Below are positions 1 through 33,004 of a DNA stretch of 33,004 nucleotides, piece by piece. Origin of the DNA: Candidatus Woesearchaeota archaeon (GTDB taxonomy: Archaea > Nanobdellota > Nanobdellia > Woesearchaeales > JACPBV01); assembly GCA_016188175.1 (NCBI GenBank), contig JACPII010000017.1, positions 1 to 33,004 of the forward strand. The letters are read 5' to 3'. The translations under genes were made by a program, and so were the position numbers. Each line of letters begins with the position of its first letter. Position 1 is the stretch's first letter. The notes beneath the pieces were generated by a model. That model was given only the letters and a program-made list of their open reading frames with translations, was not told the origin of the DNA and did not search any database.

Positions 1-30
1 GGCGCTAAACAAATACGTTTTTCCTGTTTC

Positions 31-408
31 CTAAGCTGCCGCATCATGGCAGCTCTCTCCCATCTGCCCATGCATTTCATCCATATCTATACCTGTACCC
101 TCATGCATGGCCCCCATTTCCTTGTGGTGAGACCCCATAGTGGCATCCATTTTTTTATGGTGGCTTTCCATTGAGCCATCCGTGCCCATCCCCATCGGGT
201 TCCCCCCACCCATAGGCATGCCCGTCTGGCCGCCCATCATACCCCCCATACCGGGCATAGGCATTCCCTGCACCCCGCCAAACTTTTCTGCGGGAGATGT
301 AACCTCTTCCCCTATGGCGAATGCTGCCATTATCAGGATGGCAGAAGCAACCAGCCCAAAGGCCAACGTTTTCTTTCCTATCCCCTTCATGTTTCTTCCC
401 GTTTTCAT
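31..408 (-). CDS. Secreted Met/Gly/His-rich small protein, possible metal binder
   Basis: This 125-residue protein starts at the ATG whose first base is 408. That start is preceded by a strong GGAGG ribosome binding site seven bases upstream, so I prefer it to longer in-frame starts; an internal ATG at 390 is the alternative. Residues 1-30 form a signal peptide or anchor: basic start (KTGRNMKGIGKK), then hydrophobic AFGLVASAILIMAAFAIG. The rest is low complexity: a Met/Gly/Pro-rich stretch (GMPMPGMGGMMGG), then two HHKxM units (SHHKKM, SHHKEM) and further His and Met residues. Clusters of Met and His are typical of copper- or other soft-metal-binding secreted proteins; that role is inference. 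No enzyme domain is recognised. It is transcribed divergently from the nucleotidyltransferase at 581. Confidence 0.6.
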   Translation of the reverse strand: MKTGRNMKGIGKKTLAFGLVASAILIMAAFAIGEEVTSPAEKFGGVQGMPMPGMGGMMGGQTGMPMGGGNPMGMGTDGSMESHHKKMDATMGSHHKEMGAMHEGTGIDMDEMHGQMGESCHDAAA

Positions 409-547
409 TTTTTCCTCCGGGCCAAAGTCTTCGACCGGCCCGCTGGTTTCATAAGTTGAAACGAGATAACTATTTTTCTGAAACCGCCTGATGGTTGCCA
501 CCTTTCCACACCCTTTTTCGGTTGTTATTCTCAAATAGTCATAAACC

Positions 548-555
548 TTTATATA
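548..555 (+). promoter_or_regulatory. TATA-like box of the MNT gene
   Basis: TTTATATA is centred about 29 bases before the ATG at 581, with no ribosome binding site between. This is the spacing expected for a leaderless archaeal transcript. Confidence 0.6.
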
Positions 556-580
556 ACCTCCCGGGCTAGGGAATGTTGGC

Positions 581-1384
581 ATGAAGATTAACATAGATTG
601 GAAAGTAAACCCCAATTTAGAGCTCTATCGAAGGGTAGATATCAACCTAGCCTACAGCTTCACGAAGGACTGCATGAAAGAGTTCGGGAAGATGCTCAAG
701 GCGGTTGTCCTCTTCGGGAGCAGCGCACGAAAGACAAAGACGCCGGAAAGCGACCTGGACATCCTCATTGTCGTCGATGACCTATCGATGAATTTCACCG
801 AGGAGCTTACGGAAGCCTACCGGCTCGTTGTCCAGAAGCTGATTGCCAAGCATTCTACCCGAATCCATGTCACCACGCTTCGCTTTAGCTCAATGTGGGA
901 GTATATCAGGAACGGAGACCCGATTGCGATCAACATATTGAGAGATGGGATACCCATCCTTGACACCGGTTTTTTTGAGCCCCTGCAGGTTCTCCTGAAG
1001 AGGGGAAGGATACGGCCGAGCGATGAATCGATTTGGACCTATTACATCAGGGCACCCAACACACTGCATAATTCAAAGTGGCACCTGCTCCAGGCAACGA
1101 TTGACCTGTACTGGGCAGTGATCGATGCAGCACATGCCGCGCTGATGCGCCATGGAGAAATACCACCATCGCCTGAGCACGTTGCGGACCTGCTGCACGA
1201 CAAGCTGGTGAAGAATAAGCTCCTTGAGGAACGATACGTCCACATCATGAGAAATTTCTTCCATCTTGCAAAGATGATAACCCACCGCGAGCTTCGGGAA
1301 GTGAAGGGCGAAGAGTTCGACCGGTATTACAAAGAAGCAGAAGAGTTCGTCGACAGGATGAAAAAATATATTGGATGGAAGTGA
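581..1384 (+). CDS. MNT-type nucleotidyltransferase with helical C-terminal (HEPN-like) domain
   Basis: The N-terminal half carries the polymerase-beta-superfamily motif: VVLFGSSARKTKTPESDLDI, with Gly46-Ser47 and the metal-binding pair Asp58/Asp60. Such minimal nucleotidyltransferases transfer a nucleotide to a protein or small molecule, and many act as the antitoxin half of MNT/HEPN modules, where they adenylylate the HEPN partner. Residues about 150-267 are helix-rich (TIDLYWAVIDAAHAALMRHG, then RNFFHLAKMITH) and resemble a HEPN or substrate-binding helical bundle. A canonical RxxxxH catalytic motif is not convincing, since the candidate reads RNFFH. If correct, both halves sit in one chain instead of two genes. 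The gene has its own TATA box, converges with the HD gene downstream and ends just before a 58 bp tandem repeat. The nucleotidyltransferase call is firm; the C-terminal call and biological role are inference. Confidence 0.8.
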   Translation: MKINIDWKVNPNLELYRRVDINLAYSFTKDCMKEFGKMLKAVVLFGSSARKTKTPESDLDILIVVDDLSMNFTEELTEAYRLVVQKLIAKHSTRIHVTTLRFSSMWEYIRNGDPIAINILRDGIPILDTGFFEPLQVLLKRGRIRPSDESIWTYYIRAPNTLHNSKWHLLQATIDLYWAVIDAAHAALMRHGEIPPSPEHVADLLHDKLVKNKLLEERYVHIMRNFFHLAKMITHRELREVKGEEFDRYYKEAEEFVDRMKKYIGWK

Positions 1385-1398
1385 GATTTCTTTTTCAC

Positions 1399-1540
1399 TT
1401 TTTTTGAAGTTTGATGGGGTTAATATTTAGGAGGTGGATGCGGGGCATCTATTCGGTTTTTTTGAAGTTTGATGGGGTTAATGTATATTTGGTAGGTGTG
1501 AGCCCTCTTTTCGGTTTTTTTGAAGTTTGAGGATGGGGGC
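1399..1540. repeat. Tandem repeat, about 58 bp period, 2.5 copies
   Basis: Three copies of a T7 run followed by GAAGTTTGA start at 1399, 1457 and 1515, a 58-base period. Copies 1 and 2 share 26 identical bases at the start (ending GATGGGGTTAAT), and units 1 and 2 both end in TCGG. The third copy diverges after GAAGTTTGA. The block fills the gap between two convergent genes. T-rich runs are typical archaeal transcription terminators, so the three T7 tracts could end transcription of the upstream plus-strand gene. Confidence 0.75.
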
Positions 1541-1565
1541 GTATAACGGCTGGAAGCATGGTTTC

Positions 1566-2504
1566 TCAATTTTTTTGGGCTTCGGAAAGAGCGTTATCTG
1601 CTATTTCCCTAAACAAGTCTTGTTTTCCCTCAAAAATATTCCAAACTTTTGACCCGTATAGAGATGTACCTGGCTGGGATCTTGTGAGAAAGAAATCGGG
1701 GGAGTTTCTATCACCAGACCTAAGGATCTCAAAGGCTTGTTCGTGGGTAACTGGAGGCTTGTAACTCCGGCGAGAGCGAAGGGCCACATAGGCATCGCTC
1801 AGCGCAAGCACATACACAAAAGAGGGGATTTGGTCGTCCCTTAAGGGGCGCCTTTGACCATCCTCGAGTTCAATATCCAAATAACCGTTTCCATTTTTCC
1901 GTTGGTGGTGCAGGAGAGCAGCGGCTCTGAGGAAATGAAGGAGAGGGTGGACTAAAATGGGGCCTCCAACCTGTTCTGCAACCTGTATTGCAAGATTGAC
2001 AATCGCTGCTCCATAGAGGGGATGCAGCTTCATTTGTTCATATTGTCCGGGATTGGAAAACTTCCCCTCGCCGAGAATCTCCTTTGGAACGAGAGCTTTG
2101 CCAAGGTCGTGATGAACACCTGCATACTTCCAGAAGGCAACCTCCTGCATTGGCCTTTCCAGTTCAGCCCCAAATGCCCCACATTCCCCCCCTACCGCTA
2201 AGGCTTCCAAATCTGCCCCATTCCCCCCCTGTTCCTGGAGTGGTTTAAACAATATTGATTCCGATGCAGCGAGGAACGATTCCCGCGCACGGATAACCTG
2301 AGCCCCATACTGAGGATCATAAACCGAAGAGATTATCTGCTGGTGTGCGCCTCTTGCAGCAGTGTTCAACGGGCCAAAGAACCTCCCCAATAATTCTGAA
2401 TATTTTGGCGCCAGCGCACTTATCATTTCGGCGGGGACTAATCTTAAGCCGCTGGCAAGGTCATCCCTAGAACCGCGGTAAACCCAAATCCTTTTCAGCC
2501 CCAT
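1566..2504 (-). CDS. HD-GYP-like metal-dependent phosphohydrolase domain protein
   Basis: The 312-residue protein has HD-GYP architecture: an HHDLGK motif (His132-Asp133), then LHPLYGAAIV (His161), LLHHQRKNGNGY (His199-His200) and SDAYVALRSRRSYKPP (Asp237). The family's GYP tripeptide is GYL here. In bacteria HD-GYP proteins hydrolyse cyclic di-GMP or related dinucleotides; archaea generally lack that signalling, so the substrate is unknown. The N-terminal 120 residues show no known sensory domain, no signal peptide and no membrane segment, which suggests a cytoplasmic enzyme. A TATA-like box lies 25 bases before the ATG, and the gene is divergent from TYW3. The HD fold is well supported; cyclic dinucleotide activity is not shown. 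Confidence 0.75.
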   Translation of the reverse strand: MGLKRIWVYRGSRDDLASGLRLVPAEMISALAPKYSELLGRFFGPLNTAARGAHQQIISSVYDPQYGAQVIRARESFLAASESILFKPLQEQGGNGADLEALAVGGECGAFGAELERPMQEVAFWKYAGVHHDLGKALVPKEILGEGKFSNPGQYEQMKLHPLYGAAIVNLAIQVAEQVGGPILVHPLLHFLRAAALLHHQRKNGNGYLDIELEDGQRRPLRDDQIPSFVYVLALSDAYVALRSRRSYKPPVTHEQAFEILRSGDRNSPDFFLTRSQPGTSLYGSKVWNIFEGKQDLFREIADNALSEAQKN

Positions 2505-2524
2505 AAGGGGAGAGATTATAAGTA

Positions 2525-2533
2525 ATTTAAAAA
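2525..2533 (-). promoter_or_regulatory. TATA-like box of the HD-domain gene
   Basis: On the minus strand this reads TTTTTAAAT, centred about 25 bases before the ATG at 2504. No ribosome binding site follows, so the transcript is probably leaderless. Confidence 0.5.
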
Positions 2534-2565
2534 ATTATCGACTGTAGACAACCAGACCGACAACC

Positions 2566-2573
2566 ATAAAAAT
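2566..2573 (+). promoter_or_regulatory. TATA-like box of TYW3
   Basis: ATAAAAAT is centred about 25 bases before the ATG at 2595. The roughly 90 base gap holds two back-to-back promoters. Confidence 0.4.
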
Positions 2574-2594
2574 CTGTTTGGAATCCACTATGTT

Positions 2595-3179
2595 ATGTCG
2601 TTTGACCAGCAGAAGCGAGACAACCTTACAAGGGCGGATAAGAGCATCAAAAATTCAATTGATGAACGTATACGTGGGATTGTTGAGTTCCTGAACAGCC
2701 TGCCCACCTATTTTACCACGAGCTCATGCTCGGGAAGGGTGATGCTCCTTGAACGGAAAAAGTCCTGGAAGAAGGACAGCAGGTTAGCCTATCGGGAGCA
2801 TGAAAAGGCTGATTTTGAGGGATTGAAGAAAAGCATCTCTTACATTCCCTGGGGAGATATTATCTTTAAGATGGAGAGCGCCATTTTCCATGTCTGCTGC
2901 AGGACCGTCGAGGATGCCCAAAAGCTGCTCCAGGCCGTCAGGGATGCCGGGCTGAAAAGGACAGGGATCATCAATATCGGAAGGAGAGTGGTTGTCGAGA
3001 TTCTTGGGACAGAGTTCCTTGAAGCACCTGTCGCCATCCAGGGAGAACTCGTGGCATCTGATGAGTATCTCAAAATCCTTATCAACGAAGCGAACAAGCG
3101 GCTGGAACAGAACCATAAGCGCCTTACCGCGCTGGAAGAGGCGCTGAAGAGGAGGCTGTTGCCGCTTGGGGAGAAATGA
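2595..3179 (+). CDS. tyw3: tRNA wybutosine-synthesizing protein 3 (TYW3)
   Basis: TYW3 is the SAM-dependent methyltransferase that methylates the tricyclic intermediate at G37 of tRNA-Phe during wyosine-derivative synthesis. The protein shows the family hallmark YFTTSSCSGR near residues 38-48, followed by conserved PWGDIIFKMESAIFHVCCR. A basic helical C-terminus (NKRLEQNHKRLTALEEALKR) fits the family. At 194 residues it matches the usual archaeal length of about 200. The ATG at 2595 is taken as the start because a TATA-like box lies 25 bases upstream. No other wyosine-pathway gene is in the window, so it stands alone here. Confidence 0.9.
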   Translation: MSFDQQKRDNLTRADKSIKNSIDERIRGIVEFLNSLPTYFTTSSCSGRVMLLERKKSWKKDSRLAYREHEKADFEGLKKSISYIPWGDIIFKMESAIFHVCCRTVEDAQKLLQAVRDAGLKRTGIINIGRRVVVEILGTEFLEAPVAIQGELVASDEYLKILINEANKRLEQNHKRLTALEEALKRRLLPLGEK

Positions 3180-3197
3180 TAATCGATAATAATCCAA

Positions 3198-3291
3198 TAA
3201 GCTAAGTTGCATATTGCAGGTTAGTATAAGTGATTGATGTTGAGCACAAAGATGGGCGTATAATCTCACGTTATTTGCGAAACTTAGCTTA
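3198..3291. repeat. Inverted repeat, 11 bp perfect arms
   Basis: TAAGCTAAGTT (3198-3208) and AACTTAGCTTA (3281-3291) are exact reverse complements separated by 72 bases. The pair sits between the stop of TYW3 and the end of the convergent giant surface gene, so it may be a terminator or a mobile hairpin remnant. Confidence 0.6.
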
Positions 3292-3344
3292 ATTAGCGCG
3301 ATAAAGAGAAGAATATGATGGATACTACAATAAGATTAAAAAGT

Positions 3345-6300
3345 TCAATTACTCTTTCTTTTCATCGCCGCAATGAGCAGGAGCAGCACAATAATTACTC
3401 CGCCCAAGAGAACCACGAATGCAGTTGTAAGGATTATCAAATAGGCTGAGGTGTCCCGGAAGGAGATAGTCGTTACGGGAACGGTTGGCCTGGATTTCCC
3501 GGGAAGGGTGACAACATCAAATTCACCCGGCCTGCCCTGCACCGGAGTAGTCTGCCGCGCCTTGCATGCCTTGACCTCGAGGCTTACGGTTGATTCATCG
3601 GCAATGTCGCCATCCTCGTCAAATACTTTGATCCTGATCGGGTATGCCCCGGGATTGAGGCTGTCGGCGACGGTAAACGATGCAGCATTTGCATAGGCAA
3701 CATCATCTTCATCGTCCCCTTCCTCAAGCCGGATGTTTTCAAACTTCCTTAAGAGGTTGAGCTCAGAGCTTTCAACCTCTACAGCAACATCATCCTGGTC
3801 GTCGCTTCCAATATTCACTACACGGAATGAAAGAGATGGCTTCCGCTCGCATGAGATTTCCGAGCTTGAAAGCGATGCCCGGTCGAGCAGCAGATCACTG
3901 TCGTCTTTTTCCACGTCAAGCTTGAGGTTGAAAACCGCCCGATGGGTTTTTCCATCTTCATCTTCGCCATCAACAACGATCTCAACATCATAGGAATCCT
4001 CTTCAACAATGGTCGGAACTTTAAAGGAAAGAGTGACCGAGTCATCATCGCCGGCATCCAGGTCGGACACATCAACGGTTTCCTCAAGATCGTCACCGTC
4101 ATCAATATCTTTTATGGTTATCTCAGCCTCAATATCCTCAATCTGGGTATCGGTTGCGCTGGAGAACGTGTTGGATATCTCTAAATCGAATGCAACGGTA
4201 TCTCCGGGCTTTGCTTCCCTGCTGATTGTTTCCCCATTGTCAACGTCTTTTGATGTTTTATCCCCGACTTCAATGTCAAGGTCGGTAATCTTCAGATTGC
4301 TCGCGGTTCCGACCGTGATGGCAACAGAGTCGGAAGCGGCTGCGCCGGCATTATCAACGACGGTAAGAGTAAACGCAAGGGAGCCCTGCTGGGGGGCAGT
4401 GAATGTTGGCTTTGCGCTTGTTGGGCTGTTCAGGGCAACAGGAGCACCGCTTGTCTGATTCCAGGAAAAGCTGACGATGGCCCCATCGGGATCATTTGAT
4501 TGCGAGCCGTCAAGGGTTACGAGTGAATTTTGATCCACAGCCTGATCGGAACCTGCATTTGCCCTTGGCCCCTGATTCCCTGGCTGGCTCACCTGGGAGC
4601 TGTTGACCATATAACTTGAAAGATGGGTGACAGTAAAGGTTATGGTTCCTGAGGTGGTTGGAGCGGCTGTTGCGTTTTCAATAAAACAAAAGGTGTTCGT
4701 GCAGTCCTGCCCGCCCTGGGTAAAGTCGGCCGGGTTTGTGGTAAAAAAACCGCTGAAAAGAATCCTTGGTGTCTGTGTGTATGCAAGGCCTGTCAACGTA
4801 ATGCGCGCTGGCTTGTCTAGATCATCAAAGATACCTGAGGTGTCGACTGCAATAATCCCCCGGGAAAAATTGACATGGCCGTCAAGAACAACCAATGATG
4901 AAAGGTTTACCTCGGAAAGGAATTCAAGCGTCCCGGTGTTTGCCTTCGAAAGGGTAAGGTTCACTTTTTCAAGCTGTGAGCTGTTGAGGGCTGCAAGGTT
5001 CGGGATTGTTGTAAGCGTATCAGCAATCGGGAATGAGGCTGAGGTCAGTCTCCACAGCTTTTGGATAACCGTGTTTTGGGCGTCTTTTGCCTTGACCAGA
5101 ATCTGGTGAAACTTCCTTCCCTGCCTTCCGTCAGGCCCAAAAGTAAATGAAGTCTGGTTAAAGGCTGACGACACATTCTGGCCATCAAGGTCCCATTGGA
5201 TCGTCACGGGCTTAAGATCGGAAAGGTCGGATATGCTGAAAACCTGTGTTGCGGTTTCCTTAATGAGTGGATCATCGACGGGGGCAAAGGAAATCTTGCA
5301 GTCCTGGACGGTTATCTGGGCTGAGCCCTGGGCGCTGGTGTTATCGGTAGTGTTTGCGGCAATCGAGAAGGTGTATGCACCTGCTGCTGCGGAAAGAGGA
5401 ATCGAAATGGGGAGAGTTATCTGAGTTGCACCATTGAATGGAATCTCCTGGGCTGATGTGGAAGCAGTGATTCCGAGCTGGCTGTTTGCTGCCGTGATGG
5501 ACGCATTGACCGGCTCATTAAAAAAGTCGACATTCCTGATAGACGCTATAAGGCTCGCTGACCTCGTGCATGCAACAGAGGACGGAGAGAATTGGGCATC
5601 TTCCAATAAAATCTGGTTCGCCTGGCTTTTGATGTTCGCAAATGCTGAAAATGATGCCTGGACTTCACTTTGGTCAAACTCCCCTAAGGCAGTGATGGTA
5701 AGATCGTAGAGGCCTTTCCCGACACCCGGGATTGCGCCAAGATCAAGGGTAACCGTTTGGGTTGCTCCCGGCGCAATGGATTGAACATCCACTATTTTTG
5801 CGGCGACGGTGAAACTATCGTTTGCTATCGTTGCATTGAGCCGGACTGGGCTTACCGCTTCATTTTCAAGATGGCTGGTGAGGCTGACTTTAATTTTAAT
5901 GGTCGAGCCTGGAGATAGAACTGTTCCCAATGCTTCCCCTTCACCGAGGTCTGCAAAGGCTCCGCTGTTGACGCTTGCCTGGACCCTGTCGATGCCCAAA
6001 ACATCAACTACGGTTATGGAAAACGATTCGGAATTCGTTAGCTGGCCATCAGATAGGGTGATAGCGCTGACTTCTTCCCCCACGCTGCCAACATCGGGAG
6101 TAAATTCGATAAGGCCGGTAACGGGGTCAATATCAAACAATGTGCTGTTGTCGGTGAAGGCCACCACGTCACCATCAATATCCGTCGCATTGACCTGAAG
6201 GGTGAAGGGAGTTCCCACGACAGCAACCTCCTCTGAGATAAAACTGATAAAGCTTGGCGCATCATTCACCGGGGTGATATTGATGATAACAACGTTGCTG

Positions 6301-9300
6301 GACCCTGACTGCGAGGAGCCGTCAGAAGCGCGGAATGAGACATTCCTCAAACCGGTGACATTCCCTGCAGGAATAATTGTTGCGATGCCACCGCTCTGAT
6401 TGATGAGGATCGTTACATCCCCTATGAGGGTGGCGGAAAAGGAGAGAGAGTCCCCATCAGCGTCAGAAAAGCTTGATGCAAGATTGATGGAAGCCGAGGA
6501 GTCCTCATTCAGGGTGATATTAGGAAGGGGAGCATTGCTGTCAAACTGAGGAGCATCGTTAATATTTGTTACGGACAGGACAAAGGTTTCTGCCGTCTTA
6601 TTCTGCCCATCATCGGCAGTGACATCAATCAGGAACGCCTTGTTCCTGTCATCATTGGAGGGAGTAAAACCTGATATGAATCCAGACTGGTTTATCGTGA
6701 GTGAAATCGTTGCATTGACGGTGAGATTAAAAAAGAGCGGATCGTTCTCAACGTCGGCTGCCTGGACCTGGAGGGTAAACGGCGTTCCCTGTGCAACGGT
6801 CTGGTCGGGGATAGCCGTTATCTGAGGCGCATCGTTGACGGGAATAACGGTAATCGTAACTTCGTTGCTCTTGGTAGTATTTTTTCCATCAAAGGCGGAA
6901 AAATTAACTTTGTTGGTTCCATTAAAGTTGGTAGGGGAATTGATTATTGCAGCTGCATTCGCAATGGACACGGAGATGTTTTGAGCGCCTTCAGAAGAAA
7001 AGACAAGGGTATCATTATTGAAGTCCGAAAAAAATAAGCCAAGGTCGATGGTGTTGCCCGTCGTCCCTTCATCCAGGAAGATGGACGGAACAAGGGTAAC
7101 GTTGGGCTCACAATTCTCGATAACCAAAGAGGATGTGTCCGTGACCGAGCTGAAGTTTCGGTCAAAAAGCACGGTTACCGTGATAGGGTAGGTTCCGGCT
7201 GATTTGTTGCTGATGTTGAAAAAGGTTGAAGGATCAGTCAAATCGTCAACCTCCAAAAACTCAGTTTTTACAACCGATAATGAAAGCTGGGGCTGGGTTA
7301 CAGCAATATGGATAGTCTCATTTTTCTGCCCGATGTTCATGATGTCTGGGATAATAGATGTTTGAGGCTCGCATTTCACCGGGTTTTTTGAAAAGTCGAT
7401 CTGTGAGATGATCACCTTATGAAGGTCCTTTGTCACGTTGATGAAAAATGAAAAGTTGCTGAATCTTTGCGTGTTTCCCAAAGAATCATCAATTCCGGAA
7501 GCGCTGAGGATAATCTCGTGGATGCCGACAGGGGTATCATCGATGGGAATATTTATCGATAGGTTCCTGGAAAGATTCCTTGAGGAGTTTATCGAGCCGA
7601 ACGAAACATTGGCATCGTTGAGGTCAAGGGTCGGGGCATCGAGGAATGCGATAACATCATCAATCCGCACCGAGCCGGCGTTTCGCAGGGTTAGGGTGAT
7701 ATTCAACGGGGTTTCCTGCTGGACATTCTGGATGATCTGCCCTTCAACGATCGATCGGGAACCCGTTGCATTAAATAAGCGCACCTGGGTAATGTTCAGC
7801 GTTGAAAAGACAAAGATATTTGCCGTTGCGCTCGCAGATGCCCCATCAAAATCCGTTGCAGTAAAGGTTATTGCAAAATCCCGGTACTGGGTTTCATCCG
7901 GCGTAAAAGAGAATACGCCCGTAGAATCGTTTAATGACCCTAAAGCGGAATCTTTCGTAAAGGTCAGGTTTGCGTTGTCAACATCTGAAGCGGCGACGGT
8001 AAAGGACAGCGCCTGGCCCTGGATGGCGCTTTTATTTGATATATTCTGGATAACGGGAACATCATTCACGGCGCTGACAGTTACCAGGACGGTGACATTT
8101 GCCGCCCCATTGAGGGAATCTGCTGCGGTCAACGTGAGGTTTCTTTGGCCGAAAAAGTTTTTGTCAGCCGAAACATTAAGGATGTTATTTGCAAGGATGA
8201 CTGCTGAAATATTTGCTGCCGAGGACGCTGTCCAGGAGATTGCATGGGGCTCGTCTTCTTCATCAATGACCTGGGCTGAAAGATTGGTTGAATCAGAGAA
8301 TCCATCTTCATTGAATGCAATCGCAAAGGGGATAATCGCCGGGTTATCGTTGACAAAGCCAACGGTGATGTTTTTTGAAGAGGATGAAAAACTTCCATCG
8401 GTCTCGTTGACGGTGAGCACCACAAGGAACGTGCCATTAGCTGTAAAGGTATGATTGACTGCATCTCCCTGAGCAAACGAGCCATCTCCAAAATTCCAGG
8501 ATGCTGCATCCAGCGTATCGGCAATGCTTCTCGAGGTGCTGTTGAAGGAAATCTGCTGATCCTCGCTCGGGGTTCCATTGGTTACGGTGAAACTTGCAAC
8601 AGGGGGAAGGTCATTGACGGTGACGGTTTGGGCAGCTGTAGAGTTCAAGCCAGCTGCATCCACTGCTGTAAGGGAAACGGAAAAAGAGCCATTTTGGAGG
8701 AAAGAGTGAGAGAGGACGGATGTGCTTGCAGTTGTGCTGTTTCCATCGTCAAAATCAAATATGAAGGATACGACAGCCTTATTATCGGTTGAACCCGACG
8801 CATTAATGATTGCTGCGCCGGTTTCATTGATAATTGAAGGAGCAGCAACAAGAGCAGCAATTGGATCAGAAGCGTCAAAAATGCTGTTTGGGGAGCCGGG
8901 AGTTCCATTGGTTTGGGTGCTCTCGGCAAGCTTGCTAGAACGGGTGTTGAAACGCTCAACGGTGTTTCCTTCAGCTGCGATGTCTGAATAACCAATCTGT
9001 TCTATCAATACCGTTCCATTGGAGAGGTTGATATTTTTTCCTCCATCGCTAAGACCGCCGCAGAGGGTGCTTCCTGACACGTGAAGTGCAATGGAAGTTT
9101 CATTCACCGTTTGGTTGGTATAAACGTTCGTTCCGGTCCCGCCATCGGTTATCAGGGCAAAACCTCCAGAAGGAAGCACAAGGCCCTGGTCCTGCTCAGG
9201 CGATAAGTTGCCTCCCTGGACATATCCTGAAAGGAGGCCATCTCCGCAAAGGGTTAAACCCGTAAGGTCAGTTGCAGCTGTGCCGTTGTTGAAAAGCTCA

Positions 9301-9452
9301 ACCCATTCTCCCGAAGAATCCCCACCCTGGGCGGTGGAAGGATTGTACATTATCTCATTGATGAATAATTCTCCAGCTGCAAAGGGGAGAGAGATAAATA
9401 GGTAAAAGAAAGAAAAGATAATGGCAAATAGCAGCAAGTTTGCTCTTTTCAA
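3345..9452 (-). CDS. Giant modular surface protein (LTD, PKD, cadherin-like and S-layer-like modules)
   Basis: This 2035-residue protein begins at a TTG codon; the only nearby ATG is followed at once by a stop. Residues 1-26 are a signal peptide. Residues about 27-190 form a lamin-tail domain (LFINEIMYNP, GEWVELFNNG). Two PKD-like domains follow (FDFDDGNS, WNFGDGSF), then several cadherin-like/Ig-like repeats marked by NDxP signatures, and another PKD/REJ-like domain (ANAGSDQAV, TLDGSQSNDPDG). A two-part module with conserved Cys occurs three times (nt about 7110-7797, 5297-5999 and 3565-4303), the last being very acidic. A C-terminal transmembrane helix (LIILTTAFVVLLGGVIIVLL) and a KRK tail anchor it. 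N-x-S/T sequons are abundant, implying heavy glycosylation. It probably acts in adhesion or as a cell-wall component. It lies 42 bases after the S-layer-like gene at 9495, in the same direction, so the two are likely one operon. Confidence 0.9.
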   Translation of the reverse strand: MKRANLLLFAIIFSFFYLFISLPFAAGELFINEIMYNPSTAQGGDSSGEWVELFNNGTAATDLTGLTLCGDGLLSGYVQGGNLSPEQDQGLVLPSGGFALITDGGTGTNVYTNQTVNETSIALHVSGSTLCGGLSDGGKNINLSNGTVLIEQIGYSDIAAEGNTVERFNTRSSKLAESTQTNGTPGSPNSIFDASDPIAALVAAPSIINETGAAIINASGSTDNKAVVSFIFDFDDGNSTTASTSVLSHSFLQNGSFSVSLTAVDAAGLNSTAAQTVTVNDLPPVASFTVTNGTPSEDQQISFNSTSRSIADTLDAASWNFGDGSFAQGDAVNHTFTANGTFLVVLTVNETDGSFSSSSKNITVGFVNDNPAIIPFAIAFNEDGFSDSTNLSAQVIDEEDEPHAISWTASSAANISAVILANNILNVSADKNFFGQRNLTLTAADSLNGAANVTVLVTVSAVNDVPVIQNISNKSAIQGQALSFTVAASDVDNANLTFTKDSALGSLNDSTGVFSFTPDETQYRDFAITFTATDFDGASASATANIFVFSTLNITQVRLFNATGSRSIVEGQIIQNVQQETPLNITLTLRNAGSVRIDDVIAFLDAPTLDLNDANVSFGSINSSRNLSRNLSINIPIDDTPVGIHEIILSASGIDDSLGNTQRFSNFSFFINVTKDLHKVIISQIDFSKNPVKCEPQTSIIPDIMNIGQKNETIHIAVTQPQLSLSVVKTEFLEVDDLTDPSTFFNISNKSAGTYPITVTVLFDRNFSSVTDTSSLVIENCEPNVTLVPSIFLDEGTTGNTIDLGLFFSDFNNDTLVFSSEGAQNISVSIANAAAIINSPTNFNGTNKVNFSAFDGKNTTKSNEVTITVIPVNDAPQITAIPDQTVAQGTPFTLQVQAADVENDPLFFNLTVNATISLTINQSGFISGFTPSNDDRNKAFLIDVTADDGQNKTAETFVLSVTNINDAPQFDSNAPLPNITLNEDSSASINLASSFSDADGDSLSFSATLIGDVTILINQSGGIATIIPAGNVTGLRNVSFRASDGSSQSGSSNVVIINITPVNDAPSFISFISEEVAVVGTPFTLQVNATDIDGDVVAFTDNSTLFDIDPVTGLIEFTPDVGSVGEEVSAITLSDGQLTNSESFSITVVDVLGIDRVQASVNSGAFADLGEGEALGTVLSPGSTIKIKVSLTSHLENEAVSPVRLNATIANDSFTVAAKIVDVQSIAPGATQTVTLDLGAIPGVGKGLYDLTITALGEFDQSEVQASFSAFANIKSQANQILLEDAQFSPSSVACTRSASLIASIRNVDFFNEPVNASITAANSQLGITASTSAQEIPFNGATQITLPISIPLSAAAGAYTFSIAANTTDNTSAQGSAQITVQDCKISFAPVDDPLIKETATQVFSISDLSDLKPVTIQWDLDGQNVSSAFNQTSFTFGPDGRQGRKFHQILVKAKDAQNTVIQKLWRLTSASFPIADTLTTIPNLAALNSSQLEKVNLTLSKANTGTLEFLSEVNLSSLVVLDGHVNFSRGIIAVDTSGIFDDLDKPARITLTGLAYTQTPRILFSGFFTTNPADFTQGGQDCTNTFCFIENATAAPTTSGTITFTVTHLSSYMVNSSQVSQPGNQGPRANAGSDQAVDQNSLVTLDGSQSNDPDGAIVSFSWNQTSGAPVALNSPTSAKPTFTAPQQGSLAFTLTVVDNAGAAASDSVAITVGTASNLKITDLDIEVGDKTSKDVDNGETISREAKPGDTVAFDLEISNTFSSATDTQIEDIEAEITIKDIDDGDDLEETVDVSDLDAGDDDSVTLSFKVPTIVEEDSYDVEIVVDGEDEDGKTHRAVFNLKLDVEKDDSDLLLDRASLSSSEISCERKPSLSFRVVNIGSDDQDDVAVEVESSELNLLRKFENIRLEEGDDEDDVAYANAASFTVADSLNPGAYPIRIKVFDEDGDIADESTVSLEVKACKARQTTPVQGRPGEFDVVTLPGKSRPTVPVTTISFRDTSAYLIILTTAFVVLLGGVIIVLLLLIAAMKRKSN

Positions 9453-9494
9453 AGTTCACATTCCCCCAAAGCCAGAGGGCCTTCCCCCACAGAT

Positions 9495-10895
9495 TTAGTC
9501 CCTCTTTTTCATCCCAACAAGGACAAATACAAGGACGATAATGACGACGAGCCCCAAAACAAGGAGGCCGCCCATTGCCCAAAGGAATGGAGTCGACAAT
9601 CCCAATGCCTCCGTTGTAGAGGTGACCGGCTCAGTGATGACGCCAAGGTCTTCCGTCTCCTCTTCGTCGGCAGGAGTTACAACGACAGTAGTATCTTCTT
9701 CAAATCCCCCTTCTTCTTCAAGGTCTGATACAGGAGATGGGGCTGCCTTGGAACATTCCTCAACGACGAGGTCAATGTTTTTGATGTTGGACAACGTGTC
9801 GGTGTCATAAAATGATTTTACGGCAATCGGGTAGTTTCCCGGCTCAATGCCATCAGGAACCTTGAATGTGTACCCTTTGGCGAACTCGGTATCTGAGCCG
9901 GTGCCTTCGTCAAGCTCAGGGATTGAAGTGTCCTCAAAATCAATTTCCAGGTCAGAGCTTTCTATCCTGACCACAACCTCATCTTCATCATCGCGCCCCT
10001 GGTTCTTCAGGCCAACGTTGATGTTAAAGGTTTTTGAGCAGCTGATCTTTGCTGGAGAGAGGGATACCTTCCGGATTTGGATCTCATTCCTGTCCTTTTC
10101 AACCTCAAGGTCGATGTTTTTCACTTCAACAAAATGCTTTGCCCCGTTCTCATCTTCCGCTTCCGCCTGGATGGTGACTTCGTACTCACCATCATCAACA
10201 TCTTCGGGAACCTGGAATTCAATCCTGAAGCTCTCCTGCTCATCCGCATCAACATCGCCGACGTCAATTTCCTCCTCGAGGTCCTCATCGTCGTCAATGT
10301 TCTCAATCGTGATGGTAACTTCCACATCCTCGATTACAATATCTTCATCATCGGTAAACAGGTTCTCAACGTCCCCCTTGATCTCCACTTTGCTTCCCGG
10401 CTTCGCATCCTTGACGGTGTCTCCTGTATCGACGCTTTTCGACTTGCCGTCGACGACAATCTTGAGGCTGTCAAGGCTGAGCTGGGTAATAGCGTTAACA
10501 TCCAGGGTCAATGACTGGGAAACCTGGGCGTTCGAAACCGAAACCGTCCCTGAGAATGGGCTTAATCGGGTGTTGATATCTTTGGGGACAGTTCCCGTAA
10601 CCGTCACGGTCTGGGTAGAGCCAGCATTCACACTGAAGGCGGATGGGCTTATGGTGATATTAAATCCAGAGAGTTCGGTGCTTGACAATGCGACAGAAAG
10701 CCCCGTAAGGTTAACGGTCCCGTTGTTGGCAACGGTAAATGTTGAAGAAAATCCTTTGGTAGGCTTATCAGATATGGCAAGGGTGGCTTGGCTTAAGCCA
10801 ATTTCTGCCGCACCTAATGCGACGGCAGAGCCAGCAATAAACAAGAGCAGGAATGCCAGACTTTTAACAAGAGCCAAAGATACATTTTGTTTCAT
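9495..10895 (-). CDS. Putative S-layer-like surface protein with C-terminal anchor
   Basis: I place the start at the ATG at 10895, which puts a Lys at position 2 of a normal signal peptide (MKQNVSLALVKSLAFLLLFI) and has GGGGGT upstream; an in-frame ATG at 10910 is possible. After cleavage comes a CARDB-like beta domain. Next is an acidic two-part module at nt about 9755-10485 (SLKIVVDGKSKSVDTGDTV, then IENIDDDEDLEEEIDVG, then LSPAKISCSKTFNINV, ending VVEEC). The same module occurs in the downstream giant protein. A Thr/Pro/Glu-rich linker and one transmembrane helix (FLWAMGGLLVLGLVVIIVLV) with a KKRD tail follow. Similar proteins in Woesearchaeota/Pacearchaeota are annotated as putative S-layer proteins. 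High acidity suggests cation binding. It is first in a two-gene operon, so it may be the abundant lattice protein with the giant as an accessory. Confidence 0.85.
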   Translation of the reverse strand: MKQNVSLALVKSLAFLLLFIAGSAVALGAAEIGLSQATLAISDKPTKGFSSTFTVANNGTVNLTGLSVALSSTELSGFNITISPSAFSVNAGSTQTVTVTGTVPKDINTRLSPFSGTVSVSNAQVSQSLTLDVNAITQLSLDSLKIVVDGKSKSVDTGDTVKDAKPGSKVEIKGDVENLFTDDEDIVIEDVEVTITIENIDDDEDLEEEIDVGDVDADEQESFRIEFQVPEDVDDGEYEVTIQAEAEDENGAKHFVEVKNIDLEVEKDRNEIQIRKVSLSPAKISCSKTFNINVGLKNQGRDDEDEVVVRIESSDLEIDFEDTSIPELDEGTGSDTEFAKGYTFKVPDGIEPGNYPIAVKSFYDTDTLSNIKNIDLVVEECSKAAPSPVSDLEEEGGFEEDTTVVVTPADEEETEDLGVITEPVTSTTEALGLSTPFLWAMGGLLVLGLVVIIVLVFVLVGMKKRD

Positions 10896-10956
10896 GGTTG
10901 CAACCCCCATTGTGCATGGTAACCTATCTGATTGTTATTCAAGAGTGGTGGCAGTG

Positions 10957-10966
10957 TATATTTAAA
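10957..10966 (-). promoter_or_regulatory. TATA-like box of the S-layer-like operon
   Basis: On the minus strand this reads TTTAAATATA, about 65 bases before the preferred ATG. It therefore predicts a leader of roughly 30-45 bases, in keeping with the GGGGGT ribosome binding site. Confidence 0.55.
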
Positions 10967-11116
10967 GATTGTTATACTGGAGTATATAGGATGGAGCATG
11001 GGTTGAAAGTCCAGCCATCTGCATTATGCAGCGCGGATATATCTTTTGCCCCATTATCTTATGCCCCATTTTAGCACCCCGAATTGGCGCTACCCAATCC
11101 CCATCACTCCCCGACA

Positions 11117-12832
11117 TCACTTATCGTTCGTATTTTCATTTCCAAAGGCTTTCAGAAATTCACCAACAAAATAATGGCTGAGGAATTCCTGCTCCATGCG
11201 ATCCATGTGTTTTGTGTCAGCCAAAATAGCTATCTTCTTCTGTATAGCTTTTCTTTCCCTGCGGGAAACCCCGGAAGCAAGCCTTTCCTTGAGTTTCTTC
11301 ATCTCTTCGCCCCTTGCTGCTTTTTGCGCATCAAACCGGGATTTCATCTGCAACGCGTTTTGATAGGATCGGGAATTATTAACAACCTCGACAACCTCTT
11401 CTGCAATCTGCTCAGCCAGCCTCCAGTCCAATGCAGCCTCTTCGAGAAGGCCCTTATATAATTCCCTCGTTTTCTCCAGGCCAATGGAGTCTACGGCAAC
11501 AAAAAGGCGGTAATAAGGCTCAATGGCAGGCTTCTCTTTTTCCTTCTCAAAAATACGCAACATTTCCTTCCTTGATTTTGGGGAGAGCCCATCATAGAAA
11601 GCGATAAGCTTCTCGAGCTCGCTGGTTTTGATATTGACCCAGTCTTCTACTGCTCCGGCTTGCGACATAACATAGAGGTTTGCCCAAATATCCCTACCCA
11701 AAGAAAAACCGGAACTTTCCCTAAGTTTTTGATATAACTGGTAGGAATCGGGAGATTCGTGATCAGCAATATGGGCCATCTCATGAATCGCTGCCTTCTC
11801 AAATTCCCCATTTTCCATACCCTGGATTCCACTGAGGAGGACATCAAAACAATCGGGACGTTTCTGCCGGTGATTTTTTACGATTCCGTCCATGAGATTT
11901 TGGTAATCGTTCTCGTCGAGCGGGATCTTTACCTGGCCTTTTTTCAGCAAATCAACTTTTTGGGTGTAGGTCCTTTTATCGTGGGTTTTATAATCAGTTC
12001 CAACATATTTCTGAACAACCTGACCAAAGTCCCCGGAAGAAGAAAAACAATTGGGGATGGCGGCACTGGTATGGCCGGCATTGAGCTTTAAGAATATCAT
12101 CTCCGTTAATCCAACTATCCGCGGGTTTATCGCCTCATATTTTGCAATAATCCTTTTGAAAACATCAATCTGTTCAGGAGTAAAGTCCCCAACGAGCATC
12201 ACCGTCTGGGAATCGTCCTTTAATTTTTCAAGCGCTTCAAGCGGACCCTGTATCTGACTGTAATCATCCCTCCCGAGCAAGGTAACTTTGTAATGCTGGC
12301 CCTCAAATGGAAAATCAAACACCTTCTGGCCGAAATCCAGGTTCATACTGCCTGGCTGTTCTGCATCCGCGGCAATGGCCAAGGCAGGAGCAAAAAATGC
12401 AAGGCCAACTCCTGCCGCAATTAAGCCGGGATAGAGTATCCTGTTCCATGACACGGACTTATTCGAGGGGTCATGCAATGCTTTGGAAGGATCATCGTTT
12501 GAAACAGCAAGGGCAGCCATGCCCTCAACTTTATCGCTAATTTCACTTTGTGTTACCATCAGCCTTAACGATTCAGGAGTATGGGCGGCAAACTGGAGCT
12601 CGTACCAATCCACATCAAAATCCTCCGGGCCAACGCTGAGGGCATCCTGAAAGGGAGAAGGGCTGAATTCCCGGTGTTGGCGTTGCAGCTCAAGCTTTAA
12701 GATTTTGAGAGCAGTCTCCCGTTGATACCCTGCATGTGCAAGATATTCTAATTTATCCTTTAACCCAAGTTTTCGGTCCCCGTGAAGGGGGAAATATGAT
12801 ATTCCATCCCTTTGCGGCTGGATGAAGGTCAT
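11117..12832 (-). CDS. Membrane-anchored putative zinc metallopeptidase (HExxH), paralogue of the upstream gene
   Basis: The protein has 571 residues. Residues 25-80 form a conserved N-terminal region (ALKILKLELQ, DALSVGPEDFDVDWYELQ). A transmembrane helix lies at about 130-155 (ILYPGLIAAGVGLAFFAPAL). The remainder is a domain with AAIHEMAHIADHES, so His350, Glu351 and His354 make an HExxH zinc motif with a further His358. The C-terminal 90 residues are a charged coiled-coil-like region. HExxH with helical surroundings is typical of zinc-dependent proteases; the family is not recognised and the substrate is unknown. It overlaps the upstream paralogue by four bases (ATGA), implying translational coupling. 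The paralogues align in the N-terminal motif, in the VGDF/IGDF region, and from AVEDW/QPEDW to the end of the helical segment. A protease/pseudoprotease pair is my inference. Confidence 0.75.
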   Translation of the reverse strand: MTFIQPQRDGISYFPLHGDRKLGLKDKLEYLAHAGYQRETALKILKLELQRQHREFSPSPFQDALSVGPEDFDVDWYELQFAAHTPESLRLMVTQSEISDKVEGMAALAVSNDDPSKALHDPSNKSVSWNRILYPGLIAAGVGLAFFAPALAIAADAEQPGSMNLDFGQKVFDFPFEGQHYKVTLLGRDDYSQIQGPLEALEKLKDDSQTVMLVGDFTPEQIDVFKRIIAKYEAINPRIVGLTEMIFLKLNAGHTSAAIPNCFSSSGDFGQVVQKYVGTDYKTHDKRTYTQKVDLLKKGQVKIPLDENDYQNLMDGIVKNHRQKRPDCFDVLLSGIQGMENGEFEKAAIHEMAHIADHESPDSYQLYQKLRESSGFSLGRDIWANLYVMSQAGAVEDWVNIKTSELEKLIAFYDGLSPKSRKEMLRIFEKEKEKPAIEPYYRLFVAVDSIGLEKTRELYKGLLEEAALDWRLAEQIAEEVVEVVNNSRSYQNALQMKSRFDAQKAARGEEMKKLKERLASGVSRRERKAIQKKIAILADTKHMDRMEQEFLSHYFVGEFLKAFGNENTNDK

Positions 12833-14496
12833 TTTTTATTCCACCCTTTCGGTTTCCATGAGGTAAGGACATCCTCCAGCTCTGTTAATGCCATGAACCT
12901 ACCAATATCGCCGTCAAGGGTCCTAGAACCTAGCATAGCATCCTCGAGTTTTTCAAGAAGCTCCTGTTTCTTTCGGGGATCCGGCTCAAGCGAATAGGCC
13001 CCCTGCAAGGCTCCGATAATTTTCTGGAATCCGGCTCTGAATTCATCAATCCCTTCCAACCCATCCATAGCCGCTTCATAATGAAAATCCTTCGAAACGA
13101 TATCTGCAAGGCGATGGGCAATAATGTTTCGAAGATTCCATCCCAGGACAATTTCCTGAAGGACACGTTCATACATCTCTTTTGTCTGCTGGATTCCAAC
13201 ATTCCCAAGAGCCGCGAAAACTCTCTGATAACGCAGAATTTCACCCCGGGGCTTCTCTTTCTGGAGGAGGGCGGAGAATGAATCCCTTCCCTCGGGAGTT
13301 AATTGCCGGTACACTTCGACGAGCTGATCAAGTTCGGCCATCTCTGCTTTAACCCAATCTTCCGGCTGCTTCCGATTCCCATCGATATAGACATAGTTAT
13401 AGAGGCTTAGCCTAAATTCATCCTTGGTATCGCCCCTGAATTTTTCAAAAAAGGCGTCAAAGGCATCAACCTCAGAGAGAAGCAGTTCGCAAATCTCTTT
13501 AGTAATCTCATTATTGCCATCATCAACTGATTTAGTAACGAGGATTATATCATAGCCGTCTTTGTTTCGATGGCTGAATGCTTTCTGAATCCTTGCCGTA
13601 ATGCCTTCGAGCCCTTGGGCGGAAACGGGAACTGCAACAAGGTCCCGGCGAAGGCCATCGCTAGACTCAATAACCTCGTGGATCCCTTTCGGATTCTTTT
13701 CATCAAGTATTTTTTTTAGCATTTGCTCAAGCTCGCGGGGAGAATAGCAATGGTTAGGGAGCGCAACGGGGTCATTGCTTGTGATGGGCACTTTTACGAA
13801 TACCATCTCCAGGGGATCCAGGATTCCCGGATTAACAGAAGAAAACCGGCCAATCACCCCCTTGTAGAGGACTAACTCATCATAGGAAAAGTCCCCAATA
13901 AACAATGCCTGAGCATGCCTGTCATCCCGAATTTTTGATAAGCCCTGGGAGAGGCCATGGACGATATCGTATTTTCCACCTGAAAGAAGCGCGAGACTAT
14001 AATGGGGGTTTGAGCCTGGCTGAACCGCCTGCCCATGCTCCTGGCCGATGCTTTGGCTCGATGAACATCCTGCAAGCAAGGTGATGCCTAATACAGCGGC
14101 AATGGACAGTGGCCGTTTATAACGATGGAAAAACCTGGCAGCTCCCCATGAACTTTCCTGCCCATAACTGCCCGTTTCATTTCGGTGAGGGGTGTTTTCC
14201 AGGCTCGGATTGTGTTCTCCAGCAAGGCCATCCAAACAGTCAAGGAATTCTACGACTCGGCTAATTTTCTTTCGCGAATGCCCGCTGATAGGGGAGTTTT
14301 GCAGATCATACCATCCAAGTTCGAAATCCTCGGGGCCAATGGTTATGGCATCATCATAGGGGCTAGCCGGATGGCTTCCCGACTGAAGATTGACGTCCCT
14401 TTTCAGAATTTCAAGAGCAAGAGGCCTATCGAACCCGTGCCTTAACAGGCTGTCCAGCCTTGCAGGAAGGGATTTGGATGCCGTGTAATGACTCAT
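12829..14496 (-). CDS. Paralogue of the HExxH protein lacking the zinc motif (pseudopeptidase), with internal lipobox-like site
   Basis: The 555-residue protein is clearly related to the downstream gene. It shares the N-terminal region (LALEILKRDV, DAITIGPEDFELGWYDLQ at residues 26-66), a hydrophobic segment at about 129-143, ALFIGDFSYDELVLYKGVIG, EDWVKAEMAELDQLVEVYRQ and the following helical block. Where the partner has HEMAHIADHE it reads KEICELLLSE, so both zinc histidines are gone and catalysis is not expected. The hydrophobic segment ends in LLAGCSSS, a lipobox-like sequence with Cys144, oddly placed after about 120 residues instead of at the N-terminus. The gene has a TATA-like box 27 bases before the ATG and leads a two-gene operon. 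It may be a regulatory or binding partner of the active paralogue; the function is unknown. Confidence 0.75.
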   Translation of the reverse strand: MSHYTASKSLPARLDSLLRHGFDRPLALEILKRDVNLQSGSHPASPYDDAITIGPEDFELGWYDLQNSPISGHSRKKISRVVEFLDCLDGLAGEHNPSLENTPHRNETGSYGQESSWGAARFFHRYKRPLSIAAVLGITLLAGCSSSQSIGQEHGQAVQPGSNPHYSLALLSGGKYDIVHGLSQGLSKIRDDRHAQALFIGDFSYDELVLYKGVIGRFSSVNPGILDPLEMVFVKVPITSNDPVALPNHCYSPRELEQMLKKILDEKNPKGIHEVIESSDGLRRDLVAVPVSAQGLEGITARIQKAFSHRNKDGYDIILVTKSVDDGNNEITKEICELLLSEVDAFDAFFEKFRGDTKDEFRLSLYNYVYIDGNRKQPEDWVKAEMAELDQLVEVYRQLTPEGRDSFSALLQKEKPRGEILRYQRVFAALGNVGIQQTKEMYERVLQEIVLGWNLRNIIAHRLADIVSKDFHYEAAMDGLEGIDEFRAGFQKIIGALQGAYSLEPDPRKKQELLEKLEDAMLGSRTLDGDIGRFMALTELEDVLTSWKPKGWNKK

Positions 14497-14518
14497 TCGC
14501 CGTGGGTAAGGGGGATGG

Positions 14519-14526
14519 TTTATAAA
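14519..14526 (-). promoter_or_regulatory. TATA-like box of the peptidase/pseudopeptidase operon
   Basis: On the minus strand this reads TTTATAAA, centred 27 bases before the ATG at 14496 with no ribosome binding site. The operon transcript is probably leaderless. Confidence 0.6.
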
Positions 14527-14639
14527 ACTTTGCAGTTTTTGACTATCTTTTAGTAGTTACAATATTCTTGCCCTGCCAAACCTGCTGCCCAAAAAAACGG
14601 ATAAAGGCAAAAGGGCCATTAGAAAAAAAAATGTATTTG

Positions 14640-14789
14640 TTTAGCATCTTCGAAACGCTCGACATAAGAGTCCAAAGTCCTGCGTCCCCGTAAGGGTGAG
14701 CGTATGTTCCGGTTCGTTCCGAACGGAGGGCGACCCCCCGCGACGGACTCAAATTAGGCTCAAGGGTGTTTCGACCTTAGGATGCTAAA
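14640..14789. repeat. Long imperfect inverted repeat A
   Basis: The outer arms pair TTTAGCATC with GATGCTAAA, then TCGAAAC with GTTTCGA, then GAGTCC with GGACTC. The central part (14684-14737) forms further small stems and is closely similar to the core of the next hairpin at 14897-14949. The two cores share GGGTGAGCGTA, TGTTCCGGT and ACGGAGGGCG in the same order. Confidence 0.75.
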
Positions 14790-14795
14790 AAAATA

Positions 14796-14847
14796 GTAAT
14801 AGGTTAGCCGGCTGAAGTGACTTAACCAAGAAACCCAACAACAACAA
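14796..14847. repeat. 52-base dispersed repeat, copy 1
   Basis: The 52 bases are identical to 32941-32992. The unit contains a small hairpin (GGTTA ... TAACC around AGCCGGCT) and ends in four CAA triplets that form the start of the left arm of hairpin B. Confidence 0.9.
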
Positions 14848-14979
14848 TGGGCTCGACGGTCAAATCCTCACTACGTTCGGATTTGCCCTGCTCGGTCACC
14901 CCGGAGGGGTGAGCGTAGTGTTCCGGTCCTTCGGACGGAGGGCGGCCCCGACCTCGCCTCGCCATTGTTGTTGGGTTTC
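14830..14979. repeat. Long imperfect inverted repeat B
   Basis: The left arm GAAACCCAACAACAACAATGG (one CAA longer) pairs with the right arm CCATTGTTGTTGGGTTTC at 14962-14979. Nested stems include AAATCC/GGATTT (14863-14884), CACTACG/CGTAGTG and CCCCGGAGGGG. The core at 14897-14949 matches that of hairpin A. Confidence 0.8.
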
Positions 14980-15064
14980 CCGACAGGATAAATAGGAATG
15001 TCAAAACCAAAACTTCAGGCTCCTGACTAATTACAAAAAATACAAAAAATTTAAATTTCCGAAG

Positions 15065-18000
15065 CTAAACCCCGACCATCGCATCGGTCAATCCTTTCCT
15101 CTTTTTGATATCATTGATAACTTTCACCTGAAGCTCGAAAGGCAGGCGCTCGAAGCTTTGGTCGATCAATGATGAGACTCCGCGGCCTTCGGTAGCCGAA
15201 CGAAGGTCAGAGCTCCAGCTGAGCATGTTCATGACGGGAAGCTTTGCCTTGATGTTGACATAATTCCCTTCCTGGATAAGGTCAATGAGCTGGCCCCGGA
15301 TGCTGCTGACCAGGGCAGTAAGCTTTCCCGTGTAGTCGTTCGGAGCCTCGATGAGCATGATCTGCATCGGCTCAAACATTATCGGCCCTCCGTTGAGCAT
15401 CGCTCCCCGGATACCTTCACGGATCGCAGGGTAAACCTGGGCAGGCCCTCGGTGGATTGCGTCTTCGTGCAGCGACATATCGTTCAGGCTGACCCGGATA
15501 TTGAAAGATGGCTCACGCGCCAGGGGGCCTTTCCTCATGACTTCCTCAAACATATCGAGGATCATCTCCATGACTTCCATGGCATAGACCTGGCCCCGGG
15601 TGAGGTCAAGGAACATATTTCCCTTGTAGATGTCCTTGACCTTTTCAGCTTCCTTTGATTCCATCCCCGCAGCAACAAGGGCGTCCCGGATGTCGGTATT
15701 TTTCTTTTTGATCCTTCCTTCGGGGACCATCCCCTCCTTGATGGCTTTCTGGACCTCAGGGGACAATGGCTCGACGGTAAAGTAGAACTTGTTGTGCTTG
15801 TTGGGAGTCTTCCCCTCAACTTCCTGGGATTTCTTGGTGATGGATTCCCGGAAGACAACGACGGGCTGGGAGGTCAGCACCTCAACGCCTTTTTCTGTAA
15901 TGATCCTGTTTTCAATGATTTCCAGGTGGAGCTCGCCCATCCCCGACAGGAGATTTTCTCCTGTTTCTTCATTGATCTCAATGACGATAGAAGGGTCCTC
16001 ACGCCCGACCTTCCTCAAGACTTCAATGAGCTTCGGCAGCTCGTTGGATATCTTTGGCTTTATCGCTTTGGTGATAACCGGCTCGAAAATATGCTTGAGC
16101 TCCTCAAAGGGGTGCTCCTCATCCAGGGTGACCGTCTCTCCGGCATTCCCAATGACTCCGGATATCGCGCAAACATTCCCTGCCGGGATGCTTTCGATGA
16201 GTTCCGGCTTTATGCCATTATAGATATAGAGATTCTGTATCTTCTGGTGCTGCCTTGCATTGTTTAAGTAGACATCAATCCCTGGCCGAAGGGTCCCCGA
16301 AAACAGGCGCCCGGCTGCAATGTCCTTCCCCGACCTCGGATCGATGACAATCCTCGTGATAACAAATGCAGGTTTCCCATTAGGATCACACGAAACAAGG
16401 CTTTTTCCCAATTCACTTTCTGTCTCCCCATGCCAGATTTTCGGAATGCGGTAGGGCTGGGCAGTCAAGGGGTCGGGATGGTGCTTGATGACCATATCGA
16501 GAATGACCTCATGCAAGGGGGCATTCGCCCAAACCCATTCCTTGCGCTTTGCTTCGTCCATCTCATAGATGTTCAGGATATCCTTGAAGCCAATCTTTTT
16601 CTTCTGCATGAATGCATAGGACAACGCCCAATTCTCCCTTGCTGAGCCAAATGCGACGCTCCCGTCCATGATGCTCACTTTCCATTTTTCCTTAAATTGC
16701 GGCTCGGCGATATCCTCAATGAGGTTATTAAACCCGCTGATGAGCTTGACAAAACGCTCCTGGATCTTTTCGGGCGAAAGCTTGAGCTCTTTAACCAGCC
16801 GGTCAACTTTATTGATGAAAAGGACCGGCTTGACCCGCTCCCGGAGGGCCTGCTTGACCACCGTTTCCGTCTGAGGCATGACGCCTTCAACCGCGCAGAT
16901 AAGAACAATCGTCCCGTCAATGGCACGCATCGCCCTGGTGACATTACCGCCAAAATCAACATGGCCGGGAGTATCAATAAGATTGATGAGGTATTCGTTC
17001 CCGTGGAACTCATGGACCATCGAAACATTGGCTGCATCAACGGTCATCAAGCGCTCCTGCTCATCCTTATGCTGCCAGGTTGCCATGCCACCTTCCAAAT
17101 CCCCGGCATATTTTGACGCCATATGCCCTGCAGCGGCAAGAAGATTGTCTGTCATTGCGGTATTGTGGATAACCATGCCTTCGGCGACAAAGTTATGGTT
17201 ATCGGGGATGGTAAAGTCATAAACAACATCTTCGAAACCAGCTTCTATTTTGGAGACTTCAATAGCGGCAAGGTCTTCCTGAGCAAGCATTTCGACCTTT
17301 TTCTCAACAAGCATCAGCTGGTCGTTAACGGAAATGCTATCACAAACCCTGTTTCCAGTAACCTTTTTTACCAGAAGGGCTAATTTCTCCCGTTTTTCTG
17401 ATAACCCAAACCCAATCTGTTTTTGAAAGTGATAAGCGGATATTCCAGAAATGCTGAGGGTATTATCAATTTCTTTTATAGCAATGATGTTAAACTGCAG
17501 CAGATAGAGGTGAAGAGTATCTATCATTTTCTTACTGGCTGAACTTATCGTAACTGCCCTCCGTGACCATTCAACACTACCATCGGTATCAAAATACCCC
17601 CTAAGGAAAGCAGCACCAAACTTTTTATCCGATCTTGCAAGGAATTCGCTTATGGTTATCCCATGGGCTTTACCGGCAAGGGGATAACCAAAGAGAGCGT
17701 TGAACATATGAGCTAGGGTGAGGTGGGTATGAATCTCGGGTGTCCTTTCTTTAGTGTGAACTTCTCTGGGGAAAAAGCCGAGCGACTTGCAAATAGTCTT
17801 TACGATTCCCCCAAGCAACGGCTTTCCAACGACAAATTTCTCTCTCGACCCGTCACCGGTAAAGAGACCGGCCAGGTAAAAGAATTCTTCAAAGTTTTGG
17901 GGAAGTTTTATAGGAATGGAATTATGGCCACGCTGCTTTCCATTTCGGTAGAAGATGAAACCGATTTGGTCATACACATCCGCAGATGATATGCCTAAAG

Positions 18001-18679
18001 CCCCGGCACAGGCCAAAAGGTCTGCAAGGAAAAACCGATTTTGCCAAAGGCCATGGTAAAAAGATTTCTTTTTGATCGAGAAAGCCAAGTTTTTGAAGCC
18101 AAAAGAGAGGATTTTTTCCTTCATTCCTGGAAAGAATTCCGCCTTCAGCCTAGCATAAAAATTACCCTTGCTTAAAGCGCCCAATATCTCTCCCCTGATG
18201 TCCGATATGGATGAGGTGGAAAGCCTCCTTGGAGTGACAATCCTATCACCTATCTTCAAATCTTTGGCTTCAACCTCATGGAAGCCACTATTCCAAACGA
18301 TGTATTTATGCTCCGGTGTGGTTGAGATGGAAAAACCATTACGGAGAGTTATCTCCTGAGTTTTCCCGCCACATAGCCTCCAGAAGTGCTGAATAACCTT
18401 TTTCTCAATTTTTTTGGTAGCCGTATTTAGTGAGAAAATAGTAATGGGGCGCTGGGTTTGGTAGACCGAATGCTCATCGGTATCCTGAACAATCGTGCCT
18501 TCTTGGGCAGCGAGGTCAAAGAGATTTCCGGCTGTTGAAATAGTTCCGTCCCCAAGGATTATTTTTGAAGCTCCACTGATGCATTTTCCATGATGGATAT
18601 GCGCAGACGTACAAATATTCCTGATGAATTTCGGATTTTTGGTAATCCGTGCAACCATGTCAGCCATTTTTTCAGCCAT
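15065..18679 (-). CDS. fusA: Translation elongation factor 2 (aEF-2), precursor with intein in the P-loop
   Basis: The 1204-codon frame encodes a 730-residue aEF-2 interrupted by a 474-residue intein (residues 33-506). EF-2 is the GTPase that translocates tRNA and mRNA on the ribosome. Joined exteins read SAHIHHGK then TAMTDNLLAA, a P-loop with His in place of the Asp of the common AHIDHGKT. Other GTPase motifs are DTPGHVDFGG (G3) and NKVD (G4). The diphthamide loop LHEDAIHRGPAQ keeps its His (residue 1076 of the precursor, 602 after splicing). The C-terminal domain ends normally. The ATG at 18679 lies 47 bases after NDK with no obvious TATA box, so it is probably co-transcribed. Without splicing the nucleotide-binding loop would be broken, so active EF-2 depends on intein excision. 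Confidence 0.95.
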   Translation of the reverse strand: MAEKMADMVARITKNPKFIRNICTSAHIHHGKCISGASKIILGDGTISTAGNLFDLAAQEGTIVQDTDEHSVYQTQRPITIFSLNTATKKIEKKVIQHFWRLCGGKTQEITLRNGFSISTTPEHKYIVWNSGFHEVEAKDLKIGDRIVTPRRLSTSSISDIRGEILGALSKGNFYARLKAEFFPGMKEKILSFGFKNLAFSIKKKSFYHGLWQNRFFLADLLACAGALGISSADVYDQIGFIFYRNGKQRGHNSIPIKLPQNFEEFFYLAGLFTGDGSREKFVVGKPLLGGIVKTICKSLGFFPREVHTKERTPEIHTHLTLAHMFNALFGYPLAGKAHGITISEFLARSDKKFGAAFLRGYFDTDGSVEWSRRAVTISSASKKMIDTLHLYLLQFNIIAIKEIDNTLSISGISAYHFQKQIGFGLSEKREKLALLVKKVTGNRVCDSISVNDQLMLVEKKVEMLAQEDLAAIEVSKIEAGFEDVVYDFTIPDNHNFVAEGMVIHNTAMTDNLLAAAGHMASKYAGDLEGGMATWQHKDEQERLMTVDAANVSMVHEFHGNEYLINLIDTPGHVDFGGNVTRAMRAIDGTIVLICAVEGVMPQTETVVKQALRERVKPVLFINKVDRLVKELKLSPEKIQERFVKLISGFNNLIEDIAEPQFKEKWKVSIMDGSVAFGSARENWALSYAFMQKKKIGFKDILNIYEMDEAKRKEWVWANAPLHEVILDMVIKHHPDPLTAQPYRIPKIWHGETESELGKSLVSCDPNGKPAFVITRIVIDPRSGKDIAAGRLFSGTLRPGIDVYLNNARQHQKIQNLYIYNGIKPELIESIPAGNVCAISGVIGNAGETVTLDEEHPFEELKHIFEPVITKAIKPKISNELPKLIEVLRKVGREDPSIVIEINEETGENLLSGMGELHLEIIENRIITEKGVEVLTSQPVVVFRESITKKSQEVEGKTPNKHNKFYFTVEPLSPEVQKAIKEGMVPEGRIKKKNTDIRDALVAAGMESKEAEKVKDIYKGNMFLDLTRGQVYAMEVMEMILDMFEEVMRKGPLAREPSFNIRVSLNDMSLHEDAIHRGPAQVYPAIREGIRGAMLNGGPIMFEPMQIMLIEAPNDYTGKLTALVSSIRGQLIDLIQEGNYVNIKAKLPVMNMLSWSSDLRSATEGRGVSSLIDQSFERLPFELQVKVINDIKKRKGLTDAMVGV
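17162..18583 (-). mobile_element. Intein with LAGLIDADG homing endonuclease inside EF-2
   Basis: The intein begins at Cys33 (CISGASKIILGDG, block A) and ends in VYDFTIPDNHN and FVAEGMVIHN, followed by Thr as the first C-extein residue. Block B is TPEHKYIV. Two LAGLIDADG-type helices are present, LAGLFTGDGS at intein residues about 237-246 and LRGYFDTDGS at about 327-336, each keeping its acidic residue, so the endonuclease looks intact. The terminal His-Asn and Cys1/Thr+1 nucleophiles are all present, so splicing should be possible. Insertion is exactly between the Lys and Thr of the GTP-binding loop, a typical choice for inteins because the target codons are highly conserved. Confidence 0.93.
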
Positions 18680-18726
18680 AGTGATTCGTTCCTCGTTTTG
18701 CAGTCATCCTGAGATGAACAACCCAT

Positions 18727-19227
18727 CTACTTCCAGAATATTATTGTCCGGGCAACATTTTTCGCTTCTGTGGGATAGATGGTATAGACCAATTCCTCGG
18801 GCCTGAACCACAGCTTGATCTCGCGCTCGGCTTCTTTGGGATTTTCCGATGCGTGGACAACATTCTCGAAAACCCCCTTGCTTGTCACCCTCCCATATTT
18901 ACCCCTTATAGAGGTAGGCTCAGCAAGTTCCGGGTTTGTCAAACCAACAATCTTCCTGACTTTCTTTATTGCGTTTTCACCGTGATAGACCAATGCGAGG
19001 ACACGCTTGGTGTGGTATTCCCCCATGATATATTTGATAAGCTCATCAAAAAATTTCTCCTCACGAAGGTGATGGTAATGCTCTTCGGCAAGCTCCCGGG
19101 TGACCTGGACCACTTTTGACCCGACGATGATAAGCTCCGTCTCGGAAAATTTGGATATGATGTCCCCGGTGAGCGATTTGACCAATCCGTCGGGTTTGAT
19201 AAGCACCAAGCATTGTTCGACTGCCAT
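18727..19227 (-). CDS. ndk: Nucleoside diphosphate kinase
   Basis: NDK transfers the gamma phosphate from an NTP to an NDP through a phosphohistidine and supplies GTP and other NTPs. The protein of about 166 residues starts MAVEQCLVLIKPDGLVK. The ATG at 19227 is preferred over earlier in-frame ATGs because the TATA-like box at 19261 would place the transcript start only about ten bases upstream. The catalytic region reads NVVHASENPKEAEREIKLWF; the His matches the family's HGSDS motif although the neighbouring residues vary. RGKYGRV corresponds to the usual nucleotide-binding segment. It is slightly longer than the common 150 residues because of an insert around the RVLALVYHGENAIKKVRKIV region. 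It lies between L24e and EF-2, a usual place for archaeal ndk (often followed by IF-2). Confidence 0.92.
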   Translation of the reverse strand: MAVEQCLVLIKPDGLVKSLTGDIISKFSETELIIVGSKVVQVTRELAEEHYHHLREEKFFDELIKYIMGEYHTKRVLALVYHGENAIKKVRKIVGLTNPELAEPTSIRGKYGRVTSKGVFENVVHASENPKEAEREIKLWFRPEELVYTIYPTEAKNVARTIIFWK

Positions 19228-19260
19228 TGTGGATGAACTGCTTCTCCGTTCCTGCATGAA

Positions 19261-19268
19261 ATATAAAA
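19261..19268 (-). promoter_or_regulatory. TATA-like box of ndk/EF-2, touching a hairpin
   Basis: On the minus strand this reads TTTTATAT, 34-41 bases before the ATG at 19227. Its upstream edge is three bases from the terminal inverted repeat at 19271, so the hairpin sits directly against the promoter. Confidence 0.5.
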
Positions 19269-19270
19269 TG

Positions 19271-19344
19271 TCAGAAATTTTCAATCAGTCTTTGACTGGT
19301 GGCAAGCTTCGCTTGCCCTTGATTTCTGACGTGAAAATTTCTGA
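19271..19344. repeat. Hairpin element, 12 bp perfect terminal inverted repeats
   Basis: TCAGAAATTTTC (19271-19282) pairs exactly with GAAAATTTCTGA (19333-19344). Inside are two further hairpins, CAGTC-TTT-GACTG (19286-19298) and GGCAAG-CTTCG-CTTGCC (19301-19317). A related element is at 32659-32769, sharing the GACTGGTGGC segment and the ends. Confidence 0.85.
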
Positions 19345-19350
19345 GCATGC

Positions 19351-19415
19351 TCAAAAACCAACGAATGTGGAATCACACTGCCACATTCCACCTGTCTTTG
19401 ACCGGCGGTTTTTGA
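19351..19415. repeat. Second hairpin of the same pair
   Basis: TCAAAAACC (19351-19359) pairs with GGTTTTTGA (19407-19415). An inner stem GAATGTGG (19363-19370) pairs with CCACATTC (19381-19388). It follows the preceding hairpin after a six-base linker GCATGC, giving a two-hairpin unit. Confidence 0.8.
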
Positions 19416-19430
19416 CATAAAAAAACACCC

Positions 19431-19610
19431 TCACTTCTGGTGTTTCTCAAAATGCTTTGTCCAGCGGGTCTCATACGGCTTCCTTTTCAGCCTGAGCATG
19501 TTCCGCTCGCATTTTGAATTGCAAAAATAAAGGATCTTGCCGTCGACCTTGACAAACATCTTTCCCGTCCCGGGTTCGATGGCATTTCCGCAAAAGGTGC
19601 ATTTTGCCAT
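19431..19610 (-). CDS. rpl24e: 50S ribosomal protein L24e
   Basis: This short 59-residue gene encodes MAKCTFCGNAIEPGTGKMFV and continues to ILYFCNSKCERNMLRLKRKP. The pairs CTFC and CNSKC form the zinc ribbon characteristic of L24e, a component of the large subunit. The ATG at 19610 lies two bases after the S28e stop codon, so translation is probably coupled. Length and composition match the archaeal family. It is the third gene of the L7Ae-S28e-L24e cluster. Confidence 0.95.
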   Translation of the reverse strand: MAKCTFCGNAIEPGTGKMFVKVDGKILYFCNSKCERNMLRLKRKPYETRWTKHFEKHQK

Positions 19611-19612
19611 GG

Positions 19613-19948
19613 TTATGATGACCGTCCGCCTTTGCTTAGCTCCCTTGCCTCAATTTCCGTCTCCCGGAGCATGAGGATGTCGCCAATCTGGACTGGCCCC
19701 TTGACATTTCTCCTGAGAATCTTGTTCTGGTCCCTTCCGTCAAGGACTTTGACGCGGACCTGGATTGCCTCTCCCCTGCTGCCGGTCCTTCCCATGATCT
19801 CTTCGACACTGGACCTGAATGCCATGGTGAACGAGGCAGTGCCTTTTCTTACTTCTTCCTTCTCCTGCTCCCGCTTCGGCTTTGCCCTCTCATCACGAGG
19901 GCCTTCTTCTTTCTTCGGCTGCTTTTGTTCCTGAGGTTTATCTGCCAT
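19613..19948 (-). CDS. rps28e: 30S ribosomal protein S28e with charged N-terminal extension
   Basis: The C-terminal 65 residues are a standard S28e OB-fold: [39 protein letters not shown] and [10 protein letters not shown]28e sits at the mRNA exit region of the small subunit. Archaeal S28e is normally about 70 residues; here about 45 extra residues rich in Lys, Glu, Gln and Pro precede it ([20 protein letters not shown]). The start at 19948 is supported by AAAGGA about ten bases upstream, and an in-frame Met close to the core ([10 protein letters not shown]) could give a conventional short form. The gap to L7Ae is 17 bases. The extension may be a disordered tail or a start misassignment. Confidence 0.92.
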
Positions 19949-19965
19949 AGTATCCTTTGCTGAAG

Positions 19966-20307
19966 CTACTCTTTCTTAAGATCTGCAATGATGTCCTTGA
20001 TAAGGTTTTTGGCTTCCCCTTCCTGGACGATAGCGACGCTGGACGTTGGCTTATCGATGCCTGCGGCTGCGCCAAGCTCTTCTTTGGAAGCGACGTTGAC
20101 GAAGGGAATCCCTTTTTCCTCGCAAAGGAGGGGAAGGTGCATGGTAATCTCCGGCGGAGAAACGTCTTTTGCCGCGATGACCAGCTTTGCGTCACCGCGC
20201 TCGATCGCTTTCGTCACCTCATTCGTGCCTTTTTTTAATTTTCCCGTGGCTTTCGCCGTCTCAATAGCTTCATAAATCCTGTCCTGAGATTCTTTTTCTT
20301 CTGCCAT
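19966..20307 (-). CDS. rpl7ae: Ribosomal protein L7Ae / kink-turn RNA-binding protein
   Basis: L7Ae binds kink-turns in 23S rRNA, box C/D and H/ACA guide RNAs and RNase P. The protein has the family core: [20 protein letters not shown]-like RNA-contact segment (here [20 protein letters not shown]), [20 protein letters not shown], and the [10 protein letters not shown] loop. The ATG at 20307 (MAEEKESQ) is chosen because AGGTGA lies six bases before it. Length, 113 residues, is typical. In this genome it would join Nop5 and fibrillarin, both encoded at 27487-29096, in the box C/D methylation complex. A leader of roughly 85 bases with a kink-turn-like fold precedes it. Confidence 0.95.
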
Positions 20308-20359
20308 AGCGTTCACCTGTTCCGTTCGTTCAATATTCCCTGAGAAGGCAATTCCTCAG

Positions 20360-20382
20360 TCACCAGCCCTAGGGCCGGATCA
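20360..20382 (-). promoter_or_regulatory. Candidate kink-turn in the L7Ae leader
   Basis: In the L7Ae transcript a stem CCGGCC/GGCTGG with loop CTAG is flanked by TGAT on the 5' side and TGA on the 3' side. This allows the U-U plus tandem G-A pairing that defines box C/D-type kink-turns. CAAT and ATTG farther out could close the second stem. It lies about 53 bases before the start codon. Confidence 0.4.
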
Positions 20383-20416
20383 TACCTTCATTGGCAGTTG
20401 GTTGGAAACGGGGGTT

Positions 20417-20425
20417 GTTTAAAAA
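20417..20425 (-). promoter_or_regulatory. TATA-like box of the L7Ae operon
   Basis: On the minus strand this reads TTTTTAAAC, about 110 bases before the L7Ae ATG. It predicts an untranslated leader near 85 bases, unusually long for this window. Confidence 0.5.
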
Positions 20426-20570
20426 GGTTACGGGGGGGTTTTAGTTTTTGGAATAAAGTGAAGGTTGCAAACGAACTATCGTGGGTTTCGCTGTGTGCCC
20501 AGCCTGGGGGTTCTTGGGGACACTCGAATTAAAATCTTATTCCAGAACCATTATTTTCAATAATCGAAGT

Positions 20571-20579
20571 TAATATAAA
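20571..20579 (+). promoter_or_regulatory. TATA-like box of the FAH-family gene
   Basis: TAATATAAA lies about 35 bases before the ATG at 20612 and is followed by the ribosome binding site AGGTGA at 20601-20606. Confidence 0.55.
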
Positions 20580-20611
20580 GGAATGCAATAATCTGATAAT
20601 AGGTGATTTCA

Positions 20612-21580
20612 ATGGTAAGATTTGTACGCTATGAAGTGAATGGAAGCCCACAATGGGCAAAGGTTAAAGATGTCATACATGAAACGGGGGATGATTTCCT
20701 TGTTCATGCCAGCCATATTGATATCTCCCATAAAAGATTTGGCTATGAATTCTTGGGAAAAAGATTAGAGGATGCCCGGGAAAAACATTCGGTTACGGTA
20801 GACCGAAGAAACATTCTTCCCGTGATTCCTGATTTTCAGGGGCCATCCTGGGCAGTTGGGCTTAATTACTTTTCTCATGCACAGGCTACCGGGCAGTTGG
20901 AAAAACCAGTAAGGCCAGATCCACCGGTGTGGTTTATTAAAGGAGAACCGTCCGCCCACCTCTCCCCCATAGTGCTCCCTCCTGCGTGGAGTGGTCAAGG
21001 TCTCACCGAAGGTACTTATTCTGGGCAAGTGGATTTTGAAGTCGAATTGGTTATTGTTGTGGGGCAGACAATAATGAATGTAGACCCCGAGAATGCCCTT
21101 TCCTTTGTCGCAGGGTACTCTGTCGGGAACGATGTGAGTGACAGATTTTTGCAGGGGGTCGATGTTTTTCAGGATAAGAAGAAAGCAGAACGATTTAGGC
21201 CAAATGCCCAATGGGGGCCGGGAAAGACCCTTTACACCTTTTCTCCCCATGGGCCATTTATTGCAACCGACGTAGATTCCTCAAGTTTGGACATCCGGCT
21301 GATGGTTAATGGAGAGGTTAGGCAACAGGGGAATACGAGCGAGATGATGTATACTGCCGCAGAACTTCTTGCGAATATTTCCCGTCATCGCAGGATTCCC
21401 GCAGGAACCACCATTTATTGCGGAACACCAAAAGGCACGGCAGTCGAGGCAACATTTGGGGACAACCCCCAGCCAGCACGCTATCTAAAGATTGGGGATC
21501 GGGTTGAAGCAACAATCCGTGACATCGGATCCCTCGTTAACGTCGTAACAGCGCCCCCGCAACTGGTATTTCCAAGATAG
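20612..21580 (+). CDS. Fumarylacetoacetate hydrolase family protein
   Basis: The 322-residue protein has the FAH fold signatures: VGLNYFSHA, then PPVWFIKGEPSAHLSPIVLP, the metal-binding VDFEVELVIVVG, GYSVGNDVSDRFLQ, GPGKTLYTFSPHGPFIATD, VNGEVRQQGNTSEMM and TTIYCGTPKGTAVE. Members hydrolyse or decarboxylate 1,3-diketo or 2-oxo acids, or act as isomerases, using Mg or Mn bound by three acidic residues; the exact substrate cannot be told from sequence. The ATG at 20612 is chosen over an in-frame GTG at 20603 because AGGTGA lies five bases before it. No aromatic catabolism genes accompany it, so it is an isolated enzyme here and may be acquired. It is divergent from the L7Ae operon. Confidence 0.85.
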   Translation: MVRFVRYEVNGSPQWAKVKDVIHETGDDFLVHASHIDISHKRFGYEFLGKRLEDAREKHSVTVDRRNILPVIPDFQGPSWAVGLNYFSHAQATGQLEKPVRPDPPVWFIKGEPSAHLSPIVLPPAWSGQGLTEGTYSGQVDFEVELVIVVGQTIMNVDPENALSFVAGYSVGNDVSDRFLQGVDVFQDKKKAERFRPNAQWGPGKTLYTFSPHGPFIATDVDSSSLDIRLMVNGEVRQQGNTSEMMYTAAELLANISRHRRIPAGTTIYCGTPKGTAVEATFGDNPQPARYLKIGDRVEATIRDIGSLVNVVTAPPQLVFPR

Positions 21581-21596
21581 CCATCCAGCAGGTTTG

Positions 21597-21676
21597 TCAA
21601 AAACACCCCGCCCTAATGTCCCAGAGGGATACCAGAAACGCAAAAGCGTTTCTCCGTAGGCAGGGCGTGTTTTTGA
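21597..21676. repeat. Hairpin element with TCAAAAACAC ends
   Basis: TCAAAAACACcccGCCCT (21597-21614) pairs with AGGGCGTGTTTTTGA (21662-21676). Nested inside is GAAACGC-AAAA-GCGTTTC (21635-21652). Confidence 0.8.
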
Positions 21677-21682
21677 GCTGCT

Positions 21683-21739
21683 CAGAAATTGCCATCTTAC
21701 TCCGGGCTAAAGCCCAGAGATTGCTATTGGCAATTTCTG
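21683..21739. repeat. Hairpin element with CAGAAATTGCCA ends
   Basis: CAGAAATTGCCA (21683-21694) is an exact reverse complement of TGGCAATTTCTG (21728-21739), with inner stem GGGCT-AA-AGCCC (21704-21715). It follows the preceding hairpin after a short GCTGC linker. Confidence 0.85.
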
Positions 21740-21921
21740 TTGTTTCAAAGTCACCTATGAAAAAAGCTCACCATCAGGAAATAGTTTCTGGATAACCCCT
21801 GTTGGTTTTGCATTTTGAAGAAAAGCCTTTTCTTTGAGACAGTTTACTCAACAGCCTGATGTTGGGTTTTCTTTAGGGCAGACTTCACAATTGTAAAGAA
21901 ATTTCCACCGCAAAAAACCGA

Positions 21922-21932
21922 AATATATAAAT
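21922..21932 (+). promoter_or_regulatory. TATA-like box of the S8 protease
   Basis: AATATATAAAT is centred about 30 bases before the GTG start at 21956. No ribosome binding site is present, which fits a leaderless mRNA with a GTG start. Confidence 0.65.
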
Positions 21933-21955
21933 ACCTTCATCTCAAAAATCGGCCT

Positions 21956-24900
21956 GTGGCAAAGAAAAAGGGAAGTGATGTTCTCCATTATGCCGCTGTC
22001 GGCATAGTTTCTGTCGCGTTATTTTCTGTGATCATCAATTATGGCAGTTTCTGGGGAAGTTTAGACGATTCAGTCACCGGCAAAGCCATATTCCAGGATC
22101 CAGCTCAACCGGCCCAGCCTGGAGGGGATAAGGGGAAGCTCCAGGAACAAACAAACTCCAAAGGGTATATCATTGAGCTTAAAGGGAAGCCTCTCCTTGG
22201 AGGGCAGCAAACAGGACAGCAATCTGCGCAAAGCGCCGGCGTGCAAATCTTTGGAGAAGATACTGCCAGCCCCCAAGCAACTTCAAGATCACAAGGCTCC
22301 GAGCAATTGGTTCCCAGCACGCCTCCGATATGGCCCGGATCATCCAAATCAAAGCTCCTGTCCGAGCATGCACAGGCAAAAGAAGAGATATTTACTAGGC
22401 TGGGAACACAAAATGAGATTACGGGAAACGCTGTCGGCAACGAAGGAAGGAGAATCCTTTTGGGGGAGTATTTCAATACATTCAATGGGATGGCATTGGA
22501 TATTTCCGATGAAGAGGCAGTGATAATATCTGCATTGCCGATGGTAAAAAGGGTCGTTCCCAATCTAAGGGTTGAAGTTATGACGATGGATTCTATCCCT
22601 TTGATTAAGGCAGACAAGGCATGGCTGGTTGATGCTGACGGAAATAATTGCCAGGATTCCGGAAAAGAATGCCTGACGGGGAAGGGGGTCACGATCGGGA
22701 TTATTGATACAGGCGTTGATAATACCCATCCGGATTTAGGCGGCTGCCCTCCAAAACCATTGAATTACAGCGCAGCTGCTATAATATGCCAGAATTCTCC
22801 CTGCATTGCGGATGAGTCATTGGTCATATCAAGAGATAATATCTGGGGTCAGGCTGAGCCAAACCAGCCGAATACCATTGACTATTACTGCAAAGATGGC
22901 AGAATTGGCAATTATTTGACTGATGAGAGCATAGACTCCATTACTGTCACTGACTTAAAAGGGGATAGTTTTGAGCAGGGGGACAGCATCAATGCAAGCG
23001 TTAAGGTATATTGTTACAGCCCAGATGATAATCTCAGCATCGTTTACCAAAACGAAAACAGGAATTTTACCGTCCTGAAATCGTTTATTTGCAATGGCAG
23101 CCGGCAATTTGAGGAATTCAGCTATATATTTAATCTAGACAATACCGATGGATACCATGTCATCAGGGCTGTCTTTCAGTATAATGGCAACCCAGCTGCA
23201 ACGTGCGGAAAGGGGAGATATGATGACAATGATGATATTGTCCTTGAGGTTAATCGCCCAACTATCTTGGAAATCCCCGAATCGGGGCCATGTGATAAAG
23301 TAATCGGAGGGTATGATTTTGTAAATTATGATAATGACCCGATGGATGACCACGGCCACGGAACCCATGTCGCTGCAACCGCTTCCGGAAACGGAATCTT
23401 GAAGGGAGTGGCACCTGATGCAAAGGTGTATGCTTACAAAGTCCTTAATGAGTATGGGGGCGGCTGGTGGAGCGATGTCATTGCTGCAATAGACAGAAGC
23501 ACTGACCCGAACATTGACGGGGATTTTTCTGACCATTTAGATATTATTAGCCTAAGCCTAGGGGGAGGCTGTTGGGATGGATACACCCCCTATTGCGGGC
23601 CGGATGACCCGCCTTCACAGGCAATCGATAATGCTGCACGGGCAGGGATTACTGCAGTTATTGCGGCAGGGAATTCGGGCTGGGAGGGCTCTATCGGGAC
23701 ACCGGGTACAGCAAGAGAGGCAATTACCGTTGGAGCGACATTCAAAGATGACTCCCTTGCAGGGTTCAGCTCTCAAGGGCCGGTAATTCCAAAGGGCAAA
23801 CAGTTTGCGCTCGTGAAACCTGATATTGTAGCTCAGGGAGTTGATATTTGCGCTGCTGAATTTGATTCATGGCTGATAAACAATAGGTGTTTTGACAACC
23901 AGCATATTGCCATTTCAGGGACAAGCATGGCAACTCCCCATGTTTCCGGGGTTGCTGCATTGCTCAAGCAAAAGGACAAATCGTTAACACCTCAGGAGAT
24001 AAAGATGATTTTACGGAGCAAAGCCAAGCCTTACGGCCCGGAACAAAACAACAATGTTTTTGGATACGGAAGGCTGGATGCATTACGCTCAGTCCAATTT
24101 GCAGGGAGCCCATCCATTGCAAGGATCACAACAAGCGGGCGGGTAAAAGGCAAGGTCATCGTTTCAGGGACGGCAAGCGGAAAATCCTTCAGGGATTATG
24201 AGCTGTTTTATGGGAAAGGAAAATTCCCCACAGAATGGGCACTCATCGCCAAGGGCAACACACCCGTTGAGAATGGCATCCTTGGCGAGCTGGACAATTC
24301 ACTTCTGCCCTCCGGCTTTACCTATCTGCGCCTCGTAGTCTCCAATGCCCAGGGAGAGCTTTCCGAAGATAAGAGCATTGTTTTTCCCGACCGGGTTGAC
24401 TATAACAAAGCTGGGGCAGTCTGCAATGAATTTCCGTGCATCGCTGACGAATCAAAGATAGGGGGAAGAGGCAATGCAGATACGCCAGAGCAAAACCAGC
24501 CGAATACCATCTCAACTCTCTGCGAAGATGGAAATGGAAGGGAGCGGCATTCTGTCGATAGCATAGCTGTCGAAAAGGTTCAGGGGACGAATTCCGTAAA
24601 AGTTAAGTTAAAAGTTTACTGCAAGATGTTCAGCAACCTTAACCTCGGCTATGCCGGCCCTGGAAAAGAGCTGGAGGTAAAGAGTACAGAGGTTTGCATA
24701 AAAGATGGCGAACGGGAATTGTCTTTTGAGCTGCCTCTCGATGAAAGTTATGGGTATCATGCCATCAGGGCTTCTCTCCAATATGGGGGAAGTTATGATG
24801 CTGCCTGCGGAGAAGGGGAGATTGACGATAATGATGATATTGTGCTTAACATCCAGCCTCCCTGCACCGATTCTGACAAAGGAAAAGATTACCATACATT

Positions 24901-25876
24901 CGGCTTCGTCACCATCAACGGAATAAAGAAAAATGACACCTGCATTTCTGATGGCGGGGCTTTTACAGCAGTTGAAGAGAATTTCTGTGACGGGGATACT
25001 GCAAACTCCGAAAGATTTACCTGCGAATATGGGTGTGAAACTGATGGCGAGGGCAGTTATATAGGGCGATGCAATGGGAATGGAGCACTCCTGAGGTGCA
25101 ATGACTCTGATGGAGATTATGCTTACCGGAAGGGAAAAGTCAGCGCCTGGAAAGTTACCCTTGACGGCGAGGAAGAGAAATATTCCAAAACGGATTATTG
25201 CAGCGGCGGTGATGCAGTCGAATGGACCTGCATCCAAAATAAATTCAGTTTTAATAAGAAAAGCTGCAAAACAACATGCGAAAATGGCGCCTGCTTGGGT
25301 TACTGCAATGATACTGACGGCGACAATGCGTTTGCCAAGGGCGAAGTGGATTATAATGGAAACATTTATACCGACGAATGCAGCCCTTCGGGAACTGAGG
25401 TTTTTGAAAAAACCTGCTTCAGGGGCGCTCTCCTGAACAAACCGACGAACTGCCCCAATGGCTGCGAGCAGGGTGCATGCAGGCAAAGCACCTGCACCGA
25501 TTCTGATGGGAATGCGCCCATGGTAAAGGGGTTTGTAACTCTTAATGGGATAAAATATCATGATAAATGCACATCTGACAAAGGATCTGTGATTGAACAG
25601 ACGTGCAGGGCAGATAATACAAGAAATGCCTACCCATCGAGATGTGAAAATGGCTGTGCGGATGAGGCATGCCAGCCAAGGACCTGTTCAGACTCTGACG
25701 GAGACAATATCTTCTCGTGGGGAAGCGTGACCTTCAACGGAAAGGAATTCCAGGACAAATGCGCAACCTCAACAAAGATTACTGAACAATTGTGCACCAA
25801 GGATAATTTAAGAACCACAAAAACAGCGGTCTGCCCAAACAAGAAGCTATGCTCAAGGAATAAATGCCTTAAATAA
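21956..25876 (+). CDS. Subtilisin-like (S8) surface protease with duplicated insert domain and Cys-rich repeats
   Basis: The protein has 1306 residues and starts at GTG, placed by the TATA box. Residues 10-30 are a membrane segment or signal; TGKAIF and ITGNAVG occur in the pro-region. The S8 triad is complete: Asp251 (GIIDTGVDNTHPD), His468 (DDHGHGTHVAA) and Ser657 (GTSMATPHVSG), with oxyanion Asn573. Between Asp and His lies an insert of about 165 residues (270-434) with PCIADES, QPNTI, KVYC and DDNDDIVL; a second copy of this domain occurs at 816-968 after the catalytic domain. Residues 970-1306 contain five Cys-rich repeats starting CxDSDG or CxDTDG (Cys970, 1048, 1117, 1180, 1244). No second membrane segment is visible. 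It probably processes surface or host proteins outside the cell. The protease call is firm; substrate and insert function are unknown. Confidence 0.92.
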   Translation: MAKKKGSDVLHYAAVGIVSVALFSVIINYGSFWGSLDDSVTGKAIFQDPAQPAQPGGDKGKLQEQTNSKGYIIELKGKPLLGGQQTGQQSAQSAGVQIFGEDTASPQATSRSQGSEQLVPSTPPIWPGSSKSKLLSEHAQAKEEIFTRLGTQNEITGNAVGNEGRRILLGEYFNTFNGMALDISDEEAVIISALPMVKRVVPNLRVEVMTMDSIPLIKADKAWLVDADGNNCQDSGKECLTGKGVTIGIIDTGVDNTHPDLGGCPPKPLNYSAAAIICQNSPCIADESLVISRDNIWGQAEPNQPNTIDYYCKDGRIGNYLTDESIDSITVTDLKGDSFEQGDSINASVKVYCYSPDDNLSIVYQNENRNFTVLKSFICNGSRQFEEFSYIFNLDNTDGYHVIRAVFQYNGNPAATCGKGRYDDNDDIVLEVNRPTILEIPESGPCDKVIGGYDFVNYDNDPMDDHGHGTHVAATASGNGILKGVAPDAKVYAYKVLNEYGGGWWSDVIAAIDRSTDPNIDGDFSDHLDIISLSLGGGCWDGYTPYCGPDDPPSQAIDNAARAGITAVIAAGNSGWEGSIGTPGTAREAITVGATFKDDSLAGFSSQGPVIPKGKQFALVKPDIVAQGVDICAAEFDSWLINNRCFDNQHIAISGTSMATPHVSGVAALLKQKDKSLTPQEIKMILRSKAKPYGPEQNNNVFGYGRLDALRSVQFAGSPSIARITTSGRVKGKVIVSGTASGKSFRDYELFYGKGKFPTEWALIAKGNTPVENGILGELDNSLLPSGFTYLRLVVSNAQGELSEDKSIVFPDRVDYNKAGAVCNEFPCIADESKIGGRGNADTPEQNQPNTISTLCEDGNGRERHSVDSIAVEKVQGTNSVKVKLKVYCKMFSNLNLGYAGPGKELEVKSTEVCIKDGERELSFELPLDESYGYHAIRASLQYGGSYDAACGEGEIDDNDDIVLNIQPPCTDSDKGKDYHTFGFVTINGIKKNDTCISDGGAFTAVEENFCDGDTANSERFTCEYGCETDGEGSYIGRCNGNGALLRCNDSDGDYAYRKGKVSAWKVTLDGEEEKYSKTDYCSGGDAVEWTCIQNKFSFNKKSCKTTCENGACLGYCNDTDGDNAFAKGEVDYNGNIYTDECSPSGTEVFEKTCFRGALLNKPTNCPNGCEQGACRQSTCTDSDGNAPMVKGFVTLNGIKYHDKCTSDKGSVIEQTCRADNTRNAYPSRCENGCADEACQPRTCSDSDGDNIFSWGSVTFNGKEFQDKCATSTKITEQLCTKDNLRTTKTAVCPNKKLCSRNKCLK

Positions 25877-25920
25877 TCCCTTCTTTTTTCTAGGGGCGCA
25901 TAAACGTGTTTGCCTTTTAC

Positions 25921-25970
25921 AAATTAGAAGGCGAAATCTATTATGCGTAACTGCTGTCGCATTCTAATTT
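25921..25970. repeat. Hairpin repeat G, copy 1
   Basis: AAATTAGAA (25921-25929) pairs exactly with TTCTAATTT (25962-25970). The 41-base core GAAGGCGAAATCTATT...TTCTAA recurs at 32894 with six differences. It lies ten bases before the TATA box of the A24 peptidase gene. Confidence 0.8.
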
Positions 25971-25979
25971 TCAGCAACC

Positions 25980-25986
25980 TTTAAAT
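25980..25986 (+). promoter_or_regulatory. TATA-like box of the A24 peptidase gene
   Basis: TTTAAAT is centred about 27 bases before the ATG at 26010, following the hairpin repeat. Confidence 0.45.
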
Positions 25987-26009
25987 CCCGACGGCTTACC
26001 GGGAAGAGT

Positions 26010-26879
26010 ATGGCTGTCGAGCTCATCCTTTATGCGCTGGTGTTTGCCTGCCTGTGTGTTGCGACATACACCGACCTAAAAACGAGGGAAGTCCCTGACT
26101 GGCTGAGCTATGGGATGGTATTTTCCGGAGTGGGATTGAATCTCCTGGCAGCGATCGTTTATCGGGACTATACCATTATTGCAAGGTCATTGCTCGGCCT
26201 GGGGGCTTTTTTTGCTTTCGCTGCGCTGATGTTCTATTCCGGGCAGTGGGGCGGCGGTGATTCTAAGGTGCTGATGGGGATGGGAGCGATGCTTGGGCTG
26301 GATTGGCACCTTTCAGAATTCCCGTTCATGTTCAATTTTTTTGTGAATGTCCTTGTGGTTGGGGCGCTTTACGGGCTGGCGTGGAGTTTTGTCCTCATCC
26401 TGAGGAGCTTTCAGGGATTTCGGAAGGAGTTTAGGAGGCAGTGGCATAAACGGGCGTATAAACTTGTCCGCCTCTGGATAGGAATTTTTGGCGTCCTCTC
26501 CCTGATGGCTTTCCTTCTCACCGAAGGCGGCTTATCCAGGGTGATGGTGGCTCTTGCATATTCCGGGCTGGCCGTATCCTACGTACTCTGGGTTTCGATG
26601 AAGGCAGTCGAAAAAGCCTGCATGCTCCGCTCGGTGGAGCCTGCGAAACTTACTGAGGGGGATTGGATCGTGAGAGATATCCGATATCGGGGAAAATATA
26701 TCTGCGGGCCAAAGGATTTGGGAATCTCGAAGCCTGCGATAAGGGCGCTTGTTAGGTTATTCAAGATGGGAAAAATAAAAAAAGTGCTCATCAAAGAAGG
26801 AATCCCATTCGTCCCGAGCTTCTTGATCGCCTTTGGAGCCACGTTATTGCTGGGGAATGTGTTTTTGCTGTTTCTTTAA
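26010..26879 (+). CDS. Archaeal prepilin/preflagellin peptidase (A24 family)
   Basis: This multi-pass membrane aspartic protease removes class III signal peptides from archaellins or type IV pilins. Both catalytic Asp motifs are present: YTDLKTREVPDW near residues 20-31 and GGGDSKVLMG (the GxGD motif) near 86-95. At least six hydrophobic helices are seen, with a basic cytoplasmic loop (FRKEFRRQWHKRAYKLVR) near 133-152. After the fifth helix comes a soluble segment of about 80 residues (LTEGDWIVRDIRYRGKYICG) and a final helix. The total of 289 residues exceeds FlaK-like enzymes. No pilin or archaellin gene is in the window. The 3' end overlaps the convergent RibL-like gene by 36 bases. Confidence 0.88.
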   Translation: MAVELILYALVFACLCVATYTDLKTREVPDWLSYGMVFSGVGLNLLAAIVYRDYTIIARSLLGLGAFFAFAALMFYSGQWGGGDSKVLMGMGAMLGLDWHLSEFPFMFNFFVNVLVVGALYGLAWSFVLILRSFQGFRKEFRRQWHKRAYKLVRLWIGIFGVLSLMAFLLTEGGLSRVMVALAYSGLAVSYVLWVSMKAVEKACMLRSVEPAKLTEGDWIVRDIRYRGKYICGPKDLGISKPAIRALVRLFKMGKIKKVLIKEGIPFVPSFLIAFGATLLLGNVFLLFL

Positions 26880-27269
26880 TTTAGAACTTTTGAACATTTC
26901 AGGCTTAAACGGCTTAATTCTCACGATTACGGGGGTATAGCCTGGAACAGAAACGTTCCGGAGCACCTCTTCGTCAGAGGGCTTTTGGTCATACCCAAGG
27001 GCAAGGATGTCCGGCTTTCTTTCTTTGACGATGCTGAAAATATCGGCTGGGTTTCCGAGAAGGACTTCATCAGCAATACCTGCCGCCTTTACTTCCTGCA
27101 CGCGCTGATGCTCAGGATTTATGGGGTTTTTTCCCTTAAACTTCCTGATGTTTTCATCCCTTGCAACCACGACGATGAGGCTGTCTCCCCGTTTCCCTGC
27201 TTCCGCAAGATAGAAATGATGGCCGGGATGGACGCCATCAAAAGAGCCGAATGCCATTACGGTTTTCAT
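26844..27269 (-). CDS. ribL: FAD synthase / FMN adenylyltransferase-like cytidylyltransferase (RibL-like)
   Basis: The 141-residue protein carries the nucleotidyltransferase signature AFGSFDGVHPGHHFYLAEA with HxGH near residues 14-17, then VVVARDENIRKFKG, INPEHQRVQEV and LGYDQKPSDEEV. Archaeal RibL converts FMN and ATP or CTP to FAD-type cofactor. The ATG at 27269 is chosen; an upstream in-frame TTG gives MGTMKTV. A TATA-like TTTTTTAA lies about 28 bases upstream. The C-terminus is basic (KSSKLKKQQK). Its last 36 bases overlap the end of the A24 peptidase gene on the other strand. A glycerol-3-phosphate cytidylyltransferase-like role is the main alternative. Confidence 0.85.
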   Translation of the reverse strand: MKTVMAFGSFDGVHPGHHFYLAEAGKRGDSLIVVVARDENIRKFKGKNPINPEHQRVQEVKAAGIADEVLLGNPADIFSIVKERKPDILALGYDQKPSDEEVLRNVSVPGYTPVIVRIKPFKPEMFKSSKLKKQQKHIPQQ

Positions 27270-27309
27270 GGTTCCCAATCATCATCAATCCCTTAAAAAA
27301 TTTACCCCT

Positions 27310-27488
27310 GACAGGCTCTGTCCTGAATCTCGCATTCGCTCGGGTTAGCAGCTTCAAAGTTCTAGCCCATATTCCATGAATTCTGACATTCTCCGAAGGA
27401 GCCAACCCTCTTGTCAGCCAGATGGAACAATCGATTGAACTTTGACCTTAGGCTGCTAACCTCCATTCAGGACAGGGCCCCCCCTGTC
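27310..27488. repeat. Long imperfect inverted repeat F
   Basis: Left arm segments GACAGG, TGTCCTGAAT, GGTTAGCAGC (27343-27352) and TCAAAGTTC (27354-27362) pair in order with GAACTTTGA (27437-27445), GCTGCTAACC (27452-27461), ATTCAGGACA and CCTGTC (27483-27488). The outer edge reaches the stop codon of the fibrillarin gene, so the hairpin may act as its 3' end or terminator. Confidence 0.8.
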
Positions 27489-28155
27489 ATTTTCTCTTCT
27501 GCTTGCAGATAAAGAACGCATGGTCCATCTCGAAGGGCTCGAGAGTCCGCACGTCGACGATGGTCAACGACTGCTCGAGAACATTGTGGACTTGGGTAAA
27601 AATGTCCCTTGGCCTTTTGGTCACGTCAATGCTCCTTGCCTTGACTGCAAGAAGGGCGTAACCGTCGTCCTTGAGGAATGCTTTAATGTTCTTCAAAAAG
27701 ATGTCAACCTGGTTCCTTTGGGCGATGTCCTGGTAGAGGATGTCGGGAGCACAAACCCGGGGGGCAAAGAGTTCCGGCCGATTGGCATCTGCGAGGATGG
27801 GGGCAATATTTTTCCGCTCTTCAGCCAGAAATACGAGCTCGCGCATGACTCTTGGCGCAAAATCAACGGCAAAAACGAGGCCTTCCTTTCCAACAATATC
27901 GCTGACGTGGCTTACCGTCGTACCGGTCGAAGACCCCAGGTAGAGGACAACATGGCCCCTGCGCATGAAGATGTTCTGGCAGCCCTTAAAGAGCGCTGCG
28001 CAGAGCTTTGAGCGCCTCGGGTTCCATTCGCGATACTCCTTCCCATTTTCTTTAACAAGAGCTTCGTCATAAACTTTTTTCCCGGGGCTTAAGTTAAGAG
28101 TATACCTCTTTCTCCTGCTGTCCTCATACACCTCAAAAATATTCGACGGCTTCAT
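27487..28155 (-). CDS. flpA: Fibrillarin-like rRNA/tRNA 2'-O-methyltransferase
   Basis: Fibrillarin is the SAM-dependent catalytic subunit of box C/D RNPs and methylates ribose 2'-OH at sites set by guide RNAs. The 222-residue protein shows YTLNLSPGKKVYDE, EYREWNPRRSKLCAAL, the SAM-binding VVLYLGSSTGTTVSHVSDIV, VFAVDFAPRVMREL, ADANRPELF and DILYQDIAQRNQVDIFLKN, all typical. Length is normal. It overlaps the upstream Nop5 gene by four bases (ATGA), so translation is coupled. It would work with Nop5 and L7Ae, both present in the window. Confidence 0.96.
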   Translation of the reverse strand: MKPSNIFEVYEDSRRKRYTLNLSPGKKVYDEALVKENGKEYREWNPRRSKLCAALFKGCQNIFMRRGHVVLYLGSSTGTTVSHVSDIVGKEGLVFAVDFAPRVMRELVFLAEERKNIAPILADANRPELFAPRVCAPDILYQDIAQRNQVDIFLKNIKAFLKDDGYALLAVKARSIDVTKRPRDIFTQVHNVLEQSLTIVDVRTLEPFEMDHAFFICKQKRK

Positions 28156-29096
28156 GAGAACCTCCTCTGGACTTCTTCGAGGAGCTTATCACCGATAAAT
28201 TTTCCTTTAAAGTAGTCCATTTTCACTGCAAGAGACATTTTATCGGCCAATGCCCGCGCTATTTTTCCGTGCAGCGCCTGAGGTGCTGAAGCGATAAGGG
28301 GGTGATGGGCGATATAGCCGTGCCTGGGGGACTTTGCGCCGGTTTTCATATGGCGAAAAAGGGCTTTTTCTGCGCCAAGGATCTGGATGGTCGATGCAGG
28401 AAACTCCATAAGGTTCTTCAGCGATCCCGCCTGCTCAAGCAGCCGCGCCCCGATCAGGAACCCCGCAATGGCGGTGAGATTCGGGCAGATCTTTTTCATG
28501 AGCTGCTCGAGATAGGCCTCCTGCCTTTTTTTAGCATCCTGGAGGGCATGGATGTCCTTTGCAAGCTGCTGGATTATACCGACATCGACAGGTCCAAGGC
28601 TGATCCCCATATTATTTTTTGATGGGATGCCCAGAGATTTGAAAAGCTCCTCTTTTGACTGGAGGATAACTGATTGGACAAACTGCCCATTGTCCTGCAT
28701 GGCCCGCTCCCCTTCAGGATTGTAGAGGGCATACCATTCCCGAAGCCTGCTGATGAGCCTGTTGATAGACAACGAAAGCTCATCGACGGCATTTACTGCC
28801 TGGAGGATGAGCATGTCCTCCCCGGTGTTCTGCCTGACCTGCCCCTTGGTCAATTCTTTGTTGAGAAGATGGAACGAGGGATAATATTCTCTTCTTGCGA
28901 GGAGCCTGAGGAATACGTGCTGCTTTTCGGGTGGAAGCGGCTCCGAGGCTGGGAATTCTTTTTTTACCCTTTCTTCTGCAGCCTGCTTTTCTTTCCATTG
29001 GCCAATATCACCAAAAGGGATGTGCTTGACCAATCGGACCTGCTCGTCAAGGATAAAGGCTCCAAGAATGCACGTCGTAAAATAGTTTTTTGCCAT
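28152..29096 (-). CDS. nop5: Nop5/Nop56-58 family box C/D RNP scaffold
   Basis: Nop5 bridges fibrillarin and L7Ae on guide RNA. The 314-residue protein has an N-terminal fibrillarin-binding region, a coiled coil around DIHALQDAKKRQEAYLEQLM, and the Nop domain: CPNLTAIAGFLIGARLLEQA, LGAEKALFRHMKTGAKSPRH, HPLIASAPQALHGKIARALA and ADKMSLAVKMDYFKG. The C-terminal Lys-rich tail of larger homologues is absent, as in compact archaeal forms. It begins eight bases after the SAM hydroxide adenosyltransferase gene and overlaps fibrillarin by four, so the three form one operon. Confidence 0.95.
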   Translation of the reverse strand: MAKNYFTTCILGAFILDEQVRLVKHIPFGDIGQWKEKQAAEERVKKEFPASEPLPPEKQHVFLRLLARREYYPSFHLLNKELTKGQVRQNTGEDMLILQAVNAVDELSLSINRLISRLREWYALYNPEGERAMQDNGQFVQSVILQSKEELFKSLGIPSKNNMGISLGPVDVGIIQQLAKDIHALQDAKKRQEAYLEQLMKKICPNLTAIAGFLIGARLLEQAGSLKNLMEFPASTIQILGAEKALFRHMKTGAKSPRHGYIAHHPLIASAPQALHGKIARALADKMSLAVKMDYFKGKFIGDKLLEEVQRRFS

Positions 29097-29104
29097 GTTC
29101 CTGG

Positions 29105-29911
29105 TTATACCCCGGTAAATGTTACTTTGGCTCCCTGGCCGACCCCATAGTTGGTAGAAAAATTACCCATGTTAATGGCTGCTTCGATACGCAAATAATC
29201 ATCTTTCATAATCAGCGGCTTTCCTTTCGGAACCTCTCCAAATGTTTCGACAAAAGGGAATTTAATGGATCCTCCATCCGATCCCATTAATACCTGCTGG
29301 TGCTTTTGGAGCCCCATTTGATCCCAAACTTCATGCCGAATGTTAAAGTGCAGCGAGCCAAACTTGTTGACGTGAATGACTTCAGCAAGGATTTTCCCAT
29401 TCCTGCATTCAGCTTCTTCATAGGGGGCTTTGGCTAAGTCATGAAAGCTTAGCTCAGGGCCAAATTCTTCCATGGGGGTTCCTTTTGAAAGATGGGCAGC
29501 TGCCGGCATGAAAACGTCCCTTCCGTGGAAGATTGGAGAGACTGGCTGGTGCATGAGTTTTTGGTTAGAAATTTGGACAACTTTTTTACAGCCGCCAAGA
29601 ACCCGGGCTGCAGGTAATAAAATCCCATTGTCCGGGCCAATGAGGTAATCGCCACGGCTTGTTTGGATCATAATGCCCCTGCGCGGTGTGCCAACGCCCG
29701 GGTCAACAACAGCAACATGGCAGCCAACAGGAAGAAAATAAACGGTTTCCAGGGTTCTTGCGCCAGTGACAATATCAAAATCCGCAATGCCGTGCATCAG
29801 ATCGATAACTTTCGCCTCAGGGTTGATGGAAAATGCAACACCGTGCATGTTGCCGATGCCCTGGGTCTGGACTCCAAAGTCGGTCAGGATGCTGATAAAC
29901 GGCCTTTTCAT
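29105..29911 (-). CDS. SAM hydroxide adenosyltransferase (DUF62 / SAM hydrolase family)
   Basis: This family cleaves S-adenosylmethionine to adenosine and methionine with water (hydroxide) as nucleophile and is related to fluorinase/chlorinase. The 268-residue protein has ISILTDFG (Asp11 near the N-terminus), VIDLMHGIADFDIVTGART, VAVVDPGVGTPRRG, YLIGPDNGILLPAA and FHGRDVFMPAAAHLSKG, the standard family motifs in order. The C-terminal beta-barrel ends GVGQGAKVTF. A TATA-like box is 27 bases upstream and no ribosome binding site is seen, so it leads the operon with Nop5 and fibrillarin. Since fibrillarin consumes SAM, linkage to a SAM-cleaving enzyme is suggestive but not proof of joint action. 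Confidence 0.9.
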   Translation of the reverse strand: MKRPFISILTDFGVQTQGIGNMHGVAFSINPEAKVIDLMHGIADFDIVTGARTLETVYFLPVGCHVAVVDPGVGTPRRGIMIQTSRGDYLIGPDNGILLPAARVLGGCKKVVQISNQKLMHQPVSPIFHGRDVFMPAAAHLSKGTPMEEFGPELSFHDLAKAPYEEAECRNGKILAEVIHVNKFGSLHFNIRHEVWDQMGLQKHQQVLMGSDGGSIKFPFVETFGEVPKGKPLIMKDDYLRIEAAINMGNFSTNYGVGQGAKVTFTGV

Positions 29912-29933
29912 AGATTGCTGAGAAATGGCGGGT

Positions 29934-29942
29934 GTTTAAAAA
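29934..29942 (-). promoter_or_regulatory. TATA-like box of the SAM hydrolase/Nop5/fibrillarin operon
   Basis: On the minus strand this reads TTTTTAAAC, centred 27 bases before the ATG at 29911. Confidence 0.6.
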
Positions 29943-30066
29943 GATAACGAAGCAGGGGGGGCAACTGCGATAGTTCAAATGACTTATTACCGGCGGGAGA
30001 TTGGAAAAAACCAAGAGAGATAGATTGTTGATATGCGTGAAGCCCGTTCCATGCCTCATACCGACG

Positions 30067-30320
30067 GTCGCATTGAAAAGTCCTCGCTAACGCTCGGGTT
30101 GCCATCAAGCTCAGCTTGACTGTGATGCTCAAATGCTGACACGAAGAAATCCTCGAGATTTCTTGTGCCTCGCTCGCTACCGCTCGGAGGTTCTGAGAAA
30201 TTCAGTGGAATTTCTGGAACCACCTCGCTCCGTTGCAAAAAGGATGGCAACAGAAAATCTGTGGATTTTCTTGGTTGCGCTTGCTTCGCTCGGCAACAAC
30301 CTTCAACTTTTCAATGCGAC
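30067..30320. mobile_element. MITE-like element with 14 bp terminal inverted repeats and 10 bp target duplication
   Basis: The element is 254 bp long. Its ends GTCGCATTGAAAAG (30067-30080) and CTTTTCAATGCGAC (30307-30320) are perfect reverse complements. It is flanked on both sides by CATACCGACG (30057-30066 and 30321-30330), the signature of a transposition target-site duplication. Inside are several hairpins: GAAATC-CTCG-GATTTC-like near 30145, GAAATTC/GAATTTC near 30200, GTTGC/GCAAC around 30230-30250, GAAAATC/GATTTTC near 30255, and a GTTGCGCT...GGCAAC stem at 30276-30299 shared with 32693-32716. It has no transposase gene, so movement would need one elsewhere. Confidence 0.85.
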
Positions 30321-30334
30321 CATACCGACGAAAA

Positions 30335-30344
30335 GTATATATAT
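30335..30344 (+). promoter_or_regulatory. TATA-like box of hicBA
   Basis: GTATATATAT is centred 29 bases before the hicB ATG and starts four bases after the right copy of the 10 bp duplication, so the element lies directly upstream of this promoter. Confidence 0.6.
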
Positions 30345-30367
30345 CCCCGTGCATTGTCCAACAGGTT

Positions 30368-30577
30368 ATGGGAAAGCAGTTTACGGTAATTGTTGAGAAA
30401 GGGGAGGATGGATACCTTATATCTGAGGTTGTTGAGCTTCCTGGCTGCCATACCCAGGGAAAAACGTATGATCAGCTATTGGAAAGAACTAAAGAAGCAA
30501 TTAAACTTTACCTGCATTCCAAGAAAAGCATCGTGCCTCAGACAAAATTCTTAAGCCTTCAGCAAATTGAGGTTTAA
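30368..30577 (+). CDS. hicB: HicB-family antitoxin
   Basis: The 69-residue protein begins MGKQFTVIVEKGEDGYLISE and continues VVELPGCHTQGKTYDQLLER and TKEAIKLYL, the HicB partial RNase-H-like fold (YPA.VPELPGC-type motif). HicB neutralises the HicA ribonuclease. It lacks the extra DNA-binding domain of longer HicBs, so any autoregulation would need another factor. The ATG at 30368 is chosen because of the TATA box 29 bases upstream. The stop is two bases before hicA, giving the order hicB then hicA. Confidence 0.9.
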   Translation: MGKQFTVIVEKGEDGYLISEVVELPGCHTQGKTYDQLLERTKEAIKLYLHSKKSIVPQTKFLSLQQIEV

Positions 30578-30579
30578 TC

Positions 30580-30807
30580 ATGCCGAAGCTTCCTTTGTTG
30601 ACAGCAAAGGAGATCCAACCCATCCTTAAAAAGCTCGGTTTTGTGTTACAAAGGCAGGAAGGCAGCCATATGTTTTTTGAGCATCCTGATGGCAGGACAA
30701 CAGTAATCCCCAATCATCCCGGCGAGGAGATAGATAGGGGCCTTCTCAATAAGATCATTAAGCACGATCTGCAGATTAGCCGGGAGGAATTTTTTAGAGG
30801 TTGTTAA
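30580..30807 (+). CDS. hicA: HicA-family mRNA interferase toxin
   Basis: The 75-residue protein has the HicA double-stranded RNA-binding-like fold: KEIQPILKKLGFVLQRQEGS, HMFFEHPDGRTTVIPNHPGE and EIDRGLLNKIIKHDLQISRE. The catalytic His in GSHMFF is present, so the toxin looks active. HicA cleaves mRNA and halts translation. It is translationally coupled to hicB and its last four bases overlap the convergent methyltransferase gene. Confidence 0.92.
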   Translation: MPKLPLLTAKEIQPILKKLGFVLQRQEGSHMFFEHPDGRTTVIPNHPGEEIDRGLLNKIIKHDLQISREEFFRGC

Positions 30808-31289
30808 AGACAAAAGAAAATAATGTCTTTTTCTTCTTCAATGATTTCTTCAACGGAAAAATATTTTTTGATCAGGCTCTCGAGCAATGCTCTCTTCGCG
30901 CTCTTTTTCAGGAAGCTGATTGCAAAGGCATGCTTCCCAACCCTTTTCATTTCCTTAAGGGCCTTTTCGGGGTCATCAAAGTTATGGAGCGCTGAGACGG
31001 AGATGACTATATCAAAAGAGCTGTCGGGAAAGGGGATATGTTCCGCTGTTCCCTGAATAAATGAAACATTGGGCTGCGGTTTTGCCCTGGCGAGAAGGCT
31101 TTTTGCCGGGTCGATCCCCACACATTCGCACGGCCATCCCTCCGTCGAGATGCCTGTGCCGCAGCCGACATCGAGGAGCCTGTCTTTCTTCGTTACGCGG
31201 AGACGCTGCCTTATGGATTCAATCTTCTTGAGCTGCTCTTCCCGGTAAAGCTCATTATAACCTTCGGCAATTGAGTTGTAGTATTCCAT
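30804..31289 (-). CDS. Class I SAM-dependent methyltransferase
   Basis: The Rossmann-fold motifs are clear: LLDVGCGTGIST (motif I), CVGIDPAKSLLARAK (motif II), VSFIQGTAEHIPFPDSSFDI (motif III) and VISVSALHNFDDPEKALKEM. This pattern is Methyltransf_11/UbiE-like; the substrate cannot be told. I start at the ATG at 31289 (MEYYNSIAEGYNELY), where similarity to such proteins begins. An in-frame ATG at 31373 would add 28 residues with two Cys that look unrelated to the fold. No ribosome binding site or clear TATA box decides between them. About 161 residues is short but complete to the last strand. Confidence 0.8.
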   Translation of the reverse strand: MEYYNSIAEGYNELYREEQLKKIESIRQRLRVTKKDRLLDVGCGTGISTEGWPCECVGIDPAKSLLARAKPQPNVSFIQGTAEHIPFPDSSFDIVISVSALHNFDDPEKALKEMKRVGKHAFAISFLKKSAKRALLESLIKKYFSVEEIIEEEKDIIFFCL

Positions 31290-31481
31290 GGGGGATGGGC
31301 AGGGATAACCTGAGCAAGGAAAAGTCCTGATTGGTTTATTTTCTTTTTGGTTTCTGTAATAAGAAAATGGCATCTTTGGATTTCATTTGCTACAATTGTG
31401 GTTTGTCTATACAAACCCCAATTCACAGAATGGTGGGGTGCTTCTGGTTGAATAAGACTTGCACCCCAAGAAATAGAAAGG

Positions 31482-31490
31482 TTTATAATT
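31482..31490 (+). promoter_or_regulatory. TATA-like box of the nucleotidyltransferase module
   Basis: TTTATAATT is centred about 27 bases before the ATG at 31513, consistent with a leaderless mRNA. Confidence 0.6.
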
Positions 31491-31491
31491 A

Positions 31492-31512
31492 AGTGCGTAT
31501 TAACTACGTACT
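31492..31512. promoter_or_regulatory. Palindromic operator-like site at the start codon
   Basis: AGTGCGTA (31492-31499) and TACGTACT (31505-31512) are reverse complements at seven of eight positions around a five-base centre TTAAC. It covers the interval between the TATA box and the ATG, where a bound repressor would block initiation. Confidence 0.5.
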
Positions 31513-32310
31513 ATGGAATTTGTTCATAGGATAACGAAAGGGGGCAGGTTCAACCAGATATATATCCCCAAGGAAGCAGAACATGACTTTGAGGCCGGGG
31601 ACCTTGTCCAGGTAAAGCTCCTGCAAAAACGGGCTGGAGTTTATTATTCCTCCAAAAAAATAAAATTGACCCCCTTCAAGGAAAAGCTGGCGAGGGATGT
31701 TTTTTCTCTCCTCCTCCAAAACCCATCGGTAAAAATGGTTTTTTTTGTCGGGTCTTTCCTTACGTCCCATAGCGAGTACAGGGATATTGACATTGCAGTT
31801 ATAGGCGCCGACAGCCAACATGAGATTCAGGCAGCTATTCCAAAGCAACTTTCTGATGCCTTCGGGCTCCGGTTCCATATCCTTTTCTTTACTGAAGAAC
31901 AACTACCCAATCTGCTCAGGGTATGCCCCCTGACGAGGGGGATGTTTTCCTTGTTTGCATCTTCAATGCCCTTTTCGCTCCCCACGGAGACTTTGCGGGA
32001 TGAAAAACACATTGAGTTCCTGATAATGATGCCTGAAGACCTATTGAGCGTTGCGGCAAGCCCAAGAGCGTTTTATGATGCCCTTCGAAGGGTCATTGCC
32101 ATCGAGCATTTCCTATTGGGCAGACCACTTGATGGAGCCTCAATCGGGAAAGAAACCGGGAAATTGATGGGAGACCAGGTGGCAACATTCCTTGCTGACA
32201 ACGAGTCATTGCCCGAGTTGCACATTGCAGCGGTAAGAAAGGTTATAAGGGAAAAAATAGCTTCCATAAGGACGATTTTAGGGCATGGGAAAACAAAAAA
32301 TAATCGATGA
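31513..32310 (+). CDS. Nucleotidyltransferase-domain protein with AbrB-like N-terminus
   Basis: Residues about 5-40 (RITKGGRFNQIYIPKEAEHD, then FEAGDLVQVKLL) resemble an AbrB/SpoVT swapped-hairpin DNA-binding domain, which usually reads 'iPkeirekLgl..Gd.v.v'. Residues 76-100 carry the nucleotidyltransferase motif MVFFVGSFLTSHSEYRDIDI with Gly80-Ser81 and Asp91/Asp93. The rest is alpha-helical and may be a HEPN-like or substrate domain. A DNA-binding head plus nucleotidyltransferase would suit a self-regulating antitoxin. It overlaps the next gene by 26 bases, so the two are one unit. A palindrome sits over its own start. The nucleotidyltransferase call is good; AbrB similarity and antitoxin role are inference. 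Confidence 0.75.
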   Translation: MEFVHRITKGGRFNQIYIPKEAEHDFEAGDLVQVKLLQKRAGVYYSSKKIKLTPFKEKLARDVFSLLLQNPSVKMVFFVGSFLTSHSEYRDIDIAVIGADSQHEIQAAIPKQLSDAFGLRFHILFFTEEQLPNLLRVCPLTRGMFSLFASSMPFSLPTETLRDEKHIEFLIMMPEDLLSVAASPRAFYDALRRVIAIEHFLLGRPLDGASIGKETGKLMGDQVATFLADNESLPELHIAAVRKVIREKIASIRTILGHGKTKNNR

Positions 32311-32599
32311 GCTCACAACGCTCCTGGCAAAAGCTTTGCGGCACCACATCGGGAGCATGGTCAATGAGATAGAGCTTTATGCGAGGCAGTATGCCAAGGA
32401 TGCAGATGTCCTGTTCCGTGAGGCAAGAAAGGTTTCCCTGCAAATAAACTGGAATGCGGAGGATAAACGGGCAATTTATAGCCTCCTCAAGAAAAAAATG
32501 CATGACGAGCTGGCAAAAAAGGAATTTATTGGAGAAAAAAAGTTTGAGATCATGGACGAAGAGATGGATAGGTCATTGAAGGAGATGGGGATTGCTTGA
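32285..32599 (+). CDS. Small helical protein of unknown function, partner of the nucleotidyltransferase
   Basis: I do not recognise this 104-residue protein. It begins 26 bases before the stop of the upstream nucleotidyltransferase gene in another frame, indicating tight coupling. The sequence is strongly helical and charged (MGKQKIIDELTTLLAKALRH, then EARKVSLQINWNAEDKRAIY, then KKKMHDELAKKEFIGEKKFE), with no signal peptide or membrane segment. The His pair in RHHIG and an internal helix-break WNAED are the only distinctive points. By position it could be the toxin of a two-gene module, but no HEPN motif is visible. Confidence 0.7.
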   Translation: MGKQKIIDELTTLLAKALRHHIGSMVNEIELYARQYAKDADVLFREARKVSLQINWNAEDKRAIYSLLKKKMHDELAKKEFIGEKKFEIMDEEMDRSLKEMGIA

Positions 32600-32658
32600 T
32601 TAGCTTGGGAATGGTAATTCTTCGAAACCCCTGAAGCGGGCTATTTAGTAAAATGTCG

Positions 32659-32769
32659 GAAATTTTCCACCAACGGAAACTATAGTTTCCTAGTTGCGCT
32701 CGCTTCGCTCGGCAACAGTCTGTGACTGGTGGCTGAAAGCCCTTTGTGTCATCGCAGGTGAAAAATTTC
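32659..32769. repeat. Hairpin element related to 19271-19344
   Basis: GAAATTTTCCACC (32659-32671) pairs with GGTGAAAAATTTC (32757-32769) at 12 of 13 positions. Inside lie a perfect 16-base palindrome GGAAACTATAGTTTCC (32675-32690), a GTTGC/GCAAC stem (32693-32716) shared with the MITE-like element, and CAGTCTGTGACTGGTGGC as in the copy near 19286. Confidence 0.8.
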
Positions 32770-32847
32770 TGAGCACTAAGAACCACCCGTTTACAACTTA
32801 TAGCCGCGGACTTTAATATTCGGAGCATGATTGTTAAAGTCCGCCAA

Positions 32848-32893
32848 CATAGGCAAGGATATCCACTTACGAAAATTAATTTCCTTGCCTATG
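32848..32893. repeat. Inverted repeat, 11 bp perfect arms
   Basis: CATAGGCAAGG (32848-32858) is the exact reverse complement of CCTTGCCTATG (32883-32893). It abuts hairpin repeat G copy 2. Confidence 0.8.
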
Positions 32894-32931
32894 GAAGGCG
32901 AAATCTATTGTGCGCTACTTCTGCCGCCTTC
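32894..32931. repeat. Hairpin repeat G, copy 2
   Basis: GAAGGCG (32894-32900) pairs with CGCCTTC (32925-32931). The loop AAATCTATTGTGCG matches the copy at 25931 with one change, while the stem changes keep it paired. Confidence 0.75.
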
Positions 32932-32940
32932 TAAAGTTAG

Positions 32941-32992
32941 GTAATAGGTTAGCCGGCTGAAGTGACTTAACCAAGAAACCCAACAACAACAA
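32941..32992. repeat. 52-base dispersed repeat, copy 2
   Basis: Identical to 14796-14847. After it the CAA triplets continue (eight in total, 32981-33004) to the end of the window, where copy 1 instead has four and then enters hairpin B. Confidence 0.9.
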
Positions 32993-33004
32993 CAACAACA
33001 ACAA

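Follow-up and report, generated by a model that had tools for sequence, protein, structure and literature searches.

The integrase of the yeast retrotransposon Ty3 is guided to Pol III genes by TFIIIB with near base-pair precision, and contact with the factor has been shown. In bacteria, insertions of TnGBS, ISLre2 and some of the ISKra4 group keep a constant distance upstream of sigma-A promoters; by analogy with Ty3, these elements have been proposed to contact the initiation complex (PMC3942029). The archaeal insertion sequence ISH6 duplicates an AT-rich target and is thought to prefer promoters or intergenic regions (PMC3942029), and a review of prokaryotic MITEs lists archaeal ones, with DPANN unmentioned (PMC10969869). 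The element studied here, from an uncultured DPANN archaeon of the order Woesearchaeales, lies in what we call the window, i.e. the whole stretch of 33,004 nucleotides that was analysed, and all coordinates below refer to it. It is short and carries no transposase gene, and its interior is rich in hairpins, in agreement with the sequence-only reading of this DNA, which had described the interior as hairpins and not as a decayed transposase. The element and its surroundings comprise the following features:

30066..30321, plus strand: MITE, 256 bp, delimited by its perfect ends, its target duplication and the other copies
30066..30081, plus strand: left terminal inverted repeat GGTCGCATTGAAAAGT, common to other copies
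30306..30321, minus strand: right terminal inverted repeat ACTTTTCAATGCGACC
30058..30065, no strand: target duplication ATACCGAC, left copy, 8 bp
30322..30329, no strand: target duplication ATACCGAC, right copy, 8 bp
30330..30335, plus strand: BRE-like GAAAAG of the target promoter, its position and logo common to other copies
30336..30343, plus strand: TATA box TATATATA of this promoter, at a distance of 14 bp from the element
30368..30577, plus strand: hicB-like antitoxin gene (PF15919, E 1.2e-5, just below the curated cut-off)
30580..30807, plus strand: hicA toxin gene (PF07927, E 2.6e-20)
29105..29911, minus strand: SAM hydroxide adenosyltransferase gene, divergent from hicB-hicA, with the element between

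The arms GGTCGCATTGAAAAGT and ACTTTTCAATGCGACC are complementary at 16 of 16 positions, and the flanks are identical at 8 of 8, as the MITE criterion of a target duplication demands. Earlier, the segment had been described as 254 bp long, with 14-bp ends and a 10-bp duplication; the insertion signature stands, but the lengths do not. Namely, a 10-bp string, CATACCGACG, does occur at 30057-30066 and again at 30321-30330, but in this way one end base of the element and chance neighbours had been counted as duplication. Since almost every copy compared has the outermost G/C as part of the element, we arrive at a length of 256 bp, inverted ends of 16 bp and a duplication of 8 bp. In the same vein, the right end had been placed four bases from the TATA box, which is the distance from the end of that 10-bp repeat; the measured distance is 14 bp (the 8-bp duplication plus 6 bp), and the proximity to the TATA box itself holds. 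That description did not mention that the family targets promoters, that inserts are nested in the element, or that its core covaries, all of which are presented below. With perfect ends and a perfect duplication, a recent movement of the window element is plausible, albeit with no empty site in hand.

The element belongs to a large family. Its own genome (G000), in an assembly that is 75% complete, contains at least 10 end-bounded copies, while the end sequence alone, with up to 2 mismatches, occurs there in 24 places (13 forward, 11 reverse), the reversed pattern used as a control giving 1 and 2 matches, and the whole element, used as a query, retrieves numerous partial relatives. Across the order, 18 of 353 genomes match the end with no more than 1 mismatch, with 44 matches in G057, 34 in G246 and 18 in G257, which represent three other families of Woesearchaeales; dozens of copies are found in other families of the order. 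In a scan of a genome collection with a strict two-ended pattern, the only named genome to match was Ca. Woesearchaeota archaeon NC_groundwater_1391. It should be noted that the genome sequence examined consists of stretches around matches and not of complete genomes. Altogether, 58 end-bounded segments were collected. In 47 of them the flanks agree at no fewer than 7 of 8 positions, and another two, L002 and L008, have a 9-bp duplication; because other copies carry duplications too, chance can be excluded for the one in the window. The sequence-only reading had proposed a search for the ends elsewhere, which in fact yields these many further copies in the own genome and in relatives, and its claim of a MITE-like transposed element is borne out by the multicopy family, by the duplications and by a group of insertion sequences (ISs) with similar ends. 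Resting as it does on sequence comparison alone, this evidence supports the view that the window element is MITE-like, multicopy and transposed.

The family inserts at a fixed distance upstream of BRE-TATA promoters. Outside one end of nearly every copy one finds, in this order, the duplication, 6 bp of BRE-like sequence and a TATA box. In particular, when a BRE-TATA site passing a fixed score was required to begin exactly 8 bp beyond one end, 45 of 49 copies had one, compared with 6 of 1497 random points taken from the same loci. When instead the best BRE-TATA site was sought in approximately 100 bp of both flanks, 39 of 49 copies and 13 of the 1497 random points had its TATA box at exactly 14 bp. 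While the score threshold was picked after the first results, the contrast between copies and random points does not depend on it. A site at the expected offset is never present on both flanks of one element, and in an alignment oriented by AT content the information is restricted to the BRE-TATA block, the duplicated bases being nearly devoid of it. In all 4 exceptions, a TATA-like box is no more than 2 bp off the expected place: two have 9-bp duplications with the TATA box still 6 bp further on, in L056 the box is two bases further out, and L240 has a weaker CATAAATA at the expected place. The gap between duplication and TATA box is, in other words, 6 bp for both 8-bp and 9-bp duplications, and for this reason it is the promoter side that sets the position of insertion. 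A possible open reading frame starts downstream of the TATA box in 43 of the 49 copies, at a median of 30 bp. The end facing the promoter is one end in 25 copies and the other in 19, with 5 unclear, i.e. without a clear preference. A literature search, itself incomplete, turned up no report of TATA- or BRE-directed insertion in archaea.

At the hicBA locus neither BRE nor TATA box is disrupted, and 32 bp separate the start of the TATA box from that of hicB. The element displaced whatever stood upstream of the hicBA BRE, and for any effect on expression there are no data. The position next to the promoter, which had first been pointed out for this locus only, is nothing particular to hicBA but the rule that the whole family follows in its targets. 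On the other side of the element, genes for fibrillarin, a Nop-domain protein and the SAM hydroxide adenosyltransferase stand in a row on the minus strand (27487-29911), divergent from hicBA.

Could such a pattern arise without any targeting? If insertion took place anywhere and only intergenic copies that spare a promoter survived, one would expect to find BRE and TATA intact, as they are in all copies examined. That said, selection of this kind predicts variable distances, and most copies are fixed to the base, which leaves us with scarcely any credence in selection alone.

A sister family in the same genome obeys a similar spacing. Namely, six copies (L007, L004, L017, L018, L038 and L044) have a core very similar to that of the window family, different ends (GAGGTTGGTGCGAAA) and 9-bp duplications, followed, as judged by eye, by 6 bp and then a TATA-like box. 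It is as if the core had swapped its ends. The genome abounds in structured repeats in general, and further palindromic families with yet other ends are seen at L034, L028, L041-L043, L037, L039, L046 and L047.

Which transposase might move these elements? The search for a transposase with matching ends, suggested at the outset, had a divided outcome: a decayed IS remnant was found, and an intact IS with exactly the ends of the MITE was not, at least in its own genome at 75% completeness. The remnant, of the IS5 superfamily and located in the related genome G216, ends in GGTCGCATTGAAAAGTTC, the end sequence of the family, at 18 of 18 positions, and a second one in G213 matches at 17 of 18. With a 44-aa C-terminal piece read from the two remnants we traced an intact relative in G201 (L180:1492-2425), an IS of 934 bp with ends GGCGTTATTGAAAAGT, of the same kind as those of the MITE, and a duplication GGTTTGGG identical at 8 of 8 positions. 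Its protein matches DDE_Tnp_1 (PF01609) above the cut-off and the NCBIfam model IS5_2 (NF033579) with an E-value of 5.9e-26 and 91.6 bits, which is below the curated cut-off of 140. Among five transposase homologues, D114, D185 and E237 are invariant, and we assign them by position as the DDE triad; the transposase is of the DDE_Tnp_1 and probable IS5 type, and not of the Mutator superfamily. Loci obtained from a Pfam search for DDE_Tnp_1 lacked the MITE ends, and the partner was reached only via the 44-aa remnant beside an end. In the own genome, there is a relative at C30 with 31% identity, an open frame of 289 aa and other ends.

What is more, the ISs of this group share the target. The TATA box lies at 14 bp in the intact L180 and at 14-16 bp in further members, namely at 14 in L217 and at 15 in L214, on both sides, and at 15 in L159, which has a 9-bp duplication. 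For IS copies in G240 of which one flank is visible, roughly every second flank shows the spacing, which is what one would predict when just one end is turned towards the promoter. In a control with unrelated ISs, only one (L129) had a target duplication, and its best site was at 43. From the ends, the duplication length and the shared target, we infer that the IS5-type group may move the window element in trans. As an observation apart, a decayed IS of the group in G216 (L071) has a short MITE inserted in its end, near 1379-1507; the ends of this MITE are GGCGTTATTGAAAAGTTC and its duplication is CATAGAGC, and owing to the place of insertion the copy is away from a promoter.

Two other kinds of transposase have to be considered as partners. 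IS6 and IS1595 are families known for 8-bp duplications and GG ends, and IS6-type genes are present in 68 of the 353 genomes of the order. However, the DDE domain of IS1595 was found in none of the 14 genomes tested, all of which carry the ends, and the IS6-type loci examined had no matching ends alongside, while the ends of the MITE and its target spacing agree with the IS5-type group. We rejected both candidates on these grounds, and consider mobilisation by either type unlikely. Separately, we observed that some IS6-like transposases (L121, L122 and L123, in G000, G052 and G304) are split into a zinc-ribbon frame and an overlapping DDE frame, due either to decay or to a programmed frameshift.

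Our main reading, to which we would assign a probability of roughly 80%, is that of a non-autonomous MITE which a DDE transposase of the IS5 superfamily recognises by its ends and inserts just upstream of core promoters. Within it, mobilisation in trans by the IS5-type transposase and the origin of the spacing in TBP/TFB docking are inferred. In particular, the transposase of an IS group spread across Woesearchaeales would recognise the MITE ends and insert the element, in either orientation, directly upstream of an archaeal core promoter and just outside the BRE. The junction would lie 6 bp before the TATA box, after a duplication of 8-9 bp, and this spacing would come from docking on promoter-bound TBP/TFB instead of direct reading of BRE-TATA. 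As BRE and TATA would be left intact, the element could spread with little damage to genes. The data suggest, in short, a transposase guided by the machinery of transcription start, so that genes are not broken.

As for the docking itself, the claim that an archaeal IS5-type clade docks on promoter-bound TBP/TFB and inserts at the upstream edge of the BRE is, with the contact only inferred, about an even bet. The transposase may also read BRE-TATA DNA itself as its target motif, without any contact with TBP/TFB, which we regard as a serious possibility, if at somewhat less than even odds. Indeed, the target logo is sharp and one-sided, and a DNA-binding domain could suffice to produce it. Set against this is the fact that the motif is that of a functional promoter, with genes typically beginning some 30 bp further on, although this is not decisive versus docking. 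Both docking and direct reading yield a constant gap, and the present data cannot separate them.

The interior of the element is more conserved in layout than in sequence. Copies without inserts are mostly 161-166 bp long across different families, and they fold into an end stem, a one-sided run of approximately 14-17 nt, stems S2 and S3, and, in the centre, a hairpin containing runs rich in C and in G, even if single-sequence predictions differ in detail. The longer copies, including that of the window, contain additional two-hairpin units of approximately 42-57 bp. In the window, these parts are located as follows:

30098..30106, plus strand: core stem S2, 5' arm GTTGCCATC, pairs with 30243-30251 and covaries between genomes
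30243..30251, plus strand: core stem S2, 3' arm GATGGCAAC, pairs with 30098-30106
30141..30232 (bounds approximate), plus strand: nested inserts, two two-hairpin units, missing in short copies such as L019 and L022
30252..30300, plus strand: nested two-hairpin insert, 49 bp, missing in short copies, present alone or in tandem elsewhere in its own genome

The arms of S2 vary by genome as pairs: GTTGCCATC/GATGGCAAC, GTGGCCATC/GATGGCCAT, GGTGCTATC/GATAGCATC, GGTAGCAGC/GCTGCTACC and GCAATGCC/GGCATTGC. RNAalifold on a plain MAFFT alignment recovered the end stem alone, because the inner stems are out of register in such an alignment, and for this reason we turned to permutations over fixed windows instead. 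Two arms from one element pair much better than arms from different elements: the observed pairing value was reached in 0 of 20000 permutations for S2 and in 1 of 20000 for S3, compared with 4452 of 20000 for a control window. The internal stems are kept at fixed positions with covarying sequence. Such covariation tells us that a stem is maintained but not why; template-switch (quasi-palindrome) repair could produce it in place of selection, and covariation alone is therefore not evidence of function.

These stems bring up the question of whether the segment is mobile at all, or rather a conserved regulatory or RNA element of promoters whose structure is its function. The covarying stems, and the fact that one end always faces the promoter, are what one would expect of such an element; on the other hand, nearly all copies have target duplications, their flanks are unrelated, there is no orientation rule, and the element matched no Rfam family. 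We give this possibility very little weight, yet a structural role of the core besides mobility is not excluded.

Regarding the nested inserts, at 30141-30232 the original central hairpin is partly lost. Units similar to these occur elsewhere, and related ones are present singly or in tandem in G000 and G004. Filled and empty copies, compared by eye, suggest that the units insert without duplication after sequence ending in AC; they might be REP-like, or an HUH transposase might move them. Scattered through G000 and G004, such units, about 50 bp in length, stand singly, in tandem or nested in other repeats (in the window at 30252-30300, and in L035, L038, L041, L042, L043 and others).

What do these results mean in a broader context? 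They provide an archaeal example of transposition in which core promoters are targeted to the base pair, and a simple safe-haven route for selfish DNA multiplying in small genomes. At the same time, the insertions cut promoters, such as that of hicBA, off from any upstream regulatory sites. Every copy also flags a promoter in uncultured DPANN genomes, in which promoters are otherwise guesswork.

In comparison with known systems, prokaryotic MITEs are likewise short and non-coding, with inverted ends, 7-9 bp duplications and a strongly folding transcript (PMC10969869), to which the window family adds its rule of targeting promoters and a core whose layout persists across families. The closest named transposases in a plasmid collection, at 26-28% identity, are those of haloarchaeal ISHxa2-like IS5 elements, whose left ends, GGCTCTGTTGAAA, are similar to the woesearchaeal ones; however, none of nine left ends had a TATA box at the expected distance, and the right ends could not be delimited. 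In ISH6 the AT-rich motif is inside the duplicated bases, whereas in the MITE it is outside them, the duplicated bases being almost free of information. As with Ty3 and TFIIIB, initiation factors would guide the element to promoters, though on the side of the MITE the contact is only inferred; if docking is true, it would be an archaeal counterpart of this pair in a transposase superfamily not known for docking. Finally, TnGBS, ISLre2 and ISKra4 resemble the MITE in their fixed distance upstream of promoters and in near-perfect inverted repeats inserted in either orientation. They differ in that they belong to the Mutator superfamily and insert 15-17 bp from the -35 box of bacterial sigma-A promoters, whereas the MITE is linked with an archaeal BRE-TATA promoter and a transposase of the DDE_Tnp_1/IS5 type.
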